From NCBI RefSeq assembly GCF_026210795.1, contig NC_089453.1:1800501-1864500 (forward strand): a stretch of DNA of 64,000 nt, in the 5' to 3' direction. Shown piece after piece: positions 1 to 64,000 of this stretch (the stretch's first letter is position 1; every line of letters starts with the position of its first letter). The notes below the pieces were generated by a model. That model did no database searches, was not told the origin of the DNA, and was given only the letters and a program-made list of their open reading frames with translations. Position numbers and translations under genes: made by a program. The stretch is from Rhizophagus irregularis (Eukaryota > Glomeromycota > Glomeromycetes > Glomerales > Glomeraceae).

Positions 1-620
1 ATATAGGGACTATGCTTGCCGATAACAATGAAGCCATGCGTTGCGAGTATATTTCAACCATCCTTCAAGCCTCGCTATATATCGTTAAAAGAATAACCAA
101 AAGAGCTTACCTTGGCACCTCAGCTCGAAGTTGTCGGCGAAGAAAGTACTGGTCGAGTTGATTGCGCAATCAAAGTACGGAAGGGAAACTACATCAAGTG
201 GTTATGGGTTTCGCTCAGAACTTGATTCAATGTGAAAGCGCGCTACAGGTGAATAAAAATATGAGAAATGAAAGTCGGGCGAAGCATTTGGGAATGACTA
301 CGACTATATCTATGGGATCGTTACAACAGCCACGGAATGGTATTTCATTCTTTTTGCCTCTGATGGAATATCCTGTACAAGTAAAAATCCTCTTAATATC
401 CGTATTACCGAGTCTGCCTTGAAAGAGGGTTCGGAGGAAGAAAAGGAGTACATAAAAACGTGAAGCAGGTAATGGAGATTATCGTGGGTTTATTAAAGGA
501 TAGGGTGGACATTGAGAAAGAATCGGCGATGAAGAAGCAACGCCAAGGATATTTTGATAAGGGATTGTTAAGGGTTGGGGTGCTGTACATTAGCATAGTC
601 ATCATGAATCACGAGTAAAG
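1..620 (+). pseudogene. Relic of a CRN-like / PD-(D/E)XK-like gene
   Basis: No single frame is open, but consecutive frames read coherently. They give a stretch with GEESTGRVDCAIK, then EGKLHQVVMGFAQN, then YGIVTTATEWYFILFASDG, then VGLLKDRVDIEKESAMKK near 480-540. The frame changes near 170, 290 and 460, so at least three indels have broken the gene; the 5' end lies outside the window. GRVD followed by E-x-K resembles the PD-(D/E)XK nuclease layout. From memory, this sequence style occurs in large Rhizophagus families often labelled Crinkler-like. The coherent reading is seen directly. The family name is recall and the nuclease fold is inference. Confidence 0.45.
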
Positions 621-829
621 TCCCACACTTGTATTTATTTTTTACGTGTTACATCACGCTACTAGTGTCTTAATAAAATTTTTTTTTTTGGCAAAAAGTG
701 ATTGGCAATGAACAATTGTTCACGCGCACGTTTTTTTTTATTCGGAATGTCATCTATGCTGACGAAATTTTAGGTATAAAAGACCGTGACAAAATGTTAC
801 GATCAAGCTACTGTCCGAAAAAAAGATGA

Positions 830-1200
830 AGCTTTGCACAGTCGCCATTCAGATTGTCTTCGATATGGATAATGTATGGGGGATTATAACAGATGCGGAA
901 AAATGGTATTTCATGTAATGTACGCTAGATAGTGATAGATAATGAAGAGAACTGTCGTTCAGGTTATCGAACCCCTTATTTGTTGTGTATGAAGATGAAG
1001 ATATGAAAGACAAGGCGGAGAGTCTTTAGTCATATTATATGATTACTGGAAGGGGCCTGGAAGCCAATGAAAGCTGGGGAGGAATCGAGAAATAAGGTCA
1101 ATGGGCGATCTTGCAGGAAAATCGAATTAGAATTGATGGGAAGAAAATTTTGGATTTGGTGGGTTATTGATCATATAATTTGTTTTACATGTATGCTATT
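830..1200 (+). pseudogene. Second fragment of the same CRN-like family
   Basis: Around 855-920 the sequence reads DNVWGIITDAEKWYFM, the counterpart of YGIVTTATEWYFILFA in the relic just upstream. Further pieces (NPLFVVYEDEDMKDKAE near 970-1025) follow in other frames with stops between them. It looks like an older, shorter tandem duplicate of the 1-620 relic. No start, splice pattern or continuous frame can be defined, so it is annotated only as decayed sequence. Confidence 0.3.
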
Positions 1201-1276
1201 ACGGACTAGTCCCGAACTTTTTGTATTTGTATTTGTATTACATCAACGCAATAAGATTTTTTTACAACGACACTGA

Positions 1277-2220
1277 TCACTGATCGTGACAAAACGTTAC
1301 GGTTCTTATAATCAAAAATTTATCATTTTGAGTCTTCATTGGTTTTATTGTTCGGCTAATTCTTAGAACAGATACCAGAAAGCAATTCGGCTGAAAGATT
1401 TTCCTGGTGAAAAGATAGTTTTCCAGAGCCTCTTTCATATCACATTCTCCACGTATCATCAATTCATTTGTACGATTCCAAATGTAGATAACGCCATCAG
1501 AGTCTTTTAACCAGAAAATTGAATCATAACACGAAAGTACAGGGAGAACATTAGTAAGATTGTAAAGTTCAGCAAACGCTTCAATTTCATAATTATACAG
1601 AATATCTTTCTTCGTCTCATCACGAAATTGATGTTTATTTTTCAATAAGTTAGGTAGATCTTTTTCGTGTTGTGTTTCATCGTCAGCTGACAATTTTTGC
1701 ATGGCAACATTGTGTTGTGTTTTCGTAGAAATTGTACGCGTCATCATTGGAAGGTCTTGCCCACATTGATAAGTGAGCCACGTGTTGACTTCCGTGTTCT
1801 CACTCTTCCATTTTCATCAATAGATTCCCGTTCGTGTCCCGTGGAAGCATGCGCTGGTTCATTGAGTCGAACTTCTGTCGTAGATTCAATAACTTTGGTT
1901 TGGTTGTTGCAGATCCCATTAATGATGCTCCAAATGAAATTTTCTTCGCTCTCTGGCGTTTTGATTTCCAAGAGCTGTGGGACGATTCACTTCCTTTCTC
2001 TCTAAGAGCATTATTCAATGTTGATAGTTGATCCAGATGCTTGAATAAGTATTCCGTTTGTTGTTCGAGTCCTTAAGGTTCTTGGAACTTGATCGTGTAG
2101 AAGATACAGAGGCCATCCCACACCGCTTGCTGGAATCGTCGTACCATCTACTTCCAGTTCCATCCATCTCGATTCCCCGTTCGGATGTTGCAGATATCAC
2201 TGTTTCTCTCGTCCGTTCTT
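1277..2220 (-). pseudogene. Decayed gene with DGVIYIWNRT motif
   Basis: On the minus strand three overlapping frames carry one protein-like path. It starts near 2090 with EQQTEYLFKHLDQLSTLNNALREKG, passes KTPESEENFIWSIINGICNNQTK at about 1970-1900, and ends in a 156-codon frame (1277-1747). That last frame includes FWLKDSDGVIYIWNRTNELMIRG and MKEALENYLFTRKIF. At least two frameshifts separate the parts. A second relic with the same DGVIY.W.RT motif lies at about 57.7 kb. I do not know the function; the family looks like a Rhizophagus-expanded one. The 3' block alone could still be a short expressed ORF. Confidence 0.35.
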
Positions 2221-3359
2221 TCTGGAGTATTGTACATCAATATTTGTTTAAAGAAAAACAATAACATACTCTAAATATACCGGTACGGCTTTAGAAAAGT
2301 TTTGTACAAAAGCCTTGATAGCTTGCTCATTTTTGACAAAATTTTTGATGTAACTTCATAACTAGTGAATAAATAATTTTGCTAAATTAGCTTTGTAATT
2401 TGTTAGGAGCACTCTCCTTTAAAAGGGAAAAATTTTACCTCATCCGATGAATTAAACGTCTTTAATAAGATGTATGGCTGCTGCATTTGTTTAAAGGAAT
2501 GTTTATGCAACATGTGTTATAGTGAGGAATATATAGTAACTATTCATATCGATCAAAAGTCTGGAATTAAACCCTAGATCAAATATCTGGATTTTCCTAT
2601 AATTTATTCTGGATCTTCCTATATTTTATCCTGTATCTGATCCACATTTTATCCCAGATTAATTCCTTTATTTCATCTTGAATTTGATTTTATCCTATAT
2701 TTTATTCCTGGATTGATTATATCACAGATGTTTCTAAGTCATGTGATCAGATTTTTTGTTTATACTTTATATTTTAGTAACTTCTCTTATAACTTAAAAA
2801 TAAGAAATTTCTAAATTTACATGGAATATTTGAACAGGAATCACATGATTTAATTTATTACTTCAATATGGATTAATCTAGGGTTTAATAATTGGATGTG
2901 ATGTAATTTTTGGTGTAATACATCAATATAAAATTAAAAAATAATGTAATCAATGTATTTTTGCCTTCTCTGCAAATTTACTTAAGACGACAAAGGTGGT
3001 TTTAAATGTTATTTGTGACAAAAACCATTTTTTTTTATCAAGTGATCAGCAAAGAGATTTCCTTTTTTTTTGGGATTTGTTTAATATCACGTGATATAAA
3101 TTTGACCAATAAAAATGCGCTACTTTAAGACGTTACTTATATAACTAGATTAAAATACAATAACTTAAAATTTTAACCAAAAAATTCTCTTACCTTGATT
3201 TTTCTAGATTAGACCCCTTAATCTATTTAAACACGACAAAATATTTTTATTATTTCTATAAAAAAATATATATATATATATAATATTATTGTTATATATT
3301 TTTTTATTATTTTTTTTACCTCCCTCTTACAAAATTTCTTCAAACGTTTTTTTTTCGAT
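2221..3359. other. AT-rich intergenic sequence
   Basis: No coherent coding frame is seen. It contains several near-repeats of 'ggatcttcctatattttatc' type text at 2580-2720, one TCACGTGA palindrome at 3087-3094, and AT runs at 3245-3320 just before the next ORF. Confidence 0.5.
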
Positions 3360-3872
3360 ATGGTAACGATAAATTTAGAATTATGGGAAAATTCAAACTT
3401 TCCACAACTTGATATTCTTGAAAATCGAACGAATGAAGTATTAGAAGCCTTCAATAAATGCAGAAAACTAGAACTCGAACTTCAAGAGGATGATACTGAA
3501 ATTAAAAGATTTAATATTTCAATTAATACTTTAATCGAAAGAAGAGCTCAAGAATCTTATAAACATTCTTCGTATTCTAAGAATGTCGCTATATATATGG
3601 AAGGATTTTCAAAAGAAAGTGAAACTGTGGAAACAATTTTAATAATTTTATTAACTTTATTAAGCGAAGCGAAAGATAGACGAGAAAGTACAAATAAATT
3701 AAGACAAGATTATTAAGACTTCCTTGAAAATTTCAACAATTATTATGTGATAGATAATTTAAATAATGAACAAATCGAAATTAAAAATCCAGAATTTGCC
3801 ATACCGATTTTATCTTTTTTCTTTAGTACATTTATATTTTATCTAAATACTAGGAAACGGGAACCGTTGTAA
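3360..3872 (+). pseudogene. Coiled-coil / tail-anchored small protein, broken by one in-frame TAA
   Basis: From the ATG at 3360 a 118-codon frame runs to TAA at 3714-3716. It has heptad-like leucine and glutamate spacing (residues 15-60) and a hydrophobic ILIILLTLL segment. Without any frame change the same frame continues for 51 codons to a second TAA at 3870-3872. This continuation begins DFLENFNNYYVIDN and ends with a membrane-like FAIPILSFFFSTFIFYL segment and a short basic tail. The single TAA is the only lesion and would be a CAA-to-TAA change if glutamine was ancestral. It may be a recent pseudogene, a truncated protein or a readthrough case. I do not recognise the family. Confidence 0.5.
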
Positions 3873-3874
3873 GT

Positions 3875-3975
3875 CCGGAACGAAAAACTAAAATTTGCCG
3901 ATTCATTGGGTGACGATCACGTGATGGACAGAGAAACTCACGTGATCAATTTTTTTTCATAGTGCGTAAACATAT
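3875..3975. repeat. Dispersed repeat unit A, copy 1
   Basis: The stretch with 'aaaactaaaat', 'gacgatcacgtgat', 'tttttcatagt' and 'cgcttcgct' is matched in the same order at 35810-35885, where the last motif is in the opposite sense. It carries two TCACGTGA palindromes (3917-3924, 3938-3945). It is probably a fragment of a non-autonomous mobile element. Confidence 0.4.
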
Positions 3976-4967
3976 ATTGTCCTTCGCTTCGCTCCGGACA
4001 ATGAATTGTGATCCTTTTTCATCTAATCAAGATAATGCGTGCAATAACATACCAGAGATATTATGGAGAACGTTGGGGCAGCTGGGTCATAATAAGAAAT
4101 CATCAAATGATGAGAAAGAACAAAACGATGAGGGACTACGGGTGGTAAGAAATCATCAAATTATAAGGAAAAACAAAAGGAAGAGGAATTAAAAAAGGAT
4201 AATAAGCCACTAAATAATGAGAAAGAACAAAAGGATAGGCAATCACCAAAGAATGAAAAATCAAAGGATGAGAAAACACAAAAGGAAGAAATTACAACTT
4301 GGTGTACTTCGTGGCTTTCCTGGTTCTGGTCGTGCAACTCTAAGCATCACTATCAAACACTATTTGTGCTAATGATACTAATAATCAAACAAATGGAGGG
4401 ATGCACACTAATGACACTAATAATCAAACAAATCAAACAAGTGGATTTTCTCTATCGAACCAGATGAACCCGAGTCACATCAATGTCGTTAATAATAATA
4501 ATCAGATAGGTGAATTTAATCAGACGGACCAGATTCACGTATCACAATATGTGAATGCCATTGTTTTCGGTATCTTGATAGCTTTATTAATGTGGATTCT
4601 TTTGCGTATAACAAAACCTACACTATATCTCCCGTGGATGAAGGATCGTAAACGTAAATCACAAAAGAGATTAGAAGAATTATCTCAGCAAAAGAATAAC
4701 AAAATCTTGGAAATTAAAAACAATTGCAAGCTTCCCGTAATTATTACGAATGTGGATATTTTATGTCAATTTTGGGATAATTAAATTGATGGTATTACAA
4801 ATAACAGTAATACTTTAAGATCAGTTGATGAAAAAGAAAAAATTAAGATTCCAAAAAAATTAGCCTTGTCAATTGAAGAAGATTGGAGAAATCAATCTAA
4901 TAGTTGTGAGAAAAATTATATGCGCATGAAACATCTTGTGACCCTTAATTTTATTCTTACCGAATAA
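3976..4967 (+). pseudogene. Asn-rich single-pass membrane protein, broken by frameshift and in-frame TAA
   Basis: A K/E-rich segment in two frames (3962-4340, with KSSNDEKEQ and related repeats) leads to an Asn/Gln-rich stretch. That stretch holds a direct duplication of about 26 nt (about 4370 and 4408, ANDTNNQTN / TNDTNNQTN). The main frame from ATG 4401 has a clear transmembrane segment, VNAIVFGILIALLMWILL, followed by the basic stretch MKDRKRKSQKR. It stops at TAA 4782-4784, yet the same frame continues for 60 codons (IDGITNNSNTLRSVDEKEK onward) to TAA at 4965-4967. The simplest reading is a gene losing function by point mutation. It sits downstream of another small ORF with the same kind of lesion. 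Function unknown. Confidence 0.4.
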
Positions 4968-6679
4968 TTTCGTTCATTTAAATTTGCGTATTTTTTGATT
5001 AGTCGGTTCTCTATATAATCACAGTTGCTAAAAATGTGATTAACATAACTAGATTATTATTTATATATATAATTATATATTCGAATGTACTTCTTATCAT
5101 AAATATATTATTTATTATTTGTATTTATTAAATTACAATAAAGAACAATAAAACTTGATATCCCATTTATCCTATTTAGGAAACAGAAACAAATCATTTT
5201 GATTTCATTTAAATAAATGAAAAGAAAAAAATCATGAGAAAATTTTTTTGTTTGACCAATCGTAAAGAAGCAGCAAAACTTTAGAAAACTTGTTAAATTT
5301 TAGGGTAATGAATTCATTAAACTTTGTCAATGATTTTCAGGGGGGATTTTAACTAAAATAAAATTTTCATTTTTTATAAAAAAAGCAATGATTGCTTTTG
5401 TATTATGGAAAAAAATAATATAACAGATAACCTTTTTTTTTTTATTAGATTTATTTGACAATTGGATTTTTCCTTTTAGAAAGATTAAGGGGGTAATACA
5501 ACAGTATAATTATTTTAAATTATGTAATTATATATATGACTAATCAATTATTTTTATATTGAGTAATGAGTATAGACTGAATTACTTAAATAAGCTGAAA
5601 ATGGTAAGAGTACCAGTTTCAGTTTTTAATTAGTTTTCCATCTTTTACAAATTAATAAAACTTAAAACTATTCTACCAATTGTTGAATTTGTCTAAATGA
5701 TAGGAATCCAATGGTGGTAGATCATTTTTTTTATGAAAAATATATTTTATTATACATTATTTTTAAGTTAAATAAGAAATGTTCAAGGTTTAAAAGCAGT
5801 TGCATTTAAATAATATTTGATATTGAATTAATAATGAAATTTTTATAATAGATGTTATATTTAAATGTACAAAAGCTATACTGACGAGTGAAACGATGAT
5901 TAAATCCATAATTTTTAAATTTTTTTTTTTTAAAAAAAAATAATAATAAAAATTTCAAATAATTGAATAAAAATAAACATTTATTAATTGGAGAATTTGA
6001 TACGTTCATTAATGAGGTGATACAAAAATATTCGATAATTATTAATTAAATAAAGGATGGTGAAATAAAATTTTTTAAAATTAGTAAGAAAAAAAATACG
6101 TCAAAACGTGTAATTAACTAATTATCTCTTACTGGTAACTGCTGGTAACAGCCTGTTTAAAAATTCACTTGCTCAAGATATTATTCATTCTGTTCGATTT
6201 TTTTTTTCGTGTTAAAATATATTTAGTTTGTGAACGATAAAGAAATCATCAGATCTTACCTAATTTATTTGATTTTATATTTGGCGATCATAGAGTTTTT
6301 CCGGACGGACATTAATTTATTTTTGCACAATTTTTCATGTTCCTTTGATAAATTTTCTTGAACCCTAGAATAAAAATAGTAAAAAAGAAATCCTTAATAA
6401 CTTCAGTAATGAACCATTATAAACCAAACTACAACTTTATATATAGCTTACGTTTCTGATTTTGGTAGCACAACGCAATGAAATATAACCAAAATTTACC
6501 TAGTGAAACGTACACGAACAATCAATTGCTATCTTTGGTTTACATATTGAATTTTTATATTTAAAAATAGTAAGTTACTTTTCTGTTTTTGAACCTTCCT
6601 TTCTTTTTTACGTTTAAAAATAAGTTGGAAAAAAAAAATTATTTTTTAAGAACAATATTTATACACCTCCAAGTCTTTA
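4968..6679. other. AT-rich intergenic / upstream region of ParB-like gene copy 1
   Basis: No gene is seen. Short tracts such as 'gagtttttccgg' (6293) and 'cttaataacttcagt' (6391) recur upstream of copy 2 at about 10190 and 10310. This part therefore belongs to the duplicated segment. Confidence 0.5.
6491..6510 (+). promoter_or_regulatory. Conserved upstream block, copy 1
   Basis: AAAATTTACCTAGTGAAACG lies 189 nt before the start codon. Near-identical blocks occur upstream of the other two family copies (10437, 16372) while the surrounding sequence has diverged. It is preceded in all three by an 'acaacgca/acaatgcc' motif. This suggests a retained promoter or 5'-UTR element, but it could simply be residual duplication. 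Confidence 0.4.
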
Positions 6680-7535
6680 ATGGAGGCGAGTATACTTTTT
6701 AGTTAATATTATGACTTCTTAACAGTACCACATTATAAAATAATTATATTAATATTATTTTTAATTATACTAGAAGTTTGAAGTAGACCCACGGAGAGTT
6801 CTCTATTCTCAAGATAGTATCAGAGCCAAGTTCCGGAATGACGAACCTATTGAGGACACTATCGAAAAACTTATATCAGGAGAAATATCACCGAGTCAAA
6901 TCAGATGTATGCGCGTATGTATTTTAAATGGTAAAATGCATTCATTAGACAATCGACGACTCTATGCGTTCAAGGAAGCCGTTAAGCGTGGAAGTAGATT
7001 CAAAACCGTGATTGTTATAAGAAGCGATGATTACCTTGAACTTCAAAGTAAAATGTCAAAAAGTCCAAGAAATTTTGACTGGTCAGAAATTAGAGTAAGG
7101 GGTAGAACGCAAATTAAGCCTAATCTTTATGTGAATAGTTCGCCTAGTATTTATGTAAATAGTGTACCTACAAGAAAATCTGGTCTTCATGTGAATAGTG
7201 TACCTACAAGAACACCTAGTCTTTATGTAAATAGTTCACATACGAGAATACAAGATAGGCCTATTATTTATGTGAATAGTGTATCTACAAGAACACAAAA
7301 TAGACATAGTCTTTATACGGATAGTTTACATACAAGAACACAAGATAGTTCAAGTATTTACGTGAATAGTTTATCGAATAGTAATTATTATACAGGGACG
7401 CAAGGTAGGCCTAATACTTATGTAAATAGTTTACCAACGAGAAAGAGTATTGTTACGGGCTTTGGTGATGATGATTATGCAAGTAGTACTACGCCAAAGA
7501 CTTCTAAAAAAAGTGGTTGGTGTGTTATAGCTTAG
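6680..7535 (+). CDS. ParB/sulfiredoxin-like core protein with YVNS repeats and CaaX-like end (copy 1)
   Basis: Exon 1 is only ATG GAG (6680-6685). An 88-nt intron with a GC donor (gcgagt) runs 6686-6773, ending at tactag. Exon 2 is 6774-7535, giving about 255 residues. The core (residues 3-115) begins KFEVDPRRVLYSQDSIRAKF and contains RVCILNGKMHSLDNRRLYAFKEA. The order 'V-D-P...Q.SI..F...I...V...G..hSLDNRRLyAf' resembles the ParB/sulfiredoxin fold (inference). The tail is about ten imperfect repeats of a YVNS.PTR unit, rich in Tyr, Ser, Thr and Arg. The protein ends GWCVIA, a CaaX-type box that would predict farnesylation. The start is chosen because the ATG-GAG mini-exon, splice phase and core are shared by all three copies. 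Confidence 0.7.
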
Positions 7536-10500
7536 TTTCTTGTAAGTTTCTTTTCATATTTAACGAATAATTTATACGTAATTTAAATGTATGTTATTAA
7601 GTTAAATAAATTTATTATATCTGATATCTTTTGTTAACGTGAACATCAATTGCCTTTTACCAATGTATAATATCATGATGGGAGGTTTCGTTAGAGTTAT
7701 ATTTATTAATCCAAAGGAAACCAGACTGCATAGCCAAAAAGAAGGTCCATGGAATAAATATAACAGTCAATTAGTTCAAACCAGTCCCTTTTGAGTCAAC
7801 GACATTGATTTGCTTACGTGACTGCTAGTTGGTGAATAGTAATCCTAAACTTTATGTTTTTTATAATTTTTTTCATCCGTTGGTTAAGATTTTATTGGCT
7901 TAGCTTCAAAAAGTGGAATTATCGTGGATCGAATGCTCTAAGTGCGATTAAAACCTGAAAGAAGTTACGATGATAACATCAGTTGATTGGACTTAAATTG
8001 GTGAATAATATGAGATAATTTTCGTCATGAATCTGATAGTTTCACGATTTCACGCACCCATCAACAAAACACTATCAACATCAGTTCGAAGTTACATTTC
8101 TAGAGTGTTCAACAAATAATGACACGTTATTCCTGATTGCATTATCAATGAATTCGTTAATACCTTCTCACCTTCTCTGATATCAATGGGCGCGCAGCAT
8201 TTCATTTGTTAATATACCCTTATGCTAACTTAACTTATGCTAACTATATTAGAGGTGGCCGTAAAATAATTCATGTAGAAGTCGATTGAGATGTCAAATA
8301 TTTATGATTTTAAACGACCATACAATTCAATATTTAATATATTATGGTGTTTTTTGTCATTAAAGTGCTCTGTACATCTATCTATACGCTTTCGTTTAGA
8401 AATAGAAACACAATACATAATTTGGAAATCCAAGCTCGGTGATTGGAATTCTACCATAGTATATAAATACGTAATAATTAACAAGATAGTTGGTAAAAAA
8501 TTTGGTGATTTTGTTTCATTACTTATTTTTTGTTAAACAACAAAGTGCTACTTTCTGTTTAAAAGATCATGATTAATACGTTGATATTTTATTAGATAAT
8601 AAAATTATCATTATATTTGCTTATCACAATTTTTTTTACATAAGTTGACTTATTTCTGATATAACATACAATATCACCAAGAAGGAGAGGTGGTGGTTGT
8701 GGTCTTGTGGATCCCATCAAAAATTTTTTGATTCAACATCACATGATATACCTGTATGACGCCTAAGCAGACCTTGAACCAACTTCAATTTTAATATTTT
8801 AGCTATATCGTAATTACATTAAAATTTTCAGGATTGCTTACTAAAGTCAAAGAAAATTTATTTTTCACGTAGGTAATTCTCAAACCAAATAGTTTAAATA
8901 AAATTTTGATTGACTAAGACCAAAAAAAAAATAATTCAATTATGAAAAATATTGTTTAAAACTAATTTGATAGTCTATAAATCAAAAAAGGTAAATACGA
9001 AAAATGATATTTATTTTCAGACGTTATGTCTAAAGTTTCCTATTTGTAAGAATATCAAATTGAATTAAAGTTCGGGTAAATTCCTAAGTCTAGTATAATG
9101 ATATTTTCGGAAACCATATTTAAGGTTATTTGTGAACTTGCAGTAATTTCAAGCTCTTGTGAAGAAGGCCAATCATACTTTCAAAGGTAAACTATCAATC
9201 AGGATTTCGACCCTGAGATCACTACTGCTGTGGTAATATTTGAGGAACTCACTTAACGCAGGATTCGTGGTATTTGATTTGAGGCCAATCCTCTATCGAT
9301 CAGAGTCCGATGGGATATCAGTCTCAGATCAATCATGGATCAACCGTCAATCATGGCACATCCCATAAGATCTCGTGCATCAATTTTAGTATAAATATAT
9401 TAGATGATGACCTTTCATCATATTTTTCGACTTGAGAATTTCCTTTGAAGTAATGGAATTGTTTCTTAACTCGATCATGCTTGATTAGCGTAAAAGTTCT
9501 TACCAGTTGCAAAATCTACGAACAAAATGATAATAAAGATCTTGGAATTTCTCAATTCAACTGTGTTTTATGTTGTTGATTGCTAGAGAATATCTTTATC
9601 CGGTATCACGTGATTTCTATAATTAAAAAAAGTGGTTTAAAATCGCAATATTCAAATCACGTGATGCCTGAAAATCACTTATTCGCCGAATAACTAACGC
9701 TAGCAGTACGCTAGCTTGTTATATTGCAAATTTGATCAGTTGATCTCGGGCTCCACAACCAATCAAATTTGATTTACCGATATAACAGTTAACTATTAAA
9801 TATAAGACTCAAGATAAAATATGGGATATATTTACAACTTTACATACCGTTCTTTTATTTTACATTAATTAAACATCATATAAATAATCATTCTATTTTA
9901 TAAGTATATTTAGTATATTTCGTACCTGAAAATTACTGTATATTTTCAAAGTTGACAATGAGACTTAATAAAAGTCAAATGTCGCCTCTTCTATGCATAA
10001 TGTAGTTTCACGTTCAAGTTATTCAATGAATAATCAATGAATTAAGTGATAATTTTTTGATTGAAATTACGATTAAGTTAGATTCTCTTCAGATCTTATC
10101 TATATTCGGTAAGGTTACATAAAAGTTTCACATGTATGCATTCGTCATCAAATCCAATGTTACGCAATAAATAATCGAGTTTTTCCGGCCAAATAATAAG
10201 GGAATAATTTTTTTTTCTTACTTTTTTATAAAGATATTTTGTATAATTTTTAATTTTTTTTAATAAAATTATCCTAAATTCTTTAATAAAAATAAAAAAA
10301 AGAAAGGATTTCTTAATAACTTCAGTTTTAACTTTATTTGAAGCTTATATGGTTTCATAGTTAAAGTAGTTAAAGTTATTCGCAGTAACGCACAACTTAG
10401 TAACACAACGCACCGTTACAATCATGAATATAACCAAAAATTTACTTAGTGAAACGAGCATGATCAATCAATATTTGTTTAATATATATAAAAATGGTAT

Positions 10501-10589
10501 CTGATTATTGTTTTTGAAACTTATTTAAGAGAAGTTGCAAAAAAAAAAATATTTTCAGGAGTTATAATTTTATATCTTCTAAGTCTCTA
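7536..10589. other. Intergenic, duplicated 3' flank of copy 1 and 5' flank of copy 2
   Basis: There is no convincing gene. Parts of 7620-8560 match the 3' flank of copy 3 (for example 'cattatcaatgaatt' at 8140 and 17900, and 'gtcattaa.gtgctctgtac' at 8356 and 18422). This shows that the duplication unit includes long non-coding flanks. Two TCACGTGA palindromes lie at 9606 and 9657. The short ORF at 8291-8536 falls in this diverged flank and has no support as a gene. Confidence 0.45.
10437..10456 (+). promoter_or_regulatory. Conserved upstream block, copy 2
   Basis: AAAATTTACTTAGTGAAACG lies 153 nt before the start codon and differs from the copy 1 block by one base. See the copy 1 entry for interpretation. 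Confidence 0.4.
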
Positions 10590-11596
10590 ATGGAGGTGGG
10601 TATTCTTCTTTATTTTCTTTTTATTATGACTTCTTAGTAATGCCACATTATAAATAATGAAATTAAATTATTCTTTAATAACACTATAAGATTGAAATAG
10701 ACCCACGCGAGGTTTTCTACTCTCAAGATAGTATCAGACCCAGGTTCAAGGACGACAACAGACATGTTGAGGATACTATTAGACAACTTGTGAAAGGAAA
10801 AATTTCACCAAGACATATCGAACGTATTCGCGTGTGTACTTTAAACGGTAGAATGCATTCATTAGACAATCGACGGCTCTATGTGTTCAAAGAGGCTATT
10901 AATCGTGGAGGTAATTTCGAAACTGTGCCTGCAGTGAGAAGCTATGCACACGAAGAACTTCAAAATAAAATGTCAAAAAGTTCTCCGTTTAATGACTGGT
11001 CAGTAATTAGAGTAAGGAAGGATACACTTTCCGGAACACGATATAATTATAGTAGTTATACATATGATACGGATTCGGATGATGATGAGGATACAAATAC
11101 ATTTGCAAATACGTCATATACAAGAACACCACAATATGCAAATACGTCATATACAAGAACACCACAATATGCAAATACGTCATATACAAGAACACCACAA
11201 TATGCAAATACGCAATATACAAGTACGCAATATACGACGGGGGTGACGAAAACAAGTACAGTATGGAATCCTATGTATGTATGTATGGTGGTCAATGTAT
11301 GGTATGTATGGTGGCTCATGTATAGTATATTACTATTGTGATAACTATACCGTATGAAAATTAACACCATACATACCATACATTGACCACCATACATACA
11401 TACATAGGATTCCATACTGTACTTGTTTTCTATATAATCACATACGACACCACAATATACGACACCACAATATACAACACCACAATATACAACATCACGA
11501 TATACAACACCACGATATACAACACCACAATATACATATTCAAGTACGCAAAATACGGAAGAGGAAAATGATTCTGGATGGTGTGTTATACTTTAG
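10590..11596 (+). CDS. ParB/sulfiredoxin-like core protein with YANT/QYTTP repeats (copy 2), interrupted by hairpin
   Basis: ATG GAG (10590-10595), then a GT-AG intron 10596-10690, then exon 2 from 10691. The core (IEIDPREV..., RVCTLNGRMHSLDNRRLYVFKEA) matches copies 1 and 3. The tail has YANTSYTRTPQ repeats (11105-11215). From 11438 the same frame carries QYTTP-type repeats ending NDSGWCVIL at 11596, a CaaX box whose final Leu would favour geranylgeranylation. Between them lies a 183-nt hairpin (11248-11430) that brings TGA at 11339-11341. Its length is a multiple of three, so both sides share one frame, but TAA at 11435-11437 just after the hairpin is also in frame. The present product probably ends at 11341 without the lipidation box, unless the insert is spliced out. 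Confidence 0.6.
11248..11430. mobile_element. Perfect 66-bp inverted repeat (hairpin insert) inside copy 2
   Basis: 11248-11313 is the exact reverse complement of 11365-11430 (66 bp, no mismatch), separated by a 51-nt loop. The ends read GAAAACAAG and CTTGTTTTC. The element splits the repeat tail of a coding exon. Perfect arm identity implies a recent origin, either as a foldback/MITE-type insertion or as a template-switch duplication. No convincing target duplication is visible. GTATGT and ACATAG at symmetric places in the arms could by chance serve as splice sites, but the simple pairs I tested leave an in-frame stop. Confidence 0.85.
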
Positions 11597-12959
11597 TTTT
11601 TTGCAGTTTGGTTCTCATATATTAACGTATAGTTCATTGTGATTTAAATGTAATTGATTAAATTGAAATAAATTATTTTTTATGACACGTGAAATTTAAG
11701 TATATTATTTAAATTCGTCAATATATTTTGTATATTGTAATAAAGTTTATAATTTCTAATATTTGATTTATTTGATTGCACAAATAAATCGGAACAAAAA
11801 CTTTCAAGGAAGAGACGTTAAAGCTCAGTTATTATTAACGTGAGAATGTAACTACAATTAGGTGTATGAATGATATAACAGAAACAGGTTCCCCAGAAAC
11901 ATGGGTATATAAAGCCTATTTACTAGGTCCTTAATCCATCGTAACGTTTATTATATAGAACCAAGTACGATTTAACTGAAGATTTTGATTTACTTAAATT
12001 GCCGGGAAACAAATTTATGATTTTTATAATTAATCATGCATGTATTCATAGATAGACCTTTATGAACGGATATTATATGAAATCAAAATTTAGAAGAAAT
12101 TACGATGATAATATCGCATCAAACAATAAACCGGATTTAATTGATATCTTAATGCAGTAAGTAGTTTGAAGTTTTTGAAATTTGATGCATTAAATTGGTT
12201 ACTTCTAGAATTTAAGTTTTTACGTGCACAGATAACCTTTGTTCAAAGAAAAAATCTAGCAATTATTGTCATAATCGTACTGTGTAAAGAATAATAAGCA
12301 TCATTTTGACAAGAATTTTATGGTGAATTGCTCAATGCCTTAAACAATGGTAAAAAAATATTACATATCGTACTCATGTTTTGAATTATATAATAGATAA
12401 CGGGTATTTCTATCACAAACTACTATTTGTAGATAAATAAAAAAGATGTTTTCCTGACCAAAAATCCTATAATAAGGTTCTCTTCCTTCAGGGCTGTCTC
12501 AAACTGTACTTTGAGCTAACAAATTTATTGTATCAAGGTAAAAGACAAAGTTTCTAATGTTTGATGCATATTTTGCTTATAATTATTATTAGAATATGTT
12601 ATTAAACTAATATTATTGGACTTTATTTTCTATATTATGGATGGGAAGAATTAATTAATACTATCTGAACGTAGCAGAAAAATATAACTATGATGTTCGT
12701 TCTATAGTGAACTTTAGAATTTGATCATATCTAAATATTCACACAACCGAACTGACTTTTTGCAATATTTTTTCATGAAAAATCTTAAAATGTTTGTTCC
12801 CCTTTCCGTTTATCTCCTGACGTACAATTTGGATTATTAAGGATCGAACTTATTTGCACTTCCGGTAGTATCTAACAAGTTCTTTTTGAGTATCTTTCAT
12901 GAGATCGTAAGTTAAATCCCAAAACCATCCCAATCAATCACATATTACTTATTCGGTAC
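11597..12959. other. Intergenic, duplicated 3' flank of copy 2
   Basis: No gene is seen. 'aacgtgag' and 'tgtaactacaatt.g.tg.atga' near 11835-11870 recur downstream of copy 3 (17390, 17527-17550). Confidence 0.45.
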
Positions 12960-12962
12960 TAT

Positions 12963-13480
12963 CCATTAAATAGATTTCTTTTTACGACTTCCATTTTTGA
13001 TTTCAAGGCAATTTCCAGCATTTCCGTTGATCCGGCACGTTCCATAAGCAAAGATTCCGCCAATATTATTGGGCCCCCAAGAAACATTTTTATATTCTAT
13101 GACAAGATGTTGGTGATTAGCATAGGCGAAATGGTACAGTATATGGGACATAAGCCCACTCTGAATTAGAACGGTTTTTTATCCGATCAATTCCATTGTT
13201 TCCCGAATCACAACCTATTTCTGTTAATGCAGAATCACGCCAAGGACTTTCCAACTTTTCACATTCATTATCGCTAGTTCCTATGACTCCAGGAACTACT
13301 GTTATTTTATGGAAAATAGAGTTCATACGAAAATGTAATTTGAGCTTGAGGCTCTACATTTTCGGTTCCCTTCATTATAACTTTATGTAGAATTTTATCT
13401 ATTTTAATTTCATTATGTACGTAATCCGAAAGTTACAGAAACAATAATTAGGCAACCGACTTGTTATGGGTGGAATAATC
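12963..13480 (-). pseudogene. Fragmentary Cys-containing gene relic
   Basis: On the minus strand protein-like text runs through three frames. NVEPQAQITFSYELYF (about 13350-13310) is followed by VVPGVIGTSDNECEKLESPWRDSALTEIGCDSG (to about 13200) and then by HLVIEYKNVSWGPNNIGGIFAYGTCRINGNAGNCLEIKNG, stopping at 12966. Composition and paired cysteines suggest a secreted or lumenal domain, but there is no intact start or signal peptide. Frame changes without good splice sites indicate decay. Family unknown. Confidence 0.3.
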
Positions 13481-14011
13481 CTCTTCTACGCTACACTCGA
13501 GGCTTCTACCAACTTTATTTTCGTCAGGAAAGGCTTCTGACACATTGTAAGAAACGTGCGATTTTTCCTCCATGCTTTAATAAATATTTCTTCTACCTAA
13601 CTAAGTTTCTGTTAAAGTTTAATAAAGGCAACTTTCAATTTTTGTATTTTTACAGGAAAAGGGAATTTGCGATAATAACATAATCTGAAAATTGGTGTAT
13701 CATCCTTGCACCTAAGTTTTTTTTTTCTTTTTCAGCATCAGAAATTTATTTGTATATAAAATATGAGAACCTTTAAGGACCATTTATTTTTTTTCTAATT
13801 TGACCAACCACTCGTATTTTTAAATAACGAGAGGATAATAGTGATAATAGTAGTGAAAATAGTTGACAAAGTCATCATTTTTTTTATATATAAAAAAATA
13901 TTCTTTTAGATAAGTTGTTCTCTGTTAAAAAAAGGCTAAGTAGAAGCAAGGATTATTTCGAGGCTATGCTTAAGATATATATATTTAATCTCATTTTCAT
14001 TTTTTTATTAG

Positions 14012-14264
14012 GTCTTCAGGTACATCTGCAGGTCGGGTGAAGTGGTTATTATCAGATATATCAGATTATTTTAAAATTAAACAAAATGGTTTTACAGTAT
14101 ATCATATTGTTATTAAAATAGTAATAGTCTTCTATTTTGCTTTATTTGTTACTAAAATTCTGATTAGATGGAAGGAATCGGAGGTCATAGAAGTTTTGAA
14201 GATGCTAGGTTATGTTAAACGTTTACGGGCTAAAAAGCATACATATCAAGACAGTCAAAGTTGA
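14012..14264 (+). CDS. Possible exon of a single-pass membrane protein
   Basis: After a good acceptor (ttttttattag, ending 14011) the frame reads SSGTSAGRVKWLLSDISDYF. It continues through a transmembrane segment (VIKIVIVFYFALFVTKILI) and a basic C-terminus to TGA at 14264. No confident upstream exon with a start codon was found. Downstream, 14348-14420 (WFPAADVHIKRIREKTNGK after another tttttag) and a 57-codon ORF with an Asp/Glu/Ser-rich sequence (about 14555-14728) may be further exons of the same transcript. Function unknown. Confidence 0.3.
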
Positions 14265-14729
14265 AATACACCTTTTGCACAAACATGAGATTTTAGTAAA
14301 CAGGAATACGTGAATGTGTCTTACAAGAATAAAATGTATTTTTTTAGGTGGTTCCCAGCAGCAGACGTGCACATTAAACGTATCAGAGAGAAGACTAATG
14401 GCAAGCTATTAAATCGTTGAAGGAGACATGGGCGACAATGATATATATACTCACTGAATTATGTAAAAAAATACGTGTTTCTTTTTGGAAAAAAGTTATT
14501 CTTAATGGAAATTATATTTTTGGGCGTACTTTTTGTAGTACAGGAAAGGTAAGAGATGATAGATTTGTCAATTAAAGAAGAAAGCTCGGAAGAAGCGTGG
14601 ATTATAGATTCAAACATCAAATATAGATATAGATTTGAACATAAAGATCCATCTTCGGAAGGAACAAGTCACGACAATGTTACAGATGAACATACTTTTT
14701 ATAACAATTATCCTGAAATTAGTTTTTAA

Positions 14730-16598
14730 TTATGGTTAATATTAAAATTTTAAGTGGCTGTATACATATAATAATAGATAGAAACAATTTTTTATTATAA
14801 AATGTTTAGATCTAGATGATACGCATTTATTATTACCAATTATAATTTAGCTAATTATACTTATAGGATTTAATTTTTACGCGTCAAATATTATAAAACT
14901 TCAACTTGCACACTAAAATAGGATTATACAGTATATTATTCAGGAATAAATATTCTTTTTTATAATCACCTTTTTTGTTAGATCTAATTCATTGGAAGTT
15001 GTCTTTTTTTCAGGATCATCCTCTCTCCTCTCAATATCTTTTCATACATTAATTCGACATATTTATGAGTATAGTGTATTAGTGTTATGACTTATGATCC
15101 GGATTTAACCAAATTCGTAAATAGTCAATATAATCCATTAGGGCGTTCTTAGGCACTTAATTCAGTGAATCGAAGAAAAATTTTTATTAATAAAATTGGT
15201 CAAATAAATAGTCGCTTCAATCAAAAAAACTTTTTTGCTTTTTTTTCATAGAGCTAGCCAAAAAGCGCAGTATTTCCGTATATTGTCTCGTATTTACTCC
15301 ATTTTTTCAATATTTACTTCAATCGATCGTAATACTTGAACAGCATCTCAATCACTAGCGAGAGAGGATGTCCCTAATCTAAAAAAATATGATATTTGTA
15401 AATTATTTGTGTACTTCTAGTGTACTTCTACAGCAGAAAACCTTAATATGCAATAAAGTTACTGTAAGTATAATCTTGTATAATCTAATGTCGATTTATA
15501 TTTAATAGTAACTCATGTTTCAACTTCATATCAAATGTCTCAACTTCATATCAAATGTCTTCACAGATTCCAGATTTTGAAAACAAAATATCGTAAATAA
15601 TAAATTTCGTAAAATCTCTTCCAAAAAGATGCAAATCGTTTATTTTACTGTGATATTGATTAAGTGGTCTCATTTTCTTATTAACAATTTTAATAGTTAA
15701 TTCTCTAGATTGATCATTTCATGCTTGATGACGTTGATGTAATATTTAATATTGAACCCAAAAACGTGAAGTTCTAAAAAGTTAAGATTTACTTCAATTA
15801 ACAATAATTTTCTATCTAATATGATACATATATATAATAAAAATATTTAAAATACGTAAAATTAATACAAAAGTAAAAATAAGTAAAAATACGCGTAAAA
15901 ATAATATTAAATTAATCATACTGATAACAAACCCAGCCATTCTGTTTATTCTTAATAATATATAAAGTTTTGTTTTTCTACGATTCTGAAACAGTTAATT
16001 GTTAAAGAATTTGTAAGAGGTTAGATTTCATCAATATCTTGCCTAATTTATAATATCCTGCCTGCAGATCTTGCGGCTGAATGTTTATTATAAATAAAAT
16101 TTCACATGTGAGCTATAAAAATAAAAAAAAGGGTATTATCAAACTATTGATGTTACACGAACATAAACGAAAAAAAAGGCCTTATCAAGGGTTATCTTTT
16201 GTAGATTCTAAGATTCTTCATGTATTCATGATTAATAAACCCTCTCCAAAGATAGTAAAATCAAAAGAAAATTCTCAGAAATGAACCTTTCCAAACTAAT
16301 CTACAACTTTATCTAAAAACTCAGTTTTATTTGGTGATACAAATCTTTGGTAGCACAATGCCTATACATTCAAAATTTACTTTGTTGAAACGAAGATCAA
16401 TGTCAGTTGACTCCCACTTTCCAGATTTATATAAATTTTTTTAAAAAAGGGTACGTTGCCCTTTGTTTTTTGAATCTTTGACTTCTTTGTAACGTTAAAA
16501 GAAATTTGCACAAAAAAAAAACCAAAAAAAAAATATTATTTATATATATACACATATATTTAAATGCAAACATATTTTTTTGAGAAATATTATCTCTA
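14730..16598. other. AT-rich intergenic with a short tandem duplication
   Basis: No gene is seen. A 20-nt unit 'caacttcatatcaaatgtct' is repeated directly at about 15520-15560. The 3' part is the duplicated upstream flank of family copy 3. Confidence 0.5.
16372..16392 (+). promoter_or_regulatory. Conserved upstream block, copy 3
   Basis: A diverged form of the family upstream block (AAAATTTAC then TTTGTTGAAACG), 227 nt before the start codon of copy 3. Confidence 0.35.
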
Positions 16599-17324
16599 AT
16601 GGAGGTGAACATTCTTTGGTTTCATTTTGTTATAATCTCTTAGCAGTGTCACATTATAGCATAATGACGTTAAAATTATTCTTAAAAATACTATTATAAG
16701 TTTATTAAAGTAGACCCACGCAAGGTTCTCTATTCCCAATATAGTATCAGGCCCAGGTTCAGAGATGACGAACTCATTGAGGATACTATTGATCAACTTG
16801 TATCAGGAGAAATATCACCAAAAAATATTGAACATATTCGCGTGTGCACTTTTAAAGGTAAAATGCATTCATTGGACAATCGACGACTTTATGCATTCAG
16901 AGAAGCTATTAAGCGTGGATGTAGTTTCAGAACCGTACCTGCAATAAGAAGCTATGAATTCGATGAGCTCAAAAGGAAAATGACAAGTCCTCCGTCTCCT
17001 GATTATTCAGTAATTAAAGTAAGGAGGGATATTTATATACCTGAGGACTTGTATGATGATGATGATGATGATGATGACGAGTATGAAGAGTATGATGATG
17101 AAGAAGATGACGATGAGTACGATGAATATGACGAGTATGAAGAAGAAGATGAAGATGATGACGACGAGTATGATGATGAATCTGATGAAGACGAGGATGA
17201 GTATGATGAAGAGTATTATGGATATGATTATGATGATGAAGACGACGATGAGTATGATGATGATGAATATGATGAGTATTATGATTATGATGTTTTGAAT
17301 AGTTTTGGGAGGTTATATATTTGA
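16599..17324 (+). CDS. ParB/sulfiredoxin-like core protein with acidic D/E/Y tail (copy 3)
   Basis: ATG GAG (16599-16604), intron 16605-16700 (donor gtgaac, acceptor ttataag), exon 2 16701-17324. The product is about 209 residues. The core is conserved (FIKVDPRKVLYSQYSIRPRF; RVCTFKGKMHSLDNRRLYAFREA; AIRSYEFDELKRKM). The tail from about residue 120 is almost entirely Asp, Glu and Tyr, encoded by a GAT/GAC/GAG/TAT trinucleotide tract (17053-17290) that may be unstable in length. It ends SFGRLYI and lacks the CaaX box of copies 1 and 2. So one core carries three unrelated low-complexity tails in neighbouring genes, and copy 3 is predicted soluble or lipid-free. Confidence 0.65.
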
Positions 17325-19003
17325 CGTCCCGTATAGTTAGTTTAATTTTAATATAATTGATCAAATTAATAAAATTTGCTTTACTGTTAACGTGAACTTT
17401 TATCTATTATTATTATTATTATTATTTTTTGAATTTTGCCATACTGTATACTTAAGTGAGATATTGATTATTAATATAATGATAAAAGTTATATATATTT
17501 TTCGATTCAAAAAAGATAATTATTATTATGTAACTACAATTGGATGCATGAAATAATCGAAATATGTAACGGAAAAAGTTTAGGTATAGTAATATTCTTT
17601 GTATCATAATTAAAATTATATTAGTTAAAGTTATAACGTTGACTAGAGCTCGAGTCCGATTTGAATCGATGACATTTATATGGTTGAATGGTAACTGCAA
17701 ACAAATTTTTTTTATATATCATATTATGAGTTTCAAGAAATGGGAATTATCATGATCAAACATTAAATACAATATCATTATGTTAATTGGAGATTCAGTC
17801 TGAAATTTAACGTATTAAGTTATTATGAATCGGAAATCATACTATGACACCGTCACTACATCAAAAGATACAATTAAATAGATGACGATGCGGGTTACAT
17901 TATCAATGAATTATCTTCTCTGGCGTAATGTCCATTTATAAAAAACATAAAGACTATTATTATATATCAGATATATACTATACTGTATTTAAACAGTACA
18001 AAACAATTGATATAAAAAATTACAAACTAAAAAGAACTGCAGGCACCTCTATCTACCATAGTAGTAAACTACCCAAACAACATTGCCATAAGCTTTCACT
18101 CATGTTACCGCCAACTTAATGTTTTAAGCCCAGGGCAGGGCACAGTTATAAGTTATATTTATAACAATTTACATGCTTCATTTTTTCATCAAGGATTTTA
18201 ATGACAGTATTCGTATAGGTTATTTATTCTGATCTCTTATTTTGTTCTCTTCTCCATTTTATCAAACCGTAACTATTCGTCTACAAAAGAATTAACTGTT
18301 TTTATAGAGGTAGTCGTTAAGTATAGAAACCCAATTTGGATGGTAATCATGGTATTAAACATCTGATGTTTTGAAACGACAATGCGATTTCGATTCTTTG
18401 ATAATGATGTTGGTACTTCTCGTCATTAAGATGTTCTGTATACCTACAAATATATACTTTTATTGCAAAAGCTGAAAATCCTACTTGCAATAATATTTTC
18501 GTTTTAAGGCAAATACGTGATTAAGACTAATTAAGATATGTATGTCCAACTCAAGCTGATGATTTGCATGGTTAAATAAGAAAAACCGTAATGAGATACG
18601 AGTCACCTTAGAATTGACACACTATAAAAGCAATATTACTTAATAAATCAAAGATTTATCAAATTAAATTACACTCTTTGATCTCTACATTCACTCAAAT
18701 CACTTATTTGTTTGGTCCTGCCACGTCCTCATTACATAAGTTATTACTATTAATGAATCTTTTAGTTTACGAGAATATGTAAGCTTGCTACTGCAACACA
18801 CCTTGTGCGGAAAAGGCCATTTATTATTTTTTCTCCTCTTCTCAAAATGCAAAGGCCAGAGTTCTCTGTTAGTTTCATACTTGAGTTTGTTGTAATCAGT
18901 CGGTAAGTACATTTCTTCGCAATGCAAATATCAGACAAGAAGCGATTCCACACCCTAAAGCTAAAAGACATCGCACGAATGTTTATTGTTTGTTTTAGAA
19001 ACT
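17325..19003. other. Intergenic, duplicated 3' flank of copy 3
   Basis: No convincing gene. It matches the copy 1 3' flank in patches up to about 18540. A short (ATT)n run lies at 17407-17427. Minus-strand ORFs at 18700-19013 overlap each other in different frames and have no recognisable content. Confidence 0.4.
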
Positions 19004-19153
19004 TTAATGACATATAAGATAAGAATGTGGCGGAGGACCCTGCTGTCTATCAACGTTTCGTCTAACTACCTCTTCTTTAGCCATCAGCGCCTCGTCTATG
19101 GTTTCGTCAATAATGGCAGCGGGAGTTATTCCCAGGATCCCACGCAGCAGCAT
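19004..19153 (-). pseudogene. GC-richer coding fragment
   Basis: On the minus strand a frame with ordinary protein composition begins upstream of the ATG at 19153 and runs to TAA at 19004. It includes LRGILGITPAAIIDETIDEA and MAKEEVVRRNVDRQQGPPPH. The region 19020-19260 is clearly more GC-rich than its surroundings, as expected of a former housekeeping-type exon. No start with a promoter-like context and no flanking exons were found, so it is probably a captured or duplicated gene fragment. Family not recognised. Confidence 0.3.
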
Positions 19154-20282
19154 GCCAAGACGAACTACTGCATGCGCATCAGCGCATAGCGTATGGTTGC
19201 AATGTTACCCATTTCAGTTGCGCAGGACCCAACGCACAATCCTTCTCATAGTAACGTTTTTGCTTACTTATCCTGATAACACAATTATACGCATATCTCG
19301 ATAATCCTATCCACCGTTTCAACAGTTGCGATTGTGAGTGATTTGGATAGACATTTACTTGTAAAGACCTGTATATCGTTTCACCACCTTTCTCTTTCTC
19401 CCGTGTGTTACGGACCGCAGTCGTTTTTGGTTTTCTTCTTCGTTTTACAGTCCTTTCTTTTTCGGGTAAGTGTATAGTGACTGGGTTAATACTGGCTGTA
19501 TCATATGCCGATGATGTAAACCATGTGTTTTGTAGAATACGGTGAGACAGTCATATCCTCTGGGATAGCCATGAAGCTTGTTCGTTCCAATACTTTCAGG
19601 GATCAGTAGAAACCAAACTGTGGCATATTTGGATGTATCAAAAATACGGCTCCTTTTTTTACTACGTACACTATATTATGGAAATATATTTGTGGCAAAA
19701 AATTTATCTTAGGTGGTAAATTATGTGTACCTTCGTCTCTATAACCAAAAACAATATTTACTTATTGAACATGATCTGCTATTATTAATATGATTGCATG
19801 AAAAAATTCTAATGGTATTTATTAATTACTGTGGTCGTACAGTTTGCTTTTGTGATTAAATGATTAAAAAATTAAGAAAAAGCTGAGTATGAAAAATATT
19901 TAATTATAATGAGATAAAGTCTGTGCAAAAGTATTGTGATCATTGTGATCGAAAAAAAATTGTCAACTAGTGATTGAAAAGAAAAAGATGCCCTTATAAA
20001 AGTCTCTGCAAAAGTCTATACTTACACGAGATCAATGATTTTGACGTACTTTCATGGCTATATTTAGATATGGCTGGAAAAACTATATAAAAAAAGTGTT
20101 CAAATTTGCTTGCTCAAATTTTTATTTTGTTGATAATACAAAAAATAATTTTTTTAAATCGATAATAATTTTTTTTTAAAATCAAAAATAATTTCAAACT
20201 TATATTACTGTATATGAGAATACCCGTTCAAATTTCTTTGTTTTTTTTTATTTTCGCTTGTATTAAGACTCCTAAAAAAAAA

Positions 20283-20925
20283 ATGAATAAATACGCCAAC
20301 TACTTCGACAAACCTTCAGAAGAATGGTCTTTACCGGATTTCGCGACTCGCGAGTTTTGTCATAAAAAACTTCGAAACGTGGGATGCAAAAACCGTACAT
20401 TAAGACTTTTATAATATCCTAATGACATCATTTTAAAGGAATCCTCACCCGAGGATTATATTAACCGAGCTAGAAATTTGATTCAATGATTTATGTCATT
20501 GATTTCGTTTATTTTCTTTCTTGCAATGAAACTAGCCGAACCAGAATCCCGGTAGCTCTTTTATTTTTCTACCGTACAATGTATCTTGAATGTAAGCCAG
20601 CCAGAATTTCTGGGCTATCTTATCATACAAGGTTCCTTGTGTAGATTATAGAAGAATCGAGATCTCTAGAAACTGCTTTAATCTTGTTATGATAAGGACA
20701 AAGACCTTAAACGAGCAAAAGTTAAGTCAGATGATTTAAACCTAAAGGTGAGCAAGATATTTATTTTAATTTAATAATTTTTTTTTAAATTAATAAATTG
20801 ATTCAATTTGATAATTTTATATTGCAATAGGAAAAAGCTCTAGATCTCAAAGAGCGGGAGCTTATGTTGAAAGAGCGAGAAGCAAGGATTCGCATACTAG
20901 AAAAACTTGCAAACATTATTGAATG
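20283..20925 (+). pseudogene. Decayed copy of an ANYFDKPSEEW / coiled-coil family gene
   Basis: The 5' part from the ATG at 20283 reads MNKYANYFDKPSEEWSLPDF and continues to TAA at 20412-20414. The same frame then goes on with YPNDIILKESSPEDYINRAR to TGA at 20487-20489. The 3' part resembles a coiled coil: KDKDLKRAKVKSDDLNLK, an 83-nt intron (20749-20831, gtgagc...tag), then KALDLKERELMLKEREARIR ending in a stop near 20925. The middle (20490-20690) is broken in all frames. The N-terminal block and the KERELMLKERE coiled coil are remembered as a recurrent Rhizophagus protein type of unknown function. Confidence 0.4.
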
Positions 20926-20929
20926 AAAA

Positions 20930-22478
20930 AAATTGAATGTCATAGCTTATGATTTATTAAATAAATCAAATTTTTAATGGAAATATTTAGGTATAATATA
21001 AAATTAAAACATTTCGCTTTATCACGCTTCAGATTTTGAATAAAATTATTTATCAGAATTTTTAGTATATTATTGCAAAATATTATGAAATAGTTTATTA
21101 AGTTACACACATTTAATGAAGATAATTGACACTATTAATTATTTACAAATTATTGACTAAAGAACAAGTTATGATCTTTGAGTTCTGGTTGTAATAAAAA
21201 GTTAGACATTCATAAAAAAAATTGGCCTAATTAGTTGTGCTAAATTTTGGCAACTAAATTATTGATAATGATCAATCGTAAACTTGTAGGAGGGATATTA
21301 TAAAAACAAAGTCTTGGGTGCAAGTAAATTATTACTGGACAATAAGCGTATGATATAGGTTATACTGATATAATTGCTAAAAATGAAACCATAAATAAAT
21401 TAAAAGAATTTCTCGATCCATATATATTAATTCGTGAATTGTCGGCTCACTGAAAAATAAAATAAATAACGTTACAAAAGTATTTACGCAGTTTCTTGTC
21501 AACCAGGAATATTCCGTTCCTGACAATTCTCCTGTTAAGTAGCGATTTCCCTCTTAATTAATATAGATGGAAACCTCCGAAAAAATGCGTAGTACGAATG
21601 GCTGATTTTTTTTTATCTCGAGAAAAAGGGTCTTGCAAGCAAAGAAGCAACATTCGCGACGTACAGTGCTAGCGAAAAAAAAATATTGAAGAAAGTTTCA
21701 TGACGAGACATTATGCAATTAAGGTAGGTTTACTTTCAGGTTGAGGCTAAGCTTTTCAAGGGCGTCTTCAGAGTTACATTTTCATTCCAGGATTTAGCCC
21801 GTTTTTTCTCACAAGTTCGAAAAAACAAATAATATATTTAGATTTTTCATCATTTTTCCGAGAGACGAGGACAAATGAAACGGATTTAGGATTCGATGAT
21901 GGAGTAGCAGGTATTATGTATCGATGGGGGATTAGGCGCAGTGGATAGAATAGACTTTATAATGTACTGTATTCCGGGCAAAGTCACGTACTTGTTTATT
22001 CAATGTATTGCAAAATAAAACAGCAGGCAATTTCTGAATAGGATCACAGGTAACATAGGTTACGGGTACCTGACGGGCCTAACACGTAAAATAAATACCT
22101 TTATTTACTACACTTGTAATAATTTACACGCAGATTAAATAATAGTATAATATCACCAATAATATCTGTCTGTTTGATTTTGTTCCTTTCTCGGTCACTT
22201 GATAATAGCGTGACCAGAGACATGACGCAAAAAATAAATGTAGCGCTGTTAAACTGATTAAAAAATAAATTGTATAATTATATGACGAAATAAGCCACTA
22301 TCAAGCTTATTACAGTATATAAAGTATAAACTATATAAACACGTCTTTATATTTTTTTTTTAAGCCCTAAGTCGATATTATATTTTTCTTCTCGTCCCGA
22401 CACGATTATATTTTTTTTTTACACGATATTTTCTTTTCTCTATCCAAGTCACTTGAACAAGTCTTATTTCACAATACA
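20930..22478. other. Intergenic sequence
   Basis: No gene is seen. A TATA-like AT run at about 22350-22430 precedes the possible short first exon of the next gene (ATG at 22479). Confidence 0.4.
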
Positions 22479-22660
22479 ATGGGAAGAGGTAAGCATAACA
22501 GTTCAAGTATGCTGTGTAAGTGTTGCTACTCTGGCGAAAATGCAATCAACTTCTCCTCACTCTTTCTTGTGAAGTGAGATTAAAGGACTACTTGTTCTGG
22601 AAGAGGAACCGGTTACGTGCCTTTATGATAAAGTAACTTGACTGAGAGTTTGAGAAGGTT

Positions 22661-22982
22661 ACCACCCTCCCCTTGTGGGAGTGCAACCACCGCTCCCCTT
22701 CGTGGGAGTGCAACCACCGCTCCCCTTCGTGGGAGTGCAACCACCGCTCCCCTTCGTGGGAGTGCAACCACCGCTCCCCTTCGTGGGAGTGCAACCACCG
22801 CTCCCCTTCGTGGGAGTGCTACCACCGCTCCCCTTCGTGGGAGTGCAACCACCGCTCCCCTTCGTGGGAGTGCTACCACCGCTCCCCTTCGTGGGAGAGT
22901 GCTACCACCGCTCCCCTTCGTGGGAGTGCAACCACCGCTCCCCTTCGTGGGAGTGCTACCACCGCTCCCCTTTGTGGGAGTT
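22661..22982. repeat. 27-bp GC-rich minisatellite, about 12 units
   Basis: Units start at 22661, 22686, 22713, 22740, 22767, 22794, 22821, 22848, 22875, 22904, 22931 and 22958. The consensus is ACCACCGCTCCCC-TTCGTGGGAGTGCA with an A/T variant near its end. The period is 27 in the middle, with a 25-nt first unit and one 29-nt unit. Each unit contains CTCCC-CTTCGT-GGGAG, a 5-bp stem. As 27 is a multiple of 3 and no unit carries a stop in several frames, long ORFs appear on both strands; these are artefacts of the period. The array lies between a possible first exon (22479-22488, ATGGGAAGAG then gtaagc) and the first clear exon of the Hsp20-like gene. Confidence 0.9.
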
Positions 22983-23051
22983 CCTTATATAAGAGTGCAA
23001 CACTTTCCCAGTTTCCCTTGGGTTTGTCTAATGCTTATTGTTTTTTTATAG

Positions 23052-24648
23052 TGTGCTGCGGAAATCCCGAGCTCGCTGTTATGGTGGGGGTGATATTACG
23101 GGTCTCAGCACCCACGTAGTAGAAAAATATGTTGAGGAAGCAACAAAATTTAATTTCATTCATGTAGTAAAAGAAGAAGAAAAGGGGTAATTATAAACAA
23201 TTATGATTTATTTCTCTTTAAATTACTAATAAAGGTATTTTCTAGTTTTGGATTCGTACATTTTAGAACAAGACGTCAAGCTTCCTTATTTTATATTCAA
23301 ACAAGAAATAAATCATATCAATATGATGAAGACCGAGGTAGGGATCGGAAAAGATTCGATTAAAATCGAAACTATCGAAAATCGATAAGAATCAATTTTA
23401 AATCGAATCTCGAATAAAAATCGAATCTACTTATTGTGGCGCAGTTTCGTTAATTTGACCGTAAATTATTATTTGTTCATAATAGTTAATTTTGGCCAAA
23501 TTCATAATTCCGCCCGCGAATCACGTGACGGAACACAAACTTCCTAAAAAGGAAATTTCATCTCCCAATAAAATTCAAGTTGCTATCGCACAAGGTTGTA
23601 CAAATTTCCAAAAAAGGAAATTTTTTCGTCGATCACTGTAATTTGTAATCACGTGATATGTGTTTAAACAAACCTATTATAAATAGTATAAAAAAAAATC
23701 GGTATTTGCGAAACGATTAATCGCGATTAATCGATTTTAGAATCGATTCTAATAATGGGAATCGATTCCAATCCCTAGACCGAGGCCCATTTAAATTTTA
23801 TGCTGCGAAGTATTTTAATTCTGATCGAAAGGTTAATTATACACTGGTAAAGTTTTTTATTTTATTTATTATTATAAATTTACCTGGTGGATCTAATAAT
23901 ATAGTAAAAACTGTTTTGTTTATTTAGGATGAAGAAGCCGATATCAATGATGAAAATAAACCTAAAAAACGGAAAGTTATAGAGATTATTGATGATGATC
24001 TCAGTTCTGAAGAAAACTCCGAAACTATTCAACAAGCTCGTGAGGGTACTTATCCTGTTGCAAAAGAAGCCGCAAATATTACTGGAGAACATGTAAAGGA
24101 CTTTAGTGAAGGAAGGAAAGGTTTTCAGGAAACCGCAAAAGGTGGAGCGAAACAATTGGCCACACAATTTAAGAGCAGAGTCTCTGATTATGCCAAACCA
24201 CTTAATGTAGCGTATGGACTTTACGAAAATGAGTATGTATCTATTTAGTGCTTGACTTATCTTGTTTAATTAAATAATTCAATAATAATGTCTATTCTTT
24301 ATTCTTTATTATAAAGTTCTTCTTATATTTTAATTTTACATACACCCGGAATTGAAAATAAATCTGATCTCATGGTCACGATAAATTTATTATAATTAAT
24401 GGATCTTTTAATGAAAAAGTAGCTGGAAAAGCTATCTCAAGTAATTTACCAGTAGGACAATTCGAAGCACAAGTAGATCTCCCAAACAAGTGAGTTATTT
24501 AGTTTTATTGTTTTACAATTGCTTATAACTGACATTCATCTTTTTTAATAGAATAGAGGCAATTTCTGCCAAGATTGAAGTTGAACACGGCATATCAACA
24601 ATTACTTTAAGGAAAAGTAATACCGGAAAAATTCTTGAAATAATTTAG
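23052..24648 (+). CDS. Hsp20/alpha-crystallin-like protein with NLS and SIM-like motif
   Basis: Exons read 23052-23186, 23246-23337, 23779-23846, 23928-24232, 24317-24489 and 24552-24648, all in phase with GT-AG borders. The 5' end is unresolved; ATGGGAAGAG at 22479 may be exon 1. Exon 1/2 encodes KGFGFVHFRT, which looks like an RNP1 motif but without a full RRM. Exon 4 carries KPKKRKV (nuclear localisation type) directly followed by VIEIIDDDLSSEEN (SUMO-interaction type). The C-terminus reads LHTPGIENKSDLMVTIN, then NGSFNEKVAGKAISSNLPVG, QFEAQVDLPNKIEA and HGISTITLRK. This is the layout of an alpha-crystallin domain, including the usual 'G.ltItl.K' end. One base seems missing near 24390, so the domain is frameshifted there unless this is an assembly error. 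Confidence 0.55.
23339..23777. mobile_element. hAT-type MITE inserted in the Hsp20-like gene (candidate intron)
   Basis: The 439-bp element starts TAGGGATCGGAA and ends TTCCAATCCCTA (inverted termini, one mismatch in 12). It is flanked by an 8-bp direct repeat GACCGAGG (23331-23338 and 23778-23785). An 8-bp target duplication and TAGGG-type ends fit the hAT superfamily. AATCGATT-like subterminal repeats and two TCACGTGA palindromes (23521, 23649) lie inside; there is no transposase. The last G of the left repeat plus the element's T make GT. The element's final A plus the first G of the right repeat make AG. The exon frame is open across these borders. Confidence 0.85.
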
Positions 24649-24839
24649 TTAATTAGTTTTAAATTTCATCATGTTCTTTAAGGAGTGAGGCTAATGTTAA
24701 ATTTTCAAAAATCTGTTAATAAAGTTATTTGCTTTTAAAAAATGAAAATCATAAACTCTTATTTTATATTTTACAAATTATTTTTTTTTTAAAATCCACT
24801 AGTATATGTTCAAATGTATATGTGTATGTAGTTTATTAT

Positions 24840-25760
24840 GGTTCAACGTATCTAGATCCAAAGAAGTGCAAAGCCAATAACTTTGATCCAATAAAGTAAG
24901 CAATTTTATAGAAACTTCCTACTCAAGTTACTTTACCAACGTCTCCATTTTTTACATAGGCGATCGATACAATATTTGAAAAAATCGAAAAAGAAAGAGG
25001 CCGTTATTCAAATGAATTAGGGGACATTCATTACAATGATTTTGGCACTAATATTGAACAAATTTTACAAAATTTCCATTAAAATAAGAAAGATTGGTAT
25101 GTCAAGTATGGGGAGACGGGCAAGTGCGGATGATCAAAATTCTCAAAAAAGGGATGAAGAGCGCCGATCCTCTGGAAGGAAAGAAGAGAAAGAAGAATTT
25201 TCGGTCACAGAAATTAGTGGACCCCCAGCTCAGAAAGATTGGTCACATTTCACGGGTGATCGAATGAAAATAGTCAAGATGCTGAAGACGCTCATGAATA
25301 GATATGCAATGCTTTGTCTAAACTCGGACATCAGAATCGTGAAATTATATGGAATGCAATTTACTGTAAGTCAATAAATGGTTTATGTTATCATGTTATT
25401 GTCACATATTATTAACTCTAGTTTTCAATATATCAGCTTATTGTCTATTCCAACTTAAATACTCCGAAATTTACACTGTACGTGAGGTATTAAAATTCCC
25501 TCTACCACAAACAAGGAAAGACATGAAGAAAGCTCATGAAACTGTAATTGGTTTCTTGAATTATGAGGTTTGTATATATCAGAGAAAATGATGAAACTTC
25601 TCGGTCTATGACAACTTGAATGGTTTATTCCTCTAAAGGTCCTAGTAAAATTTTTTGGGATGAGATGTCTCAAAGATTTTTTGGCAGAATTTTACGTACC
25701 ATGCACAGACTTATTGAGTAGTGCATATAATGCACTAAGTTCGTCAAGTAATTCCTGTTC
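24840..25760 (+). pseudogene. Relic of a multi-exon lineage-specific gene
   Basis: An exon after tttacatag (24960) reads AIDTIFEKIEKERGRYSNEL and NDFGTNIEQILQNFH, then TAA at about 25080, then KKDWYVKYGETGK in the same frame. A frameshift leads into a 113-codon frame with RDEERRSSGRKEEKEEF, VTEISGPPAQKDW and FTGDRMKIVKMLKTLMNRYA. A plausible intron (25366-25436, gtaagt...tatcag) is followed by EIYTVREVLKFPLPQTRKDM. Stops and frame changes mark it as decayed. From memory the RSSGRKEEKEEF / TEISGPP text occurs in Rhizophagus Crinkler-like proteins; function is not established. Confidence 0.4.
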
Positions 25761-26169
25761 GTGATAAACTTGCCAAGAAAGCGCGAGATATTTTTAATAA
25801 GTTATAATGTAATAAATAAATATATTAATAAATTTTTATATATTATTATAATACATATAATTGTCCCAAACTTTGGATCAAGTGATATAAAATATGTTAT
25901 AAAATATGTTAAAAAAATATTCGCAATCTTTGTAACAAAAAATTGATGTAATAATAATAAAATTCATGGGAATTTATTCAATGTTATGTTGCGTTGTAAA
26001 TGAAAACCTGTCTATATATTAAATTATTTTTATTTTGTTCTAAAATTTGATTTTGTTTCAGATCGATCTGTATCATAAAGACTGTTGCAGAGAAACGAAA
26101 CTAGCTTCCGCTTTATTAATACAGATATAAAATAAATACAAGTGCGGGGCTTTATCCGTGATACATAAT

Positions 26170-26690
26170 GAATTTTCAATACTAAATACCTACGGGATTA
26201 TATTCGTCCAATATCTCTATTTTTCGAACGATACTCCTCTATCTTAGACCTCTTCCTATCGGGTTCTTCGTCCAAACATGCCCTATCCTTTATTAATCCA
26301 ATGATCGCGCCCAAACCTTATTCACACTATTACGTAACGTTTGGTATTCTTCGGAGCCTTTGTTCAGATTCATATGGATAATCGAAGTCATCATCGTCCC
26401 GTTTCTTGTTCGTTTCGTACGAACTCTCGAGTTGCTTGATATTTGGACAAAATTTTCGAGGATGCTACGCCGGACCTTGTCTTCTGTGGTCTCGAGGATA
26501 TATGTTGTTAGCATGCCTCTCGAAATAATAAAATTCACGGAAAAATGTCGAGAAAAAAAAAAATCTCATGCCTACGATTGCGTAATCAAAACTCGTCCGA
26601 AACTTTCATCACCAATTATTTCGTATTCAGGTCTCATAGTCGATTTCTTGCTCGTGAGGTCTCTGCGATATAAAGGGATGCATTACGCAT
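26170..26690 (-). pseudogene. Third CRN-like / PD-(D/E)XK-like relic
   Basis: On the minus strand the order of motifs repeats that of the 1-620 relic. EYEIIGDESFGRV comes first (about 26640-26600), with DYAIV in the next frame. Further blocks follow in broken frames, ending with GLIKDRACLDEEPDRKRSKIEEY (about 26300-26230), the counterpart of VGLLKDRVDIEKESAMKK. Many stops intervene. The long plus-strand ORF at 26360-26692 is only the antisense shadow. Confidence 0.35.
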
Positions 26691-26699
26691 AAATTCCAA

Positions 26700-29210
26700 T
26701 TTATATACAACCAAAGATCCATAATTCTTCATCCTGAATAAAATATTTTCCACGCAATGCTCGAAATGCTTGTTGGTGTCTTGAATTTCATGGGTTTGGT
26801 AATCTTGAGAAAGGCACGATCGTCAATCTTATTGCGAATAATTTTTTCATCGTCCTCCGTATTATATTTTTTAACTTCGGAGTGTCTCATTTCCAGGTGT
26901 ATTAGTAATTAATTAAGTTCTATAAACACTGATTCATATAGATATATGATAATTTTATTAATCATGATTAATTTTAAATGTAGCCATCTTGAGATTTCAT
27001 TCCAAGTCACTGCTAATTTATCATTGTCAATATTTCAACACCATGGCAAATATTCTAGCTGTTTGATCAAGACTTTAAAAATTTTAAATTAGAAAAAATC
27101 GTTATTTTACATGTATGTATTTTTAAGAGACTTCCCTCACTGATGTAAGATAATTAAGACCTTTACGTGATTTTTATGTGATTTTATATTATGAGCCATA
27201 ATTATGAATTTTAATGTTTATAATATAATTTATTTTAAAAATGAGAACTTTTTTTTTTTTCAAATTTTTAACAAATTTTATTTACCATCAATTCACTTAC
27301 AAAATATGATTATTAAAAATAGAACTCTTTCAGTAATTCAATTAAACTTAATTTTGTTTACAAAAAAAAAATCATTTACCTCCTATAAATTTTGGTTAAA
27401 TTGGTTTAAAAAGTAATCCTTATAAATTATCAACTTTGTTTACACTGATTAAGTTAAATCTCATTTTTAAAAAAGGGTTTCACGTCAATGTGTTAATGTG
27501 TTACCCTCCCCCCTTACTCTATTGTAATACGGCGAACGTTTTATTAATGAAAGGAAAACTAAATTCTAAGAATTTCTTTTTTTTTTTTTTTAAAGAGTTT
27601 TTTTTTTGGTGTTTTTTTGTGTAATTAGTTAGGGTTTAAGATAAGAATAATTTATTTATTTATTTACTTATTTACTTATTTACTTATTTTAGATTTTTTT
27701 TTTTTTTAGAAAAATGAAAATTTCGGCCCGAGAGCCGAGAGGAGTCTTACTTTTGTGGAACTTCAGGAATTTCAATAATTTCAATAATGAAATCTTACTT
27801 TTGTGGAATTTCAATAACGTTCCAATAATGAAACCTTATTTTCAAAAAAATTTTTTTTCAAATATATAGAAAAATTAATACCTTGAATAATAATATAATA
27901 ATAATAATTAATAATTATTTTTTTTTAAAAAGAAAAAAAAAAGATAATTTTTTCTTATTTATGATTAAAAATTTTATTATTTGAAAGAATTAAATTATAA
28001 TTTTAATAATGGTATGAAAAAAAATTATTATTATTATTTTTTTTATAAAAAAAAGAATCTTCTTTCAATAAAAAAAAAATACGAAAAATACGTGTGTACA
28101 ATGTGTAATATTTTTTTTTTTAACAAAAAATAAAGTTACATTCATCCTGTGGTACAGTGTAAATAAATAAATCACACGATAAAACAATTAACATTTAAAG
28201 GAAATTATACCCTGAATATTAAAAAGCTATATACGATATATACGATGTCAGATAATGACTAATGAGATAGTACAAATGGTACAATATTATACTATTATAA
28301 TATATATCAGTAAACTATACTATTGATAATCTTTACAATGGTCAATGGTAATAAATGAAGTCGTAAGGCTGAAAAAAAACGATCATCAGTACATTTGTTG
28401 TGCCTCATGTGGCGCAGTAATTTTTTTTATTGAAAAAAAATGCAAGAGGAATTAATTAATTCAAAGATCAATGTTAATTGTTAATCAAATATGTAAGAAT
28501 AAAATTAAGTTATAAAAAAAAAAATTTATATTAAATATTCGTATTTTCTATTTTCTAAATTGTCAAAAGAAAATCAAATGATTCATAAATTATGATACTG
28601 TATATCCTATTTTTAACCAATCTCTCCAATTGTTCTAATCGGGTTATACATATTATATATATTATTCAGTTCATTTCAGACAAAAGTATTGAATCAATTT
28701 CTGCCGGATCTTTTATTAAAAAATTAAAAATCAATCGGTAAGAAATGATGAATTTTTTAACGTGTTTCCGAACGTTTAATTATTTGATTTAATTTGATGA
28801 ACGAAACAAAATATTCTTTACAATTATTATATTTCAAATGAGAAATATTTTAATAGTTCATCACGATCTGTTATTTCATCACGATCTTTTATCTTAATAC
28901 GTTCATTTTTTTCAAATTATGATAAAAATTTAAAAAAAATTGTAAAGAATCAAAAAATATCCAAAAAAATTTCGGAAAAAAAAATTATTATTTTTTTTTA
29001 TTCTTATTAGGAAAAAAAAAGTAAAAAAAAAATAATAGATACAATTCAATACAGGAAAAAAAAAGAAAATTATATATATATAGAATATAAATACAAGAAT
29101 TTCACAATTTCACAATTTAATATAAAGGGGGGGTTTGATTATAAAAAAAATTCATTATTATAAATAAAGTTATCAGGAATTACTACTATCTTATAAAATA
29201 CTTTGTACAT
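26700..29210. other. Low-complexity AT-rich intergenic region
   Basis: No gene is seen. It contains long T and A runs (27580-27620, 27900-28130, 28980-29060), a (TTTA)n/(TTAC)n stretch at 27648-27692, and two near-copies of 'tcttacttttgtgga.*tttcaata' at 27746-27815. Confidence 0.5.
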
Positions 29211-29242
29211 TTTATTTTATTTTATTTTATTTTATTTTATTT
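29211..29242. repeat. (TTTTA)n microsatellite
   Basis: About six tandem TTTTA units lie just beyond the stop codon of the urea transporter, probably in its 3' UTR. Confidence 0.8.
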
Positions 29243-29261
29243 AATTATTTAATTTTTCTTT

Positions 29262-31856
29262 TTATGCTTTATCTTCAATTATTTCTGATGGACTTTTATC
29301 AATACCATCAGTTTTCTTTTCGTGAGTAATTCTTTGTCCTCGAATATCTCTTATCATTCCAACAATTACAGTAGTAATACTTCTTCGAGATTCAACAACC
29401 TAAAAAAAATTATTAATTTAGTAATTATTCTTTAAATTAATCATTTTAAAATTAAATGAATAATAAAAACTTACTGGATAAATTGTACATGCAATTGTAG
29501 CAATAATTGCCCAAATCATAGAAATAGCAACCCAAAATGTGAAGAATGGTCTTGAGAATACATATCTTGTACCATACATTGGTAATGGCCAAATTATAAT
29601 TAATATGATCGTTAATGCGACAGAACTAATGATAGCAAAGTTGAAAGCTTTTGTCAATCTAACAGGATCTTTTTCCATTGGATCTTCATGAATGGCATTT
29701 TCAACTACTTCATCATCTGTTAAAATCTCTAATTTTTGTCGTGTTATATCGAAATTAAAATTTGCTGGTTTAATCAATGATACTATTGTTGCTACTAATC
29801 CTGAAATGATCAAAGATGAACTGAAAAAGAAAATTTCACAATTAAGAAATAAGATTAAGATCTAAAAAAAAAATATATATATATATGCAAATATATTAAT
29901 ATCTTACAGATTTCCGGCCAACATAGGATAATTATCACCAGTTGATTTAAGTGTAATTTCACCAAATAATTTTTGTGCAGCAACAAGCCATGCTATGATA
30001 CCACAAATAAGACCTAATAAAGCACCAGCAACAGCTGCAACGGCAGTTTGTTTTTTCCATACGAGAGTATATGCAACAGGAATAACGGCAGGTGATGAAA
30101 TAATTCCCATAAGCAAATACATATATCCTAAATCAACACCAATGTAATTAAGTATAGTAGCTAAAGCACCCATTAATAGACCAAAGAAAATAACAGATGC
30201 ATGTGATTGACGAATAACTTGTTTTCCAAGAGCCTAAACGAAATTGATAAATTAATTATTATGTCAAAAAAAAATAATTTGATATAATGTAATTATTTAT
30301 ACTTACACCAGAGTGAATATATGTACGATAGATATCATAAGTATAAATTGATGATACAGCAATAAGTTCAGCTGAAGCAGCAGATCTATAAATAAAAAAA
30401 TTTTTATTAATAATTTATTTTTTTTTTTATAAAAAAAACTTTCAATTCAATAATACATACGTGACAGCCATGAAAACCAAGACCATAACAGCAAAAGCAC
30501 CTGCTTTACCTAATAGAGCAGTAGCAGCCAATGGAAGTACCAAACCAGCAGAAACCTCATGATCTGTAGGAGGATCCATTTTACCAGCACCAACAAGAGC
30601 GACACCAGCAATACCCATAGTTGTAGCCAAGGTAAATGGAATTGAAAACCATGATAAACCACCAATTAAATAAGCCTTTACAGTAGAAGAAGGACGAGCA
30701 GCAATAGCACGTTGCCAGTAAGCATTATCCACAAATACGGTTCCAAAATTACCAACAATGTTGATAATACCAAAAATTATTCCTTGTAAAGATGCCATTG
30801 TTACATATGAACCTTGTTCATTATCTACTACGGGATTTTTTATTGAAGCATCAAGCAACAAATCATACATTTTTCCTGGAGATCCGATAACATCAGATGA
30901 AGCGTAAACGGTGAATAAGAATGAAAGAATGATAATATAAATGACACTGGTATGAACGTAATCTGTCAAGAATGTTGCTTTTAGACCACCAAATAATGTA
31001 TAAACCAATACACCAAGAGGAAGTAAGAAACAACAAGCAATAGTATTAACACCGGTAAGTGCATTCACGACAGCTGAACCACCGAGTAACAACATAGCAG
31101 TTACAATAACTAAAAAAAAAGAAGAATTTAAATTTCCCGAAAAAAAAAGAAAGAAAAAAATTTTTTATGATGTTGATTACTTACCGTTGGTGAGCATACC
31201 AAAAATTAAAAATATAATATGAGTTGCTTTTCCATAACGAGCATTAACAATTTCAAGGAAAGTATGTGCATTTGGAGCCTTTCGTTTAACTTCGACAGCA
31301 AGAATAGCAAAAAGTAAAACCTATATTAAGAAGAAAAATTATTTAAGTGATGATGTTGCTAGTGATACGACATAAATACTTGAATCTGCACAATAATTAC
31401 CTGAATGGTTGCACCAGATGCATACCAGAAAGGTCTTCAAAAAAAAAAATATTTTTTTACACGTTAAAAAAAGAAAAGAAGATATAATTATAATAATTCA
31501 AATTATATAATATTATATACCCAGATACACCATATTTATATGCAACAGATGAAGATTGTAAAAGTGTAGCGGCCCAAGTCCAAGAAGAGACCACAGCAGA
31601 TGCTACAAGACCAGTTTTTACAGAACGATGAGCTGTCATAAACATTTCAGAAGTTTGATGTTCTTGAAGATAACGTTTTTGAGCCAACGTTAAGAGAGAC
31701 ATTACAATCGCAAAGAATGCACCAAATCCCAAAACTATATAAAGTGATTTTGAATATTAATTTAGAAAATGAATTTAAATAATGAATATCAAGTAATATA
31801 GAAAAATAATTACCGATTCCCCAACCAACTCCTTGTTCAAGAGGAGGACCGGCCAT
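29262..31856 (-). CDS. DUR3: DUR3-like urea / Na+ (or H+) symporter
   Basis: Nine exons on the minus strand, all in phase with GT-AG introns of 72-86 nt: 31814-31856, 31521-31734, 31401-31434, 31185-31320, 30461-31109, 30307-30385, 29908-30233, 29475-29820, 29262-29399. The total is 1965 nt, 654 residues. The start is [15 protein letters not shown]. Family features are [85 protein letters not shown] and [16 protein letters not shown]. About 14-15 hydrophobic helices fit the sodium:solute symporter fold. Fungal DUR3 imports urea (and polyamines in yeast) across the plasma membrane. No lesion is visible and the length is near the family norm (about 650-730). This is the best-supported gene here and a plausible nitrogen-uptake component. 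Confidence 0.93.
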
Positions 31857-34800
31857 TTTTTTAATTTAAAAATTTGAAAGATTTTTTTAAAAAGAAATAA
31901 TTATTTACAAAAAATATTAAAATCCTTTGAAAATAAAAACAAAAGAAACTATAATTTCATATAAGAAGGTTTGTTTCTTTAGATTTATTTGCAATGGATA
32001 GCTGGTTGCTGGCGACTTTGGATGAAATTTGTGGTGTATTTATACAGTTAATTTTTTTTAAAAAAATCTAGATAAATCAGATAAATTCATCTTTTTGAAA
32101 TATTTAAGTTAACCGAGGAAAAGTAATTTAAAATCAAGATTTCTTTCATAAAAAAAAAATAAAATAATAAAATATAAAAATATATAAAATTGCGATACAT
32201 ATTTATTTTGATTAAGATCATAAGATATTTGATCTGAGTATTCATTTCCCAAAACTTTTTTTTTATATAAATATAAAATAAAAATATCAACTATAAAAAA
32301 TTAACAAAAAAGAAATAAATTAAGATAACGGGGAATATCAAAAAAAAACTGGGTTTAGTCATTATATAAATAATTAAATAATCAACCGGAATATTTTTTT
32401 TTTATAATGAAAATATAAAAAAAAGTTTAGGAAAGAATTTCTTATTAAAGAAATTATGCGCAGATTTATTTGTGTAATTTGAACAATTTTCTATCAATGG
32501 AAAGATTAACTGAGTCAATCAACAATATTAAATAGTAAGAACAATTTTTTTTTTTATCATGTTATTATGAATGATTTACATTAACTACTTAAGTGATAAA
32601 AACGTGTTAAATTTATATATCAAGGTTACACCAGCAATTTTGTCTCGATATATTATGACTATCAATAACCCGTGTAACACATGCATGTTTAACCTTCTTA
32701 TCTTTTGACCAAAATGGTTTAGTTACGATCCAGTAATCAACAATTGGTTTTTTTCATATATCTATTTTTTTTATTGTTTAAAAATGGTTTAATTTCTCCC
32801 TTTTTTTACTCTTGTAAAATGTTATTCGAGATTAAAGATAAGAGATAAGAGATAAGTTCAAAATATTTTTTTTTTTGACGCAAAAAAATCATCAGAATCT
32901 TGAACCAGAAATAAATTCAGATTATCAAATTCATTCGAACTGGAAGAAAGATGAGAATTTCTTGCAAAAATCATTAATGATTGATTGGATTTTGCTCGTA
33001 AATATGTAAATATTCATTAATTATTATCTCAGATTTATTATCGCATGAAAATAATGTGAAATGCATTTAAACATGAAATTGCATTAACCATATTTAGTAT
33101 AATATGATCGACAATTCGGACACTTACTTATTAGGAGATTCCGAGGGAGATTACCGAAAAATCCGAATAAAAGTATTTAAACAGAAGACTTTAAAAAAAA
33201 TTAAAGAATTTTGTTTTCAAAATTCCTTTTGTCGCAATAGATAAGAAGGTTACAATCACATTCATTGTAAAAGTACTAAATAAGATGATACCATGGCTGA
33301 AAAAATGATTTTGGTAACAACAACAACAACAACAATAATAAACAAATTTTCTTTTTATGTAATCTTATCAATTTCTTTTCAAAGTTGGAACAAAAAAAAA
33401 TTTCTTTAGAATGATAAGAAAGAATTGATGAAATTTTGTTGTGACAAAAGTTCCAAAAAGGAAAAAATGGTCATGAATACTTTTGAATGTTATCAAAATT
33501 TTTAAAGTTTCCAATTATGCAGAATCTTACATTTGATTATCAATCTATAAATGTGAGGTTGTTCAGACAAACAAGTATTTAAATTTGGATGATCGTCCTA
33601 AATTTGTCCGAGTGTTTATGTAAAATTCCTTATCAAAAGTCCCGGATATACCCTGTTATCATTGCGATAGGTTTGAGTGTCTTTTTTTTTTATTTTTGGA
33701 AATTTGATTGTAGGAATATTATTTCTATAATTGCAATTGTTCTTTTTTAACCTATATCAAAGAGAGAAAGTAATGTAATTTTATTCTGCGTTTTCTGCGC
33801 TTGCAAAGAGATAATTTTATTCTACGTTTCAAGGAAAATATACAAAAAAAAAATGTCGATTAATAATAAAAATTTCCGATAATGTTTTTATAATAAACGG
33901 GTTAAAAAAAAAATCCTGTTTGTTTAAAACTTTATGGTACCTGCGCCATTTAGAGACATGTGATCTTTGAAATTATCCGCTAAACCTTATTTGGACGAAA
34001 ACAATGGCGATTGTGACACTGACATTGATAATTTTTTATCAGAGATAGGAAAATTAATAATATAAACGCAGTTAATTCGATTATTTTCGATAATAATATA
34101 AAGAAATGCATTAATATAGTTCCAAGGATTCGGAGTTTATGCTAGCGTGATAATTGTTATGCGTGTTCTTTTTAATAAAAACACAGAAGCAGGATTTTAA
34201 ACAGGAATTCACTCGAGTTTATTAAGGTTTTAAATTTTAAATGAAAGATTGTATTATCTGATTTGATTTATATTATTAAGGTATATCAGATATATTATAT
34301 TATTATACTATATAATTATAATATTATATTAAAATATATTATTTAAATTATATACGCGAAAAAAAAAAAATCAGGAAAGAAAACAAGTTTTCTCGAAAAG
34401 AATATATTAACAATAATAAATAGATCTTCTTCAACTTTTTTAAACAAACAAAAAGTGATAAACCTTAAAAGAAAATCTGTGGGAATGTGGGAATATATAT
34501 TGAATAATACTGAAAATTATTTCGTGATCTTATGATGTCATCGTATTCACGTATTGAGTAGTTGAAAACTGTCAAAATATGATCTAACCATTAAAATAAT
34601 CCAGTTATTATGTTGACCTTATACGCTTTTTACGCTTTATTTACATTTTTATTTATTATTTATTTTTGTAAGAAATAAAATTTCTTTTTCGATAATATTA
34701 TTATATTTTATTATTATTATTTACACAAAAAAAATGTTTGAAATTTTCTTACACTAAATGACTTTATAAAAAATTATCATACGTTACTTAAATTTCCTTT

Positions 34801-36688
34801 AATGTGAAAATGTGTTCATAATGTTCCTATTTTTGCTTTAAATTTGAAATTCAGTTCTTATTTTATGTAAAACGAGATCTAAACAAATTGTGCTACGGAA
34901 TGACAAAGTTTATAACATTTATCGTAAAATAACCCAAAAATGAAAATTCTATACCTTTTAATTAAAACCCTGTAAATCGGGTAATAATGGTATAATGCAT
35001 TATAATATCGTCTGATTTTTGAGATATGAAATTAGGATATTAGCACGTGATCATCACATGAATTCGTAATATTATTGATTTGGAGTTTGTGACGATTTTC
35101 GAAATTTTTGTCAGAATATATTCAAATTAACGGATGAGTTCAAAAATTTTAGTTTATACTGTAAAAAAATCATCAAAGAGGATCCTAACAATAAAGACCT
35201 TACGAAATAATAAAATCTATTTTTTTTTTTTATTTGAAAGAGAAATATGGAAATGATGGGCAATCTATACTTTACTAATTAAAGCATGAAGCGACCTATT
35301 TTGTTAATTTATTGATTTATTCAGGGGATAATCCGGATCAGTTTGTTATGGAAATAGATCCGGAATATTCTCCCATTATATCATGAAATTCATTTTGTGA
35401 GAATTCATCAACTCTAATTTTACCTACCTACTATACTTAGCTTAGAGGTTAATAATTTTACGAATGTGATATAATTTGAAATAAAAAAATTTTTGAATTG
35501 CATAATTTAATATCCGATAAAATCAAAAATCCGGTTTTACCGAAAATCGTGATCTTATTTGAACCCAATAGGTAAGGTTGAAATAATTGAAATAATTTAA
35601 AAATTTTTTTTTTTTCTTAAGGAAAATCAACAAAGTTAATCGGCAAATCATCGTTAATATACAAGTATATGTTTTTATTATCTTTACTAATCTACTAAGA
35701 AAAGTCGCATATGCGCGTAACAGATTTTATTGTTATAATTTTTTCTTTTTTTTTTTGCATTATATAAATTATTTATAGGACCTGCTGTTGAAATTTGAAA
35801 CTCGAGCAAAAATAAAACTAAAATCTGCGATTTTATTGGAAGACGATCACGTGATTTTTCATAGTACTCCATAGCGAAGCGCAAATAGTCCAAATACTAA
35901 AAAAAAGAAAAAAAATACATATTTTTTTGTGAATCTGTCATATTATTTTGAGAAAATTTGTTTGAAGTCAAAGTGACAATTTTTAAACTCGGTTTCAGTT
36001 ATACTATAAAGTATATTATTTATTTTTTAATTTGAACTCATTTTTAATGTTTTAATATTTTTAATACCTCAATCTCGCTCTTTTCTTATCAAATTGAATC
36101 GATAATGTATAATAATAATTATGAGACAATGGTAGTGTTTGGTACATGAATAGAAGTTTTATGAACGAAAGGCGTAAAAAGTTCTTTCCTTGATCGTGCC
36201 TCTGCTGGAATTATGATGGACATTACGAATGCTACTGTACACCTACTACACATCAAAAAAAATCCAACTTAAATAATAGATTATTACGATAATGATCCGT
36301 CAGTGATAAAGATAGAAATGCAATAGAACCGATAACTATTAAGAAATTAACAATAAAATATAAACAAATTACACGTTCAAAATAATCAGATTGTTATTTC
36401 TAATAAGAAAAGAAATTTATTAACGTTGAGTATTTCTTTAAAGAACAATAACTGGTTTTAACATTTGGTTCAACGATAAAGTCTCGATGAATTGAAAGAC
36501 CTTCTTTTAAAATTTGCAAGTTTCATGAATATTAGTTTAAAAATTTTAACAATTATTGTACTGTATTTTTATTCTACTCAATCCAAGTTCTGGTTAATTT
36601 AGCATCAACTTTTCTAATAAAATAAATCTTTTACGGTAAATAAATGTAGACAAAATCTTTTGTTCGAAGAAATACCAAAAGGTGAACC
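31857..36688. other. Intergenic, 5' flank of DUR3-like gene
   Basis: No supported gene in about 4.8 kb. Notable items are a (CAA)n run at 33316-33334 and 'gataagagataagagataag' at 32838-32857. A second copy of dispersed repeat A lies at 35810-35885 with TCACGTGA at 35847. The short ORFs here are AT-biased and without recognisable content. Confidence 0.45.
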
Positions 36689-36991
36689 GACGAGGCGACG
36701 ACTATTAAGGATTACATATTTCCGGAACAAGTAGTGGATATTAAAGATTTATGGGATGATAATACGCAACTAGGAAATAAATTACCGTCGAAGAAGAATT
36801 CGAAGAATTTCATAACGTTAATTCGGTTTGTTCTTCGCGTTTACCGGAAAAAAAAAGAAGAAACAGTAGACGTAAAAATAGGCACAAACGAACTAACGAA
36901 TAATCCGTGGATAAATCAGAAAAAGGATATTTCGGATAAAAAGGAGAGAATAAGAAAAAAGAAGAAAGGAACATCGAGCACCAGTCTTTAA
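36689..36991 (+). pseudogene. Short gene relic (DLWDDNTQLGNKLP)
   Basis: The frame from about 36689 reads DEATTIKDYIFPEQVVDIKD and LWDDNTQLGNKLP. A coherent continuation, EEEFEEFHNVNSVCSSRLPE and KKRRNSRRKNRHKRTNE, is in another frame (about 36785-36905). One indel between them marks a decayed 3' end of a gene with a basic C-terminus. The family name is unknown; no start or intron is defined. Confidence 0.3.
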
Positions 36992-37258
36992 GGATGTAGA
37001 CGTGGAATTGACGAATTACTGTATTTAGTTTAGATCATTAGATTAGGCAGTTAAATTTATTAATTTAGTCTCAAATTCTTAGATTAGAATAGATATAACA
37101 AAAATTTTATTATGATAATAAATCAAGCGTTTGCTTTTAAAAACGTGCTCGGTGTTAATAAAGAGAATTATTAAAAAAAAAAAATTGAATTTTCTGTTAA
37201 ATTTTCTCTTCATTTAAATCTCTCATAATAAATATACTCGGTATCATGCATACTCTGG

Positions 37259-39317
37259 CTATTTTTTAATTACTTGAAATACTTCATAATTCTCTACTGT
37301 AAAATTAGACGTACTTGGAATACCTATATCAGGATAGTAATTTCCAGCAACATCAGAGTTTCTCCAATTGTTATTACCCCAACAGAGAAAATCACTAAAG
37401 CTCCGCACGAGCCGGCTCGAGCCGAGCCGAGCCAAAATTCGAGCCGGCTCGGCTCGATTAGAATTTTCGAGCTTGGATCGTGTCAAGCCAACCTCGAGCC
37501 GAGCCGAGCCGAGTTTTAAGGTGGCTTGGCTCGAGCCGAGCCGAGCTTTTATCAAATTCTGCATATTTCTCGTGATTTTTTTAATTTTGGCCGGAATTAA
37601 GTAATCGACATGGAAATTTCCTTTTTTGAACACATGAGTAACGTTACACAATCCAAAAAAGGCAATTTTATTTCTTATCAAAAATGGGGAAATGCGTTGC
37701 ACAGGATTCCAAAAAAGGAAATTTCCATGTCGATCACTTAATTCCGGCCAAAATTAAAAATCACGTGACGCCGGCAATAATAAAGAAAAAAGTTCTGGAG
37801 CTCGCGAGCCAGCTCATAACTCGCGAGCTAGCTCGAATGAGCTGTATCAAAGCTCGGCTCAAATGAGCCGAGCCAAATTTTTACGAGCCGCGGCTCAGCT
37901 CGGCTCGATATACCTGGCTCGCGAGCTGGCTCGAGCTGGACTGGCTCGTGCGGAGCACTAAAAATCACCCATATGTGGACCTTTGTTATTAGAACAATAA
38001 ACAGCAACCCTTGGATTTTTAACATAACCTAAATTTGCAGTAGAAATATTTTTTCCGTCTGCAAAATTAAATAGAAAACTATCTGAAGTATTTTTCCAAA
38101 CATTCCCATTCCAATCAAGTGGATTATACCCTCCAATTAATTGTGTTGAACCTTGAATTTTTGCTACAAAAATTGTAGCTCCTTTATTATCACAATTTCT
38201 ATGAAATGATGCAGCATTAAATCCATCCCGACCTGAATGATATAATAATTTGAAATCATATGGAATCTTTTTGTTATTGTAATGTGAAGAATCTTTTCTA
38301 TCAATCCATGAAGCAAAAAGGGGAATGTGGTTTGATTTAATTATGGTTGAACCAAGTTTAATTTTTAAATTTCTTGATAATGCTACATTAGTTTTAGGCT
38401 TTACATCAGGAACAATATGGAATTCCAAAAGATCCTGAATCAAACCTTGTGGTAAAACATCCTTATAATTATAAACTTTATAAAAGAAATCTGTGGGTTT
38501 AATATCATAAAATCTAATTAATGGAATAAATCTATGTAATGATCTCTCAATCTTTGTAATATCATCTTTGGTCCATTTTGTTGGATCATTATCTAAATTT
38601 TGTTGAACAAAACACCATTTCAATAAACCTTCCCAAACTTCAATTTCATCCATGTTTAAATCATCTCTTTTTAGCAATAATTCCAATAAAGGAGCTTTTA
38701 AGTTAACAAATTTGTCAGAATTAAATAAAATTTCAGGTTCTTCACAAATCTTCTCAAGGCAAAAATCCCATAAATCCGTAAATGTCTCATGTTGATAGAC
38801 GGTTTCAAGAATACCTGTTGGATTTTGATGTAAAAATTCAGTTTGATGTTTAATTAAATATTCTTGAATATGAGAAATTAATTGTTGAATATTAAGTTCG
38901 TCTACAGCTATTAATAATTTCAATACATCTGGTCCTTGTAAATTTTTCAATTCAATATTTCCACAATAAATAAACCTAAACATAATAGAATAATTATAAA
39001 AAATTTTTAATAATTTTAAACAAAAAAAAAAAAATTTAATACTGCGTAAATATTATACATTACCTAAGAATGATGTCAAATAAATGAGGCGAAATATTTG
39101 GTTTTTTTAAAATAAATTTTCCATCTTTTTTTTCAGCCCATTCATTAGAAAATGCTGTACGAAAATATTTTGACCTAATACATAAAATATTTGAATGAGC
39201 ATGGATTTCTTTAATATTCGGTTCTTCTCCTGCATAAATAATAACATCATATCCTATTTCTGTTTCAAAAAGTTTTTCATAATCATTAGATAACTCTTCC
39301 AAAAATTTTGAAGACAT
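37259..39317 (-). pseudogene. BTB-BACK-TLDc gene, array copy 1, truncated by MITE
   Basis: Exon 1 is 39064-39317 (MSSKFLEELSNDYEKLF...), intron 38976-39063, exon 2 from 38975. Domains: BTB (about residues 20-110, spanning the intron), BACK (about 125-240) and TLDc (about 295 to the end). In the TLDc domain after KGPHMGDF the frame runs into TAG at 37958-37960, supplied by the end of a 565-bp insertion. The original last 45 or so residues (LCWGNNNW... to FQVIKK) survive beyond it at 37259-37390. Splicing of the element would not restore the frame. The product is therefore a BTB-BACK protein with a shortened TLDc domain, or a pseudogene. Upstream in-frame ATG at 39362 is possible, but the MSSK start is shared by intact copies. 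Confidence 0.8.
37396..37960. mobile_element. hAT-like MITE with GGCTCG-rich subterminal repeats
   Basis: The 565-bp element is flanked by an 8-bp repeat AAAATCAC (37388-37395, 37961-37968). Ends are TAAAGCTCCGCACGAGCC and, inverted, TAGTGCTCCGCACGAGCC. Many GAGCC/GGCTC repeats follow inside both ends. The centre holds a second inverted repeat of about 50 bp (around 37575-37625 and 37705-37755, with AAAAAAGGAAATTTCCATG), and TCACGTGA at 37761. There is no transposase. Shared inner motifs with the 23339-23777 element suggest related non-autonomous hAT elements. The ORFs here are repeat artefacts. Confidence 0.88.
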
Positions 39318-39406
39318 TGTTAAAAAAAGTTTAACGTTTATTTTTTGAGTAAAGTTTATCAACCCGTTTTAGAATAAAAATTAGCCTTAAATATTAAAAT
39401 TTCAAA

Positions 39407-39430
39407 TGATGATCACTCATGTGTCACTGC
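39407..39430 (-). promoter_or_regulatory. Conserved block upstream of BTB-TLDc genes
   Basis: TGATGATCACTCATGTGTCA followed by CTGC lies about 90 nt before the start codon. The block also occurs at 41209-41232, 42980-43003, 46571-46594, diverged near 44771, and with a short deletion near 48333. Together with 'aacgttta...agtaaagttt' next to the start it probably belongs to the core promoter or 5' UTR. Confidence 0.4.
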
Positions 39431-39616
39431 ATTTACGACGAGAAATTATTGGCAATTAAAATTGTTTTATTATTTAAAAAATACAATTACAGAATCTAAT
39501 ATATTCAAATATTTAACAAATAATCTGTACTTATAAATCTTCAAATAATTAAATAAATTTATTTTATTTATATTCATTTTTGAATCTTAACGTCCTAAAG
39601 TAAATACATAAATTTT

Positions 39617-41120
39617 CTATTTTTTAATTACTTGAAACACTTCATAATTCTCTACTGTAAAACTAGGAGTATTTGAAATATTTGGAATACCTATATCAGG
39701 ATAATATTCTGCATTAACATCATCATTCTCCCAATTGTTATTACCATAACAGAGAAAACCACCCATTTGTGGACCTTGATCATAATAACAACAAATAGCG
39801 TGTCCTGGTTTTTTAACATAACCTAATTTTGCAGTAGAAGTATTTTTTCCATCTGTAAAATTAAATTGAAAACTATCTTTAGTAGCTTTCCAATCACAAT
39901 TCCCATTCCAATCAAGTGGATTATATCCTCCAATTAATTGTGTTGAACCTTGAATTTTTGCTACAAAAATGGTAGCTCCTTTATTATCACAATTTCTATG
40001 AAATGATGCAGCATCAAATCCATCTCGACCTGAATGATATAATAATTTGAAATCATGAGGAACATTTTTGTTATTGTAATGTGAAGAATCTTTTCTATCA
40101 ATCCATGAAGCAAAAAGGGGAATGTGGTTTGATTGAATTATGGTTGAATCAAGTTTAAAATTTAAATTTGGTTTTCTAGATGGTTCTATATTAGTTTTAG
40201 GCTTTACATCAGGAACAATGTGAAATTCCAAAAGATCATGAATCAAACCTTGTGGCAGAACATCCTTATAATTATAAACTTTATAAAAGAAATCTGTGGG
40301 TTTAATATCATAAAATCTAATTAATGGAATAAATCTATGTAATGATCTCTCAATCTTTGTAATGCCATCTTTGGTCCATTTTGTTGGATCATTATCTATA
40401 TTTTGTTGAGCAAAACACCATTTCAATAAACCTTCCCAAACTTCAATTTCATCCATGTTTAAATCATCTCTTTTTAGTAATAATTCCAATAAAGGAGCTT
40501 TTAAGTTAACAAATTTGTCAGAATTAAATAAAATTTCAGGTTCTTCACAAATCTTCTCAAGGCAAAAATCCCATAAATCCGTAAATGTTTCATGTTTATA
40601 GACGGTTTCAAGAATACCTGTTGGATTTTGATGTAAAAATTCAGTTTGATGTTTAATTAAATATTCTTGAATATGAGAAATTAATTGATGAATATTAAGT
40701 TCGTCTACAGCTATTAATAATTTCAATACATCTAGTCCTTGTAAATTTTTCAATTCAATATTTCCGCAATAAATAAACCTAAACATAATAGAATAATTAT
40801 AAAAAATTTTTAATAATTTTAAACAAAAAAAAAAAAATTTAATACTGCGTAAATATTATACATTACCTAAGAATGATGTCAAATAAATGAGGCGAAATAT
40901 TTGGTTTTTTTAAAATAAATTTTCCATCTTTTTTTTCAGCCCATTCATTAGAAAATGCTGTACGAAAATATTTTGACCTAATACATAAAATATTTGAATG
41001 AGCATGGATTTCTTTAATATTCGGTTCTTCTCCTGCATAAATAATAACATCATATCCTATTTCTGTTTCAAAAAGTTTTTCATAATCATTAGATAACTCT
41101 TCCAAAAATTTTGAAGACAT
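39617..41120 (-). CDS. BTB-BACK-TLDc protein, array copy 2
   Basis: Two exons, 40867-41120 and 39617-40778, with an 88-nt intron, 471 residues. BTB: YDVIIYAGEEPNIKEIHAHS, RSKYFRTAFSNEW, FIYCGNIEL. BACK: GILETVYKHETFTDLWDFCL and the KRDDLNMDEIEVWEGLLKW region. TLDc: HIPLFASWIDRKDSSHYNN, FKLLYHSGRDGFDAASFHRN, GATIFVAKIQGSTQLIGGYN, PLDWNG, GIPNIS, FTVENYEVFQVIKK. BTB-BACK proteins typically recruit targets to CUL3 ubiquitin ligases, and TLDc domains can bind V-ATPase or relate to oxidative-stress response; both roles are inferred here. It appears intact. Confidence 0.85.
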
Positions 41121-41395
41121 TGTTAAAAAAGTTGTAACGTTTATTTTTATGAGTAAAGTTTGTTAACCCGTTTCAAAATAAAAATTAGCCAAATATTAAA
41201 ATTTCACATGATGATCACTCATGTGTCACTGCGAACGTTAGTAACTAATTAAAATTTTATTTTAAAAAATAAAATTACAAATTTAATATTTTCAAATATT
41301 TAACAAATAATCTGTACTTATAAATCTTCAAATAATTTATTTTGTTTATATTCATTTTTTGAATCTTAACGTTCCAAAGTAAATACATAAATTTT

Positions 41396-42891
41396 TTATT
41401 TTTTAATCACTTGAAATACTTCATAATTCTCTACTGCAAAATTACTAGGAGTATTTGAAGTATTTGGAATACCTATATTAGGATAGTAATCTGCAGCAAT
41501 ATCATGATTCTCCCAATTGTTATTACCCCAACATAAAAAATTACCCATTTGTGGACCACGGTTATTAGAACAATAAACAGCAACACTTGGATTTTTAACA
41601 TAACCTAAATTTGCAGTAGAAATATTTTTTCCGTCTGCAAAATTAAATAGAAAACTACCTGAAGTGGTCTTCCAAACATCATTCCCATTCCAATCAAGTG
41701 GATTATATCCTCCAATTAATTGTGTTGAACCTTGAACTTTTGCTACAAAAATGGTAGGTCCTTTATTATCACAATTTCTATGAAATGATGCAGCATCAAA
41801 TCCATCTCGACCTGAATGATATAATAATTTGAAATCATATGGAATATTTTTGTTATCATAATGTGAAGATTCTTTTTTATCAATCCATGAAGCAAAAAGG
41901 GGAATGTGGTTTGATTGAATTATGGTTGAATCAAGTTTAATTTTTAAATTTGGTTTTCTTGATGGGGCTACATTAGTTTTAGGTTTTATGTCAGGAACAA
42001 TATAGAATTCCAAAAGATCATGAATCAAATCTTGTGGCAGAACATCCTTATAATTATAAACTTTATAAAAGAAATCTGTGGGTTTAATATCATAAAATCT
42101 AATTAATGGAATAAATCTATGTAATGATCTCTCAATCTTTGTAATATCATCTTTGGTCCATTTTGTTGGTTCATTATCTAAATTTTGTTGAGCAAAACAC
42201 CATTTCAATAAACCTTCCCAAACTTCAATTTCATCCATGTTTAAATCATCTCTTTTTAGCAATAATTCCAATAAAGGAGCTTTTAAGTTAACAAATTTAT
42301 TAGAATTAAATAAAATTTCAGGTTCTTCACAAATCTTCTCAAGGCAAAAATCCCATAAATCCGTAAATGTCTCATGTTGATAGATGGTTTCAAGAATACC
42401 AGCTGGATTTTGATGTAAAAATACAGTTTGATGTTTAATTAAATATTCTTGAATATGAGAAATTAATTGGTGAATATTAAGTTCGTCTACAGCTATTAGT
42501 AATTTCAATACATCTGGTCCTTGTAAATTTTTTAATTCAATATTTCCACAATAAATAAACCTAAACATAATAGAATAATTATAAAAAAATTTTAATAATT
42601 TTAAACAAAAAAAAAAAATTTAATACTGCGTAAATACCTAAGAATGATGTCAAATAAATGAGACGAAATATTTGGTTTTTTTAAAATAAATTTTCCATCT
42701 TTTTTTTCAGCCCATTCATTAGAAAATGCTGTACGAAAATATTTTGACCTAATACATAAAATATTTGAATGAGCATGGATTTCTTTAATATTCGGTTCTT
42801 CTCCTGCATAAATAATAACATCATATCTTATTTCTGTTTCAAAAAGTTTTTCATAATCATTAGATAACTCTTCCAAAAATTTTGAAGACAT
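41396..42891 (-). CDS. BTB-BACK-TLDc protein, array copy 3
   Basis: Exons 42638-42891 and 41396-42560; the intron (77 nt) has lost a few bases at its start so the donor is gtattt rather than gtaatg. 472 residues with the same domain order as copy 2. Exon 1 differs from copy 2 in only two residues (G to R in TEIRYDVI, P to S in ISSHLF), while TLDc differences are more numerous (for example DKKESSHYDN, VWKTTSGSFLF). The frame is open throughout. A longer N-terminus from ATG 42936 is possible but not shared by all copies. Confidence 0.83.
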
Positions 42892-43192
42892 TGTTAAAAA
42901 AGTTGTAACGTTTATTTTTTGAGTAAAGTTTATCAACCCGTTTTAGAATAAAAATTAGCCTTAAATATTAAATTTCAAATGATGATCACTCATGTGTCAC
43001 TGCATTTATGACGAGAAATTATTGGGGAACGATAAATAGTTTAGTAACTAATCAAAATTGTTTAAAAAATAAGATTACAAAATTTATTTTCAAATATTTA
43101 ACAAATAATCTGCACTTATAAATCTTCAAATAATTAATTTTATTTATATTCATTTTTGAATCTTAACGTCCCAAAGTAAATACATAAATCTT

Positions 43193-44683
43193 TTATTTTT
43201 TAATTACTTGAAATACTTCATAATTCTCTACTGTAAAATTACTATTTGGAATACCTATAACAGGATAGTATTCTGCAATATCATCATAATTCTCCCAATC
43301 GTTATCACCATAACAGACAAAACCACCCATTTGTGAACCACGGTCATTAGAACAATAGATAGCATTTTCTGGTATTTTGACATAACCTAATTTTGCGGTA
43401 GAAGTATTTTTTTCATTTGTAAAATTAAATAGAAAACTATCTCTAGTAGTTTTCCAGCCACAATTCCCATTCCAATCAAGTGGATTATATCCTCCAATTA
43501 ATTGTGTTGAATCTTGAACTTTTGCTACAAAAATGGTAGGTCCTTTATTATCACAATTTCTATGAAATGATGCAGCATCAAATCCATCTCGACCTGAATG
43601 ATATAATAATTTGAAATCATATGGAATCCTTTTGTTGTTATAATGTGAAGAATCTTTTCTATCAATCCATGAAGCAAAAAGGGGAATGTGGTTTGATTGA
43701 ATTATGGTTGAATCAAGTTTAAAATTTAAATTTGGTTTTCTTGATAGTTCTATATTAGTTTTAGGCTTTACATCAGAAACAATGTGAAATTCCAAAAGAT
43801 CATGAATCAAACCTTGTGGCAGAACATCCTTATAATTATAAACATTATAAAAGAAATCTGTAGGTTTAATATCATAAAATCTAATTAATGAAATAAATTT
43901 ATGTAATGATCTTTTAATCTTTGTAATATCATCTTTAGTCCATTTTATTGGATCATTATCTAAATTTTGTTGAACAAAACACCAGTTCAAAAAACTTTCC
44001 CAAACTTCAATTTCATCCATGTTTAAATCATCTCTTTTTAGAAATAATTCCAATAAAGGAGCTTTTAAGTTAACAAATTTGTCAGAATTAAATAAAATTT
44101 CAGGTTCTTCACAAATCTTCTCAAGGCAAAAATCCCATAAATCCGTAAATGTTTCATGTTTATAGACGGTTTCAAGAATACCGGTTGGATTTTGATGTAA
44201 AAATTCAGTTTGATGTTTAATTAAATATTCTTGAGTATGAGAAATTAATTGTTGAATTCAGTATTAAGTTCGTCTACAGCTATTAATAATTTCAATACTT
44301 CTGGTCCTTGTAAATTTTTCAATTCAATATTTCCACAATAAATAAACCTAAACATAATAGAATAATTATAAAAAATTTTTAATAATTTTAACATAAAAAA
44401 AATTTAATACTGCGTAAATATTATATATTACCTAAGAATGATGTCAAATAAATGAGGAGAAATATTTGGTTTTTTAAAATAAATTTTCCATCTTTTTTTT
44501 CAGCCCATTCATTAGAAAATGCTGTACGAAAATATTTTGACCTAATACATAAAATATTTGAATGAGCATGGATTTCTTTAATATTCGGTTCTTCTCCTGC
44601 ATAAATAATAACATCATATCCTATTTCTGTTTCAAAAAGTTTTTCATAATCATTAGATAACTCTTCCAAAAATTTCGAAACAT
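43193..44683 (-). pseudogene. BTB-BACK-TLDc gene, array copy 4, frameshifted
   Basis: Exons correspond to 44432-44683 and 43193-44347. Lesions are visible by comparison with copies 2, 3 and 5. One base is lost directly after the start codon (ATGTTTCGAAA instead of ATGTCTTCAAAA). One base is lost in the A-run of KFILKKP, giving KFILKNQIF. A 5-nt insertion (tcagt) sits in the LNIQQLISH region near 44262. The TLDc part (43193-44053) is still open with extra substitutions (NEKNTSTAK, GDNDWENYDD). With the first codons shifted it meets a stop within exon 1, so it is a pseudogene. Confidence 0.82.
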
Positions 44684-44990
44684 TGTTAAAAAAAGTTGTA
44701 ACGTTTATTTTTCGAGTAAAAGTTTATCAACCCGTTTTAGAATAAAAATTAGCCTTAAATATTAATTTTATGATGTTTATTCATGTGTCACTGTATTTAC
44801 GATGGGAAATTATTGGCGAGCAATAAATAATTTAGTAACTAATTAAAATTGTTTTATTATTTTAAAAAATAAAATTACAAATTTAATATTTTCAAATATT
44901 TAACAAATAATCTGTACTTACAAATAAATAATTTATTTTATTTATATTAATTTTTGAATCTCAACGTCCCAAAGTAAATACATAAATTTT

Positions 44991-46482
44991 CTATCTTTTA
45001 ATTACTTGAAATACTTCATAATTCTCTACTGTAAAACTAAGGGTATTTGAAGTATTTGGAATACCTATATTAGGATAGTAATTTCCGAAGTTTTTCCAAT
45101 TGTTATTACCATAACAGATAAGACCACCACCCATTTGTGGACCACGGACATTAGAACAATAAACAGCGTATTCCGGAGTTTTAACATAACCTAATTTTGC
45201 AGTAGAAATATTTTCTCCATCTGTAAAATTAAATAGAAAACTATCACTAGTAGTTTTCCAAACATTCCCATTCCAATCAAGTGGATTATACCCTCCAATT
45301 AATTGTGTTGAACCTTGAATTTTTGCTACAAAAATGGTAGCTCCTTTATTATCACAATTTCTATTAAATGATGCAGCATCAAATCCATCTCGACCTGAAT
45401 GATATAATAATTTGAAATCATATGGAATATTTTTGTTATTATAATGTGAAGAATCTTTTCTATCAATCCATGAAGCAAAAAGGGGAATGTGGTTTGATTG
45501 AATTATGGTTGAATCAAGTTTAATTTTTAAATTTGATTTTCTTGATGGTGCTGTATTAGCTTTAGGCATTACGCCAGGAACAATGTGAAATTCCAAAAGA
45601 TCATGAATCAAATCTCGTGGTAAAATATCCTTATAATTATAAACTTTATAAAAGAAATCTGTGGGTTTAATATAATAAAATCTAATTGATGGAATAAATC
45701 TATGTAATGATCTCTCAATCTTTGTAATATCATCTTTGGTCCATGATTTTGTTGGATCATTATCTAAATTTTGTTGAGCAAAACACCATTTCAACAAACC
45801 TTCCCAAACTTCAATTTCATTCATGTTTAAATCATCTCTTTTTATCAATAATTCCAATAAAGGAGCTTTTAAGTTAACAAATTTGTTTGAATTAAATAAA
45901 ATTTTAGGTTCTTCACAAATCTTCTCAAGGAAAAATTCCCATAAATCCGTAAATGTCTCATGTTGATAGACGGTTTCAAGAATACCAGTTGGATTTTGAT
46001 GTAAAAATTCAGTTTGATGTTCAATTAAATATTCTTGAATATGAGAAATTAATTGTTGAACATTAAGTTCGTCTACATCTATTAATAATTTCAATACGTC
46101 TAGTCCTTGTAAATTTTTTAATTCAATATTTCCACAATAAATAAACCTAAACATAATAGAATAAAAAATTTTTAATAATTTTAAACATAAAAAAAAAAAT
46201 TTAATACTGCGTAAATATTATACATTGCCTAAGAATGATGTCAAATAAATGAGACGAAATATTTGGTTTTTTTAAAATAAATTTTCCATCTTTTTTTTCA
46301 GCCCATTCATTAGAAAATGCTGTACGAAAATATTTTGACCTAATACATAAAATATTTGAATGAGCATGGATTTCTTTAATATTCGGTTCTTCTCCTGCAT
46401 AAATAATAACATCATATCCTATTTCTGTTTCAAAAAGTTTTTCATAATCATTAGATAACTCTTCCAAAAATTTTGAAGACAT
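44991..46482 (-). CDS. BTB-BACK-TLDc protein, array copy 5
   Basis: Exons 46229-46482 and 44991-46146, 469 residues. The intron donor is GC (CTTAG then gcaatg) where the other copies have gtaatg, so splicing depends on a GC-AG intron. The frame fits only if this border is used. Domain content is as in copy 2, with small indels (TKSWTKDDI, GGGLICYGNNNW, shorter loop before YYPNIGIP). Its upstream sequence is almost identical to that of copy 2 rather than to its neighbours. Confidence 0.8.
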
Positions 46483-46756
46483 TGTTAAAAAAGTTGTAAC
46501 GTTTATTTTTATGAGTAAAGTTTGTTAACCCGTTTCAAAATAAAAATTAGCCAAATATTAAAATTTCACATGATGATCACTCATGTGTCACTGCGAACGT
46601 TAGTAACTAATTAAAATTTTATTTTAAAAATAAAATTACAAAATTTAATATTTTCGATTATTTAACATATAATCTATACTTAAAAATCTTCAAATAATTT
46701 ATTTTATTTATATTCATTTTTGAATCTTAACGTCCCAAAGTAAATACATAAATTTT

Positions 46757-48246
46757 CTATTTTTTAATTACTTGAAATACTTCATAATTCTCTACTGTAA
46801 AATTAGGAGTATTTGAAGTATTTGGAATACCTTATTAGGATAGTAATCTGCAGTAACACCATAATTCTCCCATTTGTTATTACCATGACAGAAAAAACAA
46901 CCTATTTGTGGACCACGGTTATTAGAACAATAAACAGCATATTCCGGATCTTTAACATAACCTAATTTGCAGTAGAAATATTTTTTCCAACTACAAAACT
47001 AAATAGAAAACTATCTCTAGTAGTTTTCCAATCATTCCCATTCCAATCAAGTGGATTATATCCTCCAATTAATTGTGTTGAATCTTGAACTTTTGCCACA
47101 AAAATGGTAGCTCCTTTATTATCACAATTTCGATGAAATGATGCAGCATCAAATCCATCTTGACCTGAATGATATAATAATTTGAAATCATAAGGAATCT
47201 TTTTGTTATTATAATGTGAAGAATCTTTTCTATCAATCCATGAAGCAAAAAGGGGAATGTGGTTTGATTGAATTATGGTTGAATCAAGTTTAATTTTTAA
47301 ATTTCTTGATGATGCTACATTAGTTTTAGGCTTTATATCAGGAACAATATGGAATTCCAAAAGATCATGAATCAAACCTTGTGGTAAAACATCCTTATAA
47401 TTATAAACTTTATAAAAGAAATTTGTGGGTTTAATATTATAAAATCTAATTAATGGAATAAATCTATGTAATGATCTCTCAATCTTTGTAATATCATCTT
47501 TGGTCCATTTTGTTGGATCATTATCTAAATTTTGTTGAGCAAAACACCATTTCAATAAACCTTCCCAAGCTTCAATTTCATCCATGTTTAAATCATCTCT
47601 TTTTATCAATAATTCCAATAAAGGAGCTTTTAAGCTAACAAATTTATTAGAATTAAATAAAATTTCAGGTTCTTCACAAATCTTCTAAAGACAAAAATCC
47701 CATAAATCCGTAAATGTCTCATGTTGATAGATGGTTTCAAGAATACCAGTTGGATTTTGATGTAAAAATACAGTTTGATGTTTAATTAAATATTCTTGAA
47801 TATGAGAAATTAATTGTTGAATATTAAGTTCCTCTACAGCTATTAATAATTTCAATACATCTGGTCCTTGTAAATTTTTCAATTCAATATTTCCACAATA
47901 AATGAATCTAAACATAATAGAATAATTATAAAAAAATTTTTTAGTAATTTTAAACAAAAAAAAAATTAAACTATATGAATATTATACATTACCTAAGAAT
48001 GATGTCAAATAAATGAGGCGAAATATTTGGTTTTTTTAAAATAAATTTTCCATCTTTTTTTTCAGCCCATTCATTAGAAAATGCTGTACGAAAATATTTT
48101 GATCTAATACATAAAATATTTGAATGAGCATGGATTTCTTTAACGTTCGGTTCTTCTCCTGCATAAATAACAACATCATATCCTATTTCAGTTTCAAAAA
48201 GTTTTTCATAATCATTAGATAACTCTTCCAAAAATTTTGAAGACAT
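46757..48246 (-). pseudogene. BTB-BACK-TLDc gene, array copy 6, nonsense and frameshifts
   Basis: Exons 47993-48246 and 46757-47907. TAG at 47685-47687 replaces the Glu of CLEKICEEP (GAG to TAG). One T is missing near 46965, so NISTAN is followed by a stop. Two bases are missing in the YPNIGIP region near 46832. The BTB exon is intact and slightly more diverged (VVIYAGEEPNVKEIH). A truncated BTB-only product of about 170 residues is possible. It is the first unit of the array in transcription order. Confidence 0.82.
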
Positions 48247-48363
48247 TGCTAAAAAGTTGTAACGTTTATTTTTTGAGTAAAGTTTGTTAACCCGTGTTTG
48301 AGACAAAAACCAGCCTTTAAATATTAATTTTATGATGATCACTGTGTCACTGCATGATTGCAC

Positions 48364-50864
48364 GTGCGTTTTTTAGAAAGATAAAAATCAACTAGTTTTA
48401 AATAATAAGCTTTAATCTAAAGCAGCTTGCTTTTATAATTTCAATGGTTTAGAATATTTTAACAAATATTTTATATTTACAACTTGCCAAATTATCTCCG
48501 ATTCATCCTTTTTGAAACGACCCTAAAAAATTTTAAAAAAAGATAAAGGAATATTAAAAAAATTTTTTTTTTTTAATTAGTAATTAATTAATGACAAAAA
48601 AAGTTAATAGAAAAAAAAAATTAATTGCTACCATTTTATCCAATTAATTAATTATTAATTAAATAAATTAAATAACGTTAAATAACCAAAATTTTCCGCA
48701 GAAAATTCCCGTCTTAGTGTATTTCGAAAATGAAGATCTGCTGATTTTAAATTTAATACGCGAAGGTAATAAAAAATTAAGAATCTGTTCAAAAAATAAT
48801 AAAAAATAAATAAGTAAGGAAATAAATAAACAAAAAGAAATTCCTTTGTTATAAAGAATCTCCTGTTTAATTAAATAAAAGAATTACGAATCTGTCGTTT
48901 AGAGCTTGGATCAGATCAGGACGACCCTATAAAAAAAATTCAGGAAAAAACTCTGATAAATGATTTTTCTAGTTTTTATTCAGACACGTGTACATTTTTC
49001 TGAAAAATTTTTTATAGGGCTAGTAAGATGAGTCAAGAATTTTTTTTGGTCCGAATAGTGGGATTCGAGTTAAAGCCAACTACCGCGCTTTGCTACCGAT
49101 AATGCAGGCCGACATTACCATAATTATAGCCAGCATTACGTTCACGTGTACGCGAGTCAAAAAATGAAATTTGACCCGAGTTACACGAGTGTGGTCAATC
49201 TATTTGAATATTATTAATTTACATTATACCTGAATTGAGAGTGAATATGGTGAGCATCCCTAGTTATTTATTTCATATTTTTTATTTTGTGGTGATTCTT
49301 TAGTAAATATAATTAGATATATTTATAAATATTAGTATATGATTATTTAGATAAATTTAGGTACATTTATAAATTGATTATTAATAATTACCAGAATTAA
49401 ATAGTTAGTTTTATGTTTAATTACAAATATTTTAATAATCTTTTTTACTGTTATTTCTTTATTTATCAATTAAGAATAATTCTTAAAATTAGATTTCACA
49501 AGTAGTATAAAATTGTTTATTTTTTAAATAAATAAAATTGGTTCGCAACATCTCGTTGCGATTTGATTTTTTTTTTAAAAAAAAAAATGCAACAAATGAT
49601 TATTCGTGATAAGGTTTTAAATAATTTATTGAAAAACATTGGTTAATTTAAGGGGATAATATGATAATAAGATAATTATAAAAAAAAGTATCTTAATATA
49701 TCAAAACTATAATTATTCTTTTAAAATAATATTGCTTTAATTTGTTACAATAATCACGCACGTGATTATGGCTTTATGTGCTTACACAGATGCAGTTATT
49801 GCAACAAGTCCGCAAAAAGCTTGGAACATGTAATGAAATTGAGTATCCATATTTTATTTCAGCTTGAGCTTTTGCAACAGTCCGGTGAGAGAAAGGAGCC
49901 AATAAATTGAATTGAGAAGATGCTGATGGATATCCAAATCCACCAAACCATTTTATACAGAAGAAACATGCACCGAAAATATTTCAACAAGAACACTATG
50001 CCCTATAAAAAATTTTTAGAAAATTGATCACATATCGGAGTTTTTTTTTAGGAATATAAACTAAAAAAATGATCATTTATCGGAATTTTTCCCAGACAAT
50101 TTTTATAGAGATGGAGAAGTTGATATCTGAAATGTGGGAATATACTATATGTATACTGTATACATATATATATATGAAAATTAAAATTAATAATTGTAGA
50201 CGCAATCAATCATGTAATCTGGAAGGTAATAATAGGAGGAAGCTTTGAAAACGATTAAAAAGATGAAAAGAAAGTCCATAAAGGACAATATAAAAATAGA
50301 CATTTCATAAACTAGAAACAACATTTATTTCAGATCGTATCTTTATTATTTTTCTTAAACTTCATAATCACTCACAAATGATATAAAAATGTTAATAATT
50401 TAGCGTACACAATGAATAAATATATAAACTTTTATTTGCACTTAATTAATCTTACTTGAAAAACAAATATATAAATGATCATAAATTTATTAATTTTTCA
50501 AAAAGTACAGTACATAAATCCGTCCTAGGGCATTTAATGCGTCAGATTATTCCTTAGCATTTCTGATAAAATTCCTCAGCTAATTTATTTCTATCACTAA
50601 TATTGTTAAATAGGTGATTTTACTGATTCTTCATAGTACACGATATACTGACGTTTAATGATTCTCGAAAAAGATACAAACAGGTCTTCATTTGTAACTC
50701 CTGACATATTAATCAAAATTTTTTTTATATAATTTTCACTAATATATTTTTATAAATTATTTACAAAAACAAATAAAAAAAAAAGAAAAGGAATATAATT
50801 TACACAAATTTTTTGAGGTTCAACGCGTTGCAATCACGTGATTTATAGTTGAACGACACTTTCT
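48364..50864. other. Intergenic with small inverted-repeat elements
   Basis: No gene is seen. It holds two CCCTATAAAAAATTTTT-type elements (separate entry), a tRNA-like patch near 49060-49115 on the minus strand, and TCACGTGA at 50834-50841. Confidence 0.45.
48925..50110. repeat. Pair of short CCCTATAAAAAA-ended elements
   Basis: Copy one, 48925-49019 (95 bp), begins CCCTATAAAAAAAATTCAG and ends CTGAAAAATTTTTTATAGGG, near-perfect inverted ends. Copy two, 50001-50110, begins CCCTATAAAAAATTTTTAG and ends AATTTTTATAGAG. Both contain an inner '(a)tgat..at.tatcgga/ctgataaatga' stretch. They look like members of one MITE-like family; target duplications are not clear. The interval between the two is ordinary intergenic sequence. 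Confidence 0.45.
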
Positions 50865-51863
50865 TTATAATACTATTTTTTTAATTCTAGCACGATATAA
50901 AATATTGGAATATCTGTAAGATTTTATAGCGAGTGACATCTAAAATAATTTTTATTTTTTAGCAAAAATTTCTAAAATTAAATAAATAAACATATAAATT
51001 TCACTTACCGTAAAGAGAGTGGATAATATTAAAACAATGGAATTAATCAAAATTTTAGCGACTTCACGGTTATTACAATCTTCTTTTATATTATTATTGG
51101 TATTTTTAGCCGATTCACCAACATTTTGAGTTCCTTCTTTTCCCGCTTGTTTAATACACAAATCAATTGCTTCTTGTTTGGAACGTATAATATTAGTAAC
51201 AACAATAGCTATAAGGCCTATGTATATTATTACAGCTCCCCATAATATATATGCATATAATTTAATTCCTCCTGGTGATTTCTTAGATATGTCATATATA
51301 TACGTGTTAAAAAAAAAAATGTTTTGAATTTAAAAATATATATACATAATTATTAACGGACTTACGAAGAGTATACCGGTAATTCCAAATATAGAGTTTA
51401 ATACAAATAAAATGAATAAAACTCCGAAGACTATAGTTAACACGCGTGGAAGTCCGTAGGATACAACTTTTATAACGTAATTAAAAAAAAAAATTAAAAT
51501 GATACGCGTATGGTAAATATCAGCGTTTATTTAAATATACAGTACATACTATCCGGTTTAGCAAAGAAGACACTGGCAAAGAAAATGTAGATAATCTGAA
51601 CAGCAAGACATTCGGATATAAAAATAATGTTAGTAAATTATAGAAATCATTTTTTTTTTTTCGAAAGATTTTATATCATACAAGACTAATGACGGTTAGA
51701 ATAATCGTGCCAAGTCGTATTTCGATCCTGCATAGAATTTAGGGAAAAGAAAAAAATTTCTCATAATTACTGCTTATTCGACTCAAACAGCTTAAGACAG
51801 AAAAAAAAAAATCTTTGAATTCATTAGGCGTAATTCTTACCCACAACAGTAATCGGAGCTCAT
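50865..51863 (-). CDS. Small multi-TM protein with N-terminal CCG motif
   Basis: Six exons in phase on the minus strand: 51841-51863 (MSSDYCCG), 51682-51727, 51550-51595, 51366-51466, 51009-51281, 50865-50939; about 187 residues. Hydrophobic segments are RLGTIILTVISLIIYIFFAS, LTIVFGVLFILFVLNSIFG, LWGAVIIYIGLIAIVVTNII and KILINSIVLILSTLFT, suggesting four to five TM helices. The N-terminal Cys pair before a basic/aliphatic start (CCGIEIRLGTIIL) may be acylated (inference). The last exon is uncertain: an acceptor nearer the donor gives another open ending (KFLLKNKNYF...). Exon 5 alone was the only long ORF; the other exons were found by splice phase. Function unknown. Confidence 0.6.
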
Positions 51864-52248
51864 TATGTCTTTAGAAAATCAATTATTTCTTTATAAAAGT
51901 TCAAGTTAAAAAGTAAAAGATATGAAATCAAACGTGAAATTAACTTTTTGTAAACTGAGGCTTACAATATACCAACGACGAACACATATTACACTTTTGT
52001 GAGGACAAATTTAATAAAATTATCAATATAATGGCTTTGAGGAAAAAAAATCAAGTTTGTGGCTTTGCAAATATATTTTATAAGGAGAAATTGGCCTCGG
52101 TCGTCAGTATAACTCTAACGTGTCACATAAACAATTATGTGGCTGATATATAATAATTGCCAATCGGCTTAGCAACGACTGGCTAAATTTCTAGATTTTT
52201 AAAAGAATCACATGATCAAATAAGATATATTCTCACGCATACTATAAA

Positions 52249-52302
52249 TACGATACGGTACGGTTAATACGATACGGTGATACGATACGATACGATACGG
52301 TA
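52249..52302. repeat. (GATAC)n microsatellite
   Basis: Imperfect tandem 'gatac' / 'gatacggt' units, about ten in 54 bp. Confidence 0.75.
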
Positions 52303-52601
52303 AAAAATTAAAAGAGAAATTTTTGAATTTTGTATCAAATTACCCAAAATAGACTCTAATTATTCAATTTGCTTATAAATACACTGTTAAATCATTTTCA
52401 TCGAATTTCTTTATGGGATAATAGAACCACCATTTTCTGTCTATCATGTCTATCATGTTGTAATTATTGCATACTGCTACAACCCTTTCGGATAAAATTA
52501 GTTTTGCGTCATAGTGTTACGTCATAATTTTTGCATCAGACTAACGAATCCCTTTTTTATTAATATAAAACCTTTCATAAAGAATAAATGTAAAAACACA
52601 A

Positions 52602-53870
52602 TCATTTAATAATAGAAATATTAATAATTCCTAAAATAAAAATAATTATAAGTAAAATAAATCGAGCATCCCAATTAAATTTTTCAAAGAATTTCTTGAA
52701 ATTAAAAAAATTCAAATTATTATTGAAATTACTTTTATGATTTCCAGTATTCTCAAAGTTAAGTAAGATTAATTTTAATGATAAAATATTATCTAAAGTT
52801 AATTCTTTATGTTGTTTCTTTGCACAAATTTCTTCCCAATTATTTATCCCAAATAATGTGGCAGAATATTTAATTCCTTCATTATCAATTTCATAACCAA
52901 ATTTTAATACTTGTTCCCAATTTTCTACGTTCATAATCTCTCCAATAGAAATAGCGACCATCTTTCGAAGTTCCTCTAAATTTCTTAAATCTGATTCAAT
53001 ATATAAATCCTTAAGTTCATCCAAATTTAATCCTTCGTCCAATTCGTTTGTGTAAATGTATTTTAAAAGGTGACGAAATATTTTATATTTTGTATCTTTA
53101 ATATAAATTTTTGATTCTTTTGATTCTTTCCATTTTCCATTAAACATTGTTTTAAAATATTCTGATCTAGAAGCGAGAATAATTTTTGAGGCTTTAATGT
53201 TTGAACCACAATCAAATGTAAAATTAATATCACTAAAGTATCCGTTATCAAAATAATCTATGAAATGAGGTAATAATAATTTTGGTGGGGGTTTCATATG
53301 TGATTTCTTCTCTATAATCTTTATATAAACTCTAATTCTTAAATCTGTTCTTGAATTAATATTTTGATCAGGAAAAATATTAATAATTTCCCCTAAACTT
53401 TTTTCTGATGATTTTTGTTCATAAATTTCCATTTCATTTTCTTGTTGAAATATAATACGGTTATCTGGATGACTTCTAATGATCTCATATTTATAATTAA
53501 TCTCTTGATTATCTTCAGTAATCTTTAATTCTTCATCATAAGGAATTAAATTTAAAGAAATTTTATTATTCTTATTATCATACATAGTATAACTATAATA
53601 ATAACTATTAATAGTATCACGATATCCATGTATGCGTAGTCGTAAGCGCCATTTATAAATAAAAGATTGTGGGTCAAAATTTGATTGCGTAATATGAGGT
53701 CCAGGTGAAGAAAATCTTTCGCTAAATATGTAATAATCATTCTTACGATCCGGCATATCATTATAATAATCTTGAAAATCTTTTATTCTCCATGTATATA
53801 TAAATTCTTTATTATCAAACTTTAATAATGAATTATCATCATTATTATTTAGATTCGTTTGTGATTGCAT
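52602..53870 (-). CDS. MATH-BTB protein with C-terminal membrane anchor
   Basis: Single exon, 422 residues from the ATG at 53870 (MQSQTNLNNN). The frame is open further upstream to 54020, but that part is basic and low-complexity and is judged 5' UTR. Residues about 17-187 resemble a MATH/TRAF-type fold (FDNKEFIYTWRIKDF, SFIYKWRLRLRIHGY, LRIRVYIKII). Residues about 203-310 are BTB (LPHFIDYFDNGYFSDINFTF, IKASKIILASRSEYFKTMF, FRHLLKYIYTNEL), followed by a BACK-like helical part (NWEQVLKFGYEI, INNWEEICAKK). The last 18 residues (RFILLIIIFILGIINISI) form a hydrophobic anchor, unusual for this class and suggesting tail anchoring to ER or mitochondrial membrane. A CUL3-adaptor role is inferred from the family. 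No lesions seen. Confidence 0.75.
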   Translation of the reverse strand: MQSQTNLNNNDDNSLLKFDNKEFIYTWRIKDFQDYYNDMPDRKNDYYIFSERFSSPGPHITQSNFDPQSFIYKWRLRLRIHGYRDTINSYYYSYTMYDNKNNKISLNLIPYDEELKITEDNQEINYKYEIIRSHPDNRIIFQQENEMEIYEQKSSEKSLGEIINIFPDQNINSRTDLRIRVYIKIIEKKSHMKPPPKLLLPHFIDYFDNGYFSDINFTFDCGSNIKASKIILASRSEYFKTMFNGKWKESKESKIYIKDTKYKIFRHLLKYIYTNELDEGLNLDELKDLYIESDLRNLEELRKMVAISIGEIMNVENWEQVLKFGYEIDNEGIKYSATLFGINNWEEICAKKQHKELTLDNILSLKLILLNFENTGNHKSNFNNNLNFFNFKKFFEKFNWDARFILLIIIFILGIINISIIK

Positions 53871-56800
53871 ATTTTTAATAAGAAATATAATTTTTTTTTT
53901 TTGGTAATGGGGGTGAGAAAATTTTCTATATATAAGGTATTTTTTATGCCGGTTGTACAAAAATAGCATTATATGGTCACGGTAAATTCGGCCAAAATTC
54001 GGCAAATTCAATTGGAACAAATTATAAATTATTTAAATTATTTGAAATTACGTAACACACATGCGTGACACGATTTATGCCAAACTTTGCCAAATTTAAC
54101 TTAATTAAAATAGAGTGAATAGCATATTATTTACAATGAAACCAAATTAAGCAATATATACAGGTAATTGCAGGGTAATTGTAAAATCAATTATACGTCA
54201 GCACTTTAGTGTGACAAATAATTATCATGTGAAAATGAAATAAATGGGAAAAGTTTTATATTGAATTGAATTTTTTTTGTTATTCAAAAAAACAGAGAAT
54301 TGTTAAATATTTAGATCGGCTTTCGACTAAACTTTTTTAAGTTTATTTTGTTATTCCGAATACCATTTACTCATTTACATACAAATACTAACACAAATTT
54401 GATGAAATTTACTATTTATTATCATTCGGCGTTTTTTTTGAATAAACAAACACTATTCCATAATCAAAATAAAAATACTTTTTGATATCCTGTGTTGCTA
54501 GAAAATTGGAAAATCCTCTTTTATAAGTAATTTTGTCTAAGAGTTTATAATCGAATTTGATTCTGTTATTGCGATAATATAAGAATAGTTTACTCTTTAC
54601 TTACTATCGCTATGTATTAATACGTTAAAATAAAAGTCCGACATGGAGATATTGTCAAAATATTTTAATATTTACATCAAAGAACCTACTATTATTTCAA
54701 TATTTTTTAATTATTACAATTGTTTGTTTTGAAACTTTAATTTTTTTCATTCTCATTGACAGATCTAGAAGTTTCAACGTTACCTTTTATGTTAATGATT
54801 TGATTTATCCTAAATTTACACAAATTTCGTTATTAATAATCGCGTTCATCCACAAACGATATAATGTAGGCGTTGTTTTACGTAAAACTGAAGGTTCCAC
54901 AATAGTCATATAGCGAGATATCAACCCCTGTAATTTGAAGAAAATTCGTGTTCCCGATTTTTGGACTTCGTCACGTGCATATTAACAGACAGGCCGGACT
55001 TTTTTGTACTTTTTTTTGTAAATTCCACTAAGTACAACAATTTTATCAGTTAAAAAAAAAAAAGATACTAACTGCTAACTATTTTATTTAAATTTACGCA
55101 CCAACTAAAATATTTTAATATCCAGTAATTACTAATTATACGTTCGTATTCCAGAGTGTTTGATTCAGTTATTCAGTTGTCGAACAATCTTAAATGATCT
55201 CAAAATAAAATAATGACTGAAATTAAATCAGATCGCATGATACTTTGATAAATTCATGATTCAAGAACAATTACAAATATGCAATATATAAAAGATTTTT
55301 CATTGCGCAAATGACTTAAAATGACAAATGATTTGATAAATTTCACTTATCAAATGAAAAATGAACGTCATTTGAGATTAATGTTAGCCAACACTATAAT
55401 TTTATTTTATTTTTTTTTTGGTTTTTCAATTAAAATCATGTGTTAAGATATCAACCAATCAAAATTAATGATTGACAAATGATTAGGAAAATCCACATCA
55501 TTTTTTTTTTTTTGTGAAATTTTTTGAATATTTTTTTTCAATTTTATGGACTTTTTATTTTGTTTACAAAATATAAGCCAAGTCAAACAAAACTTTTATG
55601 TATTGTGTAATATTTGTTTTTATAAACTCTATTTCAAATGTTAATTCTTCTATCAAGAACGTTAGAACACAACGGTATAGAGCTTAAAATTATTTATTAT
55701 TTTTTCTAGTATACATGCTTATCATAAAAGTTATGTAAATTGTCACAAAACAGCAACATTAAAAAGATGGGTACTCCACGCGCGCCATCAACAACATTAA
55801 ACAATGTGAGTGTGTTAGTCGTAAATATTTATTGTGTTTACTGTAAAGGAAGCGATCGATAATCAGGAAAAGACGAAGGGAATTATCAATAATAATAAAG
55901 TAGAGATGAAGGAAAATAAAGTACATCTCTTTAGACTTTGTCTTCAATTTTTTTTTGTGAATAACTGATAAGAATTTATGTCCTTATAATTTAAAATGGA
56001 CCATTTAAACTGAACGAGTCAAATCGTAAAGAGATCAAGGAAGTAAATTAGTAATAGACAAGCAATTATGTGGAAATTTTCATTCGGAAGAATTGTCGAA
56101 GAAGAGGGAATAATCATACCAAACTATAATTTTATTCACTAGTATCGTATCCTAAATGTTGACAACGAATTAATTGCAGAACATTTCACTGAAGCGGAAC
56201 TTCGTGAGAGACCGGAACTGTACTTCGGCTTCCCATACCTAAAAAAAAAAAAAATCGAGACGTTAGTAACGTTTCGCTAAAATGAACAAAACAAAAATTT
56301 TTAAAAAAAAAATCGAAGGCACTTTCGAAATGGAGTCTGGAACCGTTCCTTCGGGCTTCGGCGTATAGTATTCCAGAAGTATTCAAGCTCTTAGATGAAA
56401 TTGTCAATTTATTAAGTAAATTCATTGACAAGGCAATAAATATTTCATTTACATGTTGCCAGCAAAACGTATGCATATTGCAATAAGTCATCAAGTTCTT
56501 TTCTCTTTTGTTGTAGGCGAACTTAAATGAAATCTGACAAATAATAAAGGAAGAACGTTTCGGAAATCTTGGGTAGGGAATTTAATTACCCCAAAAAAAT
56601 CGCAATTTTATATACCGTATATATTATACATTTCAATTTAAATATAAATCAATTGACTCAACTAATCTAGTTGGAGAATAACTTTATTGAATGAATAATA
56701 ATAATTAAAAATGATTCGAAAATTCGAAAAATAAAAATAAATAAATGTTGAAAACAATAGATGTTACGAAAAAATCTTGTGTCTCTGAATATATATCGAA

Positions 56801-57700
56801 AACACTTTTACGTAAAATTCAAGATTTCGATAAATGGGAAATTGAAAATGCCATAATATTATTTTATTTTATTTTTTTTTACTATTCCATTAATTATTTA
56901 GTTAAAGTAAATTTGAAAATTGAAGGGCAAAGATGTTGTGTTATAGCATACTCCAGCTATGTCCAGTACCTCTGTCAACTTGATCTACATGAGTTCTCAT
57001 TATAACATCGTCTAATAAACGATTGTAATTCACGAAACGATTGAAATGAATCAAACTTCTATTAAACAAATTGAAATAAATGTGCGTGACGAATTAACAA
57101 ATTACACGAATTAAATAAAAAAAAAAGATGCAACAAATTTTTTAGTCTAAACCTTTTATTTTAAAATACTACTTATTTAAATACTATTAAGAATATAAAC
57201 ATGTATTTGAATAATTTATTTATAGGGTATTATGGTATAACACTATAATCTCACTTTTCATGTCGTTATTTTTATTATCGATACTAAAACCAAAAAATAA
57301 ATACTACCACAATTTATGCGTAGCATACTATGCTATTTTAATGATATTACAATAGGGTACGCTCATCATGTCGTTCGCATGGATGGATCATCAGTTGCAG
57401 CTGCAACATATTCCTTCTCTTTGTATTAGTTAAAATTACTAAAGTGAAGTATACCTACATTTATTAAAATAAAAGAAAAATCAAGTCTTATTTAGACAGA
57501 AAATAATATGAATAATATAATTCATACCGGTAAAGGAACTGGAATAACGGCACAAACAAGTAGTACTATACTATATCGTGAATTTAAATATCGACAGCTG
57601 TTATGGAAAAAAGATATTTAAGAATATATCCTTAACATCTTAAAAAAATCTAACACGAGAATTTATATAAAATTAGGAGAGTTTATTCGTAAAACATTGG
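53871..57700. other. Gene-poor AT-rich region
   Basis: No supported gene. The minus-strand ORF at 56186-56494 has two patches of ordinary composition (ILYAEARRNGSRLHFES; GMGSRSTVPVSHEVPLQ) separated by homopolymers and may be a relic, but nothing more can be said. Confidence 0.4.
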
Positions 57701-57719
57701 TACAATTATTATTCAATTA

Positions 57720-57890
57720 CATACTGCAAAAGTAAATAAATATAATTCAAAAGCTGCTCCAAGTGTTACAAATCCATCCAACCCGTACGCTTCCATAAAT
57801 ATATCACTCCATCATGATCAATAAGACCTGTTGACCCAATGAACGTTCCATCCATTGTTTGATCAGATATAAATCCTCACTTCCTTTAAG
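57720..57890 (-). pseudogene. Relic with DGVIYLWKRT motif
   Basis: On the minus strand QTMDGTFIGSTGLIDHDGVI and YLWKRTGWMD read in one frame, then LGAAFELYLFTFAVCN in the next. The pattern parallels DSDGVIYIWNRT...MKEALENYLFT at 1277-1747. This is a second, more decayed member of that family, with one frameshift between the motifs. Confidence 0.35.
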
Positions 57891-59413
57891 CAGTATGAGG
57901 TAGAACTTTTAATAAGCTTTGCCATTGGAAACATCAAGAATAATAACTGATTTTACGTATAAATGTTGTACGTCAGTCAATTGACGCATCTCAGTTGAAA
58001 AATTGGCCAACAAGTTAGATCGTCATCTCCTTTTTTAATTAGTGCCGGATAGAGAGCATGGTATCTGTCATCGAGTGTAGCGTCAACGTTGTTGAATTGT
58101 GCTTTGATGTAAGTCGCTTATAGGAGGGAAGAAGTTATTATTGATAATAATGCTTGCTGTGTTAATAGGAAGGTTATAAAGCTTTTTTTTTTTTTAAGTG
58201 GAGTTGCACGTAAAACTATTATTAATTTGTCAACGCATAAAATGACGGATACTTTATTAAAAATTTTCTTTTCAAATGCTTATTGCAACTCACAAACTGA
58301 AGGTAAATATCGAGATTTAAATCATTCTATTATAAATTTCTCCTTCCAACATCATCCAACTAACTACTTACTTGTAAGCCTACTCATGTTTAGTCGTCCA
58401 TCCAATAAAACATCTTGTTCCTCTTTCGTGTTCGCCTATCTCATTTTTTCTTAAACATTCACTCCTGCCATGGTCACATCTATTTTTCATTAATTATAAT
58501 AATTATTGCCGATGATCTAAACGTAACTTATCATGACTACTAATTAATTTAGTAATTTTTTACTTTTCAGTTCAACCTTATTAATAGTATAAGATCTTAG
58601 TTACTTTATATATTAAAATAAATATTTCAATCAAGAAACACAAAATGATTGTACTGAAACGAAGATACACCGTATATGTATTGAAAAATCAAAATTCATC
58701 AGAGTAAAAAGAAAAATTCAAAAAGATACCTCTCAATGCTGATATATTTACGCATGACAAAGAAAAATACGGAGTTCAAGGAGAGTTACAGACATCTACA
58801 ACTTGTATTTTGGGAAGGATTTTGCGGTAAAGAAGCGTTTTTGACGAAGGAGAACTATACTATGGGATCGTGCGCACTCTAGTTTAATTAATAGGAGATA
58901 CAATAATATAATTGCTTGTACTAAATATTACAAACAGCAGTAAATTTAACAACATACTATACTTGTAAAATGAAACGGTAGAAGAATCTATATACTTCGA
59001 TAAAAAAACGTTGCATTTTTAGATTTTTCGATTTATTAGCAACAGCAGCTAGAATTTCCAGTATAAATTCTTTATGCAGTGGAGTAGTTTACGATTAAAA
59101 GAGATTAACTGAAGTTAATAGAAATTTAACATGTAAAGAAATTAGTACTAATTATGGCACCATTATCTAGTAGAATGATCACGATATGATTTACAGACTC
59201 ATTTTACCGATCATGAAATGAACCGACACTCCTCCATTTTTCACTCATAAGCCTAACGAAGGCTTATACTTTTTCTCAATTTTTAAATAACGAACTTTAT
59301 TCAACCACTTCAGAATATCTGACATAGATTGGATTTTAATAACAGACAACTAGGAACGCGTTAATTCAGTAGTACGCGTAAAGCACATCAAGAAAATCAA
59401 GAAATATCATTGC
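57891..59413. other. Intergenic sequence
   Basis: No gene is supported. A short inverted repeat 'taagcctaacgaaggctta' lies at 59249-59267. Confidence 0.4.
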
Positions 59414-59833
59414 GTGCGGACAGACATACCTAACTGTAAATATCCTCAGCTCTGGGTCAAATTCAATCATAACAGCGATTCCTGCAGCGACATAAAAACA
59501 AAACAACAATTCTTTAAACCCAAACTTAAATCACATTTTCCGAGCAGAGACATCCTTAAACGTTATTATCCAAAATTTAACGAATACCCATATACTAGGT
59601 TTTTGCTCTTCAGTTTTACCTCAACCCCTCAAGTAAATCAAGCAAAAGATACTACATTATTACATGATATTATAGTCAATCACCCATTATTAGGAACAAT
59701 CACTTACACATTAATAGACGACATTGAGCGATTGGACATTTTCAGAACTGCTTCAGACTTATCACATCATCTATATCTACTGATACAGTACATCAACGCA
59801 AAGTCTTACAGATTTTGTTTACAATTATATTAA
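59414..59833 (+). CDS. Unrecognised ORF
   Basis: A 139-codon frame opens without a clear ATG near its start (GTG at 59414). Its composition is more protein-like than the surroundings (PSRDILKRYYPKFNEYPYTR, LLHDIIVNHPLLGTITYTLI). A second overlapping frame continues to 60063 (MKFMISTTFELTKLSGTCAM). The two might be one broken gene or exons of a spliced one, but no good splice pair was found. Function and family unknown. Confidence 0.25.
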   Translation: MRTDIPNCKYPQLWVKFNHNSDSCSDIKTKQQFFKPKLKSHFPSRDILKRYYPKFNEYPYTRFLLFSFTSTPQVNQAKDTTLLHDIIVNHPLLGTITYTLIDDIERLDIFRTASDLSHHLYLLIQYINAKSYRFCLQLY

Positions 59834-60063
59834 AAATTTCAGCTCGTAAAACAACTATCATGAAATTTATGATTTCCACAACCTTCGAATTAACCAAATT
59901 ATCCGGAACTTGCGCAATGACGCTTTTAAAAAGTGAGAGAAATATCACCAAAAATAAGAAGAAATATTACTATGCTTCAACTTCGAAACTTAGTAACAGA
60001 AATCAAATAAATCGGCCGAAACGGATTTACCGCAATCTTCACTTATATATCTTGTGTGAATAG

Positions 60064-62636
60064 TAGGCGGAACGGTCCATGGGTATTAATCACGAGTTAG
60101 GTGGTAGCAATTATAAATAGTATAGTCTAGTTTTAGTAATTCTAGCATGTATACTCCTCTGTGCTTGTCTTTATAATAAAAATATATGTCACATGTACGC
60201 CATACTGAATTTCAGCCGAGTGTCGTAATACCGACCATTGACATTTTACCTTACTGCGCCTTAATTTCAAATTATTTTTTTTTTGAGGAATTGCTCATAA
60301 CACTATAATTAATAAAGAAAAATTTACTACTTTTAAAAAATTTGTAAACTTATTTACTTGCATATTCCAATAACAAATTAGTCGTTTCATATTATTACTA
60401 CTTATACAAAATATAAAAATGAATTATATAGTAAAATAATTAAAAATATACGTAGGATGATGACAATGTCGGCGAAATGGCAAGTTAAGTCAGTAGATTT
60501 TATGCGGTGAAACAGGTGTCGGTAAAATGGGTGAATATGTAGTAGAGTAGCTGTTATATATGAAAAAATCCGACAGTAGGACCAGCACAAACGATATGAC
60601 AATAAACCCCTAAATCTCATTTAACGTTCTGTAGATGAAACCCAAAAAACTTTCCAAAAATAGAAGTTGATTACATCCGGATATTTAAACAAGATACGTG
60701 ATAATATAAGTCCATACGGATAACCCGATCGTGTAATTTTCCGAAGGCAATACATGTATCAATTGTATCCTGTAGAAGATTTATATAACGGAAACTATAT
60801 TTATTAAAATTAATTTATTAAAAATTTTTTCTCTCACTGTAACAAAAGAGATAGATAAAAGTAATACAAATAGCGTATTATTAATTACATCACAGTAAAA
60901 GATAAGATTATTATATTTTATTCTCTTTATTTAGAAAAAATCAATTAATAAAAATGATAATCCACGTTGTTAAGCTTATTTAGCATAGATCAAGCACATG
61001 ATCTAGCAGTATTGAGAAATATGCGGAATTGATTTATATGTGCATTAAATTAATCATCATTTAAATACCCAATAAGGTTTACAGTTTACCCTTTACTCGT
61101 GCCTTCTGAGTTCTGAGTTCTTTTTTGTCGTAGATTATTAGAACTTAGATATGCACACACACGAAATCTAATTCGTGCTAATTTGTTTTTGTTTCAATTG
61201 AAAAAAAAGGTACGTTAAACAATTATTATATATTTGAATAGATTATCCTAAAATGTATTATTAAAAATATTACATTAAACGTGTTACTGAAACAAACAAT
61301 CAGAATTAATTATCATTATAATTTACAATTTTAGTCATTTAGATATTTTAGATTTTACACTTGATCAATCATATTTTTGATTATTGATAATTTTAAGCGT
61401 ACCTTTTTTTTATTCTGGGGTGCTTTTTTATGAGCAGTTTGCTACGACCTGGAGGACTTATACATGCAGTGTAAAAAAAAAAACAAATAGATCCGAATTT
61501 GTACAAGTCAAATATATTAAATGTAACTTTAATTCATCTTTTTTTTTAGATTATAATTTCGATTTCAAGGAGAAATTCCTTAAAAATAAATACGCATCAA
61601 TAAAATCTTAATAAATGTTTTCTTTTGTACGCAAATATACCAGTAATATGGTTATTTTATTCATTAACTATTTATTCAGTTATTCTTTATTCATTTATTA
61701 CTTAATTGCTTAATTAAATTTTGATTTTCATTTGATATCTATATACAGTAATTTTTATAGCGGTTACACGATGCCAGCGCCATAATTGATAATCCAGAAA
61801 GCTTTCCACCTTCGGATTTAAATCCGTAAATAAAGTTTCTCCAATACGAAAACCAGGTATGAACGAAATCAGTGCAACCTGTAACGAGATTTTTCAGTAA
61901 CAAATAAACGGAAATCCCGTGAATTACACCGGATAAAATAATCTTCCGTTTAAAAATAAATACGAAACTGTATTAAGTTGTTAAATTATGTTCCGAAAAT
62001 TTTAAAATTTTGGTTTATTGGCGTCGGTTCCGCAATATTCATTTTTCCTTCTTGTCAAAATTTTAATTTTAATTAGAGAAAAATTGTTGGATGTCTCATT
62101 GTCTCATGGTAAATAAACAAGCCATTGTAGTTTATATGTATGTATTTGCATGCAAGTTGCAAAAAGAGAGATTTTAATTTTTTTTTTGTTGATTTTTAAT
62201 CTTTTTTTTTTGTACATTAGTTATTATTATCTCTGTTTTTTTTTTAAAAAAAATAAAATTACAGAAATCCACCAATTTTTACTCGTTATAACGAGGAATT
62301 TCTTTAGATTTTTTTTTTTCCATATTCTATATCATAATAATTTAAAAATTTAAAAAAGAAAATATCTTCCTTTTTCTATATCATATTAATTTTAAAAATT
62401 TAAAGAAAATATCCTCCTTTTTTTTTTAACTAGTTTTAGTCATAAATTATTATAATTAAATTATTTAGCAGCTGTGCCTGCGCAGCAAAAAAAAGTAAAA
62501 AAATTATTTTAAAATTTTTCTTCTCTTATTTTGTTTTTAAATTTTTTTTTTTTTCAAGTTTCACCATATTATTATTATTATCTTTTTATCTTCCGTAAAA
62601 TGAAATAAATAAATAAATTATTATTAAATAATTAAA
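60064..62636. other. Gene-poor AT-rich region, 3' flank of the 7TM gene
   Basis: No supported gene. Long homopolymer T runs occur at 62170-62240 and 62310-62330. Two near-copies of 'atatcata.taatttaaaaatttaaa' lie at 62328-62353 and 62380-62405. Confidence 0.45.
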
Positions 62637-63848
62637 TTAATTATCAAAATTTGGTGGAGACGGTGATACATTGTTTCTTAACATTAATTCGATCTGACAT
62701 GCTCGACATGTTGGATATGAATCATCCTCATTTCTAATTTCAAGTTGAATTGATTCATGATCATCCGATGTTGATGACCCGTCTTCTTCCATGTGAATCG
62801 AACCATCACATTCTGGAGGACTTCTAAATGGTTTACCAGGAGGAACATAATAACAAAATGGAAGAAACAATGCAGCTTGTTTCTTTGCTCCAAAAACTAA
62901 AAATAATAAAGTACCTCTAAAAAAATATATATATATTCTTTTGTATTAATAACTTTTTTTTTTAATAAGAACGATGAACAATATTAATATTAAATATACA
63001 TACGGTAATATGCCCATAAAAGAGCTTATAAGAAAAGCGCTATTAGATTTGGAATCGTCACTAGGATAACTTATGATCCTTGGAATGAGGGTTAATGTAA
63101 GAAATATTATATAAATGAAACAAAATGTGTTTAATCTAACAGCACGTCCTAAAACAACTGCTGTTGCAATGTTCTTACGGGCATTATGATATTTCCATTG
63201 TTTATATAAAATAAATGACGAATGACCTACAAAATAAAATTAATATTATTAAATATAATAATTCTTATAAAAGAAAATTCATTCAATGATATAAAGATGT
63301 AATTTCCTACAAGCCATTATAAACGCGACTAAAGCTAGTATTGACGTGGGTATTGTGTAAGCGTAAAACGAACTTCTTTGAGATCTCTTACAGTGTAGTA
63401 CCGTCACTACGACTCCCCAATTCTTTTCGTTCATTGACATTATCGTATCAATAATATTAAATATTAAAGAAAATGCCCAAACAAAAGTGGACACCCATAA
63501 AAAACATTTTTGTTCAATGTCAGCCTTTCCTTTGTTTAAGGCGTACCATAAATAAAAGGCAATAAACAATGGAAAGAACTGCATTGGGTAAAAAGTGAAT
63601 GAAGTAATTTTGTTTGAAATTAAACAAATTGGCGTTTCGAATGCACGTTCCATTAATTCATCCCCATATATGATTATAGGAGGTAATGCTGAAAATCCGT
63701 TACCGATTGCGGCAACGAATAATTGAAAGATTGTCCATTTCATAAAATGTGGTTCAGACTTTAATAATGAATAAATTAAAATGATTAGCAATATAATACT
63801 AACTAATTGAAGTAAAATATAAAATATTGCTATGAGCGAATATTTCAT
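62637..63848 (-). CDS. Seven-TM receptor-like protein
   Basis: Three exons in phase: 63311-63848, 63004-63226, 62637-62916 (1041 nt, 346 residues), introns of 84 and 87 nt with GT-AG borders. Seven hydrophobic segments: FYILLQLVSIILLIILIYSL, FQLFVAAIGNGFSALPPIII, FPLFIAFYLWYAL, CFLWVSTFVWAFSLIFNII, YTIPTSILALVAFIMAC, FCFIYIIFLTLTLIPRIISY and FLISSFMGILPGTLLFLVFG. A basic third intracellular loop (KQWKYHNARKNIATA, VVLGRAVR) and a hydrophilic acidic/Ser-rich C-tail (EEDGSSTSDDHESIQ) follow the plan of a fungal G-protein-coupled receptor. The ligand cannot be told. The class (Git3/cAMP-receptor-like or other) is not resolved. A 24-nt A run lies just upstream of the start. Confidence 0.7.
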
Positions 63849-63871
63849 GTTAAAACTTTTTGTTTAATTTC

Positions 63872-63895
63872 AAAAAAAAAAAAAAAAAAAAAAAA
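63872..63895. repeat. Poly(A) run of 24 nt
   Basis: A homopolymer 24 nt upstream of the 7TM gene start codon. It is prone to length change and assembly error. Confidence 0.9.
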
Positions 63896-64000
63896 GGGGC
63901 AGAAAAAAAAAATATTTTTTTTTCACTTCATAATGAGGTTGACGGGATAGATAAAAATAAGGCATTTATATAACTTTTTTTTTTTTTGTTTTTTTTTCTT

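What the first reader, a model, noticed from the sequence alone, without database searches (positions are those of the whole stretch)
23331..23785. hAT MITE whose insertion borders create an in-frame GT-AG intron
A 439-bp element with TAGGGATYGGAA inverted ends is flanked by an 8-bp repeat GACCGAGG inside a coding exon. Joining GAG|GT...AG|AC (23337 to 23779) keeps the frame and adds two codons (DRDRGP instead of DRGP). Both splice dinucleotides are made half from the target duplication and half from the element end. If retained, the frame stops within about 7 codons. This is the geometry expected of intron gain by a transposon ('introner' mechanism), which to my knowledge is not a standard observation for hAT MITEs in these fungi.
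Basis: partly seen in the sequence, partly recalled or inferred. Interest (0 to 1): 0.82.

Follow-up and report, generated by a model that had tools for sequence, protein, structure and literature searches.

The report
Jumping gene mimicking an intron
A short jumping-gene copy appears to have landed recently inside a gene of a plant-root fungus, and its ends plus the copied target bases happen to look like the start and end of an intron, so the cell might cut it out of the message; whether it really does has not been shown.

Summary
In detail: a 439-bp element (23339-23777) with imperfect inverted ends sits between perfect 8-bp repeats GACCGAGG. It interrupts an open exon of a Rhizophagus irregularis gene (very probably strain DAOM197198). 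Removing 23338-23778 leaves a GT-AG, in-frame join that adds two codons. The element is a genuine hAT MITE: at least 38 full-length copies, 30 with perfect 8-bp repeats, and a 4.2-kb element with matching ends that holds a Hermes-like hAT transposase. The copy is young (4 substitutions from the family consensus). Predicted proteins of isolates A4 and A5 read straight through the site.

The 'introner' reading is only partly supported. Any 8-bp repeat of form GN6G yields this geometry automatically, always +6 nt. GN6G occurs beside 31 of 463 TIR matches against 32.4 expected, so it is not enriched. A second acceptor at 23784 would restore the original message exactly. One other copy (L028) shows the same arrangement in an apparent exon, with clean empty-site paralogues. 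No transcript could be inspected, two length-limited searches found no DAOM197198 protein of this gene, and the gene's 3' part has a broken frame. Maize Ds1 is the precedent. Splicing is plausible but unproven.

The parts
23331..23338 (+). left target-site duplication GACCGAGG; its last G is the first base of the candidate 5' splice site
23339..23777 (+). hAT MITE, 439 bp, TIR TAGGGATCGGAA / TTCCAATCCCTA
23778..23785 (+). right target-site duplication GACCGAGG; its first G completes the candidate 3' splice site TAG
23338..23778 (+). candidate intron, 441 nt, GT-AG, adds two codons after joining
   Evidence: no transcript seen
23338..23784 (+). alternative candidate intron, 447 nt, GT-GAG acceptor, restores the original exon exactly
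   Evidence: no transcript seen
23749..23753 (+). CTAAT, possible branch-point motif (A at 23752), 26 nt before the first acceptor
   Evidence: the consensus CTRAY is recalled
22479..22573 (+). host gene exon 1 (start ATG), as in the A5 protein model P0002
23052..23186 (+). host gene exon 2
23246..23337 (+). host gene exon 3, part before the element (the A4/A5 models lack FGFVHFR, so they begin this exon later)
23779..23846 (+). continuation of the interrupted exon after the element
23928..24233 (+). host gene next exon; coding frame continues to ...YGLYENE

Best explanation
A non-autonomous hAT transposon (MITE) of R. irregularis was moved recently into an exon by a hAT transposase and duplicated 8 target bases. 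The element begins with TA and ends with TA, and the duplicated bases begin and end with G, so the junctions read G|TA...TA|G. They form a GT donor (GAG|GTAGGG) and a TAG acceptor, with a branch-like CTAAT 26 nt upstream. The spliceosome then most likely removes the element from at least part of the transcripts as a 441-nt intron (+2 codons), or uses the acceptor 6 nt further on (+0), in the manner of maize Ds1. This is a chance by-product of transposition and not an adapted introner system. Shown: family, TSDs, an element with matching ends and a hAT transposase, exon interruption, intron-ready borders, base-rate expectation. Inferred: that this transposase moves the MITE, the empty allele in A4/A5 (from proteins only), transcription, and the splicing itself.
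For: Element and borders. At least 38 full-length copies plus 2 partial ones, 94% or more identical (only 40 of 297 candidates were scored); 30 of 38 with perfect 8-bp TSDs. Element C24:287674-291862 with matching ends, ATTAGAGC on both sides and an open frame with PF05699 matching Hermes transposase. Young: 4 substitutions and a 2-base gap against the family consensus. A4 and A5 proteins read YQYDEDRGPFKFY. Host frame open from ATG 22479 through both sides. CTAAT also occurs in two neighbouring introns of the gene, and the gene has another apparent long intron (478 nt). Second copy with the same arrangement, L028, with two uninterrupted paralogues.
Against: No transcript was available. No DAOM197198 protein from this locus was found among candidates of 110-350 aa or about 46-145 aa, although the database holds proteins of that strain, one on a contig of the same length as C5. 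The gene's 3' part is out of frame against the C2 protein P0003, so selection to keep it intact may be weak. This site's own coding score (6.0) lies just under the 75% point of random flank positions (6.2). The donor GTAGGG departs from the usual fungal consensus (recalled), and the predicted RNA fold pairs the two intron ends with each other, which could hide the splice sites. The A4/A5 proteins would also result from a filled allele spliced at 23784.
Confidence: 0.52

Rival explanations
1. The MITE simply disrupts the gene: the element is retained, the frame stops after ...DEDRGRDRKRFD, and the locus is a dispensable or decaying gene in this strain. The splice-like borders are coincidence.
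For: Retention gives a 115-residue truncated product. No DAOM197198 protein of this gene was found in two length-limited searches. Frame break further 3' against P0003; the A4 model is labelled partial and departs from P0003 in that region. 23 of the 30 family copies with perfect duplications have no GN6G on either strand, so such borders are not a family trait.
Against: The frame from ATG to ENE is otherwise open and matches the A4 protein (98% over aligned columns; 94% by BLAST). Both borders and the branch-like motif fit a GT-AG intron. The truncated form was not found as a protein either.
Confidence: 0.42
2. A true introner family: MITEs selected or built to be spliced wherever they land in genes, causing repeated intron gain in this fungus.
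For: Two apparently exonic copies (L001, L028) share the geometry and the same orientation relative to the gene. TSDs are G/C-rich compared with flanks (0.50 vs 0.30 GC).
Against: GN6G observed 31, expected 32.4 of 463 TIR matches (Fisher p 0.81, with the two ends of one element counted separately). Two GN6G among the nine best coding-scored sites is within chance (p 0.28; the cut at nine was made after seeing the list and is where L001 ranks). Insertion sites are not enriched in long ORFs (median 61.5 vs 64 aa) or coding score (8 of 38 above the null 75% point). Of 24 further GN6G sites fetched, the 10 with both ends found gave no convincing sense exon; 14 could not be assessed. Splice sites lying inside the element, as in Ds1, were not tested.
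Confidence: 0.05
3. An old intron of the gene, or an assembly error, that only resembles an insertion.
For: None found.
Against: Perfect TSD; high identity to 37 other full copies; A4 and A5 proteins and the paralogous exon L046 continue across the site.
Confidence: 0.01

Closest known systems
Maize Ds1 (Ac/Ds family, hAT), spliced from exons (Dennis 1988 and Wessler 1991, seen only as references; described in passages of PMC3260210 and PMC5432752)
   Same: Short hAT element of about 400 bp, 8-bp TSD, 11-bp TIRs (PMC3260210 abstract and passages); provides donor and acceptor sites when in an exon and begins with TAG (PMC5432752 passages).
   Different: Ds1's 3 donors and 2 acceptors lie within 35 bp inside its termini (PMC5432752 passages). 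Here both dinucleotides straddle the TSD/TIR junction, the host is a fungus, and splicing is not shown.
Introners with TIRs and TSDs (Gozashti 2022, PMC9860276; section 7 and passages seen)
   Same: DNA-transposon-like elements that make introns, some recruiting splice sites from the TSD and some adding codons (Aureococcus +12 nt, of which 8 are TSD).
   Different: Those families have 5 to more than 2,000 copies per genome as introns. Here there are two candidate sites and no RNA. That paper says ascomycete introners lack TSDs and TIRs; 'Rhizophagus' does not occur in its main text.
hAT families and MITEs of R. irregularis (PMC11075540, passages seen)
   Same: hAT families (hAT-19, hAT-Tag1, hAT-Ac) and a MITE class are named for this species.
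   Different: The passages seen do not describe this family; the words intron and exon do not occur in its main text as whole words.

Membership tests
hAT superfamily MITE | 8-bp target-site duplication | tested here: met
   30 of 38 full-length copies have identical 8-bp flanks
hAT superfamily MITE | short terminal inverted repeats shared by the family | tested here: met
   34 copies with both exact ends; TAGGGATYGGAA 463 genome matches vs 27 for the reversed-pattern control
hAT superfamily MITE | element with matching ends encoding a hAT transposase | tested here: met
   C24:287674-291862: PF05699 E 1.4e-19; Hermes E 1.2e-16. Only its ends and 1.2 kb inside were seen; catalytic residues and mobilisation of the MITE not tested
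hAT superfamily MITE | no transposase of its own, under about 1 kb, multi-copy | tested here: met
   (439 bp, at least 38 copies); one search lists no ORF of 60 aa or more lying wholly inside the element
Introner family | many copies serve as introns of different genes | tested here: inconclusive
   2 of 38 copies are candidates by a weak screen; GN6G not enriched; other splice sites not tested
Introner family | copies are spliced precisely in transcripts | not testable with these tools
   no RNA data available
Ds1-like spliced transposon | exonic insertion with usable donor and acceptor dinucleotides at the element borders | tested here: met
Ds1-like spliced transposon | splicing shown in RNA | not testable with these tools
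   no RNA data available

The most novel reading that the evidence does not exclude
A hAT MITE of an arbuscular mycorrhizal fungus has, within the species' recent history, created a working spliceosomal intron whose GT and AG are each half target duplication and half transposon end. Because TA...TA ends plus a GN6G duplication always give a frame-safe +2 codon intron, this hAT family would be a standing, low-rate source of new introns in Glomeromycotina, with an apparently intact partner transposase stretch and probable empty alleles to test it on.
Probability: 0.33. Interest if true: 0.66.

Novelty: new member of a known kind. Interest (0 to 1): 0.42.

Why it matters
If spliced, it would be a fungal intron gain caught in the act, with element family, candidate transposase, target duplication and probable intron-free alleles all known. 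Gozashti 2022 describes ascomycete introners as lacking DNA-transposon signatures (PMC9860276 passages). It also gives a general rule: an 8-bp duplication of form GN6G around a TA...TA element always makes a GT-AG, frame-keeping intron, so hAT elements with TAGGG ends can yield introns at a predictable base rate (31 of 463 TIR matches here have the right flank). If not spliced, it is an ordinary disruptive insertion.

Tried and rejected
Introner family: disfavoured on base rates and on lack of enrichment in ORFs or coding score. The codon model is weak: it was trained on 18 ORFs from the window and loci, several near-duplicates and some probably transposon-derived. It gives the window site itself only 6.0, below the 75% point (6.2) of random flank positions. 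Pre-existing intron: rejected. The paralogue L046 aligns without a gap to the +6 spliced form (DGDKERG); I considered that this might reflect an old footprint, but at 36% identity nothing can be concluded. The pair of ends 3 kb apart in L075 was tried as the autonomous element and set aside: its 8-bp flanks differ and its ORFs were not recognisably transposase by eye (no family search was run on them). Searching for a truncated host protein found nothing (a single candidate shared words). The L028 host was searched with a fused-exon query. Of the 6 proteins found, only R. diaphanus P0004 covers the insertion site, and it reads SWKDP uninterrupted; the DAOM197198 model P0006 of this gene family starts downstream. 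Pfam on the window host exons gave nothing above cut-off (best RRM_1 at E 0.05). Primary Ds1 papers PMC336558 and PMC361803 are not held.

Notebook slip: entry 3 says 12 GN6G loci had both ends found; the output shows 10 of 24.

Full report
What is there. The window is G000:C25:1800501-1864500 of a 146.7-Mb, 32-contig genome. Close protein hits are Rhizophagus irregularis. Contig C13 is 5,085,394 bp, equal to the scaffold N50 printed for the 32-scaffold DAOM197198 assembly in PMC10234402 (passages). The totals differ slightly (146,748,485 here, 146,773,001 in the paper), so I call the strain very probable, not certain. The element occupies 23339-23777 between perfect GACCGAGG repeats. Its ends are imperfect inverted repeats, 84% complementary over 19 nt.

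The family. A DNA search scored 40 of 297 candidates, all matching at 94% or more, so counts are lower bounds. Thirty-eight are full length (one from its second base) and two partial; 34 have exact ends by pattern. Thirty of 38 have identical 8-bp flanks, with a target preference of roughly N-YYY-RRR-N and 50% GC against 30% in the flanking 50 bp. The window copy differs from the family consensus at 4 substitutions and a 2-base gap, so it is young. The 12-bp end TAGGGATYGGAA occurs 463 times in the genome against 27 for the reversed pattern, so other elements share these ends.

A transposase partner. The terminal 83 bp of a longer relative (L076) finds an end at C24:287674 at 99% and the window copy's end at 95%. 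That C24 end lies 1.8 kb from a hAT dimerisation domain in a 600-aa open frame. The 8 bases left of it are ATTAGAGC, and the only genome match to the opposite end followed by ATTAGAGC lies at C24:291853-291870; one search lists that end as TAGGGATCGGAA. This gives a 4.2-kb element with hAT-type ends and duplication, of which only the ends and 1.2 kb inside were seen. The fetched 400-aa stretch of its frame matches PF05699 at E 1.4e-19 and the solved Hermes transposase at E 1.2e-16. hAT membership therefore rests on tests. Whether this element moves the MITE was not shown.

The host gene. Reading from ATG 22479, exons 22479-22573, 23052-23186, 23246-23337, 23779-23846 and 23928-24233 give one open frame. 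Isolate A4 (P0001) and A5 (P0002) have predicted proteins that run through the site as YQYDEDRGPFKFY, without the extra DR. P0001 is 98% identical over aligned columns, 94% by BLAST. Both models lack FGFVHFR just upstream. The simplest reading is an empty site in those isolates. Own-genome paralogue L046 also has a continuous exon there; L045 aligns across the region with gaps. The 3' end of the gene is out of frame against the C2 protein P0003, so the gene may be decaying.

The intron geometry. Donor GAG|GTAGGG, acceptor CCCTAG|ACC, 441 nt, +6 nt; the acceptor CCGAG|G 6 nt further gives 447 nt and +0. CTAAT lies 26 nt before the first acceptor; the same motif occurs in two neighbouring introns at 16 and 31 nt. 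The gene appears to have a 478-nt first intron (exon 1 as in the A5 model), so length is no obstacle. The candidate intron folds better than all 100 shuffles (z -6.1) and the two ends pair; that might bring the ends together or hide them.

Is it more than chance? Frame keeping is automatic: with an 8-bp duplication G1...G8 and a TA...TA element, 6 extra nt remain whatever the insertion phase. G stands next to the TIR in 123 of 463 matches, at the far end of the 8 bp in 122 of 463, and at both in 31 of 463, where independence predicts 32.4. The two ends of one element are counted separately. In the 38-copy family, 3 GN6G and 4 CN6C occur among the 30 perfect duplications. So roughly one exonic insertion in nine to fifteen would look like this, without any selection.

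A second case. L028 (C5:2993021-2993462) sits in an apparent exon reading ...LINIEELSWKDPVASL..., with sense duplication GTTGGAAG and the same orientation relative to the gene. The same splice rule would give SWNWKDP instead of SWKDP. Two paralogues, C5:5637772 and C5:3138069, match at 98% without interruption, and their DNA shows a single GTTGGAAG. The R. diaphanus protein P0004 also reads SWKDP. The donor end of L028 is mutated (TAGAG), and no protein with the extra residues was found, though only one of the 6 proteins covers the site. Splicing is therefore no better supported there. Of the 7 GN6G/CN6C copies, L001 and L028 looked coding on the matching strand, judged by eye and by the weak score. 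Of the 31 GN6G TIR matches genome-wide, 7 lay in loci already held and 24 were fetched. Both ends could be found in 10 of the 24, none in a convincing sense exon; L062, with a 134-aa sense ORF, was not followed up, and 14 could not be assessed.

Evidence against splicing. No DAOM197198 protein of this gene was found among candidates of 110-350 aa or about 46-145 aa. The database does hold DAOM197198 proteins, including P0006 by name and P0008 on a contig of 5,829,432 bp, the length of C5. Gene annotation of that assembly used Illumina and Nanopore RNA (PMC10234402 passages). This is weak evidence that no clean spliced gene was recognised there; models outside those lengths would have been missed.

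Known work. Ds1 of maize, a short hAT element with 8-bp duplications, is recorded as acting as an intron (Dennis 1988, Wessler 1991, seen as references in PMC3260210) and as offering 3 donors and 2 acceptors near its ends (PMC5432752, passages). Introners with TIRs and TSDs that recruit splice sites from the duplication and sometimes add codons are described in PMC9860276 (section 7 and passages), where ascomycete introners lack these marks. I looked for a hAT-MITE intron gain in Rhizophagus or other fungi in this library only, by listings: 25 of 238 papers, 20 of 192, 12 of 28, 12 of 132, 10 of 31, 10 of 10. None of the listed titles or abstract starts reports one; one search lists fungal introner-like elements (PMC4457414), which I did not open. 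PMC10639083 (passages) counts 75,377 annotated introns in this species; 'introner' and 'transpos' do not occur in its main text.

Verdict. A well-founded, young hAT-MITE insertion with intron-ready borders that arise at a predictable chance rate. Splicing is plausible by the Ds1 precedent but not shown, and simple disruption of a decaying gene is nearly as likely.

Noticed in passing
window 22661-22981: 27-bp minisatellite, 11.9 copies (ACCACCGCTCCCCTTCGTGGGAGTGCA), lying inside the host gene's apparent first intron.
   Followed up: no
window 24340-24440: The host gene's 3' part is out of frame relative to the C2 protein P0003, and the A4 model departs there too; the C-terminal half shares a 172-bp stretch of 98% identity with a gene on C22.
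   Followed up: partly
G000:C24:287674-291862: A 4.2-kb element with the MITE's ends, perfect 8-bp duplication and an uninterrupted hAT transposase stretch.
   Followed up: partly
L014 1501-1941: Family copy in the open frame of a gene with weak WD40-like Pfam matches, duplication TGCTGACA, which cannot form the GT-AG borders; a useful control for RNA reads.
   Followed up: no
L035 1501-1939: Older family copy in an open frame matching Pfam DUF659 at E 1.9e-14.
   Followed up: no
L009 1501-1941: Family copy in a 607-aa open frame on the other strand (empty-site reading); gene identity not searched.
   Followed up: no
L075 and L076: Longer relatives with the same TIRs: L076 (1.66 kb between identical flanks CTACAAAT); L075 pairs two ends 3 kb apart with differing flanks.
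   Followed up: partly
window 23180-23270: The exons before the element encode KGFGFVHF, like an RNP1 motif (recalled); Pfam RRM_1 only E 0.05, below cut-off.
   Followed up: no
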